Part shown: one piece after another, positions 1 through 64,000 of the stretch
How positions within the stretch are numbered: the first letter of the stretch is position 1
Layout of the letters: the number at the start of each line of letters is the position of its first letter
Origin: Rhizobium sp. R634
GTDB taxonomy: Bacteria > Pseudomonadota > Alphaproteobacteria > Rhizobiales > Rhizobiaceae
NCBI RefSeq assembly: GCF_002211305.1
Contig: NZ_LOKW01000002.1
Coordinates: forward strand, 230,974 to 294,973
Direction: 5' to 3'
Length of the DNA: 64,000 bases
Notes under the pieces: model-generated
Databases searched by the model: none
What the model saw: the letters and a program-made list of their open reading frames with translations, nothing else
What the model was told of the DNA's origin: nothing
Position numbers and translations under genes: made by a program

Positions 1-2
1 CC

Positions 3-674
3 GCCTTCTGGTACGGCAAGGCGGCCGAAGGCGGCGATGCGGCGGCCATGTTCAAATACGCGCTGATGCTGATGGAAGGCCAGGGCGTACACCGCGACAA
101 GGCCAAAGCCGACGAGTACATGCACAAGGCCGCCGAGGCCGGTAATCCGTCGGCGGAATTCAACTGGGCGCAGATTGTCGTTGCCGATAATCCCGGCGAG
201 AAAGGGCTGAGGCTCGCGCTGCCCTTCTACGAGAAGTCGGCCGAGCAGGGCATTGCCGATTCGCAATATGCGGTGGCGCAGATCTATGCGACGCTGAAGG
301 ACCTGCCGGAGGAAAAGAAGCGCCTCGCCCGCGAGTGGATGGTGCGCGCAGCGCGCGCCGGCTTCGACACGGCCCAGCTCGATCTCGGCATCTGGCTCGT
401 CAACGGCGTCGGCGGTCCGAAGGACTACGTCAAAGGCTTCGAATGGCTGAAGCTTGCGGCCAACGGCGGCAACGTCGTCGCGCAGAACAAGCTCGCCCAT
501 CTCTATATCAACGCCATCGGCACGCCGCCCAATCCGATCGAGGCGGCGAAATGGTACGTGCTGTCGCGCCGCGCCGGGCTCGCCGATCCTTCGCTCGAGG
601 ATTTCTATCTCGGCATCGAAGACACTCAGCAGAGGGCGGCGATCGATGCGGCCAACAAGTTCCGGCGGCGATAG
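3..674 (+). CDS. Sel1-repeat (tetratricopeptide-like) protein, 5' partial
   Basis: The reading frame is already open at base 3, so the gene starts before the window and only its C-terminal 223 codons are visible. The residues form back-to-back Sel1-type alpha-alpha repeats of about 36 residues, recognisable from repeated A-x-x-x-Y/W-x-x-A-A-x-x-G blocks such as ALPFYEKSAEQGIADSQY, GFEWLKLAANGGNVVAQ and AAKWYVLSRRAGLADPS. Such solenoids act as protein-protein scaffolds, often periplasmic or in envelope regulation. No catalytic motif is visible and the N-terminus, including any signal peptide, is missing. The internal ATG at 48 is not a likely start because the repeat pattern continues upstream of it. 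Confidence 0.85.
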   Translation, partial: AFWYGKAAEGGDAAAMFKYALMLMEGQGVHRDKAKADEYMHKAAEAGNPSAEFNWAQIVVADNPGEKGLRLALPFYEKSAEQGIADSQYAVAQIYATLKDLPEEKKRLAREWMVRAARAGFDTAQLDLGIWLVNGVGGPKDYVKGFEWLKLAANGGNVVAQNKLAHLYINAIGTPPNPIEAAKWYVLSRRAGLADPSLEDFYLGIEDTQQRAAIDAANKFRRR

Positions 675-737
675 CGGCTGAATTATGCGTTAGGCCGGGA
701 GATCGGGCTTAACGGCGTCCCGCTCCCGGAGATAGCA

Positions 738-2480
738 TCAGAAAAGCGCGTCGGCGAAAAGATCCTCGTCGTCTTCGGCTTTCGGCGCCTCGGCCGGAGC
801 GGCGGCAGCTTCCTCGCTCGCCGGGATGATGCCGCGATGGACATTGCGCTCCTGGACCATGGTGTAGAGCTTGAAGATCTTGCGGTCGAGCGGCGCGATC
901 GTCTCGGTGAGGTCGGAGATGTCGGCGACGTCAGTACCGGCGGTGTTTTCGAGCAGATCGGCGCAGCGGGCGAGCACGTCGCCGAGATCATGCTGGAAAT
1001 CGAGCTTGCCGATCAGCAGGCTGATCTTGGTGGCGACCTCGCGGCCATTCTCGGCAAGCACCTTCAACTCGCTTTCCATCGAGTTGGCGGCCGAGCGGAT
1101 GTTGCCGACGGCCGATGTCAGGCTTTCTCCCAGGCCGCCGGCCTCGCCATCGGCCGCAGGTGCGACGCGGCCGGCCGCGGCTTCGAGCGCCGGCAGGCCG
1201 TTGACGATGGCATCGGCGGAATCGTCGAGCTTGCCGGCGAAGATGCGCAGCTCGGCGGTGACGACGTTGATCGACCTGCCTTCCTCGCCGAGGCGGCTGC
1301 AGCGCAGGTTGGTGTTCAGGGCCATATAATGGATATCGGTCTTGACGGCGCGGATATTGCCGATCGCCTCGAACAGCTTGGCGGCCGTGCCGATCGTCGA
1401 CTGGCTGACCTGGTCGGCCTGCCGGCTTGCCGCATCGACCTGTTGGACGATCTCATGGGCGGCCGAGACGCTGGATTCCAGCGCGCGCATGAAGTTGCCG
1501 TCAGCCTCGCCGCTTTCGCCGCTCATCTGATCACGCAGCTTGAGAATTTCCTTCATGTCGTGGTCGAAACTCGCGATTGTCTTCACGACGTTTTCCGAAT
1601 CCCGCTGGAAATCGGCGCACATCTCGCTCATCTGCGCCGCAGTCAGATGATGAATGACGTTCTGGAGGCGCCGGCGCGCGCCGGCGTCGAGCTTGGAACC
1701 ATCCTCGCCGGCAAAGAAATCCTCGAGCAGGGAGAAGGTCGCCTGCACGTGCTCGATGCGCTGCCGGGTGATGTCGCCGATCTGCAGGGCAGACAATGTC
1801 GAGGCGACCTTGGTCTGGACGCCGCGGGCGATCGCGCCGACTTCACGGGCAATGACGCCCAGATCCTTGCGGTGCCCGGCAATCTTGGCTGCGTCATCGC
1901 GCAGCGCTGCCGCGACGGCCGGAACGGTATCGGCGTAGCCTCGGGAAACGCTGGCTCCGAGCGAAGCGGCGAGCTTGACCTCCTTCTCGAGGCTGTCGAG
2001 ATGGGCGGCGAAACGGTTGACCTCGTCGGTGCCTGAATAGATGCGCTCCAGGATTTCCTGGGCGAAGCCGGCGAATTCGGCAAGCCCGGCGCCGGTGATC
2101 TTCACGGTCACGGCGAAGGTCCTGAGATAACGCATCGTTTCCTGCATGTCGGCGACATGCTTGCGCAGCTCCCTGCCGGTCTGCGCCAGCGAGACGAGCG
2201 CCTGCTGACGGCTTTCCTCGGTGGCCGGCAGTGCCATTAGGCTTTCCACCGTTGCCCTGAGATCGGTGCTGGTGTCACTCGACTCCTTGTTGTCGAGGGT
2301 CTTGGCGACGCTTTCGAGCGAGTTCAACAGACGGTTGAGGACATCCATCACCGACAGCAGCACCGTCCCGCCTTCGAGGAAGCGTTCCTCGACTTGGCTG
2401 CGGGCGGCCTCCAGAGTCTGGCTGATGTCCCGCCCCGATGTGTAGGCCGCAGGGTGCAGTGATACCTGAGCGTGTACCAA
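738..2480 (-). CDS. Soluble methyl-accepting-chemotaxis-like protein with degenerate signalling tip
   Basis: The protein has 580 residues, is predicted almost entirely helical/coiled-coil, and has no membrane segment, HAMP or recognisable sensor domain. Around residues 355-400 it carries a sequence (IHYMALNTNLRCSRLGEE, then GRSINVVTAELR) that lines up with the receptor hairpin tip ([30 protein letters not shown]), but the conserved EAARAGE core is replaced. A second motif, LQIGDITRQRIEH, resembles segments of other receptor-related helical proteins. The C-terminus is acidic. The start is TTG at 2480, preceded by AAGG seven bases upstream; the next in-frame ATG would remove 45 well-formed residues. 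The gene is divergent from the che operon, so a role as a CheA/CheW-binding modulator is inferred, not shown. Confidence 0.75.
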   Translation of the reverse strand: MVHAQVSLHPAAYTSGRDISQTLEAARSQVEERFLEGGTVLLSVMDVLNRLLNSLESVAKTLDNKESSDTSTDLRATVESLMALPATEESRQQALVSLAQTGRELRKHVADMQETMRYLRTFAVTVKITGAGLAEFAGFAQEILERIYSGTDEVNRFAAHLDSLEKEVKLAASLGASVSRGYADTVPAVAAALRDDAAKIAGHRKDLGVIAREVGAIARGVQTKVASTLSALQIGDITRQRIEHVQATFSLLEDFFAGEDGSKLDAGARRRLQNVIHHLTAAQMSEMCADFQRDSENVVKTIASFDHDMKEILKLRDQMSGESGEADGNFMRALESSVSAAHEIVQQVDAASRQADQVSQSTIGTAAKLFEAIGNIRAVKTDIHYMALNTNLRCSRLGEEGRSINVVTAELRIFAGKLDDSADAIVNGLPALEAAAGRVAPAADGEAGGLGESLTSAVGNIRSAANSMESELKVLAENGREVATKISLLIGKLDFQHDLGDVLARCADLLENTAGTDVADISDLTETIAPLDRKIFKLYTMVQERNVHRGIIPASEEAAAAPAEAPKAEDDEDLFADALF

Positions 2481-2821
2481 CTTTTTACCTTTTCTTAAAA
2501 CACAGGCAATTTGACTCTATTTTTACGGGCAGGATGGAAACGACCGGTAAACACGCCAGACTCGTCTGCGTTGTGATTAACGAAAGATGTGGAACCGCTG
2601 CCGTGCACATCCGCATAGCCGGCGATCATTCGTCAACATGCTGATTTCTATTCGTTTATTCGAAAATTCTGAGACAAAAATACAACTTATCCCCGATGAG
2701 AATTGGGAGTCGCGGGATCCGCTATACAGCCGTTTCATACAACCGCTGTTTACCCGCCATTAACGCTGCCGTGAGAGTCCTTTTAGGGTCGTCAAGTATT
2801 TCCCCGGCCCAGGAGGCTGCA
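2481..2821. promoter_or_regulatory. Divergent intergenic region upstream of the che operon
   Basis: These 341 bases separate the start codons of the soluble receptor-like gene (leftward) and the STAS gene (rightward), so they must hold both promoters. The sequence is clearly more A+T-rich than its surroundings. I see no convincing -35/-10 pair, sigma-54 site or CtrA-type box. An open frame with an ATG at 2696 continues into the STAS gene but lacks a ribosome site and is treated as non-coding. Confidence 0.5.
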
Positions 2822-3151
2822 TTGGATACTCCAAAGCAATATTACGAATCTATAAATCTCCCGGACGGGCTGAGTATTCGCTATGCGTCCGAATTATATT
2901 CCAAGCTTTCTGACGAGTTTCATAGTAATGATGCGATCGTCATCAGCATTCCCGAAGGTGCGGAAGCGGATCTGAGTTTCGTTCAACTCATCGAATCCTC
3001 GCGCCGTCAAGCAAAGGTCAAGGGAAAGACGTTCAAACTATCTTCGCCGGCCAGCGGCTCAGTCCTGAAGGTACTTGAGCGCGCGGGTTTTATAGAATCC
3101 TTCGATCAAGAAGACGCAAATTTCTGGTTGCATAAAGAGGTGACGTTATGA
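2822..3151 (+). CDS. STAS-domain protein at head of che operon
   Basis: This 109-residue protein has the look of a small STAS/anti-anti-sigma-like domain: a beta strand near AIVISIPEGAEADLSFVQLIESSRRQAKVKGKTFKL and a C-terminal VLKVLERAGFIESF helix. Single-domain STAS proteins occur at the head of several alphaproteobacterial che operons, where their role is not settled. The start is assigned to TTG at 2822 because AGGAGG lies at 2811-2816, five bases before it; the upstream in-frame ATG at 2696 has no ribosome site and adds 42 residues that do not look like protein. The stop overlaps cheY by ATGA, indicating translational coupling. Confidence 0.8.
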   Translation: MDTPKQYYESINLPDGLSIRYASELYSKLSDEFHSNDAIVISIPEGAEADLSFVQLIESSRRQAKVKGKTFKLSSPASGSVLKVLERAGFIESFDQEDANFWLHKEVTL

Positions 3152-3516
3152 GTGCAAATATCCTGACTGTAGACGATTCCGCCAGCATTCGCCTGACCAC
3201 CAAGGTCACGCTGACCAATGCCGGCTACAGCGTCACCGAGGCGGTGAACGGGGCAGAGGGCCTCGCGGCGGCCAAGGGCAGCAGCTTCGATCTGATCGTA
3301 ACCGATCTCAACATGCCTGTGATGGATGGGCTGACGATGATCGAGGAACTGCGCAAGCTGCCGGCGCAGGCAGGCGTGCCGATCATCTTCCTGACGACGG
3401 AATCGGACGCCGACCTCAAGGCCCGCGCCAAGGCCGCGGGCGCTACGGGCTGGCTGACCAAGCCGTTCGATCCTGAAAATCTGGTGAAGATCGTCAAAAA
3501 GGTCTTAGGAAGATGA
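3148..3516 (+). CDS. cheY: Chemotaxis response regulator CheY
   Basis: A 122-residue stand-alone receiver domain. The acidic pocket D9-D10, the phospho-acceptor D53 (TDLNMPVMDG), the switch threonine in FLTTES and the conserved lysine in WLTKPFD are all present. CheA would phosphorylate it and the phosphorylated form would act on the flagellar motor or serve as a phosphate sink; sequence alone cannot tell which. The start overlaps the STAS stop and its own stop overlaps the cheA start (ATGA at both ends), so it is the second gene of a coupled operon. Confidence 0.95.
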   Translation: MSANILTVDDSASIRLTTKVTLTNAGYSVTEAVNGAEGLAAAKGSSFDLIVTDLNMPVMDGLTMIEELRKLPAQAGVPIIFLTTESDADLKARAKAAGATGWLTKPFDPENLVKIVKKVLGR

Positions 3517-5555
3517 GTACGCTCGATCCCGTCGCCGTATTCCGCATGGAAGCTGCCGAATGCCTCGAAGCGATCGAGGCCGGTCTTCTCGACCTGACGC
3601 ACCAGCTCGACAACAAGGATCTGGTCGACGCCGTGTTCCGTGGGCTCCACACGCTCAAGGGCTCGGGCGCGATGTTCGGTTTCGAGGCGCTCGCCGCCTT
3701 CACCCATCATTGCGAAACGGCCTTCGACCGCGTCCGCAAGGGCGAGGTGGCGGCGACCAGCGAACTCGTCGCTGCCGTTCTCGCTGCCCAGGATCATATG
3801 CGTGCGCTCGTCGATCAGCCGGATGCCGATCATGGCGATACCGGGCAGAAGCTTCTGGCCCAGCTGCAGGCCGCCGTCGGCGGCAAGGCGGCGGCGCCGG
3901 CCGCAACGGCAGCCGCCATTCCCCAGGTGGCACCAGTAAAAAAGAAGAACAGCTGGCGCATCCGCTTCAGCCTGCCGGCCAATTCGATGGCCAACGGTAC
4001 CAATCCGCTTGGCCTGCTGGACGAGCTGCGCGATCTCGGCGAATGCACCGTGTGCGCCAACACCTCGGCCATTCCGCCTCTCGATGAGCTCACACCGACG
4101 CAACTCTATGTTTCCTGGGATGTGACGCTGACCAGCGAGCAGGACCGTTCGGCGATCGACGACGTCTTCATCTTCGTGCTCGACGATATGGAACTCAGCG
4201 TCGAGGAGATCGACGGCGCAACGCCGGCAGTGGCTGCCCCTGTCGAAGCAAAGCCGGCACCTGCTCCTGTCGCCTCGGTAGCGCCGGCACCGGTTGCGCC
4301 GGCGGCCGTGCCGGAATTCCGGCCCGTCGAAGCGGTTCCTGTGAAGCGTGACGCGCCCGCCGCCGCTAGCCAGGCGAAGGCTGCCGAGAACGTGCGCGTC
4401 CCGGCCGAACGGCTCGACGAGCTGATGGACCGTGTCGGTGAGCTCGTCATCGCGCAATCGCGCCTCAGCCAGCTCGCCAGCGCCAGCACCGATATCGCGC
4501 TGCGTTCCGTCTCGGAAGAAATCGAACGCCTTTCCGGCGAGTTGCGCGACACGATGATGGTGCTGCGCATGGTGCCGGTCGCGACCCTCTTCTCCCGCTT
4601 CCGCCGCCTTGTCCACGATCTCGCCCGCGAGACCGGCAAGGTGATCGAGCTGGTGACGGAGGGCGAAACCACCGAAGTCGACAAGACGGTCATCGAGCGC
4701 CTGGCCGATCCGCTGGTGCATCTGGTGCGCAACTCGATCGACCATGGTCTGGAAACGCCTGCCGATCGCCTGGCCGCCGGCAAGACCGAGGCCGGCACGG
4801 TGACGCTTTCGGCCCGCCAGGCCGGCGGCGAAGTGATCATCTCGATCAAGGACGACGGCCGCGGCATCAACCGCGAACGGGTTCGCGCCAAGGCGGAATC
4901 TTCCGGCCTGATCCATCCCGGCCAGCCGCTTTCGGACTCCGAGCTCCTGCAGCTGATCTTCGCGCCCGGCTTCTCGACGGCCGCGGCGATCACCAATCTG
5001 TCCGGCCGCGGCGTCGGCATGGACGTGGTCAAGAAGACGGTCGAGGCGTTGCGCGGCGCGATCGATATCGTCAGCGTGTCGGGGCAGGGTTCGGAAGTAT
5101 CGCTGCGCATCCCGCTGACGCTTGCGATCATCGACGGCCTGCTGGTGCGTGTCGGCTCCGGCCGCTACGTCATCCCACTTTCGGCGGTCGAGGAATGCCT
5201 CGAACTGTCGCTCGAGGAAGATCTCCGCTCGCGCGGCCGCAGCTTTATCTCGCTGCGCGACAGTCTGGTGCCGTTCCTGCGCCTGCGCGATCTCTTCCGT
5301 ACCGGCACCAAACCCGACGTGCATCAGAAGGTGGTGGTGATTTCGACCGGCACCGAGCGCGTCGGCCTCGTCGTCGACCAGATCATCGGCGACCACCAGA
5401 CGGTGATCAAGTCGATGTCGAAACTGCACAACAATGTCGCGACCTTCTCGGGCGCGACCATTCTCGGCGACGGCAGCGTCGCTCTCATTCTCGACGTCGG
5501 GCACCTGGTTGCCGCGGGTCAGCAACAGGAGGCGCAATTGCGGGTAGCAGGATGA
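3513..5555 (+). CDS. cheA: Chemotaxis histidine kinase CheA
   Basis: A 680-residue cytoplasmic kinase with the canonical order: an N-terminal Hpt domain with phosphorylated H46 (LHTLKGSG), a P2-like regulator-docking domain at about 147-235, an Ala/Pro-rich linker, a dimerisation domain from about 293, an HATPase domain (N box LVRNSIDHGLE near 404, DDGRGIN near 447, GRGVGMD near 498) and a C-terminal CheW-like P5 domain from about 533. It phosphorylates CheY and CheB in response to receptor state. The ATG overlaps the cheY stop, and its stop overlaps cheW (ATGA). All key residues look intact. Confidence 0.97.
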   Translation: MSTLDPVAVFRMEAAECLEAIEAGLLDLTHQLDNKDLVDAVFRGLHTLKGSGAMFGFEALAAFTHHCETAFDRVRKGEVAATSELVAAVLAAQDHMRALVDQPDADHGDTGQKLLAQLQAAVGGKAAAPAATAAAIPQVAPVKKKNSWRIRFSLPANSMANGTNPLGLLDELRDLGECTVCANTSAIPPLDELTPTQLYVSWDVTLTSEQDRSAIDDVFIFVLDDMELSVEEIDGATPAVAAPVEAKPAPAPVASVAPAPVAPAAVPEFRPVEAVPVKRDAPAAASQAKAAENVRVPAERLDELMDRVGELVIAQSRLSQLASASTDIALRSVSEEIERLSGELRDTMMVLRMVPVATLFSRFRRLVHDLARETGKVIELVTEGETTEVDKTVIERLADPLVHLVRNSIDHGLETPADRLAAGKTEAGTVTLSARQAGGEVIISIKDDGRGINRERVRAKAESSGLIHPGQPLSDSELLQLIFAPGFSTAAAITNLSGRGVGMDVVKKTVEALRGAIDIVSVSGQGSEVSLRIPLTLAIIDGLLVRVGSGRYVIPLSAVEECLELSLEEDLRSRGRSFISLRDSLVPFLRLRDLFRTGTKPDVHQKVVVISTGTERVGLVVDQIIGDHQTVIKSMSKLHNNVATFSGATILGDGSVALILDVGHLVAAGQQQEAQLRVAG

Positions 5556-6061
5556 GTGCAGCAGCAACAGCCGAGCGTTTCGACAATCACTGGAGCTATG
5601 CCGAGGAAGTCGAGGTGCTGACCTTCGATCTCAATGGCGAGACCTTCGCGCTGGAAGCGGTCATCGTCCAGGAAATCCTGGACCTGCTTCCTGAGACCGC
5701 AGTGCCGGGCAGCCAGCCCTTCGTCGCGAGCGTCATCAACTTTCGCGGCAAGGTCATTCCGCTTGCCGACCTGCGCCTCGCCTTCGGGATGGAAGCGGCC
5801 GAAGCCACGATCGACAGCCGCTTCATCGTCATCGAGATCGATCTGCATGGCGAGCCGACGCTGGTCGGCCTCAGAACCGACAAGGTCAACGAGGTGACGA
5901 CACTTGCGAAGACCGCGAGCGAGGCGCCGCCGAGCGTCGGCATGCGCTGGCGCGCCGACTACATCAACTGCCTGGTGAAGCGGGGTGGCGAGTTCATCAT
6001 CCTTCCAAATCTGCAGGCGATTTTTTCATCGAGGCACGATGCGGCGGGGGCCGCAAACTGA
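5552..6061 (+). CDS. cheW: Chemotaxis coupling protein CheW (first copy)
   Basis: A 169-residue CheW domain that links receptors to the P5 domain of CheA. Family features are visible: an N-terminal strand EVLTFDLNGETFALEAVIVQEIL, the FVASVINFRGKVIPLADLRLAFG segment and the GMRWRADYINCLVKRGGEFIILPNL C-terminal part. The ATG at 5552 is chosen because it forms an ATGA overlap with the cheA stop. It is one of two CheW paralogues in the operon; the other follows the three receptors. The two are clearly divergent, so they may pair with different receptor sets. Confidence 0.93.
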   Translation: MSAAATAERFDNHWSYAEEVEVLTFDLNGETFALEAVIVQEILDLLPETAVPGSQPFVASVINFRGKVIPLADLRLAFGMEAAEATIDSRFIVIEIDLHGEPTLVGLRTDKVNEVTTLAKTASEAPPSVGMRWRADYINCLVKRGGEFIILPNLQAIFSSRHDAAGAAN

Positions 6062-6092
6062 CGCCGGATGAATCCAAACGGGGGTTAAAACG

Positions 6093-7799
6093 ATGAAACT
6101 GACAATCAAGACGAAGCTGGTGACTGCGTTCACCTTCATTATTCTCATGTTATTGGGCACTGCCGCTTATGGCATTTTCAGCCTCGGATCCTTGAACGAT
6201 ACGATCGGCAATCTTCTTGCCGGCCCGGCAGCCCGCCTCGACCTTGCGCAGCAGATCAACATCGCGCAGCTCGAGGCCATCCGCCAGCAGAAGAACCTGC
6301 TGACCGCCCGCACACCCGAAGAAAGTGCCGGTGCGATCGACAAGGGCGACCAGGCCCGCAAGGATTTCAGCGACGCCTTCAACCATGTGCTGGGGCTCGC
6401 CACCGAAGAAGGCAAGGCCCGCTGGGCGCGGATCGCCGAGCTTTCCAAGGCCTTCAACGCAGCCGACGACCAGATCCGCGACTATTTGAAGGCCGGCAAT
6501 GCGGACGGCGCAAACACCGTCTCCATCACGGCGGCGCGTGCTGCCGCCAACGATATCGACTCGACGCTCGCCGAAATTCTGGCGCTGGAAAAACAGCGCA
6601 TGAAGGCCGCCGACGCCGACGCCGACGCGCAGTATGCGACGACACGCACGACGATGATCGCCGTCGCCGCCGTCGCACTGGTGATTGCCGCCATTACCGC
6701 CTTCTGGATCGCCAGCACGATCAGCAAGGGCCTGAGCCGCGCCAACACCGTGGTTCGCGAAGTATCCGAAGGCGACCTGACGAAGATGGCCGAGATCACC
6801 AGCCATGACGAGATCGGCGAGCTTCTCAGCAACGTCAACATCATGATCGAACGTCTGCGGGGCGTCGTCGCCGACGCGCTGTCGGCTGCCGAAAACGTCT
6901 CCTCCGGGAGCCAGCAGCTTTCGGCAAGCTCCGAGCAGGTGTCGCAGGGCGCCACGGAACAGGCTGCTTCCGCTGAAGAAGCCTCGGCCTCGATGGAGCA
7001 GATGGCCGCCAACATCAAGCAGAACGCCGACAATGCGGCACAGACGGAAAAGATCGCCCGCCAATCGGCCAAGGATGCGGAAGCCAGCGGCGAAGCGGTG
7101 ACACGCGCTGTCGACGCCATGCGCACGATCGCCCAGAAGATCAGCATCGTGCAGGAAATCGCCCGCCAGACCGATCTGCTGGCGCTGAACGCCGCCGTCG
7201 AAGCGGCCCGCGCCGGCGAGCACGGCAAGGGCTTTGCGGTGGTCGCGTCGGAAGTGCGCAAGCTCGCCGAACGCAGCCAGTCGGCCGCAGCCGAAATCAG
7301 CTCGATGTCCGGCGATACCGTCAAGGCCGCGGCCGATGCCGGGGAGATGCTCGGTCGCCTGGTGCCCGACATCCGCAAGACGGCGGAACTCGTCTCCGAG
7401 ATCAGCGCCGCCTGCCGCGAGCAGGATATCGGCGCTTCGCAGATCAACGAAGCGATCCAGCAGCTCGACAAGGTGACGCAGCAGAATGCCGGCGCCTCCG
7501 AGCAGATGTCGGCGACCTCGGAAGAACTCGCTTCCCAGGCCGAAGAGCTGCAGACGTCGATCGCCTTTTTCAAGGTCGACACGACAGGCAGCGCGCGACC
7601 TGGCGCCCAGAAGACGCCGAAAGGCCCGGCCAAGGTGCTCAAGGGGCCGGCGGCTTCCCGCAAGCCTGCTCCGCAGGCGCAAAGCCAGGGCCGGGGCCAG
7701 ACGGTTTCGGCTCAGCAGCAGCGCCTCAAGGGTTTTGCTCTCGATATGTCGATGGGTGGTCCTGACGACAGCGATGACGATTTCAGGGAGAGTGCTTGA
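6093..7799 (+). CDS. Methyl-accepting chemotaxis protein, single HAMP (receptor 1)
   Basis: 568 residues: TM1 at about 9-31, a short four-helix-bundle-like periplasmic domain, TM2 at about 186-208, one HAMP module (about 210-262), and the long cytoplasmic hairpin whose tip ([20 protein letters not shown] and following [18 protein letters not shown]) lies near 355-398. GGGGG precedes the ATG. The last 25 residues ([14 protein letters not shown]...FRESA) recur in the next two receptors after a variable basic/Ala/Pro-rich linker. The ligand cannot be predicted. It sits 31 bases after cheW, and the stop codon lies in the loop of a small GAGTGC/GCACTC hairpin. Confidence 0.95.
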
Positions 7800-8047
7800 G
7801 CACTCCCCTGAGGGAAAGCGCGTAAACGCTTCCCCCTCATGCGATCCCTCGGGCTGCTCCGGTGGCCCGAGGCGGAAATATCCCCAACGCGTGTAGGCGT
7901 TGGCGCAGCGACCGATGGATGTTCGGCTGCCGGGAAGTGAATGCAGTCGCTTTCCCCCTCTCAGACACATCACTCTGAAAGTTCGACGTTCCTTGGACCG
8001 GAACGTCTCTCTATCCAATCGTTTTGGCGCATAGAACGGGGTATCAC

Positions 8048-9970
8048 ATGCGTTTCACCATTAAGCTCAAACTAGGCCTTGCCTTCGCAGTCATGACACT
8101 GCTTCTGATCGGCATCGCAGTTTATGGAAGCCTGAGCCTCGGCACCTTGAACGAGGCGAGCGGCAATATGATCGATGGACCGGTGCGCCGCCTGGAGCTG
8201 GCGCTCAATGCCAACATTGCCGAAGTCAACGCGATCCGCGCGCAGAAGAACGCACTGCTCTCCACCGATCATGAGACCGCCGCCGGCTTCTACAAGGAAG
8301 CCGACCAGAATTTGCAGGCCCTCTTCGACACCATTGACGCCGGCCTTGCCATCGCCACGGCAGAAGGCAAGGTCCATTGGGAGAAGCTGCTGGCGATCGG
8401 CGGGAAATTCCGCGAAAAATCCGCCGAGCTGCAGCAGCTCGACGCAAGGGGCGACAAAGCAGGCGCGCTGGCGCTTTCGCTCGGCGATCTCAGGGTGATG
8501 ACCGACGATATGGCTGGCGCGATCACTTCCCTGATCGAGATCCAGCGCAAGAGCATGCAGGCGACCGACCATGCCAACACCGAGCTTTACGACTCGACCA
8601 AGCTCATCCTCACCACGGCATCGGGTATCGCCGTGCTCGTGGCACTCGGCGCCGCCTTGTGGATCACGCTCGGCATCAACAACGGCCTGAGGAAGATCAC
8701 GAGCGTCGCAAACGCCGTGGCGATCGGCGATCTCAATCAGAAGGTCGACGTCAGGACCAATGACGAGATCAAGGATCTCATCGATACCGTCAACACCATG
8801 ACCGCCAACCTCCGCGCGACGGCGGCCCTTGCCGACCAGATCGCCATGGGCGACCTGACGACCGACGCCAAGCCGCTCTCGGACAAGGATACGCTCGGCA
8901 TCGCGATGCAGAGCATGATCGCCAACCTCAGGACCACCGCTGGAATCGCGGATCAGATCGCCAATGGCGATCTCACGGTGTCCCCGAAGCCGCTCTCCGA
9001 CAAGGATGCCTTGGGCCTTGCGCTGGAGCAGATGGTCGAGCGGCTGCGCGGCGTCGTCGCCGACGCGATCTCGGCCGCCGAAAATGTTTCGGCCGGCAGC
9101 CAGGAGCTTTCTGCAAGTTCCGAGCAGGTGTCCCAGGGTGCCACCGAGCAGGCTGCTTCCGCCGAAGAAGCTTCCGCCTCGATGGAAGAGATGGCCTCGA
9201 ACATCAAGCAGAACGCCGACAACGCGGCCCAGACGGAAAAAATCGCCCGCCAGTCGGCCAAGGATGCGGAAGCCAGCGGCGAGGCCGTCTCCCGCGCGGT
9301 CGATGCCATGCGCACGATCGCCCAGAAGATCGGCATCGTGCAGGAAATCGCCCGCCAGACCGATCTGCTCGCCCTCAACGCGGCCGTCGAAGCGGCCCGC
9401 GCCGGTGAGCACGGCAAGGGCTTTGCGGTCGTCGCTTCGGAAGTGCGCAAGCTCGCCGAACGCAGCCAGTCGGCGGCGGCCGAAATCAGCTCGATGTCGA
9501 GCGATACCGTGACGGCCGCCCAGGAAGCCGGCGAAATGCTCGGGCGCCTGGTGCCCGACATCCGCAAGACGGCCGAGCTGGTTTCGGAGATCAGTGCGGC
9601 CTGCCGCGAGCAGGATATTGGCGCGGCGCAGATCAACGAGGCGATCCAGCAGCTCGACAAGGTAACGCAGCAGAATGCCGGCGCTTCCGAGCAGATGTCG
9701 GCGACCTCGGAAGAGCTCGCCTCGCAGGCGGAAGAACTGCAGACGTCGATCGCCTTCTTCAAGGTCGACATGGCAGGGGCACGCCGCGAGCGTGCGCCGG
9801 CTGCAAAGGTCGCTGCCCGTGGCCGGGCGCAGGCAGCACCGCGCAAGCCGGCCGGCAAGGCGCCGATCAATACGGTTGCCGGTCAGCAGGCCCGTGTGAA
9901 GGGCTTTGCTCTCGACATGTCGATGGGCGGCCCCGACTCGGTCGACGAGGAGTTCAGGGAGAGCGCTTAG
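8048..9970 (+). CDS. Methyl-accepting chemotaxis protein, three tandem HAMP modules (receptor 2)
   Basis: 640 residues. The architecture matches receptor 1, with TM1 about 7-29, a 4HB-type periplasmic domain and TM2 near 184-206. After TM2, however, three HAMP-like modules follow: [17 protein letters not shown], then the paired repeats [20 protein letters not shown] and [20 protein letters not shown]. The signalling hairpin is nearly identical to receptors 1 and 3, with the tip at about 429-476. The ATG at 8048 ([10 protein letters not shown]) matches the N-termini of the sister receptors; an in-frame upstream extension to 8024 has no support. The C-terminal [11 protein letters not shown]...FRESA tail is present. 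Confidence 0.95.
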
Positions 9971-10186
9971 GGCGCTCCCGGGGGAAAGCGCATCAGCGCA
10001 ATCTCCCTTCGCAATTGTCATGGGCCAGCCAGCATGGCCCGTGACGCAGGCTTTCGGCGCTTGGGGAAGCGACACGGAAGTTTATTCATGTCGTCCGTCG
10101 GTTGCGCCGGATGGAATTTCTTTGCTGCATGATGCCGCACCACTTGGACCATATTTATTGCTTCGCTCTCTGAGAGGAATATTGAG

Positions 10187-11995
10187 ATGCGTATTACGAT
10201 CAAACTCAAACTCGCGGCTGCATTCGGCTTTGTCATATTGTTGCTGGTGGGCAGCGCGGCCTATGGAATATTGAGCCTCAGTTCACTGAACGATGCTGTC
10301 GGCAACCTTGTTTCCGGTCCTGCCAAAAGGCTGGAACTGGCTCTGGAAGCAAAGACCGCCGAGCTCGATGCTGTCCGCTGGCAGAAAAATGCCCTTCTCG
10401 AAATGGATCCCGAAGCCGTCAGGAAGGACTATCAGAATGCCGCGAAGAGCGTGGACGAAATGATCGCGTTCGTGACAAGCGGCCAACAGCTCGCAACTCC
10501 CGAGGGCAAGCCGAGTTGGGACAGGCTGCTCGATCTCGCCAAACGGTTCGACGAAGGCTCCAACAGAGTTGCCTCTATCCAGGAAGGCGGCGACAGGGCA
10601 GGAGCGGTGGCGCTTTCCTCAGGAGAGGTTCGCGGCCTCGTCCTGGAGCTGGAAGACGTTTTCGAGACGCTCGTCACGCTTCAGCAGAAAGCGATGGCCC
10701 AAGCCGATAACGACACCGACATCCTCTATAGTTCGACAAAAAATACGCTGATCGGTGTAGCGGTCGGGGCTTCCGTCATTGCTTTCGCCGCTGCGCTTTG
10801 GATCGCGCTCGGGATCAACAGCGGCCTGCGCAAGATCATGAACGTTGCCAGCGCCGTCGCGATCGGCGACCTGAACCAGAAGGTCGAGATCAGGACCAAC
10901 GACGAGATCAAGGATCTGGTCAACACGATCAATGTCATGACGGACAACCTTCGTGCTACAGCCGACATCGCTACGCAGATCGCCGGCGGCGACCTGATGG
11001 TGGCGCCGAAGCCGCTTTCGGAGAAGGATACGCTCGGCATTGCGCTCGAGCAGATGGTCGAGCGCCTGCGTGGTGTCGTCGCCGATGCGATCGCGGCCGC
11101 CGAGAATGTTTCGGCCGGCAGCCAGGAGCTTTCGGCAAGCTCGGAACAGGTTTCGCAGGGCGCCAGCGAACAGGCGGCTTCGGCCGAAGAGGCCTCGGCC
11201 TCGATGGAAGAGATGGCCGCCAACATCAAGCAGAACGCCGACAACGCCGCTCAGACGGAAAAGATCGCCCGTCAGTCCGCCAAGGATGCCGAGATGAGCG
11301 GCGAAGCGGTGTCGCGCGCCGTACAGGCAATGCGGACCATCGCCGAGAAGATCAGCATCGTCCAGGAAATCGCCCGCCAGACCGACCTGCTGGCGCTGAA
11401 CGCCGCCGTCGAAGCCGCGCGTGCGGGCGAACATGGCAAGGGGTTTGCTGTCGTCGCTTCGGAAGTGCGCAAGCTTGCCGAACGCAGCCAATCGGCCGCC
11501 GCCGAAATCAGCTCGATGTCCGGCGACACGGTCAAGGCTGCCCAGGACGCCGGCGACATGCTCGGCCGGCTGGTGCCCGATATCCGCAAGACCGCGGAAC
11601 TGGTTGCCGAGATCAGCGCCGCCTGCCGTGAACAGGATATCGGCGCCGGCCAGATCAACGAAGCGATCCAGCAGCTCGATCGGGTGACGCAGCAGAATGC
11701 CGGCGCCTCCGAGCAGATATCTGCGACCTCAGAAGAACTCGCAAGCCAGGCAGAAGAGCTGCAGACGTCGATCGCCTTCTTCAAGGTCGATACGGCAGGC
11801 GATCGTCAAACCCGCGTGCCGGCTGCCAGGATGAAGGCCCGCAATCCGCTACCCGCCACTGGGCGCAGCCTCGGCGGCAGGAGGCCCGCGGCCAATAGCG
11901 TCGCTGGCCAGCAAGCGCGGGCAAAGGGCTTCGCTCTCGATCTCTCCATGGGTGGTCCCGATGATGGGGACGCCGAATTCAAGGAAAGCGCCTAA
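10187..11995 (+). CDS. Methyl-accepting chemotaxis protein, two HAMP modules (receptor 3)
   Basis: 602 residues, paralogous to receptors 1 and 2. It starts [15 protein letters not shown] with TM1 immediately following, has a small periplasmic helical domain that differs most from its sisters, TM2 near 188-208, then two HAMP-like modules ([21 protein letters not shown] and [20 protein letters not shown]). The tip [20 protein letters not shown] lies near 394. The shared C-terminal tail [14 protein letters not shown]...FKESA is present. The gene is only two bases from the second cheW, so it is cotranslated with the adaptation genes. Confidence 0.95.
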
Positions 11996-11997
11996 AC

Positions 11998-12474
11998 ATG
12001 GCTCCAACATCTCTGGAAGCGCAATTCGTGACCTTCAGCCTCGGCGAAGAGATTTTCGCCGTGCCGGTTGAGGTCGTAAGGGAAATCCTCGACTATGCGG
12101 AAGCTTTCAAGATTCCGAACGGTCCCGACTATCTGCTCGGCCTGCGCGATGTGCGCGGGCAGGGCGTGCCGACGATCGATCTTCGATTGAAGCTCGGCAT
12201 GACGAAGACCGAGCCGACGCCGCACACGCGGGTGCTCGTCCTCGACGTGCCGATGGAAAACCGGCTGCTGACACTGGGCCTCGTTGCCGACCGCGTCTTC
12301 GAGGTCACGCCGTTCCGGCGTGACCAGATCGAGGCGGCGCCCGATATCGGCGTGCGCTGGCGTTCGGACTATATTGCCGGCGTCGTTCGCCGTGAAAACG
12401 GCTTTGTCGTCATCATCGATCTCGCGCGGCTCTTGTCGCGCGAGGACGCCTCGGCATTGCAATCGGCGGCCTGA
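11998..12474 (+). CDS. cheW: Chemotaxis coupling protein CheW (second copy)
   Basis: A 158-residue CheW domain with the standard strands QFVTFSLGEEIFAVPVEVVREIL, a central LGLRDVRGQGVPTIDLRLKLG and the C-terminal IGVRWRSDYIAGVVRRENGFVVIIDL. AAGGAAAG lies 10-17 bases before the ATG, inside the end of receptor 3. The two-base gap to receptor 3 and 29-base gap to cheR place it in the same operon. It differs from the first CheW throughout, so the pair is an old duplication rather than a recent copy. Confidence 0.93.
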   Translation: MAPTSLEAQFVTFSLGEEIFAVPVEVVREILDYAEAFKIPNGPDYLLGLRDVRGQGVPTIDLRLKLGMTKTEPTPHTRVLVLDVPMENRLLTLGLVADRVFEVTPFRRDQIEAAPDIGVRWRSDYIAGVVRRENGFVVIIDLARLLSREDASALQSAA

Positions 12475-12503
12475 CCGCGCGTCAACCCGGAGTACTGCGT
12501 TTT

Positions 12504-13361
12504 ATGAGTATGGCAGCAGCGGTGGAAACCCAATTGCCGGGCGACCGGATCAGCAAGCGCAATTTCGACAAGCTTGCCCGGTTCATCTACGACTATAGCG
12601 GCATCAAGATGCCGCCGACCAAGCTGACGATGCTCGAAGGGCGGCTGCGACGCCGCCTTCGGGCAACCAATCATGCAACCTTCGACGATTATTGCGACTT
12701 CCTGTTCGATCAGGACGGTCTTGCCCAGGAAGCCGTCTACCTGATCGATGTGGTGACGACCAACAAGACCGACTTCTTCCGGGAAGCCAAGCATTTCGAC
12801 TACATGCAGACGGTGGCGCTGCCGACGATTGCCAATAGCGGCGTGCGCACCATCCGCACCTGGAGCTCGGCCTGCTCGACGGGCGCCGAACCCTATACGA
12901 TGGCGATGGTGCTGGCGGAATTTGCGGAAACCCGCAACGACGTTTCCTACAGCGTGCTTGCCACCGACCTTTCCACCGACGTGCTGCAGACGGCGCGCCG
13001 GGGCATTTATCCGGAAGACCTGATCGCGCCCGTGCCGCGCGATCTGCAGCGCAAATATGTGCTGGTCGCCAAGCAGCCGGGCCGCAGGGAGGTGCGCATA
13101 AATCCGAAGCTGCGCGGCAGGGTGGGCTTTGCCCGGATGAACCTGATGGACGAGAAATATCCGGTCGGCGACTTGATGAACATCATCTTCTGCCGCAACG
13201 TGCTGATCTACTTCGACAAGCAGACCCAGGCCGGCGTGCTCAACCGCCTCTGCGATTGCCTGGCGAAGGGCGGCTATATGTTCATCGGCCATTCCGAGTC
13301 GATCACCGGCTTCGACCTGCCGCTGAAGCAGGTCTCGAACACGGTGTTCCAGCGTATCTAG
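12504..13361 (+). CDS. cheR: Chemoreceptor methyltransferase CheR
   Basis: 285 residues. The N-terminal all-helical CheR domain ([20 protein letters not shown]) is followed by an S-adenosylmethionine-binding Rossmann domain with [16 protein letters not shown] at about 119-134 and the conserved RNVLIYFDK near 230. It methylates glutamates on the receptor helices and, with CheB, sets adaptation. There is no TPR or pentapeptide-tether-binding extension beyond the core family length. The gene lies between cheW and cheB, eight bases before cheB. Confidence 0.95.
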
Positions 13362-13369
13362 AGGCATTT

Positions 13370-14467
13370 ATGCGCAAAAAAATCCGTGTTCTGATCATCG
13401 ACGATTCCGCCAGCATCCGTCAGACGCTGACGCATGTGCTGGAGCAGGATCCCGATATCGAGATCATGGGAGTGGCCTCCGACCCTTTCGTGGCGGCTCG
13501 CAAGCTTCTGGAGGAGGTTCCCGATGTCATCACGCTCGATGTCGAGATGCCGCGCATGGACGGCATCACTTTCCTCCGCAAGCTGATGGCGCAGCGGCCG
13601 ATCCCGGTCGTCATGTGCTCGTCGCTGACCGAAGCGGGCTCGCAAACCCTGATCCAGGCGCTGGAGGCCGGTGCCGTCGACGTCATTCTGAAATCGAAGA
13701 TCGGAGCCGCCGACAGTCTGTCCGATGATGCGATACGCATTCGCGAAATCGTCAAGAGCGCCTCGCATGCACGGCTTACCACCGTCCGCCGTGCCGCTGG
13801 AACCGTCCGCTCCGCTTCGGCCGAGGGGCCGGCCAAGAAGTTGACGGCGGATGCGATGCTGCCGCCGCCGACGGGAAAGGCGATGGCGAAGACGACCGAG
13901 ATGGTCGTCTGCGTCGGCGCCTCCACTGGCGGTACGGAGGCGCTGCGCGAATTCCTGGAGGAATTGCCCGCCAATGCGCCCGGCATGGTGATCGTCCAGC
14001 ATATGCCGGAGAGATTCACCGACGCTTTCGCCAAACGGCTGAACGGGCTCTGCGAGGTCGAGGTCAAGGAAGCTGTAGACGGCGACCCGGTGCTGCGCGG
14101 GCATGTGCTGATTGCGCCCGGCGATAAACATACGCTGCTGGAACGCCAGGGCGCACGCTATTATGTGAGCGTGAAGACCGGACCGCTGGTGTCGCGTCAC
14201 CGGCCTTCCGTCGACGTGCTGTTCCGCTCGGCGGCGCGCTCGGCCGGTTCGAATGCCATGGGCATCATCATGACCGGCATGGGTGACGATGGCGCGCGCG
14301 GCATGCTGGAAATGCATCAGGCCGGCGCTTACACGGTAGCACAGGACGAGGCGAGTTCGATTGTATTCGGCATGCCGAAGGAAGCGATCGCCAAAGGCGG
14401 CGTCGATCGCATCCTTCCGCTCGATCAGATCGCTCGTGAAGTGATGCTGACACAGCAGAGGTTCTGA
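13370..14467 (+). CDS. cheB: Chemotaxis methylesterase/deamidase CheB
   Basis: 365 residues: a receiver domain (D11-D12, phospho-acceptor D57 in [10 protein letters not shown]), a linker, and the methylesterase domain with catalytic S185 ([10 protein letters not shown]), H211 (VQHMPERF) and D307 ([10 protein letters not shown]). It removes receptor methyl groups and deamidates glutamine when phosphorylated by CheA. The ATG at 13370 gives the canonical [13 protein letters not shown] start; the frame extends upstream into cheR but without a ribosome site. It is the last gene of the che operon: a strong hairpin follows and no cheD or cheZ is present. Confidence 0.95.
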
Positions 14468-14492
14468 GATCGGTTTCGAGCGGAACGGACCG

Positions 14493-14540
14493 AACCGGCG
14501 GCATCGAAGGATGCGGCCGGTTGGATTATCTTTTTGTCCC
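14493..14540 (+). terminator. Terminator after the che operon
   Basis: AACCGGCGGCAT (14493-14504) pairs with ATGCGGCCGGTT (14511-14522) with one mismatch and is followed by an A+T-rich stretch containing CTTTTTG. It lies between the convergent cheB and SDR genes and can serve both. Confidence 0.65.
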
Positions 14541-14543
14541 GGA

Positions 14544-15284
14544 TCAGGCGAGGTAACCGCCGTCGATCGTCAGGCTGGCGCCGGTGACGAAGCCGGCTTC
14601 GGCGCTCGCGAGGTAAGCGGCAAGTCCGGCTATCTCCCGGTCTTCGCCCAAGCGACCGAGTGCCATCAGCGGCTTGAGCCGTTCGTGGTCATCCTCATGA
14701 GGGTTCATGTCGGTCTGGGTGGGGCCGGGCTGGATATTGTTCACGGTGATGCCGCGCGGGCCGAGATCGCGGGCAAGACCGCGCGTCATGGAAGCGATCG
14801 CGCCTTTCGTCATGCTGTAGACGGCGGACGTCGGAAAGCCGCTGCGCTCAGCGGTGACGCTGCCGATGGTGATGATGCGGCCACCGTGCTTCATATGCCT
14901 TGCCGCTGCCTGGATGCCCACGAAGGCCGCCCGGACATTGATGGCGAACATGCGGTCGAAATCCTCCAGCGAATATTCCTCGAGCGGGTTGAGGATGAGG
15001 ATGCCGGCATTGCTGACGAGAATATCGAGACCGCCGAAATGTTCGACCGTCAGTTCAACGGCGTGCTGCACTGCTTTCGTATCGGCGCTATCGGCATGGA
15101 TCGACAGGGTCTTGCTGCCCGCCATTGCCAGTTCGTCGACGATCTTCTTCGCCTTGTCTTGCGAACTTGCATAAGTGAAAGCGACCGCGGCGCCGTCGGC
15201 AGCGAGCCTTCGCACGATGGCAGCGCCGATGCCGCGCGAGCCGCCGGTGACCAGAGCAACCTTGCCGGAAAGTGATTGAGACAT
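14544..15284 (-). CDS. SDR-family NAD(P)-dependent oxidoreductase
   Basis: A 246-residue classical short-chain dehydrogenase/reductase. The cofactor motif TGGSRGIG is at 13-20, SNAG at 91-94, and the catalytic S142, Y156 and K160 (YSMTK) are all present; the C-terminus has the usual GASLTIDGGYLA. The N-terminal sequence is close to FabG-like 3-oxoacyl reductases, but the substrate cannot be read from sequence. AGGAAG precedes the ATG. The gene lies downstream of a TetR-type gene on the same strand, the common regulator-plus-SDR pairing, so its expression is probably relieved by a small inducer. Confidence 0.88.
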   Translation of the reverse strand: MSQSLSGKVALVTGGSRGIGAAIVRRLAADGAAVAFTYASSQDKAKKIVDELAMAGSKTLSIHADSADTKAVQHAVELTVEHFGGLDILVSNAGILILNPLEEYSLEDFDRMFAINVRAAFVGIQAAARHMKHGGRIITIGSVTAERSGFPTSAVYSMTKGAIASMTRGLARDLGPRGITVNNIQPGPTQTDMNPHEDDHERLKPLMALGRLGEDREIAGLAAYLASAEAGFVTGASLTIDGGYLA

Positions 15285-15309
15285 GAGACTTCCTTTCTAT
15301 TTTGGATCA

Positions 15310-15326
15310 TTTAGTCTAGAATTGGG
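15310..15326. promoter_or_regulatory. Possible TetR operator upstream of the SDR gene
   Basis: TTTAGTCTAGAATTG, 26-40 bases upstream of the SDR start, resembles the minus-strand sequence TTTATTCTGGACAAA in front of the tetR gene (shared TTTA-n-TCT-n-GA). The core TCTAGA is palindromic. The two-site similarity is the only evidence. Confidence 0.35.
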
Positions 15327-15356
15327 CATGCGAATTCCAGCCGGCGCCTTACTTCG

Positions 15357-15935
15357 TCAGCGGAGGCTTCTGATGGCCATTCGTGCGATGCCGCGAAGTG
15401 TTTCGGGCGAAGCGCCGTTACGGGCGCTTACCTTCATGCCCGACAGGGTGGCGCCGAGAAAGTGGACGGCATCGGCCATGTCGACATCCGTTGCGAGGTC
15501 TCCGGCGTTGCGCGCCTCGCCAAGCAAGGTCTCCATCGCCGCGCGAAGCGCATGGCCGGCACTGTCGGTCAAGGCTGCGACCTCCTTGTCGGTGCGGCCG
15601 AATTCGCAGATGGCGCTGACGCCGAGGCAGCCGCGGCGGGCCTCGGCAGCGGGACGGGAGGCGAAGGCCACGAGTGCGCCTTCCAGCGCTTCGATCGGCT
15701 TGGCCTCGCGGCGCAGATCGGCCAGAATCTTGCCGATGCTATCGGCGTTATAGCGCTTCAGCGCTTCGAGATAGAGGCCGCGCTTATCGCCGAAAGTATC
15801 ATACATGCTCTGCCGGCTGATCTTCATCGCCGTCAGCAGTCGGTCCGTCGAAGTGCCTTCATAACCATGTTCGGAAAACATGCCGATGGCGGCATGAAGG
15901 GCGGTGTCGCGATCGAATTCCTTATGTCGTGCCAT
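15357..15935 (-). CDS. TetR/AcrR-family transcriptional regulator
   Basis: 192 residues. The N-terminal 60 residues form a TetR helix-turn-helix (ALHAAIGMFSEHGYEGTSTD, then ISRQSMYDTFGDKRGLYLEALK), followed by a helical C-terminal ligand domain with the CLG-x-S segment (RRGCLGVSAICEFG) seen in the TetR_C subgroup that regulates oxidoreductase neighbours. The start MARHKEFD at 15935 is preceded by GGAG (ccctcctatgg on the plus strand); the longer frame to 16097 is not supported. It probably represses itself and the downstream SDR gene. Confidence 0.88.
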   Translation of the reverse strand: MARHKEFDRDTALHAAIGMFSEHGYEGTSTDRLLTAMKISRQSMYDTFGDKRGLYLEALKRYNADSIGKILADLRREAKPIEALEGALVAFASRPAAEARRGCLGVSAICEFGRTDKEVAALTDSAGHALRAAMETLLGEARNAGDLATDVDMADAVHFLGATLSGMKVSARNGASPETLRGIARMAIRSLR

Positions 15936-15954
15936 AGGAGGGTTGCTAGCATTT

Positions 15955-15972
15955 CCGGACTGATTTGTCCAG
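15955..15972. promoter_or_regulatory. Candidate TetR operator in the tetR promoter
   Basis: CCGGAC, six bases, then GTCCAG form an inverted repeat (5 of 6 positions complementary) 20-37 bases upstream of the TetR start codon, the usual place for autorepression. Confidence 0.45.
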
Positions 15973-16149
15973 AATAAATTAACCGCATGCAACACTGCAC
16001 GTCTGCCATGTGCGCCTCCCCTTGAAATTTCCCCGATTTTGTGGTCTTGAGGCCGCCAATCTTTGCAGCGCTGCCTGTCATGCATGTTCAGGGACATTTC
16101 CCGCCCCTGGCAGCGCGCGCCTCATATCAGTCCCAAGGAAAATGCGCAG

Positions 16150-16950
16150 ATGGCCCGTTCAGCTCTTCTCAATGTCATGGTTCAGGCTGCCCTCAAGGCA
16201 GGAAAATCGCTGGGGCGTGATTTCGGCGAAGTGCAGAACCTGCAGGTTTCCGTGAAGGGACCTGGCGATTTCGTTTCCACCGCCGACCGCAAGGCCGAGA
16301 AGATCGTTCGGGAAGAGCTGCTCAAGGCGCGTCCGACCTATGGCTTCCTCGGTGAGGAAGGCGAGGAGATCAAGGGCACGGACGGCGCGCATCGCTGGAT
16401 CGTCGATCCGCTCGACGGCACGACCAATTTCCTGCACGGCATTCCGGCCTTTGCGGTTTCGATCGCGCTCGAGCGCAATGGCGAGATCGTCGCGGCGGTC
16501 GTCTTCAATCCGGCGACGGACGAGCTTTTCACTGCCGAGCGCGGCGGCGGCGCCTTCCTCAACGACCGGCGTCTGCGCGTCGCCGCGCGCCGGGCACTGT
16601 CGGACTGCGTCATCGGCTGCGGCGTGCCGGCGCTCGGCAAGCGCAATCACGGCAAGTTCCTGGTCGAACTCCGCCACGTGATGGGCGAAGTGGCCGGCAT
16701 CCGCCGGCTCGGCTCGCCGACGCTCGATCTTGCCTATGTCGCCGCCGGCCGTTTCGATGGTTTCTGGGAAGCGGAGCTTGCCCCCTGGGACATGGCGGCG
16801 GGCATCCTGCTTATCCGCGAAGCCGGCGGTTTCGCCACCGACTGGGACGGCGGAACGGCCATTTTGGAGAGCGGCGCAATCGTCGCCGGCAACGAAGCCA
16901 TCCACAAGGCGCTGATCGAGGTCATCAAGCGGCCGATCCCTGCCAAGTGA
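16150..16950 (+). CDS. suhB: Inositol-1-monophosphatase family protein
   Basis: 266 residues of the IMPase/FIG superfamily. The metal-binding motifs are intact: the GEEGEE segment near 73-78, DPLDGTTNFLHG near 89-100, and ELAPWDMAAG near 212-221. Members dephosphorylate myo-inositol-1-phosphate or related sugar phosphates, and SuhB orthologues can also act in transcription antitermination; which applies here is not decidable from sequence. The ATG at 16150 has AAGGAA about ten bases upstream and gives the conserved MARSALLNVMVQAALKAGK start. It is a single-gene unit facing away from the tetR gene. Confidence 0.9.
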   Translation: MARSALLNVMVQAALKAGKSLGRDFGEVQNLQVSVKGPGDFVSTADRKAEKIVREELLKARPTYGFLGEEGEEIKGTDGAHRWIVDPLDGTTNFLHGIPAFAVSIALERNGEIVAAVVFNPATDELFTAERGGGAFLNDRRLRVAARRALSDCVIGCGVPALGKRNHGKFLVELRHVMGEVAGIRRLGSPTLDLAYVAAGRFDGFWEAELAPWDMAAGILLIREAGGFATDWDGGTAILESGAIVAGNEAIHKALIEVIKRPIPAK

Positions 16951-17037
16951 GCTGACAAAATCCGTCTGTTGTAAACTCACGGTTTTCAGCCCGGCATACT
17001 TCAATTCGGCACAATGTTGCTCTAGTCTCCGCCAGCA

Positions 17038-18165
17038 ATGAGTTCGGAGGCTGCTGAACCTATGGAAAATGTGAATGTGGCGGAGATCGGCTCCACCGAA
17101 AAGACGACGGGCGGCTACGCCCACAGGCTTTCCAGCCCTATGCCATTCCTCTGGACGATGCTGCTCTTCCTCGTCATCGTCGGTTTCATCGCCGCCATCC
17201 TCTTCCGGCAGACGCAGACCGCCTTCATGCACAATCCGGGCCTTAACGGCCTGATCCTCGGCGTTCTCGCGGTCGGGATCATCCTCGTTTTCAACCATGT
17301 GCTGGCGCTTCGCCCCGAAGTGCGCTGGTTCAACTCCTTCCGCGCCGCCGGCAGCGCCGACAAGGTCAACCGCAATCCGCGGCTGCTTGCGCCGATGCGC
17401 GCCCTGATCGGCAGCCGCAAAAGCTCGGTGGCGCTGTCGACGACCGCGCTGCGTTCGATCCTCGATTCGATCGCCACTCGTCTCGACGAATCGCGCGACG
17501 TCTCGCGCTATCTGATCGGTCTCCTGGTCTTCCTCGGCCTGCTCGGCACCTTCTGGGGCCTCATCGGCACGATCGGTTCGATCAGCACCGTCATCCAGTC
17601 GCTCGATGCCGGCTCGAACGGAACGGGAGACGTGCTCTCGGCGCTGAAGGAGGGGCTTTCCATGCCGCTTTCGGGCATGGGCCAGGCCTTCTCCTCCTCG
17701 CTGCTCGGCCTTTCTGGTTCGCTCATTCTCGGCTTTCTCGACCTGCAGGCCGGCCGCGCGCAGAACCGCTTCTACATGGAGCTGGAAAACTGGCTCTCCT
17801 CGGTCACCGATGTCGGCTCCGATCTGGCGCCGGCCCTCGAGGCCGTTTCCGGCTCCTCCTCGGAGGATATGCGCGCGCTCTCCGAGTACCTGCGCAAGGC
17901 CTCCGAAGAGGGCGGCGTCGGCAGCCAGCGTTCCGTCGCGGCCATGGCGAGCCTTGCCGAAGGTATTCAGGGGCTCGTCAAGAACATGCGCAACGAGCAG
18001 CAGATGCTGCGCGACTGGATCGAGGCGCAGCAGGACGAGGCGAAGGCGATGCGCCGCACGCTCGACCGGCTGGCCGAACGCATCGGCCTGCAGGAGCGCG
18101 GAGGCGAGAAGACCGAGCGCCAGCGCGACCGCGCAAGCCAGACAGAGAAGAGCGAGGGCAAGTAA
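17038..18165 (+). CDS. MotA/TolQ/ExbB-like membrane channel protein
   Basis: 375 residues with four membrane segments at about 37-58, 66-90, 160-184 and 215-240; the last two, with GTFWGLIGTIGSI and GMGQAFSSSLLGLSGSLILG, carry the MotA/TolQ/ExbB channel signature. A long charged, helical C-terminal tail follows (about 300-375). Its stop is three bases before a MotB/OmpA-like gene, so the pair probably forms a proton-driven complex anchored to the cell wall. It is not the flagellar MotAB pair by context, as no motor gene is near. ATG at 17062, 12 bases after GGAGG, is an alternative start. Confidence 0.8.
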   Translation: MSSEAAEPMENVNVAEIGSTEKTTGGYAHRLSSPMPFLWTMLLFLVIVGFIAAILFRQTQTAFMHNPGLNGLILGVLAVGIILVFNHVLALRPEVRWFNSFRAAGSADKVNRNPRLLAPMRALIGSRKSSVALSTTALRSILDSIATRLDESRDVSRYLIGLLVFLGLLGTFWGLIGTIGSISTVIQSLDAGSNGTGDVLSALKEGLSMPLSGMGQAFSSSLLGLSGSLILGFLDLQAGRAQNRFYMELENWLSSVTDVGSDLAPALEAVSGSSSEDMRALSEYLRKASEEGGVGSQRSVAAMASLAEGIQGLVKNMRNEQQMLRDWIEAQQDEAKAMRRTLDRLAERIGLQERGGEKTERQRDRASQTEKSEGK

Positions 18166-18168
18166 GCC

Positions 18169-19200
18169 ATGGCTCTTGCCCGCAACCGCCGCCGCGAACG
18201 CACGGTGGATTATTGGCCGGGCTTCGTCGATGCGCTGTCGACGCTGCTTATCGCCATCATGTTCCTGCTGACGGTCTTCGTCGTCGGCCAATTCATCCTC
18301 AGCCGCGAGATCACCGGACGCGACGAGGTGCTGAACCGCCTCAACAGCCAGATCAATGAACTGACGCAGCTTCTGGCGCTCGAAAAGGGCAGCAATCAGG
18401 ATCTTCAGGATTCCGTCGCCAACCTGCAGGCTTCGCTTGCCACCGCCGAGGGCGAGCGCTCGCGGCTGCAGGCACTGCTGAGCGCCGGCTCCGGCGGCCA
18501 GGATGCGGCGCAGAAGCGGATCGGCGCGATGACGCAGGAGCTCGACGAGCAGAAGCAGGTGAGCGAGCGGGCGCTGAGCCAGGTCGAGCTTTTGAACCAG
18601 CAGATCGCCGCCCTTCGCAGTCAGATCGCCGCCGTCGAAGCGGCGCTCCAGGCCTCCGAGGAGAAGGACCGGGTCTCGCAGACCAAGATCGCCGATCTCG
18701 GCAGCCGCCTCAACGTGGCGCTCGCCGCGCGCGTGCAGGAGCTGAACCGCTACCGCTCCGACTTCTTCGGCCGCCTGCGTGAAATCCTGTCCGACCGCGA
18801 AAATATCCGCATCGTAGGCGACCGATTCGTCTTCCAGTCGGAAGTCCTGTTTCCCTCGGGCGGCGCCGATCTCAACCCGGAAGGCCAGACGGAGATGGCC
18901 AAGCTCGCCGCGGCGCTGCTCGATCTCGCCAAGGAAATTCCGCCGGAGATCAACTGGGTGCTGCGCGTCGACGGCCACACCGACAACGTGCCGCTTGCCG
19001 GAACCGGCCGCTTCCGCGACAACTGGGAACTTTCCTCGGAGCGCGCAATTTCCGTCGTCAAGTTCCTGATCGGTCAGGGCGTGCCGGCCGACCGGCTCGT
19101 TGCCGCCGGCTTCGGCGAGTTCCAGCCGATCGCGCCGGGCGATACGCCGGATGCCCGCGCCACCAACCGCCGCATCGAGCTGAAGCTGACCGAGAAATGA
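18169..19200 (+). CDS. MotB/OmpA-like peptidoglycan-binding membrane protein
   Basis: 343 residues: a short basic N-terminus, one membrane helix at about 19-45 with a conserved aspartate at its start (D21 in YWPGFVDALSTLLIAIMFLL, the position of the proton-binding Asp of MotB/ExbD), a coiled-coil of about 120 residues, and a C-terminal OmpA domain with RVDGHTDNVPL, NWELSSERA and ATNRRIELKL. It is expected to bind peptidoglycan from the inner membrane and to complete the ion channel with the MotA-like protein encoded three bases upstream. Similar pairs are annotated as biopolymer transporters in Rhizobiales; the driven process is unknown. Confidence 0.82.
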   Translation: MALARNRRRERTVDYWPGFVDALSTLLIAIMFLLTVFVVGQFILSREITGRDEVLNRLNSQINELTQLLALEKGSNQDLQDSVANLQASLATAEGERSRLQALLSAGSGGQDAAQKRIGAMTQELDEQKQVSERALSQVELLNQQIAALRSQIAAVEAALQASEEKDRVSQTKIADLGSRLNVALAARVQELNRYRSDFFGRLREILSDRENIRIVGDRFVFQSEVLFPSGGADLNPEGQTEMAKLAAALLDLAKEIPPEINWVLRVDGHTDNVPLAGTGRFRDNWELSSERAISVVKFLIGQGVPADRLVAAGFGEFQPIAPGDTPDARATNRRIELKLTEK

Positions 19201-19352
19201 TCAGTCCCGCATAGAGGGCCGTGGCTGCTCCGGCTGGATGGTGGGAAACTGCACGACAAAACGGCCGTTGGGCCAGTCGCGCCCATCGGCGTCGGTGTTG
19301 CTCGTGGGCGCGGAAGGGCAGAGCGGCGCTCACGCCGCTGCTGCCGCCTTGA

Positions 19353-19541
19353 TCAGGCTTCGGCCTTGGTCGTATCGACGATATCGGCGCCGGGCGAGTT
19401 CTTCTTGATGGATTCGATGGCGTTCAGGGCGGATGCCTTCGCCTTGTAGCCTTCGGAACTGAACATGGTCTCGCCGTTCGATGCCTTGAAGCGGAAACGG
19501 AATTCGCCTGATTTATCCTTGTAGACTTCGAATTTATACAT
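19353..19541 (-). CDS. YegP-family (DUF1508) small protein
   Basis: A 62-residue protein consisting of one YegP/DUF1508 unit: YKFEVYKDKSGEFRFRFKAS then NGETMFSSEGYKAKASALNAIESIKKNS. The family forms a small beta-alpha fold and has no established activity; it is common as one or two copies in proteobacteria. The coding frame and ATG are clear. It stands alone between the MotB-like gene (convergent) and the Bug-type gene. Confidence 0.85.
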   Translation of the reverse strand: MYKFEVYKDKSGEFRFRFKASNGETMFSSEGYKAKASALNAIESIKKNSPGADIVDTTKAEA

Positions 19542-19697
19542 TGATGTCTCCCAAAACGCTGAATTCCAACCATCAGCTTGGCGGAGGCTAGACCAAAATG
19601 GTGAGCTTTTCCACTACCTTAATTAGAAATGGATTGCATGGCGTCCAATTGCCGCCGCTTCGATTGGACGCAAGCGAAGGAGAGGTGAGCGCCGGCA

Positions 19698-20690
19698 TCA
19701 CTCCATCTGGATGTTCGCGCCCTTGACGACCGGTCCCCATTTGGCGAGTTCGGCCTTCATATGGGCGGCGAGCTCTTCCGGCGTCGAGCCGACGATGGTG
19801 GCGCTGAATTCCTTCATGCGTTCGGCAACGGCAGGATCCTTGAGCGCCTTGTTGGCCGAGGCATTGAGGCGCGTCACCACCTCGCTCGGTGTGTTGGCCG
19901 GGGCAAAAAGCGCGTTCCAGGTATAGGTTTCATAGCCGGGTATGCCGGATTCGGCGATCGTGGGCACATCAGGGAAGGAGGGCGCGCGCGCCGCGGTGGT
20001 TACCGCCAGCGCCCTTAGCGTGCCGGCCTTGATGTGGCTGGAGGAGGAGGGCAGGTTGTCGAACATGATCGGCACCTGGTTGCCGATGACGTCGTTCAGC
20101 GCCGGGCCGGCGCCCTTATAAGGGATATGCTGCATGCTGACGCCGGCCATGCTCTTGAAGAGTTCGCCGGACAGATGCAGCGGCGTGCCGTTGCCCGAGG
20201 AGGCATAGCTGTATTTGTCAGGTTCGGCCTTCAGCAGCGCCACCAATTCCTGCACGGTCTTTGCCGGCAGTTCCGGATTGACGACCAGCACGTTCGGCAC
20301 GACGACGAGCAGCGAGACTGGCGCGAAATCCTTTTCCGGGTCGTAGGGCGTCGATTTCAGGATCAATGGGTTGAGGGCGTGGGTCGCGACCGTGCCCATC
20401 AGAATGGTGTAACCGTCCGGGTCGGCGCGGGCGACGTTGCCGGCGCCGAGATTGCCGCCGGCGCCGGCAACGTTCTGCACGATCACCTGCTGGCCGAGAT
20501 CCTCCGACATCTTCTGCGCGACGATGCGGGCGACGACGTCGGTCGAGCCGCCGGCCGCGAAGGGCACGACCATGGTGATCGCATGATCGGGAAAATCAGC
20601 GGCGACGGAAACCGTGCCGAGACCGAGTGTAGCGGTCAGGCCGAGTGCGAGCGCAAGGCCCGTGCGTCGCGTGATATCGGAAAGCGCCAT
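19698..20690 (-). CDS. Bug-family tricarboxylate-type periplasmic binding protein
   Basis: 330 residues. An N-terminal signal peptide (about 1-31, ending SVAA) is followed by the Bug/TctC fold, with ITMVVPFAAGGSTDVVARIVA near the start, NVAGAGGNLGAGNVA, and the C-terminal SGIPGYETYTWNALFAPANTP. Such proteins deliver organic acids to TctAB membrane carriers, but no tctA or tctB gene is within this window, so it is an orphan component. GGAG precedes the ATG at 20690. The ligand is not predictable. Confidence 0.88.
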   Translation of the reverse strand: MALSDITRRTGLALALGLTATLGLGTVSVAADFPDHAITMVVPFAAGGSTDVVARIVAQKMSEDLGQQVIVQNVAGAGGNLGAGNVARADPDGYTILMGTVATHALNPLILKSTPYDPEKDFAPVSLLVVVPNVLVVNPELPAKTVQELVALLKAEPDKYSYASSGNGTPLHLSGELFKSMAGVSMQHIPYKGAGPALNDVIGNQVPIMFDNLPSSSSHIKAGTLRALAVTTAARAPSFPDVPTIAESGIPGYETYTWNALFAPANTPSEVVTRLNASANKALKDPAVAERMKEFSATIVGSTPEELAAHMKAELAKWGPVVKGANIQME

Positions 20691-20830
20691 TCCTATCTCC
20701 TCCCAGGAATTTCAACAGCAATATCCCCACCCGGGGCATGAAGAGGGTAGGGCAGGAGGCGCGAAAGGCAACCGCAGCAAGGGTGCGGCGGCATGAAACT
20801 TTAGTTGTTGTCGACGGGAGCTTGTGCCGG

Positions 20831-22633
<1,803 letters not shown>

Positions 22634-22681
22634 ATCGTCTCCGTTCGCCCGCAGGACCAGCGTAATGCGCCCTGTTGGCTC

Positions 22682-22710
22682 TTGTTATCGCGGCGTCCTT
22701 CATGTATAGG
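22682..22710 (+). promoter_or_regulatory. Predicted rpmE promoter
   Basis: TTGTTA (22682-22687) and TATAGG (22705-22710) are separated by 17 bases and would give a leader of about 110 nt before the rpmE ATG at 22826. Confidence 0.5.
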
Positions 22711-22726
22711 CACCGCATCCTAATGG

Positions 22727-22754
22727 GAAGCCGTAGCCATCCGACTGCGGCTTC
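22727..22754 (+). promoter_or_regulatory. Leader hairpin upstream of rpmE
   Basis: GAAGCCGTAG (22727-22736) pairs with CTGCGGCTTC (22745-22754) with one mismatch, in the predicted rpmE leader and followed by an A+T-rich stretch. It could be an attenuator or a ribosomal-protein binding site. Confidence 0.4.
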
Positions 22755-22825
22755 ATTTATTCAAACGGTTCGTTGGCCGCAACTGCATGCGGCAAAATGA
22801 ACTCCGGTATCGCAGGAAGATTGTT

Positions 22826-23047
22826 ATGAAGGCAGGCATCCATCCCGACTATCACGTGATCAAGGTAGTCATGACCGATGGCACCGAATACGAAACCCGC
22901 TCGACCTGGGGTTCGGAAGGCGCTGTCATGAACCTCGAAATCGATTCCAAGTCGCATCCGGCGTGGACCGGCGGCAACCAGCAGCTCATGGACCGCGGCG
23001 GCCGCGTTTCCAAGTTCAACAAGCGCTTCGGCGGCCTCGGCCTCTAA
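22826..23047 (+). CDS. rpmE: 50S ribosomal protein L31
   Basis: 73 residues, the normal length, with the family core [21 protein letters not shown] and the C-terminal [13 protein letters not shown]. It contains no cysteine, so it is the zinc-free form of L31. GGAAGA lies about ten bases before the ATG. A strong terminator follows at once, so the gene is monocistronic. Its neighbour on the other side of the terminators is the RcdA homologue, a linkage also seen in other alphaproteobacteria. Confidence 0.95.
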
Positions 23048-23075
23048 TCGCTTCTGCCCGACGGAATTCGAAAAG

Positions 23076-23099
23076 AGCCCGGTTCTACCGGGCTTTTTG
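23076..23099 (+). terminator. Rho-independent terminator of rpmE
   Basis: AGCCCGG (23076-23082), loop TTCTA, CCGGGCT (23088-23094) and a T run form a perfect 7-bp hairpin terminator 29 bases after the stop codon. Confidence 0.9.
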
Positions 23100-23129
23100 C
23101 GTTTGGGGATGCCGGCTCTCATCGGCAAA

Positions 23130-23163
23130 TAAAAAACCGGCTGCGCGCAGGCGCAACCGGTTT
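23130..23163 (-). terminator. Terminator of the rcdA-like gene
   Basis: AACCGGCTGCGC (23135-23146) and GCGCAACCGGTT (23151-23162) pair with one mismatch. On the minus strand the hairpin is followed by TTTTTT, so it ends leftward transcription of the gene at 23189-23704. Confidence 0.85.
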
Positions 23164-23188
23164 CGTCTGTAATTCTATGAGCTCGGGA

Positions 23189-23704
23189 TCAGTTGTTGCC
23201 GAAGGCCGTCTGCAGCAGGGAAAGCTGGGCCTGGACGCTGTTCTGATTGTCGGGAACGATCACGGCTTCGGACGGGCGGTAGATTTCGCGATCGAGCAGG
23301 GCGATGCGGTTCTGCAGGCGCAGCGAGCGCTCGACGAGATCGCGGAAGGATTCCGGCAGGTCGCCCCAACCGGGCGCGGCGCGATCGACGTTGAAGCCGT
23401 CGAGGCGAACTTTGTTCTTCTCAGCCAGCACCTGATCGCGAGACATTTCGCCGTTGTTGACGGCGCGCTGCAGCAGCAGCCAGGAGGCCATCTGCATCAA
23501 GCGGGTGGTCAGGCGCATCGATTCCGCGGCGTAGAGAACGGAGGCCATGCGCGGCAGAACCTTGGAGGCTGCGCGGCCCTGGCCGTCGAGATAGGCGGCG
23601 GTTTCTTCAACCAGCGACATGCCTTCCGCATAGAGTGCCTTGAACTGCGAAGATGCAGCGGCGCGGCCTGCAAAACTGATCGTGTTCACTCCAACTTCCG
23701 ACAT
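23189..23704 (-). CDS. rcdA: RcdA-like protein (DUF1465), regulator of CtrA degradation
   Basis: 171 residues of the DUF1465 family, whose Caulobacter member RcdA is an adaptor that promotes ClpXP degradation of the cell-cycle regulator CtrA. The helical core ALYAEGMSLVEETAAYLDG, AAESMRLTTRLMQMASWLLL and LPESFRDLVERSLRLQNRIA is typical of the family. The ATG at 23704 is followed by a clean frame. Upstream lie two TTAA-N7-TTAA boxes, the CtrA recognition pattern, suggesting feedback of CtrA on its own degradation factor. Function is inferred from family membership; the rhizobial protein may differ in detail. Confidence 0.8.
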   Translation of the reverse strand: MSEVGVNTISFAGRAAASSQFKALYAEGMSLVEETAAYLDGQGRAASKVLPRMASVLYAAESMRLTTRLMQMASWLLLQRAVNNGEMSRDQVLAEKNKVRLDGFNVDRAAPGWGDLPESFRDLVERSLRLQNRIALLDREIYRPSEAVIVPDNQNSVQAQLSLLQTAFGNN

Positions 23705-23829
23705 CGCAATAGTCCCTGTTGCACGCAGCTACTTATGGTCAGGTAACGCCGGCGCCATGGGAAAAGTTTCCGGGCCGGTCTTTATGTCTTTAAGAATGGT
23801 ATCATTAGCGCAATTGCGCAAGCCGTTTC

Positions 23830-23844
23830 TTAAGAAAGGGTTAA
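23830..23844. promoter_or_regulatory. CtrA-type box 1 upstream of rcdA
   Basis: TTAA-GAAAGGG-TTAA, an exact TTAA-N7-TTAA, lies 126 bases upstream of the rcdA start codon. A perfect 12-bp palindrome GCGCAATTGCGC (23808-23819) lies between the box and the gene. Confidence 0.6.
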
Positions 23845-23877
23845 TCTCCACAGTTTCGTGGAAAGCAGCCGGCCATA

Positions 23878-23995
23878 GCAAAAAGAAGAGCCGCAAAAGC
23901 GGCTCTCAAGGTAAAACAGGGAGAAAAATCAGACCAATTCACCGCTTGGAAAACTGTCTGAGAATCCAGAGAAAATCTGGACGAGTACAGTAATA
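23878..23995 (-). ncRNA. Candidate small RNA with strong 3' terminator hairpin
   Basis: Read on the minus strand, this interval has a first hairpin TCCAGA-TTTTC-TCTGGA (23965-23981), an unpaired pyrimidine-rich stretch, and a perfect terminator GAGCCGC-TTTT-GCGGCTC (23888-23905) followed by TTCTTTTTG. No open reading frame ends there and the nearest minus-strand gene stops 300 bases upstream, so the terminator needs its own transcript. A CtrA-type box lies just upstream at 24007-24021. The 5' end is a guess. Confidence 0.4.
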
Positions 23996-24006
23996 TCTTA
24001 GAAAGC

Positions 24007-24022
24007 TTAATAATTTATTAAC
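24007..24022. promoter_or_regulatory. CtrA-type box 2
   Basis: TTAA-TAATTTA-TTAAC matches the full TTAA-N7-TTAAC pattern. It lies upstream of the candidate small RNA and about 300 bases upstream of rcdA. The A+T-rich spacer raises the chance of coincidence. Confidence 0.5.
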
Positions 24023-24200
24023 ATTGTGCCGAAGTAAGACTTGAGGCCGGCTCATTTTTGCTATCCAGCCCATTGTTTTTTAAATGGGTTTTCGCGGCTC
24101 GGGCGGATTGCGATCCTTGAGAATCGCTCGAGCCCGCGCCTCAGGTCCTTGGTTTGCTGGATGACGCAGCCTGCGAAATCGCCCGCGGGCTTTTCTCAGT

Positions 24201-24392
24201 TCAAGAGCGGAAGAAGCTTTCCGCCGCCTGCCGGCCGGAAGCCTTGCGGGCGGCCTCGGCTTCGAGCCGGGCGATCTCCGTCTTCAACAGTTCCACCCGC
24301 GCTTTCAGTTCGTCCACCGAAAGCAGGGAGAGATCGGCGCCGATCTCATGGGCGGCTTTCTTTTGCGGCCGGTCGTCATCGATGAAGCTCAT
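24201..24392 (-). CDS. DUF1192 small protein
   Basis: A 63-residue cytoplasmic protein: a charged N-terminus MSFIDDDRPQKKAAHEIGAD followed by a coiled-coil helix (LSLLSVDELKARVELLKTEI and on). DUF1192 proteins are short alphaproteobacterial proteins without known function. The ATG at 24392 is chosen because GGAGGA lies a few bases upstream; the longer frame would run into a large hairpin. It follows the MFS gene on the same strand, separated by that hairpin. Confidence 0.8.
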   Translation of the reverse strand: MSFIDDDRPQKKAAHEIGADLSLLSVDELKARVELLKTEIARLEAEAARKASGRQAAESFFRS

Positions 24393-24419
24393 GGTTCCTC
24401 CTCCGTTGCGAAAGTTCGG

Positions 24420-24469
24420 CGATACGGATTCCGAATTTAGGCCGGTCCGGCCTGAATTCATCCGTATCG
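24420..24469. terminator. Large palindrome between MFS and DUF1192 genes
   Basis: CGATACGGAT (24420-24429) pairs perfectly with ATCCGTATCG (24460-24469), and the interior contains further complementary blocks (GAATT/AATTC, GGCCGG/CCGGCC). It starts seven bases after the MFS stop on the minus strand. It may be a terminator, although no T run follows, or a palindromic repeat. Confidence 0.55.
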
Positions 24470-24475
24470 GTTGTT

Positions 24476-25759
24476 TTATCCGAACTTTACAGCAGGATCG
24501 CCGCTTTCGGGAGACTTGCTGCCGGTGCCGCGGTCGGCCAGCGACATGCTTTGCGGTGTCAGCATCGGCGCGGTGCCGGTCGGAATCGTCGTGTAGGCGT
24601 CACGGTCGCTCGCCGGCACAGCGGCGCGGATGCGGCTTCTGATGATGGCGTAAACGGTGATCAGCAAGTGGGCGATGGCGGTGACGAGAAAGAGCGCATG
24701 CGGGCTGATTACCGACATGACCGGGCCGCCGATCGTCGGGCCGATCACCGTGCCGACGCCATAGAGCAGCAGAAGGCCGCCGGAGACCTTGACGAAGTCC
24801 TCGGCCGCCGCGAAGTCGTTCGCGTGGGCGACGGCAATCGGATAGAGGGTGTTCGCCACCGCGCCATAGAGAACGACGAGCCCGATCAGCAGGACGGCGG
24901 AGGTCGGATGGAGCAGGAAGATCAGCAGGCCGGCCAGCGCCGCGATCGCCGACATGGCGGCGAGCACGTAGCGCCGGTCGATCCGGTCGGAAAGGCGGCC
25001 GGCCGGCAGCTGCATCACGGCGCCGGCGAAGATGGTGGCGCTCATCATCACCGCGATGCTGGTGTCTGAAAGGCCGGCGCCGGCGCCGAAGACGGCGCCG
25101 AGCGTGCCGTAGGCGCCATTGGCGATGCCGACGAGCAGGATGCCGAGGCAGGAGACCGGCGAGTTGCGATAGAGCGCCGGCAGGTCGAGGCGCACCGCCT
25201 TCAACGGCTGCGGCGAAGCGGCGGTCGACAGCGTCGTCGGCAGCATGGCGATGCAATAGAAGATGCCGCAGATCATGAAGAGCACCGGCGTGCGCACGTC
25301 TTCGAGCGGGATCATCATCTGGCCGCCGACGACGCCGATCAGCGTGATGCCGATATAAAGCGAGAAGATTGCGCCGCGGCTCTCGTTGCTGGCACGCTCG
25401 TTCAGCCAGCTTTCGATGATCATCGAGGTGCCGGCGGTGGAGAAGCCGGTCACGGCACGCAGAACCACCCACCAGAACGGATCGATGATGATGCCGCTGA
25501 CCAGCGCGATGATGGCGATGATCGAGATGAAGCCGGAGAAGGCTCTGACATGGCCGACGCGGCGCACCAATTTCGGCGCCACAAGGCAGCCGATGACGAA
25601 GCCCCCTGCCCATGATGTGCCGAGCAGGCCGAGCGTCGTCGTCGCGTAGCCCTCGATATTGCCGCGCACCGGAAGCAGGATGCCCTGCAGACCGTTGCCC
25701 ATGAAAAGGAAGAGCGTGCCAAAGAGCAGCGCGGCGACGGACAGCAGGTTTCTCTTCAT
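24476..25759 (-). CDS. Major facilitator superfamily transporter
   Basis: 427 residues with about twelve hydrophobic segments in two sets of six and a central loop near 185-205. The segment between helices 2 and 3 (PKLVRRVGHVRAF) and its counterpart in the second half (GRLSDRIDRRYVL) carry the MFS basic motif. The C-terminal 50 residues are hydrophilic. The family resembles YcaD/sugar-efflux-like carriers, but the substrate is unknown. GGGGAA precedes the ATG. No partner gene indicates a pathway. Confidence 0.87.
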   Translation of the reverse strand: MKRNLLSVAALLFGTLFLFMGNGLQGILLPVRGNIEGYATTTLGLLGTSWAGGFVIGCLVAPKLVRRVGHVRAFSGFISIIAIIALVSGIIIDPFWWVVLRAVTGFSTAGTSMIIESWLNERASNESRGAIFSLYIGITLIGVVGGQMMIPLEDVRTPVLFMICGIFYCIAMLPTTLSTAASPQPLKAVRLDLPALYRNSPVSCLGILLVGIANGAYGTLGAVFGAGAGLSDTSIAVMMSATIFAGAVMQLPAGRLSDRIDRRYVLAAMSAIAALAGLLIFLLHPTSAVLLIGLVVLYGAVANTLYPIAVAHANDFAAAEDFVKVSGGLLLLYGVGTVIGPTIGGPVMSVISPHALFLVTAIAHLLITVYAIIRSRIRAAVPASDRDAYTTIPTGTAPMLTPQSMSLADRGTGSKSPESGDPAVKFG

Positions 25760-25932
25760 TTCCCCGACTCAGGTCTTAAGCGATTTGACAAGACATAAGG
25801 CAAGAGCAGCGTCAGCCCAGCCTCAAGATGATTGATTGTGCCCCGGAATGCCGTTACGGCGTGTAGCGGTCCTCTTGTTCGCGCGGAAAAATGTCTGTCC
25901 TGTGGCATTCCGAAAAACGGAAAAAATAAAGC

Positions 25933-26097
25933 ATGACAAAGCTGATAGCCTTGCTGCTCATCCTTGCCATGGCGATACAGGTGATCAAGCCGCTCGGGCT
26001 TCCCGGCTTCAGGCGCCGGATGGATTTCTGGAAGATCGCGCTGATCGCCTTCGGCATATGGTCGGTGGCGCTGCTGTCGCGCGATTTCCTGATGTAG
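25933..26097 (+). CDS. Small membrane protein with two predicted helices (54 aa)
   Basis: The frame MTKLIALLLILAMAIQVI...DFWKIALIAFGIWSVALLSRDFLM encodes 54 residues with two hydrophobic helices (about 4-18 and 33-49) separated by a basic, Gly/Pro-containing loop (KPLGLPGFRRRMD). GGAAAA lies about ten bases upstream. Codon use is like the neighbours. It is convergent with the PhzF gene, whose stop lies 23 bases downstream. I do not recognise a family. The clean amphipathic layout makes it more than a chance frame. Confidence 0.6.
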   Translation: MTKLIALLLILAMAIQVIKPLGLPGFRRRMDFWKIALIAFGIWSVALLSRDFLM

Positions 26098-26119
26098 GCC
26101 CGAGCTGAGCTCGGCTGTG

Positions 26120-27043
26120 TCAGTCTCGCAGGGTGATTTCTCCGCGCATGACGGAAACGCAGCCTCCCGAGATGACGACATCGGTGACGATGCCGCCGGA
26201 CTTGGTGACATCCAGCGCGATGATGCTGCGGCGGCCCATCTCGACGCCCTGTTCGATGGTGATGCGGACCTGCATGTCAGTCTGCGGCGCAAGCGAGACG
26301 AGATAGGCGCCGAGGGCGGCAGACGCGCTGCCCGTCGCCGGGTCCTCGGGCACGTTGTCGAGCGGCGCGAACATGCGGGCGCGAATGGTCCAGGGATCCT
26401 CGGGCGTCCTGACATAGACGAAAAGCGAGAAGTCATGGCCGCTGGTCGTCTGGCGGCCGGCCGCCGCCTGGAAGCCGGCGAGGTTCGGGCGGGCTGCGGA
26501 GAGCGTCTCCAGCCCGTTCAGCTCGGCGACGGCGAAGTTGAGACCAACGGACGCAAAGACCGGGGCATGGGTGGTCGTGACGACGGCGCCGGGGCCGAGC
26601 GAGATGCAACCTGCGACAGTCTCCCTTGCGATGGCGTCGCCGATCGTCAGCGGCTGCGGCGCGCGGATGGCAGTGGCCGTAACCCTTCCGCCGCTGCGCT
26701 CCAGGCTGACCTCGACGATGCCCGCCTTTTCTTCGAAACGCAGTGTATCGCCGACCGCTTTGCCGAAGAGCTCAGCCCGCTGGCCGAGCACGTAGGCGGT
26801 GCCGACATTTGGATGGCCGGCGAAGGGTATTTCCATCGTCGGGGTGAAGATGCGCACGCGGGCGGAATTCTCAGGGTCATCAGGCGGCAGGACGAAGGTG
26901 ACTTCGGAATAGTTGAATTCCGTGGCAATCTTCTGCATCGCCGCATCGGTCAGACCGCGCGCATCTGATATGACGGCAAGCGGATTGCCCTCGAAGCGGG
27001 TGGAGGTGAAGACATCGACGGTGACGTAGGAGAGGGTGTCCAT
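26120..27043 (-). CDS. PhzF-family isomerase
   Basis: 307 residues with the two-lobed PhzF/diaminopimelate-epimerase-like fold. The N-terminus YVTVDVFTSTRFEGNPLAVI, the conserved glutamate E47 in FNYSEVTFVLPP (the PhzF catalytic position) and the second-lobe DPATGSASAALGAYL are present. Members isomerise small metabolites, with phenazine synthesis the best-known case; no phenazine genes are here, so the substrate is open. AGGAG precedes the ATG. Confidence 0.88.
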   Translation of the reverse strand: MDTLSYVTVDVFTSTRFEGNPLAVISDARGLTDAAMQKIATEFNYSEVTFVLPPDDPENSARVRIFTPTMEIPFAGHPNVGTAYVLGQRAELFGKAVGDTLRFEEKAGIVEVSLERSGGRVTATAIRAPQPLTIGDAIARETVAGCISLGPGAVVTTTHAPVFASVGLNFAVAELNGLETLSAARPNLAGFQAAAGRQTTSGHDFSLFVYVRTPEDPWTIRARMFAPLDNVPEDPATGSASAALGAYLVSLAPQTDMQVRITIEQGVEMGRRSIIALDVTKSGGIVTDVVISGGCVSVMRGEITLRD

Positions 27044-27210
27044 AGCGGCTCCTGTTGTGGCAGGCCGCTATGAGTAAGCATGGTTTTTCAGGGAATGAAG
27101 CGGTTTCTTGTCGCCGTGACAATGAGAGGGTGAGCGTCTTACACGCTAGACCGATTTCGTAGGCAATTCCCCGGCAGTGAGTTCGGATGGAGAGGAGAGC
27201 CTCTCTCCGA

Positions 27211-27356
27211 CCTCCTTCATTCCTGTGCCTGTCACAGGAATCCAGCCACGGCGCGTCGGCGCCGTGAATGAATCAATACACAAGGGGAAGGAGTCTATCG
27301 CGCCCAAGGACTTGGGCGCACTGGATTCCTGTGACGAGCACAGGAATGAGGGAGGC
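27211..27356. repeat. Composite palindromic intergenic repeat
   Basis: A 35-bp arm at 27211-27245 recurs as a nearly perfect inverted copy at 27322-27356; each arm contains CATTCCTGTG...CACAGGAAT. Between them lie two further perfect hairpins, CACGGCGC/GCGCCGTG and GCGCCCAAG/CTTGGGCGC. The layout resembles mosaic palindromic repeats of rhizobial intergenic regions. It lies between phzF and the aldolase gene. Confidence 0.75.
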
Positions 27357-27418
27357 GAGGGGTCAGCAGGAGCCGCAGCTTGTGGTTGCCGCCCCCGCCC
27401 GAATCCCAAGTCCAAAAA

Positions 27419-28441
27419 TCAAGCCGCCTGTTCCAGGTCCTTCTTCCAGCTGCCCTTGGCGGCGAGGCTGTTCATCTCGGCGCGGTGGGTGAATTCGCGC
27501 TGGCCGGCGGCGACGTTCTCCTGCTTGCCGTTCCAAGCCTTGAGCGCGCTGTCCTGCAGGGCGCGGCCGTAGGAGAAGGTGACGAGCCAGGGCAGGTCAT
27601 GGCCGTTGATCGCGGAGAGGTGGGCGGTCGCTTCTTCCGTGGTCTGGCCGCCGGAGAGGAAGGCGATGCCGGGAACGGCGGACGGAACCGTGCGCTTCAG
27701 CACCTGGACGGTGCGTTCGGCAACCTCGGCGACCGAAGCCTTGCGGGCGTTCTTGCCGTCGATGACCATGTTCGGCTTCAGGATCATGCCTTCGAGGCTG
27801 ACGCGGGCTTCGGCAAGTTCCTCGAAAACGATGCGCAGCGTGGATTCGGTGACTTCGGCGCAGCGGTCGATATTATGATCGCCCGGCTTGCCGTCCATCA
27901 GGCATTCCGGCTCGACGATCGGAACGATCTTGGCTTCCTGGCAGAGAGCCGCATAGCGGGCGAGCGCCTGAGCGTTGGCGCGGACCGAACCGCGGGTCGG
28001 CAGCGACGAGGAGATGGCGATGACGCCACGCCACTTGGCGAAGCGGGCGCCGGCTTCATAATATTTGGCAAGGCGTTCGCCGAGGCCGTCGAGGCCTTCG
28101 GTGATGGTTTCGCCGGGGAATTTGGCCATCGGCTTGGCGCCGGTATCGACCTTGATGCCCGGAATGCTGCCTGCAGCGCGGATGATGTCGACGAAGGGCA
28201 TGCCATCGGCGGCCTTCTGGAAAAGCGTCTCTTCGAAAAGGATGACGCCGGAGATATATTTCTTCATCGCCTCGTCGGAGCGGAAGAGCATCTCGCGGTA
28301 GTCGCGGCGGCTCGTTTCGGTCGATTCGAGGTTGATCGTGTCGAAACGCTTTTTGATGGTGGAGGTCGATTCATCGGCCGCAAGCAGTCCCCGGCCGCCC
28401 GCAACCATCTGCACTGCAATGTCTTCCAGTCGTTCGCTCAT
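27419..28441 (-). CDS. fbaB: Fructose-bisphosphate aldolase, class I
   Basis: 340 residues, the length of the animal-type class I aldolase. The Schiff-base lysine K222 lies in GMILKPNMV, with GGRGLLAADESTSTIKKRF near the N-terminus and IVPIVEPECLMDG and FLSGGQTTEEAT further on. It splits fructose-1,6-bisphosphate reversibly without a metal ion. It is the last of the minus-strand carbon genes tkt, gap, pgk, fba. A terminator and a separate perfect inverted repeat between it and pgk indicate independent regulation. Confidence 0.95.
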   Translation of the reverse strand: MSERLEDIAVQMVAGGRGLLAADESTSTIKKRFDTINLESTETSRRDYREMLFRSDEAMKKYISGVILFEETLFQKAADGMPFVDIIRAAGSIPGIKVDTGAKPMAKFPGETITEGLDGLGERLAKYYEAGARFAKWRGVIAISSSLPTRGSVRANAQALARYAALCQEAKIVPIVEPECLMDGKPGDHNIDRCAEVTESTLRIVFEELAEARVSLEGMILKPNMVIDGKNARKASVAEVAERTVQVLKRTVPSAVPGIAFLSGGQTTEEATAHLSAINGHDLPWLVTFSYGRALQDSALKAWNGKQENVAAGQREFTHRAEMNSLAAKGSWKKDLEQAA

Positions 28442-28537
28442 CTCGTTCTCTCCACAGCGTTAAACATCGGCGGTTTAAGAATATAGGACGGCGATAACAG
28501 AAGTTTATAGTGAGGAAAATGGAAGGCTAAGTCATTG

Positions 28538-28564
28538 AAACGATTGAAATCAATTCAATCGTTT
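28538..28564. promoter_or_regulatory. Perfect inverted repeat upstream of the aldolase gene
   Basis: AAACGATTGAA, five bases (ATCAA), then TTCAATCGTTT are exact complements, centred 110 bases upstream of the aldolase ATG. The symmetric form looks like an operator for a dimeric repressor, for example of the LacI type; no regulator gene is adjacent. Confidence 0.5.
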
Positions 28565-28593
28565 GAAAAAATAGGATTTTTTTCGATCCTTGA

Positions 28594-28630
28594 GCAAAAG
28601 ACCGCGGAAGCCGGTTGGCCACCGCGGTCT
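28594..28630 (-). terminator. Terminator of pgk
   Basis: AGACCGCGG (28599-28607) and CCGCGGTCT (28622-28630) form a perfect 9-bp stem with a second short stem in its loop. Leftward it is followed by TTTTGCTC, 35 bases after the pgk stop. Confidence 0.8.
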
Positions 28631-28664
28631 ATCCACATGTAAAACCTGTCAAATCTGACTTAGG

Positions 28665-29867
28665 TTACCTAGCGGCGTTAAGGACGGCGACGCCGGGAAG
28701 CTCCTTGCCTTCCATCCATTCCAGGAAAGCGCCGCCGGCGGTCGAGACATAGCTGAACTCGTCGGCGACGCCGGCATGGTTCAGCGCCGAGACGGTGTCG
28801 CCGCCGCCTGCAACGGAGGTGAGCTTGCCGGCGACGGTGCGCTCGGCGGCGTATTTCGCAGCCGCGACCGTCGCAGCATCGAAGGGCTCGATTTCGAAGG
28901 CGCCGAGCGGACCGTTCCAGACGAGCGTCGCGGCGCGTTCGATCCAGGCATTGATCGCCTGGACGGATTTCGGGCCGACGTCGAGCACCATGGCATCGGC
29001 GGGAATGGCGTTGATATCGACCGTCTCGTTGGCCGCACCCGCCTTGAATTCGCGGGCGACCACACCGTCTTCCGGCAGGATGATGGCGCAGCCTGCAGTC
29101 GCGGCCTCGATCATGATCTGCTTGGCGGTCTCGGCGAGATCATGTTCGCAGAGCGACTTGCCGACATTGGTGCCGCGAGCGGCGATGAAGGTGTTGGCCA
29201 TGCCGCCGCCGATGACGAGGGCATCGACCTTCTTCACGAGGTTCATCAGGAGGTCGATCTTCGTCGAAACCTTGGCGCCGCCGACGATGGCGACGACGGG
29301 GCGGGCGGGATTGCCGAGGCCGCTTTCCAGCGCTTCCAGCTCGGCCTGCATGGTGCGGCCGGCATGGGCCGGCAGATGATGGGCGAGGCCTTCGGTGGAA
29401 GCATGGGCGCGGTGGGCGGCGGAGAAGGCGTCGTTGACGTAGATATCGCCGTTGGCGGCAAGCGCCTTGATGAAATCGGGATCGTTCTTTTCCTCGCCCT
29501 TGTGGAAGCGGGTGTTTTCCATCAGCAGGATATCGCCGTCATTCATCGCGGCGACGGCGGCGGCGGCGGCCTCGCCGATGCAGTCGGAGGCGGTCAGCAC
29601 GGCATGATCGAGCACTTCCTCGACCGAAGGGGCGATCAGCGACAGCGACAGATCAGCCGACGGGCCATCCTTCGGCCGGCCGAAATGGGCAAGCAGGATC
29701 ACCTTGGCGCCCTTATCCGATAGTTCGAGGATCGTCGGCGCCACGCGCTCGATGCGTGTCGTATCGGTGACCTTGCCGTCCTTGACGGGAACGTTGAGGT
29801 CGACGCGGACGAGAACGCGCTTGCCGCTGATATCGGAAAGATCGTCGAGGGTCTTGAATGAAGGCAT
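28665..29867 (-). CDS. pgk: Phosphoglycerate kinase
   Basis: 400 residues, standard length. The N-terminal substrate loop [44 protein letters not shown], and the C-terminal nucleotide segment [15 protein letters not shown] are intact. It converts 1,3-bisphosphoglycerate and ADP to 3-phosphoglycerate and ATP. The start MPSFKTLDD at 29867 is the conserved one even though no clear Shine-Dalgarno sequence precedes it; the in-frame ATG at 29921 would add 18 atypical residues. It lies 70 bases downstream of the antiporter gene on the same strand. Confidence 0.95.
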
Positions 29868-29937
29868 GGGGAAGATCCAGTCTTGGTTGGCGGAAGTCGC
29901 GCAGACCATAGCAAGGATCATTCGAGACGCAAGGCGT

Positions 29938-31812
29938 TCAACGGCCGTTTTCGCGTGTGGCTTCCTCGCGTCCGGCCGATGCTTTCGGCGCGTTTTCGGA
30001 GGCCGCGGCTTCGCGGTTCCGGCGTCCCTTCAGCCGGTCGCGGATGCGCTGGATGATGTCCTTGAGATTGATGAAGATCGGCAGGGTGATCGCCGGTTCG
30101 ACCGCCTCGAGCGACATGCCGACCGAGGTAATGTGATCGTGTTCGTCGAGATCGCGGACGATGAGGATGATCGAGCCGAGACGGACGCGATCGGCATAAT
30201 CGGCCTTGCCGCCGAGGCGCTGGCGCATCAGTTCGGCGATCGTCAGGCCCTTTTCGGATTCGTTGAGCAGGCCGGGACCGTAAGCCGCATCGAGATCGGC
30301 GGCCGGGCGGGCGGGCGAGAGCGCGAAGGCGCCGAAGAATTCGGCATCGTCCTCATCGACCGGCGCACGGCTGGCGAACAGGCGGTCGAGCAGGCGGGAA
30401 TAGCTTGGCACGATGAAGAGATAGACGAGATCGTTCTCCCGCAGCCGCCCGGCATATTGGTAGCGCATCGACTTGCCGTCGCGAATGACGAGCGAGGGTG
30501 TGGCCCAGCGCGGAATGCGCTCGCCGCGCAGCACCGGGCTGTCCTTGATGACGCGATAGGAAAGCAGTTCGTGGTTGGCAGCACCCGGCAGATCGACCTC
30601 GACCTTGTCGACGGCGCCGATGCGCGGGGGGATGATCAGGCCGAGTTTCTTGGCGACCGGCTTGATCGTCCAGCCCTGGACGAGCAGGGAAACCAGCACG
30701 ATGATGAAGGCGGTGTTGAAATAGATCTGACCGTTTTCCAGCCCGCCGAGGATCGGCATGATGGCAAGCAGGATGGAGACTGCGCCGCGCAGGCCGACCC
30801 AGGCGACGAAACCTATTTCCTGCTGCGTGTAGTCGAATGGGAGGAGCGACAGCCAGATCGCCAGCGGCCGGGCGACGAAGATCAGGAAGAGGGCAAGCAG
30901 GATCGCCGGCACGATGATGACGGGGAATTGCGACGGCGTGGCGAGCAGGCCGAGCACCAGGAACATGATGATCTGCGCCAGCCAGGTCATGCCGTCCTGG
31001 AAGCGTTTGATGGTGCCGATCGCCTGCATCTTGCGATTTCCGGCATAGATGCCGGCGACATAGACGGCGAGGAAGCCGCTGCCGCCGACCGTGCCGGCAA
31101 AGGAGAAGACGAGCAGGGCGAGCGCCAGCACGAAGATCGGCGTCAGGCCGCGATCGGTATCGAGCTTGCTGACGATCAGTACGATCATCATGCCGCCAAG
31201 CAGGCCGAGAATGACGCCGAGCCCCATCTGCTGCACGAACATGGCGAGCATGCCGATATTGATGCCATGGTAACGCTCGCCGCTCGCCAGCACTTCGACG
31301 AGGGCGATGGTGAGGAAGATCGCCATCGGATCGTTGGTGCCGGATTCGACTTCGAGCGTCGAGCGCACCTTGTCACGGATGTTGATGCCGCCGATGCGCA
31401 GCAGGAAGAAGACGGCGGCGGCATCCGTCGAGGCGACGATCGATCCAAGCAGCAGGCCTTCGAGCCAGGTGAAGTTCAACAGCCACATGGCGGCGACGGC
31501 AAAGAGCGAGGCGGTGATCAACACGCCGACCGAGGCGAGCGTGAGGGAGGGCACGGCCGCCAGCCGGAAGGCCTGCATCGGCGTGCCGAAGCCGGAATCG
31601 AACAGGATGACGGCCAGCGCGATGGAGCCGAGGATATAGGCCAGATAATTGTTGCTGAATTCGATGCCGAGGCCGTCGACGCCGGCGGCAAGGCCGATCA
31701 TCAGGAAGAGCAGCAGCAGCGGGGCGCCGAAGCGGAAAGCGAGCAGGCTCGAAAAAGCAGCAAGAAGCACGAGCGCCGTCGCGACCAGCACCACGATATA
31801 GAACGCTTCCAT
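29938..31812 (-). CDS. CPA1-family potassium/proton antiporter (NhaP2/CvrA type)
   Basis: 624 residues: about twelve membrane helices to residue 390, with the exchanger core [16 protein letters not shown] and [19 protein letters not shown], then a cytosolic TrkA-C-like domain and a C-terminal domain of CorC/HlyC character ([13 protein letters not shown]). This build is that of the K+/H+ antiporters of the NhaP2 subgroup, active in pH and potassium homeostasis. The ATG at 31812, five bases after GGGG, is preferred; an in-frame GTG lies two codons upstream. It sits between gap and pgk, interrupting the carbon-metabolism genes. Confidence 0.88.
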
Positions 31813-32200
31813 GCCCACCCCTTTCCATCGACTGCTTCGCAGATACGGCCACCCCCGGCCGATCTATCTATTCCAACCCTCCACCACGCGCGTCGATGCG
31901 TCAGTAAACGGCAAAACGGCAGAGAAGGGTAGGCCTTGCGGCTTAACCTCGTCTCGTGCTGCATCATGCTGCTGAACGGTTGCCGGACGGCCACCGACAC
32001 GGAAATGCTACGGGAGAAATTCTCTACAAAGAATGTATAAGAAAATCAGGCAACAGCAGGGCGAAAGACGGGAAGATCGATTTTTCCTGCCGGTATCTCG
32101 ATGCGGCGACAAGATAAAGTCACACTCCTGCGTTCAGGCGGCTTGTTCGCCTTGTCTGATGACGGGGAAGGGAGTGCGGCCGCGGATTGGGCGAGCGCTA
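31813..32200. other. Intergenic region without recognised gene
   Basis: 388 bases upstream of the antiporter gene and downstream of the small membrane protein gene. The part at 32020-32130 is A+T-rich. One weak hairpin (AGGCG/CGCCT, 32136-32152) may end the small upstream gene. I see no open frame with a ribosome site and no clear promoter. Confidence 0.5.
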
Positions 32201-32377
32201 TCAGAACACGGCCTGGAGTATGATAACGGCGAGAAACGCGAGACCGATGAACGCGGCAACCCGGATGACCAGACGATCAGCCTTTGCCAGCACGGCAGGT
32301 CTGACGTCGCGCTTCGGGTGAAACCGCTGCCGCCGCTTGAGAGTGGTGTGGGAGGAGCGTTTTTGCGCCTCTGCCAT
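32201..32377 (-). CDS. Small single-pass membrane protein
   Basis: 58 residues: a basic cytosolic N-terminus (MAEAQKRSSHTTLKRRQRFH) and one C-terminal hydrophobic helix (VAAFIGLAFLAVIILQAVF), a tail-anchored layout. GGAGG lies five bases before the ATG at 32377, a strong start. I recognise no family. It is on the same strand as the antiporter but 388 bases from it. Confidence 0.6.
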   Translation of the reverse strand: MAEAQKRSSHTTLKRRQRFHPKRDVRPAVLAKADRLVIRVAAFIGLAFLAVIILQAVF

Positions 32378-32508
32378 TATCGCCTCCACTGGATCATTGC
32401 AGCGTCAATCTATCACGCTTGGCCAGCGGATTGCCAACCGTGATTCCATCCTTGCGGCCGGCCCTTCGGAGCAGCTTTTCAAAACCGGAGGACGCTGCGG
32501 ATCGGTAG

Positions 32509-32823
32509 TCAGTCTTCGGTATCCTCGCCATCGTCGGTCAGGTCCTCGACCGGAATCAGGAAAACGACGAATTCGTCGTCGATGGTCCTTTGCGGATCAT
32601 CGTCGAATTCGTAGGCGTGCTCGACTTCGCTGGCTTCCTCGGCGGTCGCCTTGCGCAGGCTCAGCGCCGCCTTGCGGTCCCACAGAGGCTTGCCTTCGGA
32701 TTCCAGGATGGTCAGGTCGTCGCGAAAATCTTCCGCCTCGAAGAAATGCGTCGCTTCTTCATGGTTTTTCGAGCGAAAGCTGGCAATGGCGCGGCCGGCG
32801 ATCTCAACGGTAAAGTAGTCCAT
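32509..32823 (-). CDS. Conserved hypothetical acidic protein
   Basis: 104 residues, strongly acidic at the C-terminus (IPVEDLTDDGEDTED). Segments MDYFTVEIAGRAIASFRSKN and HEEATHFFEAEDFRDDLTIL suggest a small alpha/beta cytosolic domain. I recognise no family or motif. The frame is clean with an ATG at 32823 and codon use like its neighbours. It lies downstream of gap on the same strand, after the gap terminator, so it is probably a separate unit. Confidence 0.7.
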   Translation of the reverse strand: MDYFTVEIAGRAIASFRSKNHEEATHFFEAEDFRDDLTILESEGKPLWDRKAALSLRKATAEEASEVEHAYEFDDDPQRTIDDEFVVFLIPVEDLTDDGEDTED

Positions 32824-32912
32824 CCATCTCTCCCTATCTCCCTGGCCGGCGATGCGGTTCAGGCTTCGTGCACCATAGCAGGTTTCGCAATCGATCCGGC
32901 GTGGTGCCTATA

Positions 32913-32938
32913 ACAAAACGGCCCGGTTTCCCGGGCCG
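32913..32938 (-). terminator. Terminator of gap
   Basis: CGGCCCGG (32919-32926), loop TTTC, CCGGGCCG (32931-32938) form a perfect 8-bp stem; leftward it is followed by TTTTG, 27 bases after the gap stop. Confidence 0.88.
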
Positions 32939-32964
32939 CATGCAATCAGTCGTTCGTCAGGCTC

Positions 32965-33975
32965 TCAGATGAGCTTGGCAAAGGCAACGGCCGTGTCCGA
33001 CATGCGGCTGGAGAAGCCCCACTCGTTATCGTACCAGGACAGAATGCGCACGAAGTTGCCTTCCATGACCTTCGTCTGATCGGTCGCGAAGATCGAGGAA
33101 TGGCTGTCGTGGTTGAAGTCGCGGGAGACGAGCGGCTCGTCGGTGTAGCCGAGGATGCCCTTCAGCTTGCCGTTGGAGGCGGCCTTGATGGCTTCATTGA
33201 TTTCGCCGACCGTGGTCGCCTTCTTGGAGACGAACTTGAAGTCGACGACCGAAACGTTCGGGGTCGGAACGCGGATCGAGGTGCCATCGAGCTTGCCCTT
33301 GAGGTGCGGCAGCACGAGGCCGACGGCCTTGGCGGCGCCCGTCGAGGTCGGGATCATGGAAAGGGCGGCGGCGCGGGCGCGATACAGATCCTTGTGCATC
33401 GTGTCGAGCGTCGGCTGATCGCCGGTGTAGGAGTGGATGGTCGTCATGAAGCCGTGGTCGATGCCGACGGCGTCGTCGAGGACCTTCACCACCGGCACCA
33501 GGCAGTTGGTGGTGCAGGAAGCGTTGGAGATGACCATGTGCTCCTTGGTGAGCTGGTCGTGGTTGACGCCGAAGACGACGGTCAGGTCGGCGCCGTCGGC
33601 AGGAGCCGAGACGATGACGCGCTTGGCGCCGGCCGTCAGATGGGCGGCGGCCTTGTCGCGGGCGGTGAAGATGCCGGTGCATTCCATGGCAATATCGACG
33701 CCGAGTTCGCGGTGCGGAAGCGTCGCCGGATCCTTAATCGCCGTGACCTTGATCGGCTTGCCGTTACCGACGGTGATCGTGTCACCTTCGACCTTCACGG
33801 TTGCCGGGAACTTGCCGTGGATCGAGTCGTAGCGCAGCAGATGGGCGTTGGTCTCGACGGGGCCGAGGTCGTTGATGGCGACGACTTCGATGTCGGTGCG
33901 GCCGGATTCGACGATAGCGCGGAGGACGTTACGGCCGATGCGGCCGAAACCATTGATGGCAACCTTGACTGTCAT
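32965..33975 (-). CDS. gap: Glyceraldehyde-3-phosphate dehydrogenase
   Basis: 336 residues with the NAD-binding start [18 protein letters not shown] and the catalytic cysteine C154 in [10 protein letters not shown]. It oxidises glyceraldehyde-3-phosphate in glycolysis and works in reverse for gluconeogenesis. Two ATGs are possible; the second, at 33975, is nine bases after GGGAG and gives the usual MTVKVAING start, while the first at 33981 is only three bases from it. It lies 80 bases downstream of tkt, across a hairpin, and likely shares its transcript. Confidence 0.95.
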
Positions 33976-34031
33976 GTTCATTCACTCCCGATGAATAGGG
34001 CCCGATAGAGAGGGCCTGGAATTGAGGAGAT

Positions 34032-34055
34032 GGAGAGCGCCTCAAGGCGCTCTCC
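34032..34055 (-). promoter_or_regulatory. Perfect hairpin between tkt and gap
   Basis: GGAGAGCGCC-TCAA-GGCGCTCTCC, a perfect 10-bp stem with a four-base loop, begins immediately after the tkt stop codon. It lacks a T run, so it is more likely a partial terminator or an mRNA-stabilising element within the tkt-gap transcript. Confidence 0.55.
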
Positions 34056-36029
34056 TTAAAGCTTTGCTTCCGCGGCCGCAACGACGGCGTCGGCGGTGAT
34101 GCCGAAATGCTTGTAGACGTCCTTGACCGGACCGGAAGCGCCGAAGCCCTTCATGCCGATGAACGTGCCTTCCGGACCGATGAAGGCATCCCAGCCTTCG
34201 CGGACGGCGGCTTCGACGGCGATCTTGACCGGCGAGTTGCCGAGCACTTGCCTGCGATATGCGTCCGGCTGCTCGAAGAACAGTTCCGTGCAGGGAACCG
34301 ATACGACGCGTACCGTCACGCCCTTGGCTTCGAGGGCGGCGCGGGCGGCAACGGCGATTTCGACTTCCGAGCCGGAAGCGAAGATCGTCACCTTGGCGTC
34401 GGCATTGCCGGCGAGCGTATAAGCGCCCTGTTCGCAGAGGTTCTTTTCGCTGTATTCGGTGCGGGCCGGGCTGAGGTTCTGACGCGTCAGGGCAAGGCCA
34501 GACGGACGGTTCTGCGTCTTGACGGCGATCTGCCAGCATTCCGCCGTTTCCGTGGCGTCGGCCGGACGGAAGACCATCAGGTTCGGGATGGCGCGGAGAC
34601 CGGCGAGCTGCTCGACGGGCTGGTGCGTGGGGCCGTCTTCGCCGACGCCGATCGAGTCATGCGTCAGGACGTGGATGACGCGGATGCCCATCAGGGCCGC
34701 GAGGCGGATCGGCGGGCGGCAATAATCCGAGAAGATCAGGAAGCCGCCGCTATAGGGAATGAGGCCGCCATGCAGCGCAATGCCGTTCATGGCCGAGGCC
34801 ATGCCGTGCTCGCGGATGCCCCAGTGCACGTAACGGCCGGCGAAATCCGTCGGCGTGATCGAGTGCATCTGGCTGGTCTTGGTGTTGTTCGACGGCGTCA
34901 GGTCGGCGGAACCGCCGAGCGTTTCCGGCAGGAAGCCGTTGATGACCTCGAGCGCGTCTTCCGAAGCCTTGCGGGTGGCAACAGTCGGCTTGGTCTCGGC
35001 GAGCTTCTTCTTATATGCGCTGATCGCGGCGTCGAAGCCTTCCGGCAGTTCGCCCGCCATGCGGCGGGAGAATTCCGCCTTGGCTGGCGACTTGGAAAGA
35101 GTTTCTTCCCATGCCTTGACGATATTGTCCGAGCGGGTGCCGGCGACGCGCCATGCATCGAGAACGTCGGAGGGGATGACGAAGGGCTCGTAATCCCAAT
35201 TCAGCGCCTTGCGGGTGGCGGCGATTTCCTCGGCGCCGAGCGGGCTGCCGTGAACCTTGTGGCTGCCGGCCTTGTTCGGAGCGCCGAAGCCGATGACGGT
35301 CTTGCAGGCGATGAAGGTCGGACGGTCGGACTTGTGGGCGGCTTCGATCGCATCGGCGATGGCGGCCTGATCGTGACCGTCGATCTCGATCGTGTTCCAG
35401 TGGACGGCCTTGAAGCGGGCGATCTGGTCGGTCGAATCCGACAGTGAAACCGCGCCGTCGATGGTAATCGAGTTGTTGTCCCAGAAGAGGATCAGCTTGT
35501 TCAGCTTCAGGTGGCCGGCAAGCGCGATCGCCTCATGGCTGATGCCTTCCATCAGGCAGCCGTCGCCATTGATGACATAGGTATAGTGGTCCTGGAGGTC
35601 CGCACCGAACTCCTCGCGCAGCTTGCGCTCGGCGATCGCCATGCCGACGGCGTTGGCGATGCCCTGGCCGAGCGGGCCAGTCGTGGTTTCGATGCCTGTC
35701 GCATGGCCGTATTCCGGGTGGCCGGCGGTCTTGGAGCCGATCTGGCGGAACTGCTTCAGATCCTCGACCGTCGTATCGGGATAGCCGGTCAAGTAGAGCA
35801 GCGAATAGAGCAGCATCGAGCCGTGGCCGGCGGAGAGCACGAAGCGGTCACGGTTCGGCCAGTGCGGCTTCTTCGGATCGAACTTCAGATATTTGGTGAA
35901 CAGGACCGTTGCCACGTCAGCCATGCCCATTGGCATGCCCGGGTGGCCGGAATTCGCCTTTTCGACGGCGTCCATGGCGAGAAAACGGATCGCATTCGCC
36001 ATCCGGTCGTGTTGTTCGGGAGAGGTCAT
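34056..36029 (-). CDS. tkt: Transketolase
   Basis: 657 residues. The thiamine-diphosphate motif starts at [20 protein letters not shown] (about 152) and ends in WDNN; the N-terminal [15 protein letters not shown], the middle [20 protein letters not shown] and the C-terminal [19 protein letters not shown] are family hallmarks. It exchanges two-carbon units in the pentose phosphate pathway. The start [16 protein letters not shown] at 36029 has GGAAAAG upstream. It is the first gene of the tkt-gap group and divergent from DUF4164/zapA. Confidence 0.95.
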
Positions 36030-36166
36030 GGCTTTTCCGCAAGCTCCGGGTGTCGGGGGATGGTCTCGAGCCTCCAAGACCATCGAGTGAAAGCGGGTGA
36101 GACATACCAGTTAAGACGGGCGAGTCAATAAATGGCAGGCCAAATCCAGGCAGGCTGCGGCATTTT

Positions 36167-36200
36167 TTGACATTTGATCGCGCGGTTGAACAAATGACAA
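36167..36200. promoter_or_regulatory. Symmetrical divergent promoter candidate, tkt / DUF4164
   Basis: TTGACATTTGATC (36167-36179) and GAACAAATGACAA (36188-36200) are inverted copies (11 of 13). Read rightward, TTGACA and ACAAAT are 17 bases apart; read leftward, TTGTCA and TCAAAT are also 17 apart. The same 34 bases could therefore give two overlapping promoters or a dimeric operator. The -10 matches are weak. Confidence 0.4.
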
Positions 36201-36360
36201 AACGCCTGTGGCGGCTATCGCGAAATCGCTCATCCACAAGTAGGCCGGCCGGCAGATGACGGGATTGATTGACGGGCCGTCGGCGAGCTGCATATCCTCT
36301 TCGAAATCACAGGGTCGGCGCCGAGGGTCGATTCGCGGGTCCTGCACGGAAGCGGAAGGC

Positions 36361-36636
36361 ATGACGCCCACAGGCAAAACCATGGAAGCAGCGCTCAACG
36401 AGCTGAAGCAGGCGATTTCCAGCCTCGAAAACGCCGTCGACGTGCGCGTCGAGCGGGAGCGGGATCAGGGCGAGATCGAAGGCGAGGTTCGCCGTGTGCA
36501 TGCCGACCGCTCGCGGCTGGCGCAGGAGCTCGACCAGGCCGAATTCCGCGCCAACCGGCTGGAAGAGGTCAATCGCGAGGTGTCGCGGCGGCTGGTGACG
36601 GCCATGGAAACGATCCGCGCGGTTCTGGATCGCTAG
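36361..36636 (+). CDS. DUF4164 coiled-coil protein
   Basis: 91 residues, essentially one long charged coiled-coil (MEAALNELKQAISSLENAVD through RLEEVNREVSRRLVTAMETI). DUF4164 proteins are regularly encoded directly before zapA in Rhizobiales, so a role near cell division is suggested by context only. The ATG at 36361 has GGAAGG nearby; a second in-frame ATG at 36382 is possible. Its stop codon overlaps the first of two palindromic repeats that separate it from zapA. Confidence 0.8.
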   Translation: MTPTGKTMEAALNELKQAISSLENAVDVRVERERDQGEIEGEVRRVHADRSRLAQELDQAEFRANRLEEVNREVSRRLVTAMETIRAVLDR

Positions 36637-36684
36637 AACAGGATGATCTTAGGCCAAGTTGGCCTAAGATCTGAATCCTGTTCT
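36635..36684. repeat. Palindromic repeat element, first copy type
   Basis: AGAACAGGAT (36635-36644) and ATCCTGTTCT (36675-36684) enclose ATCTTAGGCC/GGCCTAAGAT, giving a long interrupted hairpin that overlaps the DUF4164 stop codon. It has the form of the short palindromic repeats scattered through rhizobial genomes. Confidence 0.7.
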
Positions 36685-36697
36685 AATTTAAAGAGTT

Positions 36698-36747
36698 AGA
36701 GCATGATGTCGTCCGAAAACCGCTCACACTTTTCGGCATCATGCTCT
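36698..36747. repeat. Palindromic repeat element, second copy type
   Basis: AGAGCATGATG (36698-36708) pairs with CATCATGCTCT (36737-36747), and CCGAAAA with TTTTCGG inside. This sequence type is very frequent in Rhizobium intergenic DNA. Here it ends 18 bases before the zapA start, within its leader. Confidence 0.75.
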
Positions 36748-36765
36748 GAAAGAAGAGAATTTAGC

Positions 36766-37143
36766 ATGGCGCAGGTGACGGTAACGATCGACGGCAAGGC
36801 CTATCGCATGGCCTGCGAGGAAGGGCAGGAGGACCACCTGACCGATCTCGCCACCCGCTTCGACAGCTATGTCGGCCATCTCAAGGGCCAGTTCGGCGAA
36901 ATCGGCGATCTCAGGATCACCGTCATGGCCGGCATCATGATCATGGACGAGATCTCCGAGCTGACGCGGCGCATCGCCGGGCTGGAATCCGAACTGGAGT
37001 CGCTGCGCAGCAACCGCGACACCGTGCTCGCCGCGACCGCCCGTACCGAGGAAAACCTCGCGGCGGCGCTGAGCGAAGTTTCGAGCCGCATCCGCGGCAT
37101 CACCGACAAGCTGAACGGCCGTCCGGCACCGGAACTCAATTGA
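36766..37143 (+). CDS. zapA: Cell division protein ZapA
   Basis: 125 residues. The ZapA N-terminal domain is clear (QVTVTIDGKAYRMACEEGQE, LTDLATRFDSYVGHLKGQFG) followed by a long coiled-coil that mediates tetramer formation. ZapA bundles FtsZ filaments at mid-cell. The ATG at 36766 gives the conserved MAQVTVTIDGK start; the frame is open upstream through the palindromic repeat but that part is not protein-like. 6S RNA follows directly, the zapA-ssrS order found widely in proteobacteria. Confidence 0.92.
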   Translation: MAQVTVTIDGKAYRMACEEGQEDHLTDLATRFDSYVGHLKGQFGEIGDLRITVMAGIMIMDEISELTRRIAGLESELESLRSNRDTVLAATARTEENLAAALSEVSSRIRGITDKLNGRPAPELN

Positions 37144-37205
37144 ATTAAATAAAAACGGCCCGCCGTCGCCACTGGCGCGTTGGCGCAAACGACCTTATAT
37201 ATCGC

Positions 37206-37365
37206 GATGCGGTCTGCGCCTCTCGACAGGAACCACAATCCCTGGGGCCATACTCGATCCAAAGGGAGCTGTCCCTGGCCAGGCCCGTGGGCCTGGACAC
37301 ACGGTGCCCACCTACGTTTGTAGGCACCCAGGATCGTAAACATCCATCGGTTGCCGTGGATCGCG
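37206..37365 (+). ncRNA. ssrS: 6S RNA
   Basis: The interval directly after zapA folds as 6S RNA: a closing region in which ATCCCTGGG near 37237 pairs with CCCAGGAT near 37327, an apical hairpin CCAGGCCC-GT-GGGCCTGG (37279-37296), and a small hairpin CCTAC-GTTT-GTAGG (37311-37324) on the 3' side of the central bubble. TATATA at 37196-37201 is a good -10 with CTGGCG 17 bases upstream. 6S RNA mimics an open promoter and binds sigma-70 RNA polymerase in stationary phase. Ends are approximate. Confidence 0.8.
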
Positions 37366-37447
37366 CTTTCCCTTTCATATCGGCGAAGAGACGCGGCGAT
37401 CCGCTTTCGGCAGGATCGTCACGATGCGCTGAAGCCGCAATCCAATC

Positions 37448-38431
37448 CTAATTCACCGGGTAGGGGCCTTCGGCGAAGACCTCGTCATGGTAGCCCTTGA
37501 AGCCGACATCGCGCGCCAGGGGGCTGCGCCATTCCCTGCCGTCGCGCAGGCAATCGAGCAGGAAGGGGAAATCATATCGCGGCTGCCAGCCGAGTTCGCG
37601 CCTTGCCCGTTCGTTGACATAGACGCGGTCGAGCGCCGGAAACATCTTCCAGCCGCGTTCGGCATAAAGGGCGCCCGCACCGGGAAAGAGCCGCTCGACG
37701 ACGGCAGGCGCGTCTTTCCTGAGTTCGGCGAGGTCGCCGTATGAAAAGGGTGTCGTGGCGGAGATGATGTAGCGGCCGAAGCCGATTGCCGGCGCCTTGT
37801 CGAGCGCCAGCAGATGGGCGCCGACCACGTCGCTGATATCGACGCGGCGATGAAGCAGTTCGTTGGCCTGGGCATTTTCCGCCGAATATCGGTTGCGAAT
37901 ATCGGGATCGTCGTCGTTTTCGGGGAAGAAGCGCGAGGTCCTGAGGATGACGACAGGCAGGCGGGACTTACGGGCGAAGAGCTCCGAGAGGCCTTCGGCG
38001 GCGAGCTTCGTCACGCCGTAGATGTTCCTTGCAACGGGAAGCACATCCTCGGTCACCCATGCCGCGGGTTCGCCGGCGGCCGGCGTCAATGCGGCGCCGA
38101 AGGCGCTGGTGGTGCTGGTGAAGACGAAGCTTGCAACACCCGCCGCGGTCGCCTCTTCCAGCAGGTTCAGGGTGCCGGCGACATTGGAGTCGAGGAAATC
38201 GCGGTTGGCGTGGGTCGCCACATGCGGCTTGTGCAGGGTTGCGGCGTGGATGACATGGCTGACGCCAGACATGGCCTGGCTGACGAAATCGCGGTCGCCG
38301 ATCGAGCCGACCATATCGGTGAAAGCCGAGGGTTTGATGTCGATGCCGCGCGCCCACCGGCTTTCAGCCCTCAGCGTGCGCATCAGCGCCTCGCCCAAAT
38401 GGCCGGCGCTTCCCGTTACCAATATCGTCAT
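37448..38431 (-). CDS. NAD-dependent epimerase/dehydratase
   Basis: 327 residues of the extended SDR family. The N-terminal nucleotide motif TGSAGHLG is at 6-13, the catalytic Y-x-x-x-K is YGVTK near 138, and the substrate-binding part ends in LGWQPRYDFPFLLDCL, typical of sugar-nucleotide epimerases and reductases. The substrate is not defined. The gene is on the minus strand, convergent with 6S RNA, and shares no operon with the XRE gene, which starts 100 bases upstream on the same strand only by proximity. Confidence 0.85.
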   Translation of the reverse strand: MTILVTGSAGHLGEALMRTLRAESRWARGIDIKPSAFTDMVGSIGDRDFVSQAMSGVSHVIHAATLHKPHVATHANRDFLDSNVAGTLNLLEEATAAGVASFVFTSTTSAFGAALTPAAGEPAAWVTEDVLPVARNIYGVTKLAAEGLSELFARKSRLPVVILRTSRFFPENDDDPDIRNRYSAENAQANELLHRRVDISDVVGAHLLALDKAPAIGFGRYIISATTPFSYGDLAELRKDAPAVVERLFPGAGALYAERGWKMFPALDRVYVNERARRELGWQPRYDFPFLLDCLRDGREWRSPLARDVGFKGYHDEVFAEGPYPVN

Positions 38432-38529
38432 CGCCTTGCCTCCAGAGCGGTTTCGCGGCGGACGCTATAAAGACCGGCGTTTTCGAACAACGCATAAATT
38501 ATGCATGGGGATGCAGGAAAGCTGCAGGC

Positions 38530-39066
38530 TCAGCCGATGGTCGTCACAAGCCGGCCGGCGCTGCCGTCGGAAAGCATGATCCGTTCCCAGGTCACGCGGC
38601 CGGCGGCGATCGGCAGCAGCTCATTGTCGTTGGCGCCGGTTTCGAGCGTCAGCGACAGGAGCCTGCCGTCATGCCAGCCGCGCTCCTCCAGCGACTGCTC
38701 GGCGGCGGTGATTTCGGCAGAGGCGTAGGAGAAAAGCGAGCGGCCGAGAAAGGCGGCGAGCGGTGCGCGCCATTCGGCCTGGCGCGGACGGGAGGCCGAC
38801 AGCAGCCGGTGGGTGACGTCACAGATCAGATGCACGGGCCGGACGGAATCCTCGACCAGCCGCTTCAGCGCCGCATCGGCCGCGGCATGTCGCGGCGAGG
38901 CGAAAATTCGCCCGAGGTTCAAGGCCTGTTCGGGCGAGAGGGCGAGCTGACCGCGCTCCCAGCGCGAAACGGTCGCCTGGTTTACGCCGAGGAGTTCGGC
39001 GAGATGCTGCTGCTTCATACTGCGCAGCAGCCGCATGCGGCGTATGCCTGCTCCTGATACCGTCAT
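38530..39066 (-). CDS. XRE-family transcriptional regulator
   Basis: 178 residues: an N-terminal Cro/C1-type helix-turn-helix (MRLLRSMKQQHLAELLGVNQ, ATVSRWERGQLALSPEQALN) and a C-terminal domain of about 100 residues without a recognised family (HLICDVTHRLLSASRPRQAE, LFSYASAEITAAEQSLEERG), possibly a sensor. It is encoded 98 bases upstream of the epimerase gene on the same strand, so the epimerase is a possible target. Confidence 0.82.
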   Translation of the reverse strand: MTVSGAGIRRMRLLRSMKQQHLAELLGVNQATVSRWERGQLALSPEQALNLGRIFASPRHAAADAALKRLVEDSVRPVHLICDVTHRLLSASRPRQAEWRAPLAAFLGRSLFSYASAEITAAEQSLEERGWHDGRLLSLTLETGANDNELLPIAAGRVTWERIMLSDGSAGRLVTTIG

Positions 39067-39126
39067 CCCGCACTCCAGCTTTTTGCCAGCATAAGATTAC
39101 AGTGAACCGCGCGGCAAGCCGGCCCG

Positions 39127-39459
39127 TTATTCCGGCTGGCCTTCGAGGTCACCTTTCAGCCGATCGAGAATCGAGAGGGCATGGCCGGCATAGGCGCTGA
39201 TCCAGCGGTCGTAGATGTGCTTGATCGGCAGGCTGTTCAGGTGGTTCCAGCGTTCGCGGCCCTCCTTCCTGGCGATGACCAGATCGGCCTCCTCCAGCAC
39301 CTTCAAGTGCTGCATCACCGTGCAGCGGTCCATTCCGGGAAATATTTCGCAAAGCGCCCCCGTCGTGCGCGGGCCATCCTTGAGCAGGTCGAGGATTTCG
39401 CGGCGGCGATGATGCGCCAGCGCCTTGAAAACCGGATCATCTTTCGATTCGCTTGACAT
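39127..39459 (-). CDS. ArsR-family transcriptional regulator
   Basis: 110 residues with a winged helix-turn-helix (ALAHHRRREILDLLKDGPRT, then CTVMQHLKVLEEADLVIARK). Without the CxC metal site of arsenic sensors, it belongs to the subgroup paired with AHSA1/SRPBCC proteins. It is divergent from such a gene, and a perfect palindrome overlaps its start codon, so it very likely represses both promoters. The cysteine in the recognition region (DRCTVM) could be redox-sensitive. Confidence 0.88.
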   Translation of the reverse strand: MSSESKDDPVFKALAHHRRREILDLLKDGPRTTGALCEIFPGMDRCTVMQHLKVLEEADLVIARKEGRERWNHLNSLPIKHIYDRWISAYAGHALSILDRLKGDLEGQPE

Positions 39460-39477
39460 GTTATATTTTTATAACAT
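39458..39477. promoter_or_regulatory. ArsR operator palindrome
   Basis: ATGTTATA-TTTT-TATAACAT is a perfect 20-base palindrome overlapping the ArsR start codon and 38 bases upstream of the divergent SRPBCC start. Its position and symmetry fit an operator for the ArsR dimer. Confidence 0.7.
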
Positions 39478-39514
39478 AATGGCGTCAGGAGCAATGGAGA
39501 AGAGGAGAAGTACC

Positions 39515-39997
39515 ATGTCTCTCGGAATCCGCGTTTCCGGCCGCATCGGCCGCCCCGTCGCAGACGTGTTTGACGCCGTCGTCAATCCGAACAAGCTCAG
39601 CAGCTATTTCACCACCATCGGCGGGGCGAGCGCGCCGCTCGTTCAGGGCACCACGGTGACCTGGTGGAAGGATGCGCCGGTGGAGGTCGTCGAGCTCGTG
39701 CCCGACAGCCGCATCGTGTTGCGCTGGGACGGCGGCACCGGTGAGGATCAGGCGAAGTACAAGACGCAGGTGGAGATGAACTTCAAGCCGCTGGAGGATG
39801 GCGGCACGCTGGTAACGATCGCCGAGAACGGCTGGCGCGAGGACGAGGCCGGCCGGCGCGGCACCTATCTCAACTGCGAAGGCTGGACGCAGATGCTCTG
39901 CTCGATGAAGGCCTTCGTCGAATACGGCATCAATCTGCGCGAGGGCATGTACCTCAGCGAGATGAAGGGGGAGCCGGCCAGCGCGCCGGATGTCTGA
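39515..39997 (+). CDS. SRPBCC/AHSA1-domain protein
   Basis: 160 residues with the START-like AHSA1 fold: VSGRIGRPVADVFDAVVNPNKLSSYF, VTWWKDAPVEVVELVPDSRI and the C-terminal helix YLNCEGWTQMLCSMKAFVEYG. Members bind hydrophobic ligands or act as small-molecule carriers; the pairing with a divergent ArsR gene is common and suggests ligand-linked induction. The ATG at 39515 follows AGAGGAGAAG. A longer in-frame extension to 39425 crosses the ArsR operator and is rejected. Confidence 0.87.
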   Translation: MSLGIRVSGRIGRPVADVFDAVVNPNKLSSYFTTIGGASAPLVQGTTVTWWKDAPVEVVELVPDSRIVLRWDGGTGEDQAKYKTQVEMNFKPLEDGGTLVTIAENGWREDEAGRRGTYLNCEGWTQMLCSMKAFVEYGINLREGMYLSEMKGEPASAPDV

Positions 39998-40101
39998 CGA
40001 ACCGTCAGGCTTGAAGGCGGCGCCAGACTTCGCTTGCCTGTCACACTGCGGGTGCTAATTTCCGGAGTCGATACTTCATCTCGGTTTCCAGGAGATTCAT
40101 T

Positions 40102-41133
40102 ATGCAGCTTGGTATGGTTGGTTTGGGCCGCATGGGCAATTACATGGTCCAGCGGCTGATGCGGGGCGGTCACGAATGCGTCGTCTATGACGCCAGGCCC
40201 GAAAGCGTTGCCGAGTTGGCAGGCATGGGCGCGACGGGCAGCGCTTCGCTGGAGGAGTTCGTCTCGAAGCTCAGCCATCCGCGCGCCATCTGGCTGATGC
40301 TACCGGCGGCGATCGTCGACAAGGTGCTGGCGAGCCTGGTGCCGCTGCTGCAGAACGGCGATATCGTCATCGACGGCGGCAATTCCTATTATCACGACGA
40401 TATCCGCCGCGGCGCCGAACTCATCACCAAGGGGATCCATTATGTCGACGTCGGCACCAGCGGCGGCGTCTTCGGCCTCGAACGCGGCTATTGCCTGATG
40501 ATCGGCGGGGAGAAGGGCATCGTCCAGCACCTTTCGCCGATCTTCGCGACGCTCGCGCCCGGCGCCGGCAAGACGGAAGCCTCGCCGAACCGCAGCGCCG
40601 AAGCGGCTGCGGCGAGCACCGCCGAGCAGGGCTACCTGCATTGCGGCCCGCATGGGGCCGGCCACTTCGTCAAGATGGTGCATAACGGCATCGAATACGG
40701 CCTGATGGCGGCCTATGCCGAAGGCCTCAATATCCTGAAACATGCCAATATCGGCGCTGCCTCGCATGAGGCCGATGCGGAGACCGCGCCGCTCGCGCAT
40801 CCCGAACATTTCCAATACGACTTCAATCTGCAGGACGTTGCCGAAGTCTGGCGGCGCGGCAGCGTCATCACCTCCTGGCTGCTCGATCTCACCGCCGATG
40901 CGCTGCATGCCGATCCGGCGCTGGCGAAATATGCGGGCCGGGTCTCCGACAGCGGCGAAGGCCGCTGGACGATCATGGCGGCGATCGACGAAAGCGTGCC
41001 GACGCCGGTGCTGAGTGCGGCGCTCTACGGCCGCTTCTCCTCGCGCGACAACGACGAATTCGCCAACAAGGTTCTGTCGGCGATGCGCGCGGGCTTCGGC
41101 GGCCACGTGGAGAAGCCGGCTCCGAAATCCTGA
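40102..41133 (+). CDS. gnd: 6-phosphogluconate dehydrogenase (decarboxylating)
   Basis: 343 residues, the short form of the enzyme. MQLGMVGLGRMGNYMVQRLM is the nucleotide-binding start, followed by IWLMLPAAIVDKVL, DGGNSYYHDD, DVGTSGGVFGLERGYCLMIGG and HCGPHGAGHFVKMVHNGIEYG, which hold the catalytic lysine and substrate residues. It converts 6-phosphogluconate to ribulose-5-phosphate. The shorter length indicates the class often using NAD. AGGAG precedes the ATG. There are no zwf or pgl genes next to it. Confidence 0.93.
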   Translation: MQLGMVGLGRMGNYMVQRLMRGGHECVVYDARPESVAELAGMGATGSASLEEFVSKLSHPRAIWLMLPAAIVDKVLASLVPLLQNGDIVIDGGNSYYHDDIRRGAELITKGIHYVDVGTSGGVFGLERGYCLMIGGEKGIVQHLSPIFATLAPGAGKTEASPNRSAEAAAASTAEQGYLHCGPHGAGHFVKMVHNGIEYGLMAAYAEGLNILKHANIGAASHEADAETAPLAHPEHFQYDFNLQDVAEVWRRGSVITSWLLDLTADALHADPALAKYAGRVSDSGEGRWTIMAAIDESVPTPVLSAALYGRFSSRDNDEFANKVLSAMRAGFGGHVEKPAPKS

Positions 41134-41342
41134 TTGCTCGGTTTTCACCGCCCGACGAAGCCGTCATCCTGAAACAGTGGACGTATGCCTGGTTTCGGGG
41201 CGGCGGCGACATCGGCCTTTCCTAGCCATCGGTATGGTTTCCCTACCGCTTGCTGGCGGCCACGCTCGCAGGTATCCATTGCTGCAAGGAGAAATGTCGG
41301 AGCTGCTTCATCGGGGCGGACGGCACTCCATTGAGGGCAGAT

Positions 41343-43457
41343 ATGGAACGTGACAGGGCAGGGGTCTTGAGGGGCGCCATATCGGGCGTGCTGGCATTCA
41401 TTATGTTTTTGGGCCTGGTTTCGCCTGGCTTCGCCCAGACAGCACAGGCACAGGCGCCGGCCGCGTCGGTCCCGCCGGCGCAAGTGCGTGAGATGATGCA
41501 GCTCATGCAGACGCCCGAGGTCAAGCAGTGGATGTCGACGCAGATGGCGGCGGCGCCTGCGGCCGACACGGCGGCAGAGAACCAGATGTCGGTTCTATCG
41601 GGTCTGCTGCAGCATTCCCGCCGGCATGTCTCGATGGTCTCCGATGCCGCAATGACGCTGCCCTCGCAGATCGGCAATGCGTCCTCCCTGCTTTTCGGTG
41701 AGATCGCCGCCGCCGGCCGAGCGCGCATGACGGCCCAATTCCTGGCGATCTTTTTGCTCGGTGCGATCGTCGAGAGCATCGCCCGCTATGTCTTCCGGCG
41801 CCGCCGTCGCCGGCTGGCCGCGATGGCGGGCATGCATCTGGCGCCGCGTGTCATCCCGGCGCTGATCTTTGCGGGCGCAACGGTGCTCACGCTTCTCAGC
41901 CTCAATTGGCCGCCGCTCAGCCAGAGTATCGCGATCGTCTGCGTCGTTGCGCTCATCGTCCAGCGTTTCACTATCTGCCTCGGCGGCGTTCTGGTCGATC
42001 TCATCGGGCTGGCGCGGGCCGATGAAGAGCGGCAGGGCGTCACCGCGCCGACCATGCCGGGGCGGGCCGTGGCACTCTTCTGGTACCGCCGCTGCGCGAC
42101 CTTCGTCATTTATTTCGCATTCGGCTGGGCCGTGATCCAGTCGATGATGCCGCTCGGCTATTCCGAGAGCGCCCGGCTCGTCGTCGGCTACATCCTCGGC
42201 ATCGGGCTGCTGCTGATCGCGATCGAGGCGGTCTGGTCGCGCCCGCACAAGGACGAGAAGCGCGGTCACGGAATCTCCTGGGCGCTTACCGTCTATTTCC
42301 TGCTGCTCTGGGGGTTGTGGGTCGCAGGTTTCAACGGGCTGCTCTGGCTCGGAATCTATGTGCTGCTGCTGCCGCGCGTGCTCGCGGTCTCGACGCTCGC
42401 GGTGAAATCGCTGCAGCAGACCGAAGCTAGCTTCCTGGCCACGCGCCGCATTGCGGCCGTGCTGCTCGATCGCGGCGTGCGGGCGCTGATCATCGCGCTG
42501 GCCGCCATCTGGCTCGGGCGTATGCTCGGCGTCGGCGCCGACACGATGGCCGCCGGCGACAGGATGCTCGACAAGATCGCGCGCGGTCTCATCGGCGGCA
42601 TCGTCATCCTGCTGGCGGCCGATCTGCTCTGGCACGTCGTCAAGGCCTATATCGACGGCAAGCTGCTCGACTCACCGCTGGACGGCACCGAGACGGACGA
42701 GGAGAAGGCCAAGCGGGCGCGGATACAGACGCTCCTGCCGATCTTCCGCAATATCCTCGCCGTGGTGATTGCCGTCATCGCCGTGCTGATGGTGCTTTCG
42801 GGCCTCGGCATCGAGATCGGGCCGCTGATTGCCGGCGCCGGCGTCGTCGGCGTCGCGGTCGGTTTCGGCGCGCAGACGATCGTCAAGGACGTCATCAGCG
42901 GCATGTTCTATCTCTGGGACGATGCCTTCCGCGTCGGCGAATATATCGAAAGCGGCAGCCACAAGGGCGTGGTCGAGGCCTTCAGCCTGCGCTCGGTGAA
43001 GCTCAGGCATCATCGCGGACCGCTGACGACCGTGCCCTTCGGCGAGCTTGGCGCTGTGAAGAACCTCAACCGCGACTGGACGATCGATAAAATCAGCCTC
43101 AACGTCAAATACGACACCGATCTCGTCAAGGCGAAGAAGGTGATCAAGCAGATCGGCCAGACGCTGCTCGAAAATCCGGAATATGGCCCACATATCATCG
43201 AGACGCTGAAGATGAAGGGCGTCGAGCAATTCGGCGAGTTCGCGATTGAGATCCGGCTGTCGATGATGACGAAACCCGGCGAGCAATTCGTCATCCGCCG
43301 CAACGCGCTGGCGATGATCCGCAATGCCTTCAGGGAAAACGGCATCGAATTCGCGGTGCCGACGGTGCAGGTGGCGGGCGACCGGGACGCGGAAGTGGAA
43401 GCCGCCGTGGCGCGTTATGCCGCGCAGGCGCGAGCAGGCGGCGAGCCGGCCGCATAA
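41343..43457 (+). CDS. MscS-family mechanosensitive channel
   Basis: 704 residues: a signal peptide (about 7-31, ending GFAQ), a periplasmic helical region, then about ten membrane segments and the MscS core near 478-690 with VIAVIAVLMVLSGLGIEIGP, GAGVVGVAVGFGAQTIVKDVISGMFYLWDD and the following beta domain. It resembles the long YbdG/YjeP-like members rather than the short MscS. It would release solutes during osmotic downshift. The ATG at 41343, after GAGGGCAG, is chosen because it starts the signal peptide cleanly. Confidence 0.88.
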   Translation: MERDRAGVLRGAISGVLAFIMFLGLVSPGFAQTAQAQAPAASVPPAQVREMMQLMQTPEVKQWMSTQMAAAPAADTAAENQMSVLSGLLQHSRRHVSMVSDAAMTLPSQIGNASSLLFGEIAAAGRARMTAQFLAIFLLGAIVESIARYVFRRRRRRLAAMAGMHLAPRVIPALIFAGATVLTLLSLNWPPLSQSIAIVCVVALIVQRFTICLGGVLVDLIGLARADEERQGVTAPTMPGRAVALFWYRRCATFVIYFAFGWAVIQSMMPLGYSESARLVVGYILGIGLLLIAIEAVWSRPHKDEKRGHGISWALTVYFLLLWGLWVAGFNGLLWLGIYVLLLPRVLAVSTLAVKSLQQTEASFLATRRIAAVLLDRGVRALIIALAAIWLGRMLGVGADTMAAGDRMLDKIARGLIGGIVILLAADLLWHVVKAYIDGKLLDSPLDGTETDEEKAKRARIQTLLPIFRNILAVVIAVIAVLMVLSGLGIEIGPLIAGAGVVGVAVGFGAQTIVKDVISGMFYLWDDAFRVGEYIESGSHKGVVEAFSLRSVKLRHHRGPLTTVPFGELGAVKNLNRDWTIDKISLNVKYDTDLVKAKKVIKQIGQTLLENPEYGPHIIETLKMKGVEQFGEFAIEIRLSMMTKPGEQFVIRRNALAMIRNAFRENGIEFAVPTVQVAGDRDAEVEAAVARYAAQARAGGEPAA

Positions 43458-43463
43458 ATCGCC

Positions 43464-43841
43464 TTACATTGCTCCCGCGGCTGCGATCAGCAGGCCGCCG
43501 ATGATCGCCATGTTGCTCTTCCAGCTGTTGATGGCGCCGTCGCGCGCCGTTTCCTGCATGTCCCAGAAATTCAGCAGCATCACGGAAGCGGCAAGTGTGA
43601 AGATGATGAGGCCGAAGGCTGCCGGGGCGACATAGAGGCCGAGCATCAGCAGCAGACCGGCGGCGATCTGGAAGAGGCTGGCTGATATCAGCACCCATTT
43701 CGCAAAAGGGACGCCGCGGGCTTCGATGGCGTCGCTTATCGGCACGATGACGAAAAAATGATGAATGCCGCCTGCGACGAAAAGACCGCCGAGCAGCAGT
43801 CTGCCGAGGACGAGCATCGTGAAGGCCAGGCTATCTTGCAT
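43464..43841 (-). CDS. DoxX-family membrane protein
   Basis: 125 residues with four hydrophobic helices and the DoxX pattern LLLGGLFVAGGIHHF near the first helix, then GVPFAKWVLISASLFQIAAG. DoxX proteins are small inner-membrane proteins linked to redox or quinone chemistry; a specific role is not clear. It is convergent with the MscS gene, six bases apart, so each sits in the other's 3' region. Confidence 0.85.
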   Translation of the reverse strand: MQDSLAFTMLVLGRLLLGGLFVAGGIHHFFVIVPISDAIEARGVPFAKWVLISASLFQIAAGLLLMLGLYVAPAAFGLIIFTLAASVMLLNFWDMQETARDGAINSWKSNMAIIGGLLIAAAGAM

Positions 43842-44079
43842 GTCTAATCCTTCTCTCGCTTCTCAAACCCGCATTATCGCTCGCAACGCTCTGCGCAAGC
43901 TTACGAAAATGCAATGTATCCACCGGGCTCGCCTGCGCAAATTCGCCCCAATTGAGGATGATGGAGGCGCAGGCGGCGGGCTGGGGGTGCGACGGCATTT
44001 GCTTCATGCAGCTTATATGCCTCCCATGCTACGTCTTTGAAAATGATTCCCGCAGGGCTGGAAATTGCGCAGGTAAGAG

Positions 44080-46683
44080 ATGTCGGGGCACGGCAATTTG
44101 GAAGAGATGGAAGAGGCGGAAGGGTTTTCCTTTCGCGGGCTTTTCAGGCGTTACAGGACGCCACTGACGGCAGCCGCGACACTGGTGGTCTTCTGCCTCG
44201 TCGGTTACGCGATCATGCAGCTCACCAACGAGGTGCGCTATGACGACGTCGTAGCCGCGCTGGCGGCAACCAGGCCGAGCGCGATCCTGCTGGCGCTGTT
44301 CTTCACGGCGCTCAGTTTCCTTGCACTGATCTTCTACGACCTCAATGCCATCGATTACATCGGCAAGAGACTGCCCTTTCCGCATGTGGCGCTGACGGCG
44401 TTCAGCGCCTATGCGGTCGGCAACACCGCCGGCTTCGGCGCGCTATCGGGCGGCGCGATCCGCTATCGCGCCTATACGCGCCTCGGGCTCTCGCCCGAGG
44501 ATATCGGCCGGATCATCGCCTTCGTCACCCTCTCCTTCGGCCTGGGGCTTGCCGGCGTCGCGGCCATCGCCCTCATCATCATCGCCGATCAGATCGGGCC
44601 GCTGGTCGGCATCAGTGCCTTCCTTCTCCGGCTGATCGCCGGCTCGATCCTCGCTGTTCTCGGAGTGGTGATGATCATCGGCCGTGACGGCCGCGTGCTC
44701 GATCTCGGCGCGGTCACGATCCGCCTGCCGGATTCGCGCACGTGGTCGCGCCAGTTCCTCGTCACCGCCTTCGATATCGCCGCCTCGGCCTCGGTTCTCT
44801 ACGTGCTTCTGCCGCAGACCGCGATCGGCTGGCCGGTCTTCCTCGCCGTCTACGCGATTGCCGTCGGTCTCGGCGTGCTCAGCCACGTTCCGGCCGGGCT
44901 CGGCGTGTTCGAGACGGTGATCATCGCTTCGCTCGGCAGCGCGGTGAACATCGATGCCGTGCTCGGGTCGCTGGTGCTTTACCGGCTGATCTACCACGTG
45001 CTGCCACTCTTGATCGCCGTGCTCGCCGTCTCGGCGGCGGAACTGCGCCGTTTCGTCGATCACCCGGCCGCCTCCAGCATGCGGCGCATCGGCGGGCGGC
45101 TGATGCCGCAGCTGCTTTCTGCTCTGGCTCTGCTGCTCGGCGTCATGCTGGTGTTTTCGAGCGTTACGCCGACGCCGGATCAGAACCTCGAATTCCTCTC
45201 CAACTACCTGCCGCTGCCGATGGTCGAAGGCGCGCACTTCCTCTCCAGCCTGCTCGGGCTCGCGCTTATCGTCGCCGCGCGCGGCCTCGGCCAGCGGCTC
45301 GACGGCGCCTGGTGGGTGGCCGTGTTCTCGGCCGTCGCCGCGCTGACCTTGTCGCTCCTGAAGGCAATCGCGCTTGTTGAAGCTGCCTTCCTCGCTTTCC
45401 TCATCTTCGGGCTCTTCGTCAGCCGCCGGCTCTTCACCCGTCACGCATCGCTGCTCAACCAGGCGATGACGGCGTCCTGGCTGATGGCGATCGCCGTCAT
45501 CATCGTCGGCGCCGTCGTCATCCTGCTTTTCGTCTATCGCGACGTCGAATACAGCAACCAGCTGTGGTGGCAGTTCGAATTCACCGCCGAAGCGCCGCGC
45601 GGTTTGCGCGCCTTGCTCGGCATCACCATCATCTCCTCGGCGATTGCCATTTTCAGCCTGCTGCGGCCGGCGGCCTTTCGGCCGGAACCGGCGACGGAAG
45701 AGGCGCTGGCGCGTGCCGTCGAGATCGTCGGCAAGCAGGGCAATGCCGACGCCAATCTAGTGCGCATGGGCGACAAGAGCATCATGTTCTCGGAAAAGGG
45801 CGACGCCTTCATCATGTACGGCCGGCAGGGCCGCTCATGGATCGCGCTGTTCGATCCGATCGGCGATCATCGCGCCGTGCAGGAGCTAGTCTGGCGTTTC
45901 GTCGAAGCGGCGCGCGCCGCCGGCTGCCGCGCCGTCTTCTACCAGATCTCGCCGGGGCTGCTTTCCCATTGCGCCGATGCCGGCCTGCGCGCCTTCAAGC
46001 TCGGCGAACTGGCGGTGGCCGATCTCCGGGCTTTCGAAATGAAGGGCGGCAAATGGGCGAACCTTCGCCAGACGGCGAGCCGCGCCCAGCGCGACGGGCT
46101 GGAATTCGCGGTCGTCGAACCGCAGGATGTGCCCGGCATCATCGATGATCTCGCCGCCGTTTCCACGGCCTGGCTCGAACATCATAACGCCAAGGAAAAG
46201 GGTTTCTCGCTCGGTTCCTTCGATCCCGATTACGTTGCCTCCCAGCCGGTCGGCATCCTGAAGAAGGACGGCAAGATCGTCGCCTTCGCCAATGTCCTCG
46301 TCACCGACTCCAGGGAGGAGGGTACGATCGATCTCATGCGCTTCTCGCCGGACGCGCCGAAAGGGTCGATGGACTTTCTCTTCGTGCAGATCATGGAATA
46401 TCTGCGCAATCAGGGTTTTTCCCATTTCAATCTCGGCATGGCGCCTCTCTCCGGCATGTCGAAACGCGAGGCGGCGCCCGTCTGGGACCGCATCGGCAGC
46501 ACCGTCTTCGAGCACGGCGAGCGTTTCTATAACTTCAAAGGCCTTCGGGCATTCAAATCCAAGTTTCATCCGCACTGGCAACCGCGCTATCTTGCAGTTT
46601 CCGGAGGAGGCAATCCGATGATCGCGTTGATGGACGCGACTTTTCTGATCGGGGGCGGATTGAAGGGGGTAGTGAGAAAATGA
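44080..46683 (+). CDS. lpiA: Lysyl-phosphatidylglycerol synthase/flippase LpiA (MprF family)
   Basis: 867 residues: about fourteen membrane helices to residue 525 form the flippase (with the UPF0104-type ALSGGAIRYRAYTRLGLSPE and HVPAGLGVFE), and a C-terminal cytosolic DUF2156 domain of the GNAT type (DKSIMFSEKGDAFIMYGRQG, FNLGMAPLSGM) transfers lysine from Lys-tRNA to phosphatidylglycerol. This makes the membrane less anionic and protects from acid and cationic peptides; in Rhizobium tropici the homologue is low-pH inducible. Its stop overlaps the acvB start by ATGA, the known two-gene arrangement. Confidence 0.93.
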   Translation: MSGHGNLEEMEEAEGFSFRGLFRRYRTPLTAAATLVVFCLVGYAIMQLTNEVRYDDVVAALAATRPSAILLALFFTALSFLALIFYDLNAIDYIGKRLPFPHVALTAFSAYAVGNTAGFGALSGGAIRYRAYTRLGLSPEDIGRIIAFVTLSFGLGLAGVAAIALIIIADQIGPLVGISAFLLRLIAGSILAVLGVVMIIGRDGRVLDLGAVTIRLPDSRTWSRQFLVTAFDIAASASVLYVLLPQTAIGWPVFLAVYAIAVGLGVLSHVPAGLGVFETVIIASLGSAVNIDAVLGSLVLYRLIYHVLPLLIAVLAVSAAELRRFVDHPAASSMRRIGGRLMPQLLSALALLLGVMLVFSSVTPTPDQNLEFLSNYLPLPMVEGAHFLSSLLGLALIVAARGLGQRLDGAWWVAVFSAVAALTLSLLKAIALVEAAFLAFLIFGLFVSRRLFTRHASLLNQAMTASWLMAIAVIIVGAVVILLFVYRDVEYSNQLWWQFEFTAEAPRGLRALLGITIISSAIAIFSLLRPAAFRPEPATEEALARAVEIVGKQGNADANLVRMGDKSIMFSEKGDAFIMYGRQGRSWIALFDPIGDHRAVQELVWRFVEAARAAGCRAVFYQISPGLLSHCADAGLRAFKLGELAVADLRAFEMKGGKWANLRQTASRAQRDGLEFAVVEPQDVPGIIDDLAAVSTAWLEHHNAKEKGFSLGSFDPDYVASQPVGILKKDGKIVAFANVLVTDSREEGTIDLMRFSPDAPKGSMDFLFVQIMEYLRNQGFSHFNLGMAPLSGMSKREAAPVWDRIGSTVFEHGERFYNFKGLRAFKSKFHPHWQPRYLAVSGGGNPMIALMDATFLIGGGLKGVVRK

Positions 46684-48062
46684 TCAGGACAATCCTTCTT
46701 GCCACGGCATGCGCCTGCATGCTCGCGGCCGCACCGGCGAGCGCCGCCGAAGAGACCACGCAGAGCTTCGAAACCGGGCTCATCCCGTCGCCGCACATCT
46801 TCCTGCCGGAAGGCGAGGTGAAGGGCACGGTCATGCTGATCTCGGATGCCGCCGGCTGGGGCGACTATGAGAAGGGCGAGGCCGACAGGCTGGTCTCCGA
46901 AGGCGCCGTCGTCATCGGCGTCGACTTTCCCTCTTATATCCAGGCACTCAGCCGCTACGACGTCAGCCTCAATGACGGCTGCATCTACATGGTCTCTGAC
47001 ATCGAATCGCTGAGCCAGCAGGTGCAGCGCGCCACCGGCAATAATGCCTATCATCTGCCGATCGTTGCCGGCATCGGCGAGGGCGGGGCCTTGGCGCTGG
47101 CGATCGCGGCTCAGACGCCGGATGCGACGATCGGCCAGACGCTTGCCGTCGATCCGAAGGCCGGCATCCCGCTTGCCAAGGAGCTTTGCACGCCGGCTTC
47201 CAAGCAGGTCGTCGGCCAGCGCATCATGTATGGCCTCAGCGACGGCGCCCTGCCGGATCCGATCGTCACCGTCTTTACGCCCAATGCCGACAAGGATGGG
47301 AGAGTGCATGCCGAAGCGCTGAAGAAAATCCATTCGGCGATGGAGATCCGCGACACCGCCGACGATGCGCAGACGGTGTTTGCCGATACGCTCGACGATC
47401 TGGTCACCGCCTCCGGCGCCTTCGGCAATCCGCTCGGCCTGCCGCTTGCGGTGCTCGAAGCCACGCCCGCCTTCGACACGATGGCGATAATCTATTCAGG
47501 CGATGGCGGCTGGCGCGACATCGACAAGGAGGTCGGCGGCACGCTGCAGAAGGAAGGCATTCCCGTCGTCGGCGTCGACTCGCTTCATTATTTCTGGTCG
47601 GAGCGCAAGCCGGAAGAAACCGCCAGCGATCTATCGAAGATCATCGATTTCTACCGCAAGCAGTGGAAGGTGAAGCACGTGCTGCTCGTCGGCTACTCTT
47701 TCGGCGCCGATGTTGTGCCCGCGACCTATCAGCTCCTCAAGCCGGCCGAGAAGTCCTCGGTGGTGCAGCTGTCGCTGCTGTCGCTCTCGCACCAGGTCGA
47801 TTACGTCATCTCCGTTCTCGGCTGGCTCGGCCAGAAGACGGACGGGGCGGGAGGCGATCCCGTCGCCGATCTGAAGAACATCGACCCGAAGCTGGTGCAA
47901 TGCATCTACGGCAAGGATGACGATGATGATGTCGCTTGTCCGGCAGTTAAGGAGAGCGGCGCAGAAGTCGTCGAATTGCCCGGCGACCATCACTTCGACG
48001 AGAATTACGATCTTCTCACCAGGACGATCATCGACGGGCTGAAAAAACGGCTGCAGAATTAA
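46680..48062 (+). CDS. acvB: AcvB/VirJ-family periplasmic protein
   Basis: 460 residues. A signal peptide (about 1-22, ASA cleavage) exports it; the C-terminal VirJ domain holds an alpha/beta-hydrolase nucleophile elbow GYSFGAD near 339 and DHHFDENY near the C-terminus. Agrobacterium AcvB hydrolyses lysyl-phosphatidylglycerol, opposing LpiA; the R. tropici counterpart is called AtvA. Coupling to lpiA (ATGA overlap) therefore pairs synthesis with removal of the modified lipid. The N-terminal half is a second, degenerate copy of the fold without the serine motif. Confidence 0.9.
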   Translation: MIRTILLATACACMLAAAPASAAEETTQSFETGLIPSPHIFLPEGEVKGTVMLISDAAGWGDYEKGEADRLVSEGAVVIGVDFPSYIQALSRYDVSLNDGCIYMVSDIESLSQQVQRATGNNAYHLPIVAGIGEGGALALAIAAQTPDATIGQTLAVDPKAGIPLAKELCTPASKQVVGQRIMYGLSDGALPDPIVTVFTPNADKDGRVHAEALKKIHSAMEIRDTADDAQTVFADTLDDLVTASGAFGNPLGLPLAVLEATPAFDTMAIIYSGDGGWRDIDKEVGGTLQKEGIPVVGVDSLHYFWSERKPEETASDLSKIIDFYRKQWKVKHVLLVGYSFGADVVPATYQLLKPAEKSSVVQLSLLSLSHQVDYVISVLGWLGQKTDGAGGDPVADLKNIDPKLVQCIYGKDDDDDVACPAVKESGAEVVELPGDHHFDENYDLLTRTIIDGLKKRLQN

Positions 48063-48622
48063 CGCATCAGCGTTTCCTCTCTCCAGCCGAGCCCGGCAAG
48101 TTCCTCGCCGCGAAATCGTGCATCGTCGGCGACGATGAATTCGTCAAGCTGCGGCGGGGCGACGCTGGTGCCGGCAAGCATCGCATGGACCTGGCCGCGA
48201 TGATGGGTCTGATGCTGGAACAGGTGGGCGAGCACATCGTCCATCCGCTCTTCCTGGACGCGGTCGCCCCGATGGAGACTGACGATCGAGATCAACCTTT
48301 CCGGCGTCAGGGTTTCGCAAAGATCGATCAGACGCTGGTCGACCTTTGCCTGCGCTTGCGCCAGTGTCTCGACGTCGTCGAAGGGTTCGTCCACCTCGAA
48401 GGCCTGAAACCCGAGCGTGCCGCCTTCCATGCCATCGACATAGAACCAGTCGACCGTAATGATGTGATTCAGGGTTTCCTTGATCGAGGGAAAGAAGCTC
48501 GTGCGCGGCGCTTCGAATTCGCCGGGCTTCAATGCCGCGCAGGCCTGGAGCAGACGGCGGTTGGCAAGGGCGTTGTTGTAGGCAAGCTTGCGAAATGACC
48601 TGACAGGATCGAAGGTCGGCAT
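48059..48622 (-). CDS. DinB-family protein
   Basis: 187 residues with the four-helix DinB/YfiT-like fold: YNNALANRRLLQACAALKPG, the histidine in LNHIITVDWFYVDGM and the HLFQHQTHHRGQVHAMLAG motif, which together supply the metal triad. Most members bind a divalent metal and act as thiol transferases or have unknown stress roles. It is convergent with acvB, and the last four bases of the two genes overlap. Confidence 0.9.
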   Translation of the reverse strand: MPTFDPVRSFRKLAYNNALANRRLLQACAALKPGEFEAPRTSFFPSIKETLNHIITVDWFYVDGMEGGTLGFQAFEVDEPFDDVETLAQAQAKVDQRLIDLCETLTPERLISIVSLHRGDRVQEERMDDVLAHLFQHQTHHRGQVHAMLAGTSVAPPQLDEFIVADDARFRGEELAGLGWREETLMR

Positions 48623-48661
48623 CGGCGCATCTCCTCTTCAAGCGCTTCCGGAATGTCTGCG

Positions 48662-49168
48662 TCAATCATCGAGATTGCCGTCGCGCCAGACGAGATGACG
48701 GGGGGCTGCGGGCAGGTTCTCGATTTCCTCAGCGATAAAATAGGGCGGAATGTCGAGCGCGGTCAGGGCCGTGCGCGTTGCCGACACCCATTTGAATTCG
48801 AGATGGTTGTCGCCGTCTTCGACGCGATGGATGATTTCGTGCGGCCGAAAGGGAAATTCCGGTGGGATTTCCATCAGATAGTAGAAACCGATCTCATGCC
48901 AGTCACGCTGTTCGTAGTGGAAAAAGTTCTCGACGACCCAGAGCAGGCGGGAGATGGTGACGGCGACGCCGAGTTCCTCCATCATCTCCCGCTTCAGCGT
49001 TTCTTCCGACGTTTCGCCGATTTCCGCCCTGCCGCCCGGAAAGGTCCAGAAGGGCTCGTGCACGGCACGATGGACGAGCACGTGCCCATCGCGAAAGCCG
49101 AGGCCGGCAATGCGGTGGTTGAAACGCGCCGCGCCCGCGGTCAGGCGGATGGGAGTGCGCTTGATCAT
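48662..49168 (-). CDS. Nudix hydrolase
   Basis: 168 residues. The Nudix box begins GGRAEIGETSEETLKREM and continues MEELG (about 46-68), matching Gx5Ex7REUxEExGU, and binds the metal that hydrolyses nucleoside diphosphate-linked substrates. Substrate is not predictable. The ATG at 49168 is six bases from the stop of the upstream metallophosphoesterase gene, so it is the last gene of the ruv transcript if that continues. Confidence 0.9.
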   Translation of the reverse strand: MIKRTPIRLTAGAARFNHRIAGLGFRDGHVLVHRAVHEPFWTFPGGRAEIGETSEETLKREMMEELGVAVTISRLLWVVENFFHYEQRDWHEIGFYYLMEIPPEFPFRPHEIIHRVEDGDNHLEFKWVSATRTALTALDIPPYFIAEEIENLPAAPRHLVWRDGNLDD

Positions 49169-49174
49169 GTCATT

Positions 49175-50077
49175 CTATCCGAGATCGATCACGACGATTT
49201 CCGGCGGCACGCCGAAGCGAACCGGCGCGATGGAGCAGCCGAGGCCGCCGGAGACGATGATATGACGCCCCTCCTCGACGATGTGGCCATAGGCGTAGCG
49301 ATTGCCGTAACGCGAGGGGACGACCGGTGAACGGCCGAGGAAGCGGATCTGTCCGCCATGCGTGTGGCCCGACAGCGTCAACGAGACGCGCTCGGGCACG
49401 CGCGGAAAGATATCGGGCTCATGGGCAAGCAGGATGACGGGTGCGTCGTCGGTGACCTGGGCCATGGTTCCATCAAGATCGTCCAGGCCGAGCATGCGCG
49501 TGCGGCCCCATTTCCTGCCGGGCAGCAGCGCCAGCTGATCTTCCAGCCCCGCGAGCCAGAAGCCGTGACCATCCTTTTCCAGTCGGACTGCGCGATTGCC
49601 GTAGACCGGAATCCCGACGCCGGCGAGCGCCCGGTGTCCGAAAGTTTCCATCCCGCCGTTCTTCTGGGCAGTCCTGTCTTCCCACCAATCGTGATTGCCC
49701 ATGATCGCGTGGACGCCGAGAGGCGCCTGCAGGGTGGCGAGCGCCTTCGACCATTGGCTCGAATGCACATATTGGGTCACCATGTTCATGCCGGCGGCGT
49801 AATCGCCAAGCAGGACGGTGACGTCACCTTCGAGTTCATTGGCCCTGCGGCAGATCGCGGTGATGCGATTTGCCGACATCCAGGGTTCGCAGGCATGGAT
49901 ATCGGCGAGCGCGACGACGCGGAGCTTCAGCCCCGGCGTCCATCCGGGCGGCGTCAGCTGGTAGCGGGCGATGCCGGGCCTTGCCAGCGGTTCATAGGCG
50001 AAGGCGTAACCGCCGAGCGACATGACGCCTGCGATACCGCCGCCAAGAACCTTGAAGAATCCGCGGCGGGTAATCAC
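49175..50077 (-). CDS. Tat-exported metallophosphoesterase (YkuE-like)
   Basis: 300 residues. The N-terminus ITRRGFFKVLGGGIAGVMSL is a twin-arginine signal. The calcineurin-like metal motifs DIHACEP, GDYAAG, GNHDWW, AHEPD and SGHTHGGQ are all present. YkuE-type enzymes are cell-wall or UDP-sugar phosphodiesterases. The start is GTG at 50077, directly abutting the ruvB stop (TGA then GTG), which suggests coupled translation with ruvB; no ATG is near. Confidence 0.88.
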   Translation of the reverse strand: MITRRGFFKVLGGGIAGVMSLGGYAFAYEPLARPGIARYQLTPPGWTPGLKLRVVALADIHACEPWMSANRITAICRRANELEGDVTVLLGDYAAGMNMVTQYVHSSQWSKALATLQAPLGVHAIMGNHDWWEDRTAQKNGGMETFGHRALAGVGIPVYGNRAVRLEKDGHGFWLAGLEDQLALLPGRKWGRTRMLGLDDLDGTMAQVTDDAPVILLAHEPDIFPRVPERVSLTLSGHTHGGQIRFLGRSPVVPSRYGNRYAYGHIVEEGRHIIVSGGLGCSIAPVRFGVPPEIVVIDLG

Positions 50078-51118
50078 TCAGTCGTCCTCCTGAAACAGCC
50101 GGAACTGCGCAGCCTCCATTTCCTTGGGCGGTTGCATTCCGAGATGTTTCCACGCGATTGCGGTCAGAACACGGCCGCGCGGCGTGCGCTGAATGAAACC
50201 CTGCTGGATCATATAAGGCTCGATGATGTCCTCGATCGCGTCGCGCGGCTCGGAAAGACCGGCGGCGATGGTTTCGATACCGACCGGGCCGCCGCCGAAA
50301 TTGACGGCGATCATGTTAAGGTAACGCTTGTCGAGCTGGTCGAAGCCGACATTGTCGACCAGCAGCCGCGTCAGCGCCTCGTCGGCGATCTCGCGGGTGA
50401 CGGCCTCGGCTCTTGCCACCTCGGCGAAGTCACGCACGCGCCGCAGCAGCCGGCCGGCGATGCGCGGCGTGCCGCGGGCGCGTCTGGCGATCTCGCGGGC
50501 GCCCTCTTCGGTCATCGGCAGGTTCATCAGCCGCGAGCCGCGGCGCACGATCAGTTCCAGCTCCTCGACGGTATAGAAGCTGAGCCGCACCGGAATGCCA
50601 AAGCGGTCGCGCAGCGGCGTCGTCAACAGGCCGAGACGGGTGGTTGCGGCCACCAGGGTGAATTTCGACAGGTCGATCTTCACTGAACGGGCGGCAGGGC
50701 CTTCGCCGATGATGAGGTCGAGCTGGAAATCCTCCATGGCTGGATAGAGGATTTCCTCGACGGCCGGGTTGAGGCGATGGATCTCGTCGATGAAGAGCAC
50801 GTCGCGCTCCTCGAGATTGGTCAGCAGCGCGGCGAGATCGCCGGCCTTGGCAATGACGGGACCCGACGTCGAGCGGAAATTGACGCCGAGCTCCTTCGCC
50901 ATGATCTGTGCCAGCGTCGTCTTGCCGAGGCCGGGCGGGCCGACGAAGAGCACGTGGTCGAGCGCCTCGCCGCGGTTCTTCGCCGCTTCGATGAAGATCT
51001 TGAGATTGGCGCGGGCGTCCGCCTGGCCGGTGAACTCGTCCAGCGATTGCGGGCGCAGCGTGACATCAAGGTCTTCTCCCCGCTTTTCCGGCGATATCAG
51101 GCGGGCGGGTTCGCTCAT
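50078..51118 (-). CDS. ruvB: Holliday junction helicase RuvB
   Basis: 346 residues with Walker [10 protein letters not shown] near 62-70, Walker B FIDEIHR, the sensor GATTR-equivalent AATTRLG and the arginine finger region, then the winged-helix domain [19 protein letters not shown]. It drives branch migration with RuvA. The ATG overlaps the stop of an upstream PIN-toxin gene (ATGA), so ruvB translation is probably coupled to the toxin rather than to ruvA as in the usual arrangement. Confidence 0.97.
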
Positions 51119-51513
51119 GAAAGAAGTTCCATTCCAGGTATGATTTTTGCGGCTTGGGCATCGAATGTCTTGGTTGTCACGCAGCCGGCGTCACGGTTAC
51201 GAAGAGCGATGAAGACATCTGCAAATTCCGCATTCGTCCGCAGCATGATTCCGAGCGTTTCCTCGACTACTCTTTCATCTTCAAGGATCAGATCGGCCGA
51301 GTCCAACAAATCCGAAATCGCCTCCATGATCTGTTCTCTCTTCAGCTTGATCCGTTGTCTTAGGAACCATGCGCATTCCATCAGTGTGATGCAGCTAATA
51401 TAGCCAGGCGCCGTATCGGAGAGGCTCCCAAAGAGCGCTGTGACTTTCTCCGTCTGGACGGCGTCGTCTTTCAGGAGGAAGCGCAGCAGAAGATTAGTGT
51501 CGAGGCCAATCAT
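51115..51513 (-). CDS. vapC: PIN-domain VapC toxin (second module)
   Basis: 132 residues with the PIN acidic residues in [13 protein letters not shown] (D5), [10 protein letters not shown], and [15 protein letters not shown]. VapC toxins are ribonucleases neutralised by the cognate antitoxin. Its ATG overlaps the antitoxin stop (ATGA) and its own stop overlaps the ruvB ATG (ATGA). The base composition of the module is visibly more A+T-rich than the flanking ruv genes, a sign of transfer. Cognate antitoxin is directly upstream. Confidence 0.88.
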
Positions 51514-51770
51514 CCTGCACTATTCACATGGTCGGCGATGGCTTCACCGATAGCCTCATCCATTTCCTTTAAAGTGATCGTCGGCCGATTCGGATCGTGA
51601 AACTTGCCTGCGAGGTCGATAGCGCGTTTGTTCTTGGCTTTCATAACGATTTCGCCATCGCGATTGATGTAACGGATCCTGTCGCCAGATTTCAGATTCA
51701 GCAGTTCACGAACTTCCGCCGGGATTGTCGTCTGGCCTTTCGATGTCATCGTACCATAGTAGATATTCAT
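51510..51770 (-). CDS. vapB: AbrB/SpoVT-type VapB antitoxin (second module)
   Basis: 86 residues with an AbrB swapped-hairpin N-terminus (GTMTSKGQTTIPAEVRELLN, LKSGDRIRYI) that binds DNA, and a C-terminal tail (TLKEMDEAIGEAIADHV) expected to block the toxin. GGAGA precedes the ATG. A spaced inverted repeat lies in its promoter. It is transcribed in the direction of the ruv operon, between ruvA and ruvB. Confidence 0.88.
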   Translation of the reverse strand: MNIYYGTMTSKGQTTIPAEVRELLNLKSGDRIRYINRDGEIVMKAKNKRAIDLAGKFHDPNRPTITLKEMDEAIGEAIADHVNSAG

Positions 51771-51777
51771 ACGGATC

Positions 51778-51803
51778 TCCTTACCATTCGAGTTTAGTAA
51801 GGA
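51778..51803. promoter_or_regulatory. Candidate operator of the second VapBC module
   Basis: TCCTTAC (51778-51784) and GTAAGGA (51797-51803) are exact inverted copies with 12 bases between them, 8-33 bases upstream of the antitoxin start codon and overlapping its ribosome site. This is where VapBC complexes usually bind for autorepression. Confidence 0.5.
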
Positions 51804-51824
51804 ATTGTGATATATTCAAGGAAG

Positions 51825-52439
51825 TCACCGGGCCAGTTCCTTCAAACCCAGCCGGATCAGCTTGGCGCTGTCGGCTCCTTCGCCGGCCGTCTTCATCGCC
51901 GCGGCAACGGCATTTGCCGCTTGGTCCCTGCTGTAACCGAGGTTGGTCAATGCGGAGACCGCATCGGCAACCGGTGCGGCAGCGACACCTTCGCCGAGTT
52001 CCTGCTTGAGGGCGATATTGATCGCTTCCCCGGCATAGGCCGGCGCCCGGTTCTTCAGTTCGGTGACGAGGCGCATCGCCACTTTCGGGCCGACGCCCGG
52101 TGCGCGAGAGACGGCGGCGCGGTCCTGCAGGGCGATCGCATTGGCGAGTTCGCCCGGCGTCAGCGTCGAGAGCACGGCGAGCGCCACCTTGGCGCCGACG
52201 CCCTGGACGCTCTGCAGCAAGTTGAACCATTCCCGCTCCAAGGCGCTCATGAAGCCGAAGAGCTTCAACTGATCCTCGCGCACATAGGTCTCGATGAAGA
52301 GCACACAGGCTTCGCCGGCCGAGCCAAGCTTGGACAGGGTGCGGGCCGAGCAATAAGCGACGTAGCAGACGCCGTGCACATCGACGAGCACATAGTCTTC
52401 GCCGATCTCGTCTATGGTGCCTTTCAGCTTGCCGATCAT
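51825..52439 (-). CDS. ruvA: Holliday junction binding protein RuvA
   Basis: 204 residues with the OB-fold start [20 protein letters not shown], tandem helix-hairpin-helix motifs ([35 protein letters not shown]) and the C-terminal domain III ([20 protein letters not shown]) that contacts RuvB. It clamps the four-way junction. The ATG is 12 bases after the first toxin gene's stop, and its stop is 54 bases before the second antitoxin gene, so it is isolated from both ruvC and ruvB by toxin-antitoxin genes. Confidence 0.96.
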
Positions 52440-52451
52440 GGTCGCGGTCTC

Positions 52452-52868
52452 TCAGGGGTGCGTTTCGGGGGAAATGATGTCCAAATCAGGGAAGTAGGAA
52501 CGGTATCGCGCGCTATCGCGAGTCAGGAGCCGGTGCGATCGAACGAGGGCATGCGCTCCGATGAAGAAATCCGGTAGGGTGCGCTCGCGCAGGCCGCCGC
52601 TTCTTCGGTATTGCGCATGCGCCATGCCTGCTCGATAAGCGGCGGAGAACGGCAGGGCCTCACGGACCAGATTTAACCGCGACAGGAGAAAGACCAGAGT
52701 TTCCTCGCGCGGGCTCACGCTTGCCAGTTCCGCCCACACGACCGGCGTCATGATGAATTGCGAATCCGGCCGCAACGCGCTCAAGGCGCGTGCGGACCAT
52801 TCCCTGAAGGGATTATCCGGACCGAAGATATCGATGAAGACATTCGTATCAACGAGGACCGAGGTCAT
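52452..52868 (-). CDS. vapC: PIN-domain VapC toxin (first module)
   Basis: 138 residues with the PIN start SVLVDTNVFIDIFG (D8), the second acidic position in VVWAELASV (E47), and LPDFFIGAHALVRSHRLLTRD. It is expected to be a ribonuclease inhibited by the antitoxin whose gene overlaps its 5' end by 20 bases. It lies between ruvC and ruvA and ends 12 bases before the ruvA ATG. It is not close in sequence to the other toxin of this operon. Confidence 0.88.
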   Translation of the reverse strand: MTSVLVDTNVFIDIFGPDNPFREWSARALSALRPDSQFIMTPVVWAELASVSPREETLVFLLSRLNLVREALPFSAAYRAGMAHAQYRRSGGLRERTLPDFFIGAHALVRSHRLLTRDSARYRSYFPDLDIISPETHP

Positions 52869-53112
52869 CGCGTGGTCCCCTCAACCATTCCATGAATTCA
52901 TCGGTGGTCATGCCGCTGGTGTCGAGGGTCCCGCTCATGCTGCCGAGCCAGGATTCAAAATCGTCCTGCGACGGTTTCGTGCGGCTGGATAGAACGACGA
53001 GACGGGCACCTCTTTCGTCGGCAATGAAATCCACTTCGGATCCTGGCCCGATCTTCAAACGGTCCCTGATGTCCTTGGGAATGGTCACTTGACCTTTTTC
53101 GGTTACACGCAT
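52849..53112 (-). CDS. vapB: AbrB/SpoVT-type VapB antitoxin (first module)
   Basis: 87 residues: AbrB DNA-binding start MRVTEKGQVTIPKDIRDRLK, then GPGSEVDFIADERGARLVVL, and a C-terminal toxin-binding region (MTTDEFMEWLRG). It overlaps the toxin gene by 20 bases. A perfect 9-bp inverted repeat covers its ribosome site. The module lies 54 bases downstream of the ruvC stop, in the operon direction. Confidence 0.9.
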   Translation of the reverse strand: MRVTEKGQVTIPKDIRDRLKIGPGSEVDFIADERGARLVVLSSRTKPSQDDFESWLGSMSGTLDTSGMTTDEFMEWLRGPRDDLGPR

Positions 53113-53113
53113 G

Positions 53114-53134
53114 GTAATACCTCTCAGGTATTAC
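53114..53134. promoter_or_regulatory. Operator of the first VapBC module
   Basis: GTAATACCT (53114-53122), CTC, AGGTATTAC (53126-53134) is a perfect 9-bp inverted repeat starting one base upstream of the antitoxin ATG and covering its GAGG ribosome site, as expected for VapBC autorepression. Confidence 0.7.
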
Positions 53135-53166
53135 TTATCATTGAATTGGAACAAGTCAAGAACAGA

Positions 53167-53676
53167 TTAGCCGGCCAATGCCTGGCGCATCCTAGTGCCG
53201 CCGCGATTGTGGGCATGGCAAATGGCGATCGCCAAGGCGTCGGCGGCGTCATCGCCCTTGAATTCGACCTTCGGCATCAGGATCTTCAACATCATGTGAA
53301 TCTGCTGTTTTTCGCCATGGCCGACGCCGATGACCGCCTTCTTCACCGCGTTCGGGGCATATTCGGAGACCGGCAATCCGGCGCGGGCCGGCACCAACAT
53401 GGCGATGCCGCGGGCCTGGCCGAGCTTCAGGGTCGCCACCGCGTCCTTATTGACGAAGGTCTGTTCGACGGCAGCTTCATCCGGCTTGTAAGCGTGGACG
53501 ATCTCGGCAAGGCCGTCATGCAGCTGGCAGAGGCGGGAGGCGAGGTCCATCTCGCCGTCTGATGTCACCGTGCCTGACGCCACGAACTTCAGCGAATTGC
53601 CCAATGTATCTATGATTCCCCAGCCGGTGCGGCGAAGGCCGGGATCGATGCCGATGATGCGAATCGTATTTTGCAT
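53167..53676 (-). CDS. ruvC: Holliday junction resolvase RuvC
   Basis: 169 residues with the RNase-H-like acidic residues in [16 protein letters not shown] (D11), AAVEQTFVN, and the C-terminal [14 protein letters not shown]. It cuts four-way junctions symmetrically. The ATG at 53676 begins the ruv group on the minus strand; upstream lies a divergent MCP gene rather than yebC, the usual neighbour. The C-terminus is intact despite the toxin-antitoxin module 54 bases downstream. Confidence 0.96.
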
Positions 53677-53918
53677 GGTTCAACCTATAGCGACTGCGAA
53701 ATAAGTGCCATCGATAAGTGAACAAAACAAAAACACCAATGGTTTTAGGGCGCGCCATTTACCGCGAATTAAAAGAGATGCCTGAATTCTAGTTGATCGA
53801 ATGTGAGAGGAGCTTCATCCCGCAAAGATTAAGCTCCCGATGTTCTGTTGATAGGCCAGCCGGCAGGGACGCACCGCGTGCCCAGGCTGGCGGCGCCGTT
53901 CGGAAGGGTTCGTTGTAT

Positions 53919-56234
53919 ATGGCTCAGAGATTTCAATCCCTGTCCTTCAAGGTCATTGCCACATTCATCCTGATGACCGTGCTGTCGATCGCGGTGATCG
54001 ATGTGCTCGCCTATTTCGCCAGCAGCCGCATCTCCGACGAGCAGGCGCTGAAGGCCAAGGAAAGCGTGCTGATCTTCCGTGGCGACATGTTGCAGGACCA
54101 GCTGGCGCAGCTTGAGAACCAGGCCACTTCCATCGCGCGCATCGAGGCGCTGCAGATGTCGATCACCAGCCTGAAGAGCGGCTGGAAGACGATCGAGAAG
54201 ACCTCGGGCAATGCCCGCGCCGAGCTGAAGAAGGTTTTCATCACCGACAATCCCAACCCGGCCGACCAGCGCGAGAAGCTGATGAAGCCGGAAGGGCCGA
54301 GCGGCTTCTATTATTCGAACCATGAGAAGACGCAGAGCGAAGTCGCCCGCGACCTCGAGGATACCGCCTTCAGCGATCTCCTGATCGCCGATCTCGACGG
54401 TTCCGTCCTCTATTCCTACAAGAAGGAAGATGACTTCGCCGAAAACCTGAAATCGGACGCCTGGAAGACGACCGGCGCCGGCATCGCTTTCGCCAAGGCG
54501 ATCGAGAATACTGCCAAGGCGACCGACGATGCTGCGCCGACAGGGTTTTCGGGCCTGCGCGTGGATGCCGCCAGCGGCACATCGGCGATCTTCTATGCCG
54601 TGCCGATCGTCAAGCTCGGAGCTGCCAAGGGTATCATCCTGTTCAAGGTGCGCGAGGACATCGTCACCAGCATTCTTGCCAAGGGCATCATCCAGGGCAG
54701 CACGGCGCGGGCGGCGATCGTCTCCGCCGATGGATCCGCTGTCGGCCTCGATGCGAGCGGCAGGCTTGCGACGCTCGATGTGACACCCTTCACTTTCATC
54801 AAGGATGCGCTTGCCAGTTCGGCGATGACGGTGGCTGATTTCGACAGGGCAGATGGTGCGGCCCGCGCCTATGTCCGCGGCATCGACTATCGCGGCGACC
54901 GCTTCCTCGTGGTCGAGAGCGTGCTCTTGAGCGAGCTCAATGCCGGCTCGATCGAGATTGCCGCCTTGCTGACGATGATCGGCGTTGGCGTGCTCGTCGT
55001 CATGGCGGTCGCAACGGGGCTCGTCACCAACTTCCTGTTTTCGCCGCTCGCCCGGCTGGCCGGCATCACCCGCGATGTCGCCGACGGCAAGCTCGACAGC
55101 GAGATCGGCAGCCTGAACCGCAAGGACGAGATCGGCACGATGGCGAAAGCGCTTGCCCGCTTCCGGCAGTCGCTGATCGAAGGTCGTCAACTCGAGGCGG
55201 CGAGCGAAGAGACGCGCCTGCAGGCCGAGCAGGACCGCCAGCAGAACCTTGCCGAGCGCGAGGCAGAGGCGAAGTCGCTGCAGCAGGTGGTCGAGGCGCT
55301 CGACGAGGGCCTGCGCCATCTGGCGAACGGCGATCTCGCCTACCAGATCGATACCCGCTTCCCGAACGAACTCGAAAGCCTGCGCGTCAATTTCAACGAG
55401 GCGCTTGCGACGCTCAGCGAAACCATGACGGCGATCGGCGGCAACTCGATGGCGGTGCGCGCCGGCTCCGAGGAGATGCGCACCAGCGCCGACGAGCTTG
55501 CCGGGCGCACCGAGCGCCAGGCCGGCTCGATCACCGAGACGGCGAATGCGATCAGCGCCATCACCCAGTCCGTCCGCCGGCAGATCGAGCGGGCCGAACA
55601 GGCCGAACGCATCGCCCGCGACGCCAAGAAGGAGACGACAGGCTCCGGTCAGATCATGCGCGAGACGATCGCGGCGATGGAGGCGATCCAGGCCTCGTCG
55701 CGCCAGATCAACACAATCATCTCCGTCATCGACGATATCGCCTTCCAGACCAATCTTCTGGCGCTGAACGCCGGCGTCGAGGCGGCGCGCGCCGGTGAAT
55801 CCGGCAAGGGCTTCGCCGTCGTCGCCATGGAAGTGCGCGAGCTTGCCCAGCGTTCGTCGAGCGCGGCCAAGGAAATCTCCAGCCTGCTGCAGAAATCGAC
55901 GCATGAAGTGGAAAGCGGCGTGTCGCTTGTGGAAAAAGCGGGTGCTGCGCTGACGGGCATCGGCGGCCATGTCGAGGCGATCAACGGGAAGATCAACGAG
56001 ATCATGGAATCGACCCGCGAAGAAGCCAATACGCTGCGCGAGATCAACAGTGCCGTTGCCGAGCTCGACGCGATGACGCAGCAGAACGCTTCGATGGTCG
56101 AGGAGACGACGGCGGCGATCCACCGGCTGGCGTCGGAGGCCCTCGAAATGGATCGCCAGCTCGGCAACTTCACGCTGCCGCCCGGCCACCACAAGCCGAG
56201 CGCCGAAGTGCATGTGCTGCGCCGTCACCGGTAG
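53919..56234 (+). CDS. Methyl-accepting chemotaxis protein with large periplasmic domain
   Basis: 771 residues: TM1 at about 10-30, a large periplasmic region of about 320 residues (Cache-like, with [20 protein letters not shown] and [20 protein letters not shown]), TM2 near 355, HAMP modules including [17 protein letters not shown] and [18 protein letters not shown], and a signalling hairpin with tip [20 protein letters not shown]. The tip carries G where most receptors have A. It differs clearly from the three che-operon receptors. No tether pentapeptide is evident. It stands alone and divergent from ruvC. Confidence 0.93.
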
Positions 56235-56259
56235 GTTGTCGCCTCCGAACCGACACAAG

Positions 56260-56286
56260 AGGCCGCCGTCGCGCGGCCCTTTTTTG
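56260..56286 (+). terminator. Terminator after the MCP gene
   Basis: GGCCGC (56261-56266) and GCGGCC (56273-56278) form a stem followed by CTTTTTTG, 26 bases after the stop codon. Confidence 0.85.
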
Positions 56287-56361
56287 TTTGCATGGACGGT
56301 TTGGAATGGTGTGCGCGCGAACCTACATAGACGGCACCCTCAACCGCCCGGCAGGTTTCCC

Positions 56362-57363
56362 ATGGTTCCCTTCTCCATACTCGACCTTTCCCCCGTTGCC
56401 GAAGGCAGCACCGTCAGCCAGTCGCTCGAGAGCTCGGCGCGTATGGCGCGCAAGGCCGAGGAATTCGGTTACAAACGCTTCTGGCTCGCCGAACATCACG
56501 GCATGCCGGGGATTGCCAGTGCCGCCACCGCTGTCGTCATCGGCCATGTCGGGGCGGCGACAAAACACATCCGCATCGGTTCCGGCGGCATCATGCTGCC
56601 CAATCATTCGCCGCTCGTCGTCGCCGAGCAGTTCGGCACGCTGGAAGCGCTCTTTCCCGGCCGCATCGATCTCGGCCTCGGCCGCGCGCCGGGGACTGAT
56701 ATGCGCACGGCCCAGGCACTGCGGCGCAATCTCGAGGCAGGCGCCAACAGTTTCCCGAACGATGTGGTGGAGCTGCAGCAGCTGCTCGGCACGCCGGTCG
56801 AAAACCAGGCGATCCTGGCGGTTCCCGGCAACGGCTCGCATATCCCGATCTGGCTGCTCGGCTCCAGCCTCTACAGCGCCCAGCTTGCCGCCATGCTCGG
56901 GCTTCCCTATGCCTTCGCCTCGCATTTCGCGCCCGATATGCTGCTCGACGCCATCGCGATCTACCGCGACCGTTTCCAGCCTTCGGCAACGCTCGACAAG
57001 CCCTATGTGATGGTCGGCGTCATGGGGGCTGTGGCGGAAACGGACGAGGAGGCGCAGTATCATTTCACCTCCGCCGAGCAGCAGTTCGTCAACTTGCGCC
57101 GCAATGTCCGCGGTCCGTTCCCGCGCCCCGTTGCCGATATGGAAGCCTTCTGGTCGCCGATGGAGAAGATGAACGTCGAGCACACGCTGCGTTACGCCGT
57201 GGTGGGCGCGCCGAAGACGGCGGAGGCGAAGCTGACGGAGTTTCTGCGCGAAACCCAGGCCGACGAGGTGATCATCTCGATGCCGATCCATGACATCGAG
57301 GCGCGGCTGAGATCGGTGGAGCTGTTCGCGGGGCTGCGCAACTTCCTGCGGGCCGCCGCTTAG
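56362..57363 (+). CDS. LLM-class flavin-dependent oxidoreductase
   Basis: 333 residues of the luciferase-like monooxygenase fold. [20 protein letters not shown] is the characteristic start of the MsnO8-type subgroup, with [40 protein letters not shown] and [13 protein letters not shown] following. It uses reduced FMN or F420, and the substrate is unknown. The start is ATG at 56362; it follows a terminator, so it has its own promoter. It lies between the MCP and the convergent yebC gene. Confidence 0.9.
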
Positions 57364-57380
57364 AAGCATCCCAGAAACAG

Positions 57381-57408
57381 AAAACCCGGCGTCAGCGCCG
57401 GGTTTTTC
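57381..57408. terminator. Bidirectional terminator, LLM gene / yebC
   Basis: CCCGGCG (57385-57391), TCAG, CGCCGGG (57396-57402), flanked by AAAA on the left and TTTTT on the right, ends both convergent genes. Confidence 0.9.
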
Positions 57409-57429
57409 ATTGACGGTCGTCCGAGAAAC

Positions 57430-58176
57430 TCAGGCCGAAAGCTTGGCCAGAACCTCTTCCGAAACCTCGAAGTTGGAATATACGTTCTGCACGTCGTCAT
57501 CGTCTTCCAGGCTGTCGATGAGCTTCATCAGCGACTGGGCCTTTTCTTCGTCCACCGGCACGTTGTTCTGGGCGCGCCAGACGGCCTTGACGGTTTCGGC
57601 TTCGCCGAGGCTTGCTTCCAGGGCTTTCGACACTTCGCCGAGAGCTTCGAAGGCGCAGGTGATGTAATGGCCTTCCTCGTCGGTTTCGACGTCGTCGGCG
57701 CCGGCTTCGATCGCGGCTTCCATCATCTTGTCGGCGTCGCCGGCGGAAAGCTTGTAGGTGATTTCACCGACATGGTCGAAGGAGAAGGACACGGAACCGG
57801 TTTCGCCGAGGGCGCCGCCGGCCTTTGTGAAGATCGAGCGGACGTTGGAGGCGGTGCGGTTGCGGTTGTCGGTCAGGGCTTCGACGATGATCGCCGTGCC
57901 GCCGGGGCCGTAGCCCTCGTAGCGGACTTCATCGTAATTCTCGCCATCGGCGCCGGCTGCCTTCTTGATGGCGCGGTCGATATTGTCCTTCGGCATCGAC
58001 TGGGCCTTGGCGTTCTGGATCGCCAGGCGGAGACGGGCATTCATCGTCGGGTCGGGCAGGCCGGCCTTGGCGGCAACGGTGATTTCGCGCGCAAGCTTGG
58101 AGAACATTTTCGACCGCACGGCATCCTGACGGCCTTTGCGGTGCATGATGTTTTTAAACTGTGAATGGCCAGCCAT
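57430..58176 (-). CDS. yebC: YebC/PmpR-family protein
   Basis: 248 residues, full family length. [20 protein letters not shown] is the hallmark N-terminus, with [20 protein letters not shown] in the middle domain. YebC proteins affect transcription of quorum or recombination genes and in some bacteria help translation of proline runs. In many proteobacteria the gene directly precedes ruvC; here an MCP and an LLM gene separate the two. The start MAGHSQ at 58176 is preferred over the upstream in-frame codon. Confidence 0.94.
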
Positions 58177-58317
58177 GGCACCCCTGTTCACGTCTCATTG
58201 TTCGGAATGGGCCGCCTTATAAGAGCGAAACGGCAGGCGTTCAAGGAAAAAGCAGTTCGGAACAAAGGCCACAAGATGACGTTTCAAACGAACTTCATTC
58301 GATGGAAAGGAACGGTC

Positions 58318-58821
58318 ATGGCAAGTCTCAGCGAGGCGCGGGAACAACCGGCACGTCAGCTTTGGGATCAGGTCAACGGCGTCCATGCCGGCATGCTCGG
58401 CATATCAGGGCTCGATATGCACATGCAGCCGATGGCGCCGCATGCCGATCCGACCACCAATACGATCTGGTTCTTCACCAAGACCGACGCCGATATCGTC
58501 CGCGCCATCAAGCCCGGCAGCCGCGCGCATTTCTGCGTCATCGGCAAGGATCACGATTATCACGCCTGCCTAGCCGGCATGATCGAAGTGCGCCCCGACC
58601 CGGCGAAAATCGAGGAATACTGGAGTTCTGTCGTGGCCGCCTGGTATGATGGCGGCAAGAAGGACCCGAAGCTCACCATGCTTTCCCTGCATGTCGACGA
58701 TGCCGAGATCTGGGTTTCCACCGGCAGCACGCTCAAATTCGGCTGGGAAATCGCCAAGGCCAATCTCGATGACGACAAGATGCCCGATGTCGGCGTCAAG
58801 CGCCACCTGCAATTTGCCTGA
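58318..58821 (+). CDS. Pyridoxamine 5'-phosphate oxidase-like flavoprotein
   Basis: 167 residues of the split-barrel FMN-binding family (general stress protein 26-like): HADPTTNTIWFFTKTDADIV, AHFCVIGKDHDYHACLAGMI and WVSTGSTLKFGWEIAKANL. It probably binds FMN or F420 and responds to stress; no true PNPOx catalytic assignment is made. The ATG at 58318 follows AAAGGAAC; another in-frame ATG at 58276 is possible. A terminator follows directly. Confidence 0.86.
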   Translation: MASLSEAREQPARQLWDQVNGVHAGMLGISGLDMHMQPMAPHADPTTNTIWFFTKTDADIVRAIKPGSRAHFCVIGKDHDYHACLAGMIEVRPDPAKIEEYWSSVVAAWYDGGKKDPKLTMLSLHVDDAEIWVSTGSTLKFGWEIAKANLDDDKMPDVGVKRHLQFA

Positions 58822-58827
58822 CACAAT

Positions 58828-58856
58828 GCCCGGCACGCAAGCTGCCGGGCTTTTTA
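58828..58856 (+). terminator. Terminator of the PPOX-like gene
   Basis: GCCCGGC (58828-58834) and GCCGGGC (58844-58850) with a nine-base loop and a T run. The T run overlaps the stop codon of the convergent MBL gene. Confidence 0.9.
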
Positions 58857-59696
58857 TTGCACGCCATTCATCACATAAATCAGCGGCTTTTTCGGCAGCG
58901 TGCGCATGGAAACGGTGATGCTGTCGTCCGGGGCATAGGCGATATCAAAATCCTTGCCGAACATGGAGACGAAGGCATTGACCGGCGGGCCGCGGCGATG
59001 CATCGGCAGGATCAGCGAGGAACGCAGCCGCTTGATGACGCGGCTCATGCTGTCGGCCCCCATGGTGAGGCCGCCGTCCACCGGGACCATGACGACATCG
59101 AGACGGCCGATTTCCGTATAATGCGTGTCCGTCAGCTCATAATGCAGATGGCCGAGATGGCCGATGCAGAGACCGGCAACCTCGAAGATGAAAATGGAAT
59201 TGCCGTCCTGCTGCGAACCGCCGAGGCCGTAGCTGAAGCGGATATCGGTCGTGACGTTGCGGATATAGGCGTCGCCGACGACGAGGCTGATATCGGCCTT
59301 CCCATCCGGAACGTCGCTCCAGCCATGCAGCACATGTTTGATCCCAGGATCAGGCGTCAGCGTGAAATGGGTCGTGTGGGCCTTGTTCATGGTCACCACA
59401 TCGGGCGTCGTCATCGGCCTATACCAGCCATTGTAGTCCGTGGCGATGATGATGCCCGCGGGCGTCTCGATCTCGAAGGTGGAGTGGCCGAGAAAAGTGA
59501 GTTTGATGTCCTCGCCCTCGGAGACGGCCAGCGTTGCGGGTGGGGCGGCGGAGAAGGTTGCGAAGGTCACCTTGGGAATGTTCTGCGCGATCGCCTGGCA
59601 GTGGCTGACAGGTTTGCGCTGCTCCTGCGCCCTTGAAGGGCTTGCGGCGAGGGCCGCAAGGCATGCGATAGCGAGGATAAGATATTGCGGCTTCAT
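58854..59696 (-). CDS. Exported MBL-fold metallo-hydrolase
   Basis: 280 residues. A signal peptide (about 1-23, ending PSRA) is followed by a UlaG-like metallo-beta-lactamase domain with the variant metal motif TFLGHSTFEIETPAGIIIATDYNG, and CIGHLGHLHYELTD and ILPMHRRGP supplying histidines. The substrate is not predictable. The family is usually cytosolic, so the clear signal peptide is unusual. It precedes no operon partner. Confidence 0.83.
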   Translation of the reverse strand: MKPQYLILAIACLAALAASPSRAQEQRKPVSHCQAIAQNIPKVTFATFSAAPPATLAVSEGEDIKLTFLGHSTFEIETPAGIIIATDYNGWYRPMTTPDVVTMNKAHTTHFTLTPDPGIKHVLHGWSDVPDGKADISLVVGDAYIRNVTTDIRFSYGLGGSQQDGNSIFIFEVAGLCIGHLGHLHYELTDTHYTEIGRLDVVMVPVDGGLTMGADSMSRVIKRLRSSLILPMHRRGPPVNAFVSMFGKDFDIAYAPDDSITVSMRTLPKKPLIYVMNGVQ

Positions 59697-59797
59697 GCCA
59701 CCCCCTCCGGCGCTTTCATTTAGCGGCCGGAGGATGCGGCATGAGGTCGCAGCGGTCCAGACTGGAGATGCTCACAATTGCGTGTTGGAGCGGGCGC

Positions 59798-60622
59798 CTA
59801 CCGCCAGAATTCCGGCACCGTTTCGGCCAGCCGCGGCCCGAGCCGGAGCGGCGCGATCTTTTCGGCCAATCCCGTGGCATCGGAAATCTCCACGCCGACG
59901 CCGCAGATCGTCGCGGGGCCGCTCGCCGCTTCCATGCGGCCTTTCGGCATCTTGGAGATGAAGCGGTTCAGCGGCTCCTCCTTGTCCATGCCGAGGGAGG
60001 AGTCGTAGTCGCCGCACATGCCGGCATCCGACATATAGGCGGTGCCGCCGTTCAGGATTTGCGCATCGGCCGTCGGCACATGCGTGTGGGTGCCGACGAC
60101 GAAACTGGCGCGGCCATCGACGAAATGGCCGAAGCACTGCTTCTCGCTGGTCGCTTCCGCATGGAAATCGAAGACGATCGCATCGGCTTGCTCCTTCAGC
60201 GGGCAGGCGTCGAGGATCACCTCGGCCGACTTGAAGGGGTCGTCGAGTTCCGGATGCATGAAGACCCGGCCCATGACATTGGCGACGAGCACGCGCGCGC
60301 CGTTCCTGGCGTAGAAAAGCCCGGAGCCTCGGCCCGGCGTGCCTTGCGGATAATTGGCCGGCCGCAAAAACTGATCGTGCCGCCCGGCAAAGGCGACGGC
60401 TTCCTTCTGGTCCCAGACGTGATTGCCCGTGGTCACCACGTCGGCGCCGGCATTGATCGTTTCCAGAAAGATGTCCTCGGTGATGCCGAAGCCGCCGGCG
60501 GCATTCTCGCCGTTGACGACGACGAAATCGAGCTTGAGATCGGAGATCAGGCCGGGGAGGCGGTCCCAGACCGCGGTACGTCCCGTCTTGCCGACCATGT
60601 CACCCAGAAAAAGCAGCCGCAT
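59798..60622 (-). CDS. ymdB: YmdB-family metallophosphoesterase
   Basis: 274 residues (TIGR00282 type). MRLLFLGDMVGKTGRTAVWD, VVNGENAAGGFGIT, TTGNHVWDQKEA and DFHAEATSEKQCFGHFVDGR give the metal-binding residues. YmdB acts as a cyclic-nucleotide phosphodiesterase in Bacillus. The start codon lies three bases after the cyclo-ligase stop, so the two are one transcription unit, as in other Rhizobiales. Confidence 0.93.
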   Translation of the reverse strand: MRLLFLGDMVGKTGRTAVWDRLPGLISDLKLDFVVVNGENAAGGFGITEDIFLETINAGADVVTTGNHVWDQKEAVAFAGRHDQFLRPANYPQGTPGRGSGLFYARNGARVLVANVMGRVFMHPELDDPFKSAEVILDACPLKEQADAIVFDFHAEATSEKQCFGHFVDGRASFVVGTHTHVPTADAQILNGGTAYMSDAGMCGDYDSSLGMDKEEPLNRFISKMPKGRMEAASGPATICGVGVEISDATGLAEKIAPLRLGPRLAETVPEFWR

Positions 60623-60625
60623 TCC

Positions 60626-61213
60626 CTATCCAATCCAAGAGGCAAAAAAGCGAAGGCCGCTTTCTGTCAGGATGGCATCCAGGCTTATGTCATGCGGCTC
60701 GTCGGGCACATGTGCCACTTCCTGGCAGTCAAATGCAATGCCGATCAGCTTCGGATGCAGGCCTTTCTCTCTCAGCCGGCTGATGGCGCGGTCGTAATAG
60801 CCGGCGCCGTAGCCGATACGATGGCCGCGTGTATCGAAGGCCGAAAGCGGCACCAGCATGATCTCCGGGTCGAGAACGGCGGCGTCGGCGGCGGGGCCGA
60901 CCGTGCCAAAGCCAGTCTCGATCAGCGGCACGCCCTCCGCCAATTCGCGAAAGGCGATGGTCTGCTTGTCGAGGATCGCCGGTACGCAGAGCCGCGCACC
61001 GCGCGCCGCAAAGCGGGCCATCAGCGGCCTGAGATCGGCCTCCGACCGGATCGGCAGGAAGCCGGAGATGATCGTGCCCGGCGCGAAGGCGACGGCCTCG
61101 CCGGCGTGATCGGCCATGGCAAGGCTTTTGGAGACGCGTTCCTCGGCGGGGATGGCGTCGCGCGCGGCCAGCCGTTCGTTGCGCAATTGCGCTTTCAATT
61201 CTCTAGCGGTCAT
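60626..61213 (-). CDS. ygfA: 5-formyltetrahydrofolate cyclo-ligase
   Basis: 195 residues with LKAQLRNERLAARDAIPAEE at the N-terminus, the substrate segment FLPIRSEADLRPLM and the nucleotide motif GHRIGYGAGYYDRAISRLRE. It converts 5-formyl-THF to 5,10-methenyl-THF. The ATG at 61213 is chosen; the upstream open frame lacks family similarity. In many proteobacteria this gene follows zapA and 6S RNA, which here lie 23 kb away. Confidence 0.93.
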   Translation of the reverse strand: MTARELKAQLRNERLAARDAIPAEERVSKSLAMADHAGEAVAFAPGTIISGFLPIRSEADLRPLMARFAARGARLCVPAILDKQTIAFRELAEGVPLIETGFGTVGPAADAAVLDPEIMLVPLSAFDTRGHRIGYGAGYYDRAISRLREKGLHPKLIGIAFDCQEVAHVPDEPHDISLDAILTESGLRFFASWIG

Positions 61214-61319
61214 CGGATCTGCCGGATATGGGAAAGTTCGCCGAGCATAAACGGCTGGGTGAGTGATGCAATGCCGGCTGCGACGGGAGCGCACCGGTTT
61301 TCCGTCTCGTCCGCTGCGG

Positions 61320-62012
61320 TCAGACGACGATGCTCGTCGGTATCGCCGCAGCGCCGGAGGTGAAGCCTGCCATCTCGGCAGAGGCATAGGCGCCTGTCGG
61401 CCGGTCCTGCTGGCGCAGGTCGCGCATGGCCTTATCGAGGAGCTGCTTGAGTTCGTGGACGATTTCCTTGAACTCTTCCATCGACTCGCGATCGTCGGCC
61501 GAAATGCCTGAAAATTTCGGGCTGTCCTCCACGGTGCTCTCATAGGCCTTGCGAGCCTCGGCAGCGTCGGTCGGTTCCGGCGCGGCCGTTTCCGCCGTGG
61601 TATCCGTCAAGGCGGCGTCGGCGCCGCTCGTTGCCGCAGCCGCGGGATCTGTAGCTGCATCCGCCGGAACAGCCGTGGCCGGGCTGCCGGTTGCAACCGC
61701 CGCCGCGAATTCGGAGGCAGCGGTGCCGACCTTGCGCGCCAGCTCGGCGGCGAGGCGAGCGACGACCTCGGGAGGCATGTTGGAGCCCTTCAGCATTTCC
61801 AGCTGCTGTTTTGCCTCGTCGAGCTTGCGCTGTGCCTTCGCCTTGGCTTCGTCCTCCGAGTTCGCCAGGGTCTGGCGCATCTGCTGCAGTGCCACAGTGG
61901 CGCGCTGCAGCTTCAACACGCCCTGATCGGCTTCGGTTTCAGTGGCGGATGTTGCCGCTGCCGAAGCCGTGCCGCCCAAGATGACGGAAGCTGATGTGGT
62001 TGCGACCTGCAT
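61320..62012 (-). CDS. Ala-rich hypothetical protein with coiled-coil
   Basis: 230 residues: a Ser/Thr/Ala-rich N-terminus (MQVATTSASVILGGTASAAA), a coiled-coil of about 50 residues (ATVALQQMRQTLANSEDEAK, QRKLDEAKQQLEML), a long Ala/Thr/Pro-rich linker and a C-terminal helix (EFKEIVHELKQLLDKAMRDL). There is no signal peptide or membrane helix, and I recognise no family. GGGGGA precedes the ATG at 62012. It lies between ygfA and an epimerase gene on the same strand. Confidence 0.72.
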   Translation of the reverse strand: MQVATTSASVILGGTASAAATSATETEADQGVLKLQRATVALQQMRQTLANSEDEAKAKAQRKLDEAKQQLEMLKGSNMPPEVVARLAAELARKVGTAASEFAAAVATGSPATAVPADAATDPAAAATSGADAALTDTTAETAAPEPTDAAEARKAYESTVEDSPKFSGISADDRESMEEFKEIVHELKQLLDKAMRDLRQQDRPTGAYASAEMAGFTSGAAAIPTSIVV

Positions 62013-62093
62013 GGACAATCCCCCGAATGGCAGTTCGGGCCCCGATGACGATTCGGGCGTATCCTGCAACGTCAGACTTGCGTGGACCTGCCT

Positions 62094-62987
62094 TTAGGAT
62101 TCCGGCAGACCGGCGGCAAGCCGCTGCATCGTCTCCTCGAACAGAGCGGTTCCGCCGGGCGCCCAGCCGAGCGCGCGGATTTTTGCCGTGCTCATGGGGT
62201 TCAGCATCGCCCTGTCGGCAGGGGCAGGCAGGGCGTGCCGACAGCCCGTCTTGCGGCGGATGGGCGAGAGGATATCGTTGGTATCGACCGATATATCCGA
62301 GACGTTGAAGACCTCGCCGGAGATGCGGTTGCTTTCCATCTCCAGCATCAGCCGCACCGCACGCCCGAGGTCGCGGCCGTGAACTTCGGTTCCCGCGCGT
62401 ACGGCGGCCGGCCGGCCGGCGAGGTAATCGGCGATGAGACCGTCCCATTTGTTCGGAAAGAGATCGCCATAGACGCCGGTCGCCCTCAGGCTGACGCCGG
62501 CAAAACCGGGGGCTGCGAGATGGGCGAGCGCCCGTTCGGCATCGAGCTTCACCCGGCCGTAGAGCGTCTCGGGCTCCGTCAGCATCGCTTCGGCAAGCTC
62601 GGTTCCCGGGGGATGGTCGCCATAGGCGGCGCGGCTGGAGAGGAAGACGCAGCGGCGCGTACCGGCGCGTTTGGCGGCTTCGAAAAGCCGGACGGTGCCG
62701 TCGAGGTTCAGTTTCTGAAAGCTTTTCGGATCGTCGCCCTCGCCGCCGCGATATTTGCCGGGAACATGGCTGAAGGCGGCGTGGACGAAGAAATAGGCGT
62801 CATCGAAGATGTCGATCTGATCCTTGTCGGGATCGAGGGACAGCGCTGCGAATTCGACTGGGCGGGAGAAGAGGCGGGGATGGGGCGCACGGCGCCCGCC
62901 GACGATCACCTGATATCCGGCGGCCAGCAGCTCCTCGACGACATAACGGCCGACGAGGCCCGTTCCGCCCGATACCAAAACCTTCAT
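62094..62987 (-). CDS. NAD-dependent epimerase/dehydratase family protein
   Basis: 297 residues. The nucleotide motif GGTGLVGRYV is at 7-16, with SSRAAYGDHPP, the catalytic YGRVK near 138 and FAGVSLRATGVYG. It belongs to the extended SDR/sugar-nucleotide group; the substrate is unknown. Its ATG overlaps the stop of the glycosyltransferase gene upstream by ATGA, so the two gene products probably act on the same glycan. Confidence 0.86.
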   Translation of the reverse strand: MKVLVSGGTGLVGRYVVEELLAAGYQVIVGGRRAPHPRLFSRPVEFAALSLDPDKDQIDIFDDAYFFVHAAFSHVPGKYRGGEGDDPKSFQKLNLDGTVRLFEAAKRAGTRRCVFLSSRAAYGDHPPGTELAEAMLTEPETLYGRVKLDAERALAHLAAPGFAGVSLRATGVYGDLFPNKWDGLIADYLAGRPAAVRAGTEVHGRDLGRAVRLMLEMESNRISGEVFNVSDISVDTNDILSPIRRKTGCRHALPAPADRAMLNPMSTAKIRALGWAPGGTALFEETMQRLAAGLPES

Positions 62988-63823
62988 GCCGTCCCTTCCG
63001 GATTGGCCAGCGCCGCAATCTCAGGTACGTCGCCGTTCTCGTGGAAACGGTGCCACAAATCGATCAAAGGTTGTAGCCGCGCCGCCTTGGGATGATCCTT
63101 TTCCCACGGTTTTTCATACTGGTAATGCAAGATCGAAATGCTCTTCCAGTCCCAAAGGCCGGGCATGGTGAACCATACATATTGCAGCATGTTGAAATAG
63201 ACCGGCAGGCCGTGCCAATCCGGGAAGAAAGTCTCCAGAAACGTCTGGTCCGTCCGCCTCCAGAAGGCGTCCGGCCTGTCGAGCCGCTCGAGCATGTGCC
63301 GGAATGTGTCATGCGAGGGCTTGGCGACGAAGACGCCCGAGTTCATCCGGTGGAAGTCGGCGAGGCTTTCGTAGACATTGGGAGCGGCTGAGAATTCCGG
63401 ATAGAGAAAGAGCTTGTCGACGTTCTTCAGCGCGAGAGCGTCCGCATCGATGAAGACGCAGCGCTCGTATTCGACGAGCTGCCAGAGCCTGAGCTTGCAG
63501 AAATTGTCGAGCGGCGAATGGAATGCCGGCTTGCGGCCCTTGGTGAAGGGGGCTGCGGAGTGGAGATTGCCGCGGGCGTGCCGCTCGTTGAAAGCATCGG
63601 AGAGCGGCAGGTGCTCGACTTCGATGAGCCGGCAGCTGAGAGTTTCGAGGGGCGCGAGGGCGGTCTGATCGACGCCGCCAGTGTGGAGGATGACAATGTC
63701 GGCGCTGGTGCAGGTTCGGCGCAAGGAATAGGCGAGCGCGGTCGCGCCCATGGCGTAGTCGGCATTGGTGACGAGGGTGACGTAGGCGAAACGCTGGCGT
63801 GGCTGTGTGGTAACGTGGGCCAT
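62984..63823 (-). CDS. Glycosyltransferase (GT8/glycogenin-like)
   Basis: 279 residues. RFAYVTLVTNADYAMGATAL is the nucleotide-sugar-binding start, and the DxD motif is CVFIDADALALKNVD; the NSGVFVAKPS and LPVYFNMLQY segments match glycogenin/galactinol-synthase-like GT8 enzymes. Donor and acceptor are unknown. The ATG at 63823 starts MAHVTTQPRQ; a longer frame runs upstream without ribosome site. It is translationally coupled to the epimerase gene. Confidence 0.87.
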   Translation of the reverse strand: MAHVTTQPRQRFAYVTLVTNADYAMGATALAYSLRRTCTSADIVILHTGGVDQTALAPLETLSCRLIEVEHLPLSDAFNERHARGNLHSAAPFTKGRKPAFHSPLDNFCKLRLWQLVEYERCVFIDADALALKNVDKLFLYPEFSAAPNVYESLADFHRMNSGVFVAKPSHDTFRHMLERLDRPDAFWRRTDQTFLETFFPDWHGLPVYFNMLQYVWFTMPGLWDWKSISILHYQYEKPWEKDHPKAARLQPLIDLWHRFHENGDVPEIAALANPEGTA

Positions 63824-63878
63824 CACCGCCCTCCCTTGTATCTGCACGTTAGAGATTTTGTGCGATGGAAGCGATTGC

Positions 63879-63910
63879 GCCTCTGGCCGGGTGGCCACCC
63901 GGCCAGAGGC
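63879..63910. repeat. Perfect loop-less palindrome
   Basis: The 16-base arm beginning GCCTCTGGCC is followed immediately by its exact complement ending GGCCAGAGGC, 32 bases in all, 56 bases upstream of the glycosyltransferase start. It could be a terminator for a gene beyond the window, an operator, or a repeat unit. Confidence 0.6.
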
Positions 63911-64000
63911 GTGACGAAGTCGCCCGCCCTCCCTCCGGTTACAACCGTGAATGAGCCTGGGATCTTCGTCATCGTCACGTACGACCGAATAGTCGCTTGG

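Follow-up and report, generated by a model that had tools for sequence, protein, structure and literature searches.

VapBC-type toxin-antitoxin modules in both gene junctions of the ruvCAB operon of Rhizobium sp. R634, the first preceded by a LexA operator match

Two vapBC modules within ruvCAB

The window analysed here, a stretch of 64,000 nucleotides from Rhizobium sp. R634, carries on its minus strand the intact genes ruvC, vapB1, vapC1, ruvA, vapB2, vapC2 and ruvB, in this order. The products of ruvC (Holliday-junction resolvase, 53167..53676), ruvA (51825..52439) and ruvB (50078..51118) matched the Pfam RuvC, RuvA and RuvB domains above the curated cut-offs. They also passed the NCBIfam models TIGR00228 (ruvC), TIGR00084 (ruvA), and TIGR00635 and NF000868 (ruvB); NF000711 (ruvC) and NF011194 (ruvA) matched as well, but below cut-off.

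The gap between ruvC and ruvA, hereafter slot 1, holds vapB1 (52849..53112, minus strand), encoding a class I AbrB/MazE-type antitoxin of 87 amino acids, and vapC1 (52452..52868, minus strand), encoding a PIN-domain toxin of 138 amino acids that belongs to slot-1 class I. The gap between ruvA and ruvB, slot 2, holds vapB2 (51510..51770, minus strand; AbrB/MazE-type antitoxin, 86 amino acids) and vapC2 (51115..51513, minus strand; PIN-domain toxin of the slot-2 group, 132 amino acids). Matches to the Pfam MazE/AbrB-type antitoxin (E 2.7e-11 and 1.8e-9) and PIN (E 4e-11 and 1.4e-8) models all lay above the curated cut-offs. Consistent with the VapBC type II layout, each antitoxin gene precedes its toxin gene in overlapping frames, by 20 bases in vapB1/vapC1 and by 4 in vapB2/vapC2. 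A further 4-base overlap, ATGA (51115..51118, minus strand), joins the vapC2 stop to the ruvB start. The open reading frames and Pfam matches confirm the earlier note in describing two complete modules, both oriented with the operon and leaving the ruv frames intact. The R634 genome contains 13 PIN genes in total. A sequence search of the PDB gave no match for VapC1, VapC2 or a VapC1 profile and one weak PIN-like match for a VapC2 profile; the packing of the VapC2 AlphaFold model was judged unreliable.

Each antitoxin gene is preceded by a symmetrical element that may serve as an autoregulation operator. The palindrome TAATACCTGAGAGGTATTA (53115..53133) lies directly 5' of vapB1 and is the likely VapBC1 operator, and the inverted repeat CCTTAC-N12-GTAAGG (51779..51802) lies 5' of vapB2 and is the likely VapBC2 operator. 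The cores recur among relatives: TAATAC..GTATTA in 36 of 45 class I slot-1 leaders and CTTAC..GTAAG in 33 of 60 slot-2 leaders. In addition, an exact LexA-type operator match, GTTCTTGACTTGTTC (53149..53163, minus strand), occupies the gap between the ruvC stop and vapB1, and a one-mismatch box, GTTTTTGTTTTGTTC (53720..53734, minus strand), lies 58 bases 5' of ruvC. The exact box falls outside the interval described in the earlier reading, which had overlooked it.

Occupancy of the two slots across taxa

Of the 80 named loci, 57 of 79 carry a full vapC in slot 1, as do 36 of 80 in slot 2. A set covering 56 genera gave 25/52 for slot 1 and 25/55 for slot 2, and 51 other families gave 1/47 and 1/40. 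Occupancy of one slot did not correlate significantly with that of the other (median p 0.688). The comparison of ruv loci across strains, named beforehand as a check, contradicts the suggestion of repeated recent insertion, because both slots are filled across the family. At the same time, 22 of the 79 named slot-1 loci lack a full vapC, and such frequent loss indicates that the modules are dispensable. A profile search over the 838,202 bases of the 80 named loci placed every match (E <= 1e-4; 96 PIN, 93 AbrB) within ruvC-ruvB and none outside it, although dissimilar PIN families may escape these profiles because they were derived from the slot proteins.

A LexA-type box accompanies slot-1 modules

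The motif GTTCN7GTTC, given as the alphaproteobacterial LexA site in excerpts of PMC12700426 and PMC3323433, has a match in the slot-1 leader that represents a putative SOS regulon operator. In the main survey, the exact motif was present between ruvC and vapB in all 83 occupied slot-1 loci and in 4 of 53 empty ones. It was found in none of 63 slot-2 leaders, and on neither strand of nine fetched 4-kb loci around off-slot VapC relatives (10 found). Across 12 independent pairs of loci drawn from the RuvCAB tree, box and module agreed in 10.7 pairs and disagreed in 0.0 (sign test, median p 0.001). Of the 82 boxes in one leader scan, 76 were an identical 15-mer; shuffled sequences gave 0.32. One slot-1 vapBC from another family (locus L223) lacks the exact box.

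In R634, the 15-mer at 53149..53163 is the sole site with at most one mismatch in the 6.73-Mb genome, and by eye it overlaps a -35-like TTGACT. The exact motif also lies 47 bases 5' of the likely start of lexA, and a one-mismatch motif was present in the recA region. Of 135 loci, 118 had a box with at most one mismatch 5' of ruvC (shuffles: 10.6) and 3 had an exact one (shuffles: 0.3). Given the slot-1 box in all 83 occupied loci of the main survey, DNA damage would likely induce the toxin-antitoxin pair jointly with the ruv repair genes.

VapC lineages and apparent class exchange in slot 1

Slot-1 and slot-2 VapC proteins group separately, and each slot retains its own VapC lineage. This upholds the view that the modules are not recent duplicates of each other; recent copying between the slots is ruled out. 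The slot-1 toxins belong to a single clade, divided into two classes that are 42-48% identical in an aligned sample. The boundary between them is not sharp, as single linkage of 84 slot-1 VapC joined all at 50% identity and gave groups of 40, 38, 3, 2 and 1 at 60%. The class of VapB equalled that of VapC in 79 of 79 modules.

The two classes need 23 switches on the RuvCAB tree, which represents a single locus and has good support for 31 of its 132 inner branches. Against all other loci, the well-supported branches alone force 17 label changes for class I and 13 for class II. Class II required 25 changes on the tree (shuffled 31.4; none of 500 shuffles as low) and class I required 33 (22 of 500 shuffles as low). 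In six opposite-class pairs, DNA identity was 88-96% in ruvC and 89-94% in ruvA, and 43-52% over vapB and the greater part of vapC. At locus L123, cassettes of the two classes lie in tandem and each has a box of its own; the second cassette follows a duplicated ruvC tail (44 of 52 bases alike, box included), of which the 25-base coding part alone exceeds 500 of 500 shuffles.

VapC1 and VapB1 of slot 1 are under purifying selection (median dN/dS 0.06-0.10). The notion of a permissive site is accordingly too weak, considering the slot-specific VapC lineages and the purifying selection on slot-1 modules.

Probable coupling of the modules to ruvAB

Scanning for the sigma-70 consensus gave no complete promoter in the two leaders (2 in 6 kb compared to 1.4 expected), and no terminator-like site occurred at the gene junctions of the locus. 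The 4-base overlap between vapC and ruvB was present for 58 of 64 slot-2 vapC genes. Translation coupling drew no support from ribosome-binding strength: the ruvA site was weaker in occupied loci when unpaired (p 4e-8), but the difference disappeared after pairing for relatedness (median p 0.375), and ruvB sites were alike in occupied and empty loci.

Published INSeq results for R. leguminosarum 3841, as excerpted from PMC11406972, list vapB, vapC, ruvA and ruvB as needed for root attachment at each of the three pHs, and vapC, ruvA and ruvB throughout the later stages as well; vapB, with fewer than 6 sites, was classed differently at those later stages. The shared requirement is as polarity would give. 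Together with the lack of terminator-like sites at the junctions and the vapC-ruvB overlaps, these data lend indirect support to the earlier proposal that RuvA and RuvB depend on toxin-bearing transcripts, with the amendment that a start at ruvC is not required.

Proposed mechanism and alternatives

We consider it probable that slot 1 houses what looks like an exchangeable cassette, consisting of the LexA operator match, vapB and vapC, that couples vapBC1 and ruvAB to the SOS response and to repression by VapBC1. Its observed basis comprises the gene order, the box, the palindrome, family-wide occupancy and the slot-specific VapC groups, as well as the switching of class over the RuvCAB tree, the scars left by lost modules and the tandem with its copied ruvC tail. 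LexA would occupy 53149..53163 and block the -35 element, while VapBC1 would bind the palindrome; with both bound, full firing would require LexA cleavage together with a low VapBC level. Transcripts from the slot-1 start would take in vapBC1 and ruvA and, joined by those of a second start gated by VapB2, extend through vapBC2 and ruvB, where ruvB would be translated by termination-reinitiation at ATGA. VapC proteins are RNases by family, and the toxin could slow translation during Holliday junction processing. Classes would pass from strain to strain by homologous recombination via ruvC and ruvA, a resident cassette being replaced where its antitoxin fails against the incoming toxin. More tentatively, the ruvCAB locus of Rhizobiaceae may form a two-socket exchange locus, in which SOS-driven VapBC cassettes inserted behind ruvC gate Holliday-junction branch migration jointly with LexA, so that growth pauses during recombinational repair, and pass between species as balanced alleles through the same recombination in which the operon acts.

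It is conceivable, though rather unlikely, that the box is an old internal SOS promoter of ruvAB at which vapBC settled, was tolerated and became hard to lose cleanly; the toxins would then be useless to repair and the coupling a by-product. A box before ruvA with no visible toxin-antitoxin genes at 9 of 14 fetched out-of-family ruv sites fits this, since such a box may be the promoter of ruvAB itself rather than of the module. So do the frequent losses, with scars or relics (e.g., L040, L050 and L109), and a Phd antitoxin with a PIN toxin behind the same LexA-type box at locus L204 of another family. However, within its own family the box is rare where the module is missing (4 of 53), and in 25 of 47 loci of other families a 4-base overlap joins ruvC to ruvA, with a box at 2 of the 47, each beside an antitoxin relic (one relic identified by eye). 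The L123 box, moreover, was copied along with the second cassette. On these sequence patterns, we lean toward box and vapBC having originated as a single unit.

Alternatively, the slots could hold polymorphic anti-phage or anti-plasmid systems whose turnover is driven by selection for rare alleles, the conserved ruv genes serving only as landing and exchange site. The near-random spread of class I (33 changes compared to a shuffled mean of 37.8), the 12 clusters formed by slot-2 VapC at 50% identity and the doubled full modules in two genomes (L123 and L132) would suit such a locus. We regard it as unlikely, as the low dN/dS within classes is unlike an arms race and the LexA-type box is left unexplained.

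It is doubtful that the pairs are domesticated spacer-regulators with a non-toxic VapC, setting ruvAB expression through the repressor and translation coupling only. Remnant reading frames in L051, L052 and L150 do retain a vapC tail and the 4-base overlap with ruvB (the L150 tail by eye), and in L194 a lone AbrB protein overlaps ruvA. Against this, the catalytic acidic residues are kept, at D7 (84/84), E47 (84/84), D100 (82/84) and D118 (83/84) in slot-1 VapC and at D5 (64/64), E46, D99 and D118 (63/64 each) in slot-2 VapC.

That the modules entered this strain or species recently and independently is highly improbable: of the 19 closest named loci (L031-L049), 15 do lack a full vapC in slot 2, but L033 carries both modules at 92-95% identity and the same groups fill both slots across genera. 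Recent insertion in this lineage is ruled out by the family-wide survey, which refutes it for slot 1. The slot-2 allele is possibly a fairly recent arrival via exchange.

Relation to known systems

The SOS-coupled cassette proposed for slot 1 would tie a toxin-antitoxin family of disputed chromosomal role to the SOS response and to a core operon, ruvCAB, and naturally occupied, emptied and class-swapped relatives make this link testable. The locus also offers an example of old trans-species toxin-antitoxin alleles at a single fixed chromosomal position, and the L123 tandem is a direct footprint of one allele arriving next to another.

Both modules share gene order, domains and acidic residues with type II VapBC systems (MazE/AbrB-type VapB, PIN VapC). 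Unlike these systems generally, they show a fixed position in ruvCAB, a LexA-type box in slot 1 and apparent in-place allele exchange. The DNA-damage-inducible system of Caulobacter is reportedly HigBA, a stand-alone module. There, as apparently here, a LexA-type site lies in the toxin-antitoxin promoter, whereas the present genes are of the VapBC type and their promoter would read on into ruvAB. The reference list of PMC12700426 names a DNA-damage-inducible Caulobacter toxin-antitoxin system by title.

For Vibrionaceae, the accessible part of PMC3323433 describes a secondary LexA-controlled promoter before ruvAB and one or two genes inserted in the ruvCAB operon, and mentions reported LexA sites in the alphaproteobacterial ruvCAB promoter. 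Inserted genes and a LexA-type site inside the operon, ahead of ruvAB, are thus common to both, but motif and bacterial class differ and that part names neither toxin-antitoxin genes nor class exchange. A literature search that covered few subscription journals found no account of toxin-antitoxin modules in both ruv slots, of their box or of class exchange; the slot-1 LexA operator match before vapBC is new here.

In R. leguminosarum 3841, RL3987-RL3988 are named VapBC and placed just before ruvA in PMC11406972, which treats them as needed for attachment in their own right and, in the text available, is silent on the box, the second slot, the spread in the family and polarity. Phenotypes of vapBC insertions at this position may reflect polar effects on ruvAB and call for caution. 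By our comparison, RL3987-RL3988 are the class I slot-1 cassette of locus L049.

Organization and distribution of the ruv-associated modules

According to the earlier note, two vapBC modules interrupt ruvCAB in the order ruvC, vapB1, vapC1, ruvA, vapB2, vapC2 and ruvB on one strand. The open reading frames agree: ruvC (53676-53167), vapB1 (53112-52849), vapC1 (52868-52452), ruvA (52439-51825), vapB2 (51770-51510), vapC2 (51513-51115) and ruvB (51118-50078) all lie on the minus strand of the window, and each of the seven products passed its curated Pfam cut-off. The vapC1 stop is separated from ruvA by 12 bases, and the vapC2 stop and the ruvB start share the bases ATGA. A scan revealed no terminator-like site at the junctions; the sole minus-strand match lay within ruvA. 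A further minus-strand ORF with a GTG start (49175-50077) abuts the ruvB stop (50077-50078), and the operon may therefore continue past ruvB.

We compared the ruvC-ruvA gap (slot 1) and the ruvA-ruvB gap (slot 2) across genomes, scoring loci by ORFs and iterated profiles and counting a vapC of 115 aa or more as full. Among the 80 best named ruvA loci (RuvA identity 83-99%; by title mostly Rhizobium and related genera, with one bin labelled Arenimonas), a full vapC occupied slot 1 in 57/79 and slot 2 in 36/80, with both slots full in 24 and neither in 10 of 79. Profiles built from the slot proteins found no PIN or AbrB match outside the ruv stretch in these 80 loci. A second set represented 56 genera of the family by one genome each, namely that with the lowest handle among the listed matches; the list favours nearer genera and left 65 of 394 genomes unscored. 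Here slot 1 was full in 25/52, slot 2 in 25/55 and both in 14/52. A third set sampled 51 other families of the order with a single genome apiece; RuvA was always found (51/51), full vapBC occurred once in slot 1 (1/47, locus L223) and once in slot 2 (1/40, locus L168), and ruvC and ruvA overlapped by 4 bases in 25/47. Based on these counts, the arrangement is typical of the family and sporadic elsewhere.

A LexA-type box in occupied slot-1 leaders

Just 3' of the ruvC stop lies GTTCTTGACTTGTTC (53149-53163, minus strand), an exact match to GTTCN7GTTC, which the available text of PMC12700426 and PMC3323433 gives as the alphaproteobacterial LexA operator. The box overlaps a -35-like TTGACT and is followed by the vapB1 palindrome. 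Of 83 occupied slot-1 leaders, 82 carried the exact motif (0.32 in shuffles), 76 times as the identical 15-mer; it was present in none of 63 slot-2 leaders and in 7 of 53 empty slot-1 gaps scanned whole. With a scan from 40 bases inside ruvC to up to 120 bases beyond its stop, the contrast was 83/83 occupied versus 4/53 empty loci; the one locus gained (L037) has a ruvC that runs on beyond the usual stop. Pairing loci on the tree left the link between box and module intact (sign test, median p 0.001).

A search of the 6.73 Mb genome allowing up to one mismatch yielded a single site for the 15-mer. Two genes served as positive controls: the exact motif lies 47 bases upstream of the likely start of the genome's own lexA, and a one-mismatch motif lies in the recA region. 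One-mismatch boxes also precede ruvC in 118/135 loci, compared to 10.6 in shuffles. Nine fetched sister modules located away from the slots lacked the motif on either strand within 4 kb, and four of the nine carry a clear TAATAC..GTATTAC palindrome.

One VapC lineage per slot and apparent exchange of classes in slot 1

The genome encodes 13 PIN genes. We built a tree from 148 slot VapC together with the 8 of 11 other own-genome PIN proteins that matched the profile; all 84 slot-1 VapC fell on one side of a single branch (97/99). The 64 slot-2 VapC formed the other group, whose exclusiveness is less sure because two long-branched own-genome PIN proteins fall within it. Across 31 genomes, slot-1 profiles scored 204-234 bits at ruv; in 10 genomes they also matched an off-slot sister at 137-154 bits, and no score fell between the two ranges. 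For slot-2 profiles, eight ruv copies scored 139-196 bits and a broken one, in the genome of locus L126, 75 bits; scores elsewhere did not exceed 100 bits.

Slot-1 VapC comprise class I (46, including that of the window), class II (36) and two unassigned proteins. In an alignment of twelve sequences, identity to VapC1 was 58-75% for class I and 42-48% for class II; the boundary between the classes is not sharp, as all 84 merge under single linkage at 50%. The RuvCAB protein tree (136 loci) requires 23 switches between classes. Class I needs 33 changes versus 37.8 in shuffles (22/500 as low) and class II 25 versus 31.4 (0/500 as low). The tree covers a single locus, and its well-supported inner branches (31/132) by themselves require 17 label changes for class I and 13 for class II. 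VapB and VapC classes agreed in 79/79 modules. Six pairs of relatives with opposite classes are 88-96% identical in ruvC DNA and 89-94% in ruvA DNA; between these genes, identity is 43-52% across vapB and most of vapC and 73-87% over the final 45 bases of vapC. Median dN/dS within classes was 0.06-0.07 (class I) and 0.09-0.10 (class II), compared to 0.05 for ruvC, 0.04 for ruvA and 0.01-0.02 for ruvB. The slot-1 classes appear to be interchangeable.

Possible mobility of box and module

The 15-mer was present in 37/397 genomes of the order and its reversed control in none. We fetched 20 of the 29 out-of-family sites, of which 14 lie between ruvC and ruvA, just 5' of ruvA or of a toxin-antitoxin (TA) gene. 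Two of these precede a full TA (L196, VapBC; L204, Phd antitoxin and PIN toxin), three precede antitoxin pieces (L194; L206, called by eye from a VapB-like tail, with no Pfam match; L211, L262 in the order census, a weak profile match), and nine show no visible TA. In the order census the box occupied the ruvC-ruvA junction in 2/47, both times with antitoxin relics and in the genomes of L206 and L211. L204, from genome G643 of another family, has its Phd-type antitoxin and PIN toxin, rather than an AbrB-type VapB, behind the same 15-base box, and its toxin stop overlaps ruvA by 4 bases; this TA occupies the same socket independently.

At L123, a class I and a class II module stand in tandem in slot 1, each with a separate box. 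A copied ruvC tail (44/52 bases match, box included) stands ahead of the second module, and its 25-base coding part alone exceeded 500/500 shuffles. Pieces of cassette leader or tail persist in 9 of 27 testable empty gaps (e.g., L040 and L050). We read the sequences as a box and vapBC that would move together when recombination runs through ruvC, lone boxes being putative leftovers. Alternatively, the box may be an older ruvAB promoter. The remaining six fetched 15-mers lie away from ruv (L199, L200, L202, L203, L207, L208), several being promoter-like by eye.

Proposed regulation and read-through

We infer a doubly locked slot-1 promoter, repressed by LexA and by VapBC1, in which DNA damage would release the first lock and antitoxin turnover the second. 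Transcription would then proceed through vapBC1 and ruvA to ruvB, which would additionally be served by a VapB2-gated start and reinitiation at ATGA; a 4-base overlap occurs in 58/64 slot-2 vapC. As a member of an RNase family, VapC would hold back translation while repair proceeds.

INSeq data from R. leguminosarum 3841, whose locus (L049) carries a module in slot 1 only, a class I cassette, provide independent support for read-through into ruvAB. In the available text of PMC11406972, which notes vapBC before ruvA for this one strain, attachment at each of the three pHs is scored as requiring vapB, vapC, ruvA and ruvB; vapC, ruvA and ruvB are grouped as required at every stage, and vapB (<6 sites) is classed as attachment-progressive. 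Neither ruvC nor RL3986 occurs in the main text. The authors attribute the vapBC requirement to a role of VapBC; if the transposon is polar, a polar effect on ruvAB would best explain why a toxin gene is needed.

Several findings fit the scheme poorly. Slot 2 has no box, modules are frequently lost, and L223, the only full slot-1 vapBC of the order census, lacks the exact box. In the scan that covered terminators, the vapB1 and vapB2 leaders yielded no full sigma-70 promoter. The weaker ruvA ribosome-binding sites of occupied loci vanish as a signal after pairing by relatedness, and the packing of the predicted VapC2 model is unreliable, while VapC1 matches solved VapC well. Three elements are already known one by one, namely VapBC, TA modules under LexA control, and ruvCAB operons that are interrupted and carry an internal LexA site; our literature search found no description of vapBC, LexA box and ruvCAB combined.

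Tandems, relics and other occupants of the gaps

The ruvA-ruvB gap of L132 (1485 bases) holds two complete slot-2 modules in tandem, and that of L057 (1568 bases) holds two with the first vapC broken. The L057 spacer encodes a short LITPET stretch resembling the slot-1 VapC tail, possibly a trace of slot-to-slot exchange, or chance. A lone AbrB protein in slot 1 of L194 overlaps ruvA by 4 bases, and a VapB fused to a VapC-like tail in slot 2 of L150 overlaps ruvB likewise; both are relics retaining the 4-base overlap. Slot 2 of L216, L232, L204, L139, L198 and L156 contains an ORF of about 145-190 aa, by eye small-membrane-protein-like, whose start lies 4 bases inside the ruvA stop and which in some cases overlaps the ruvB start.
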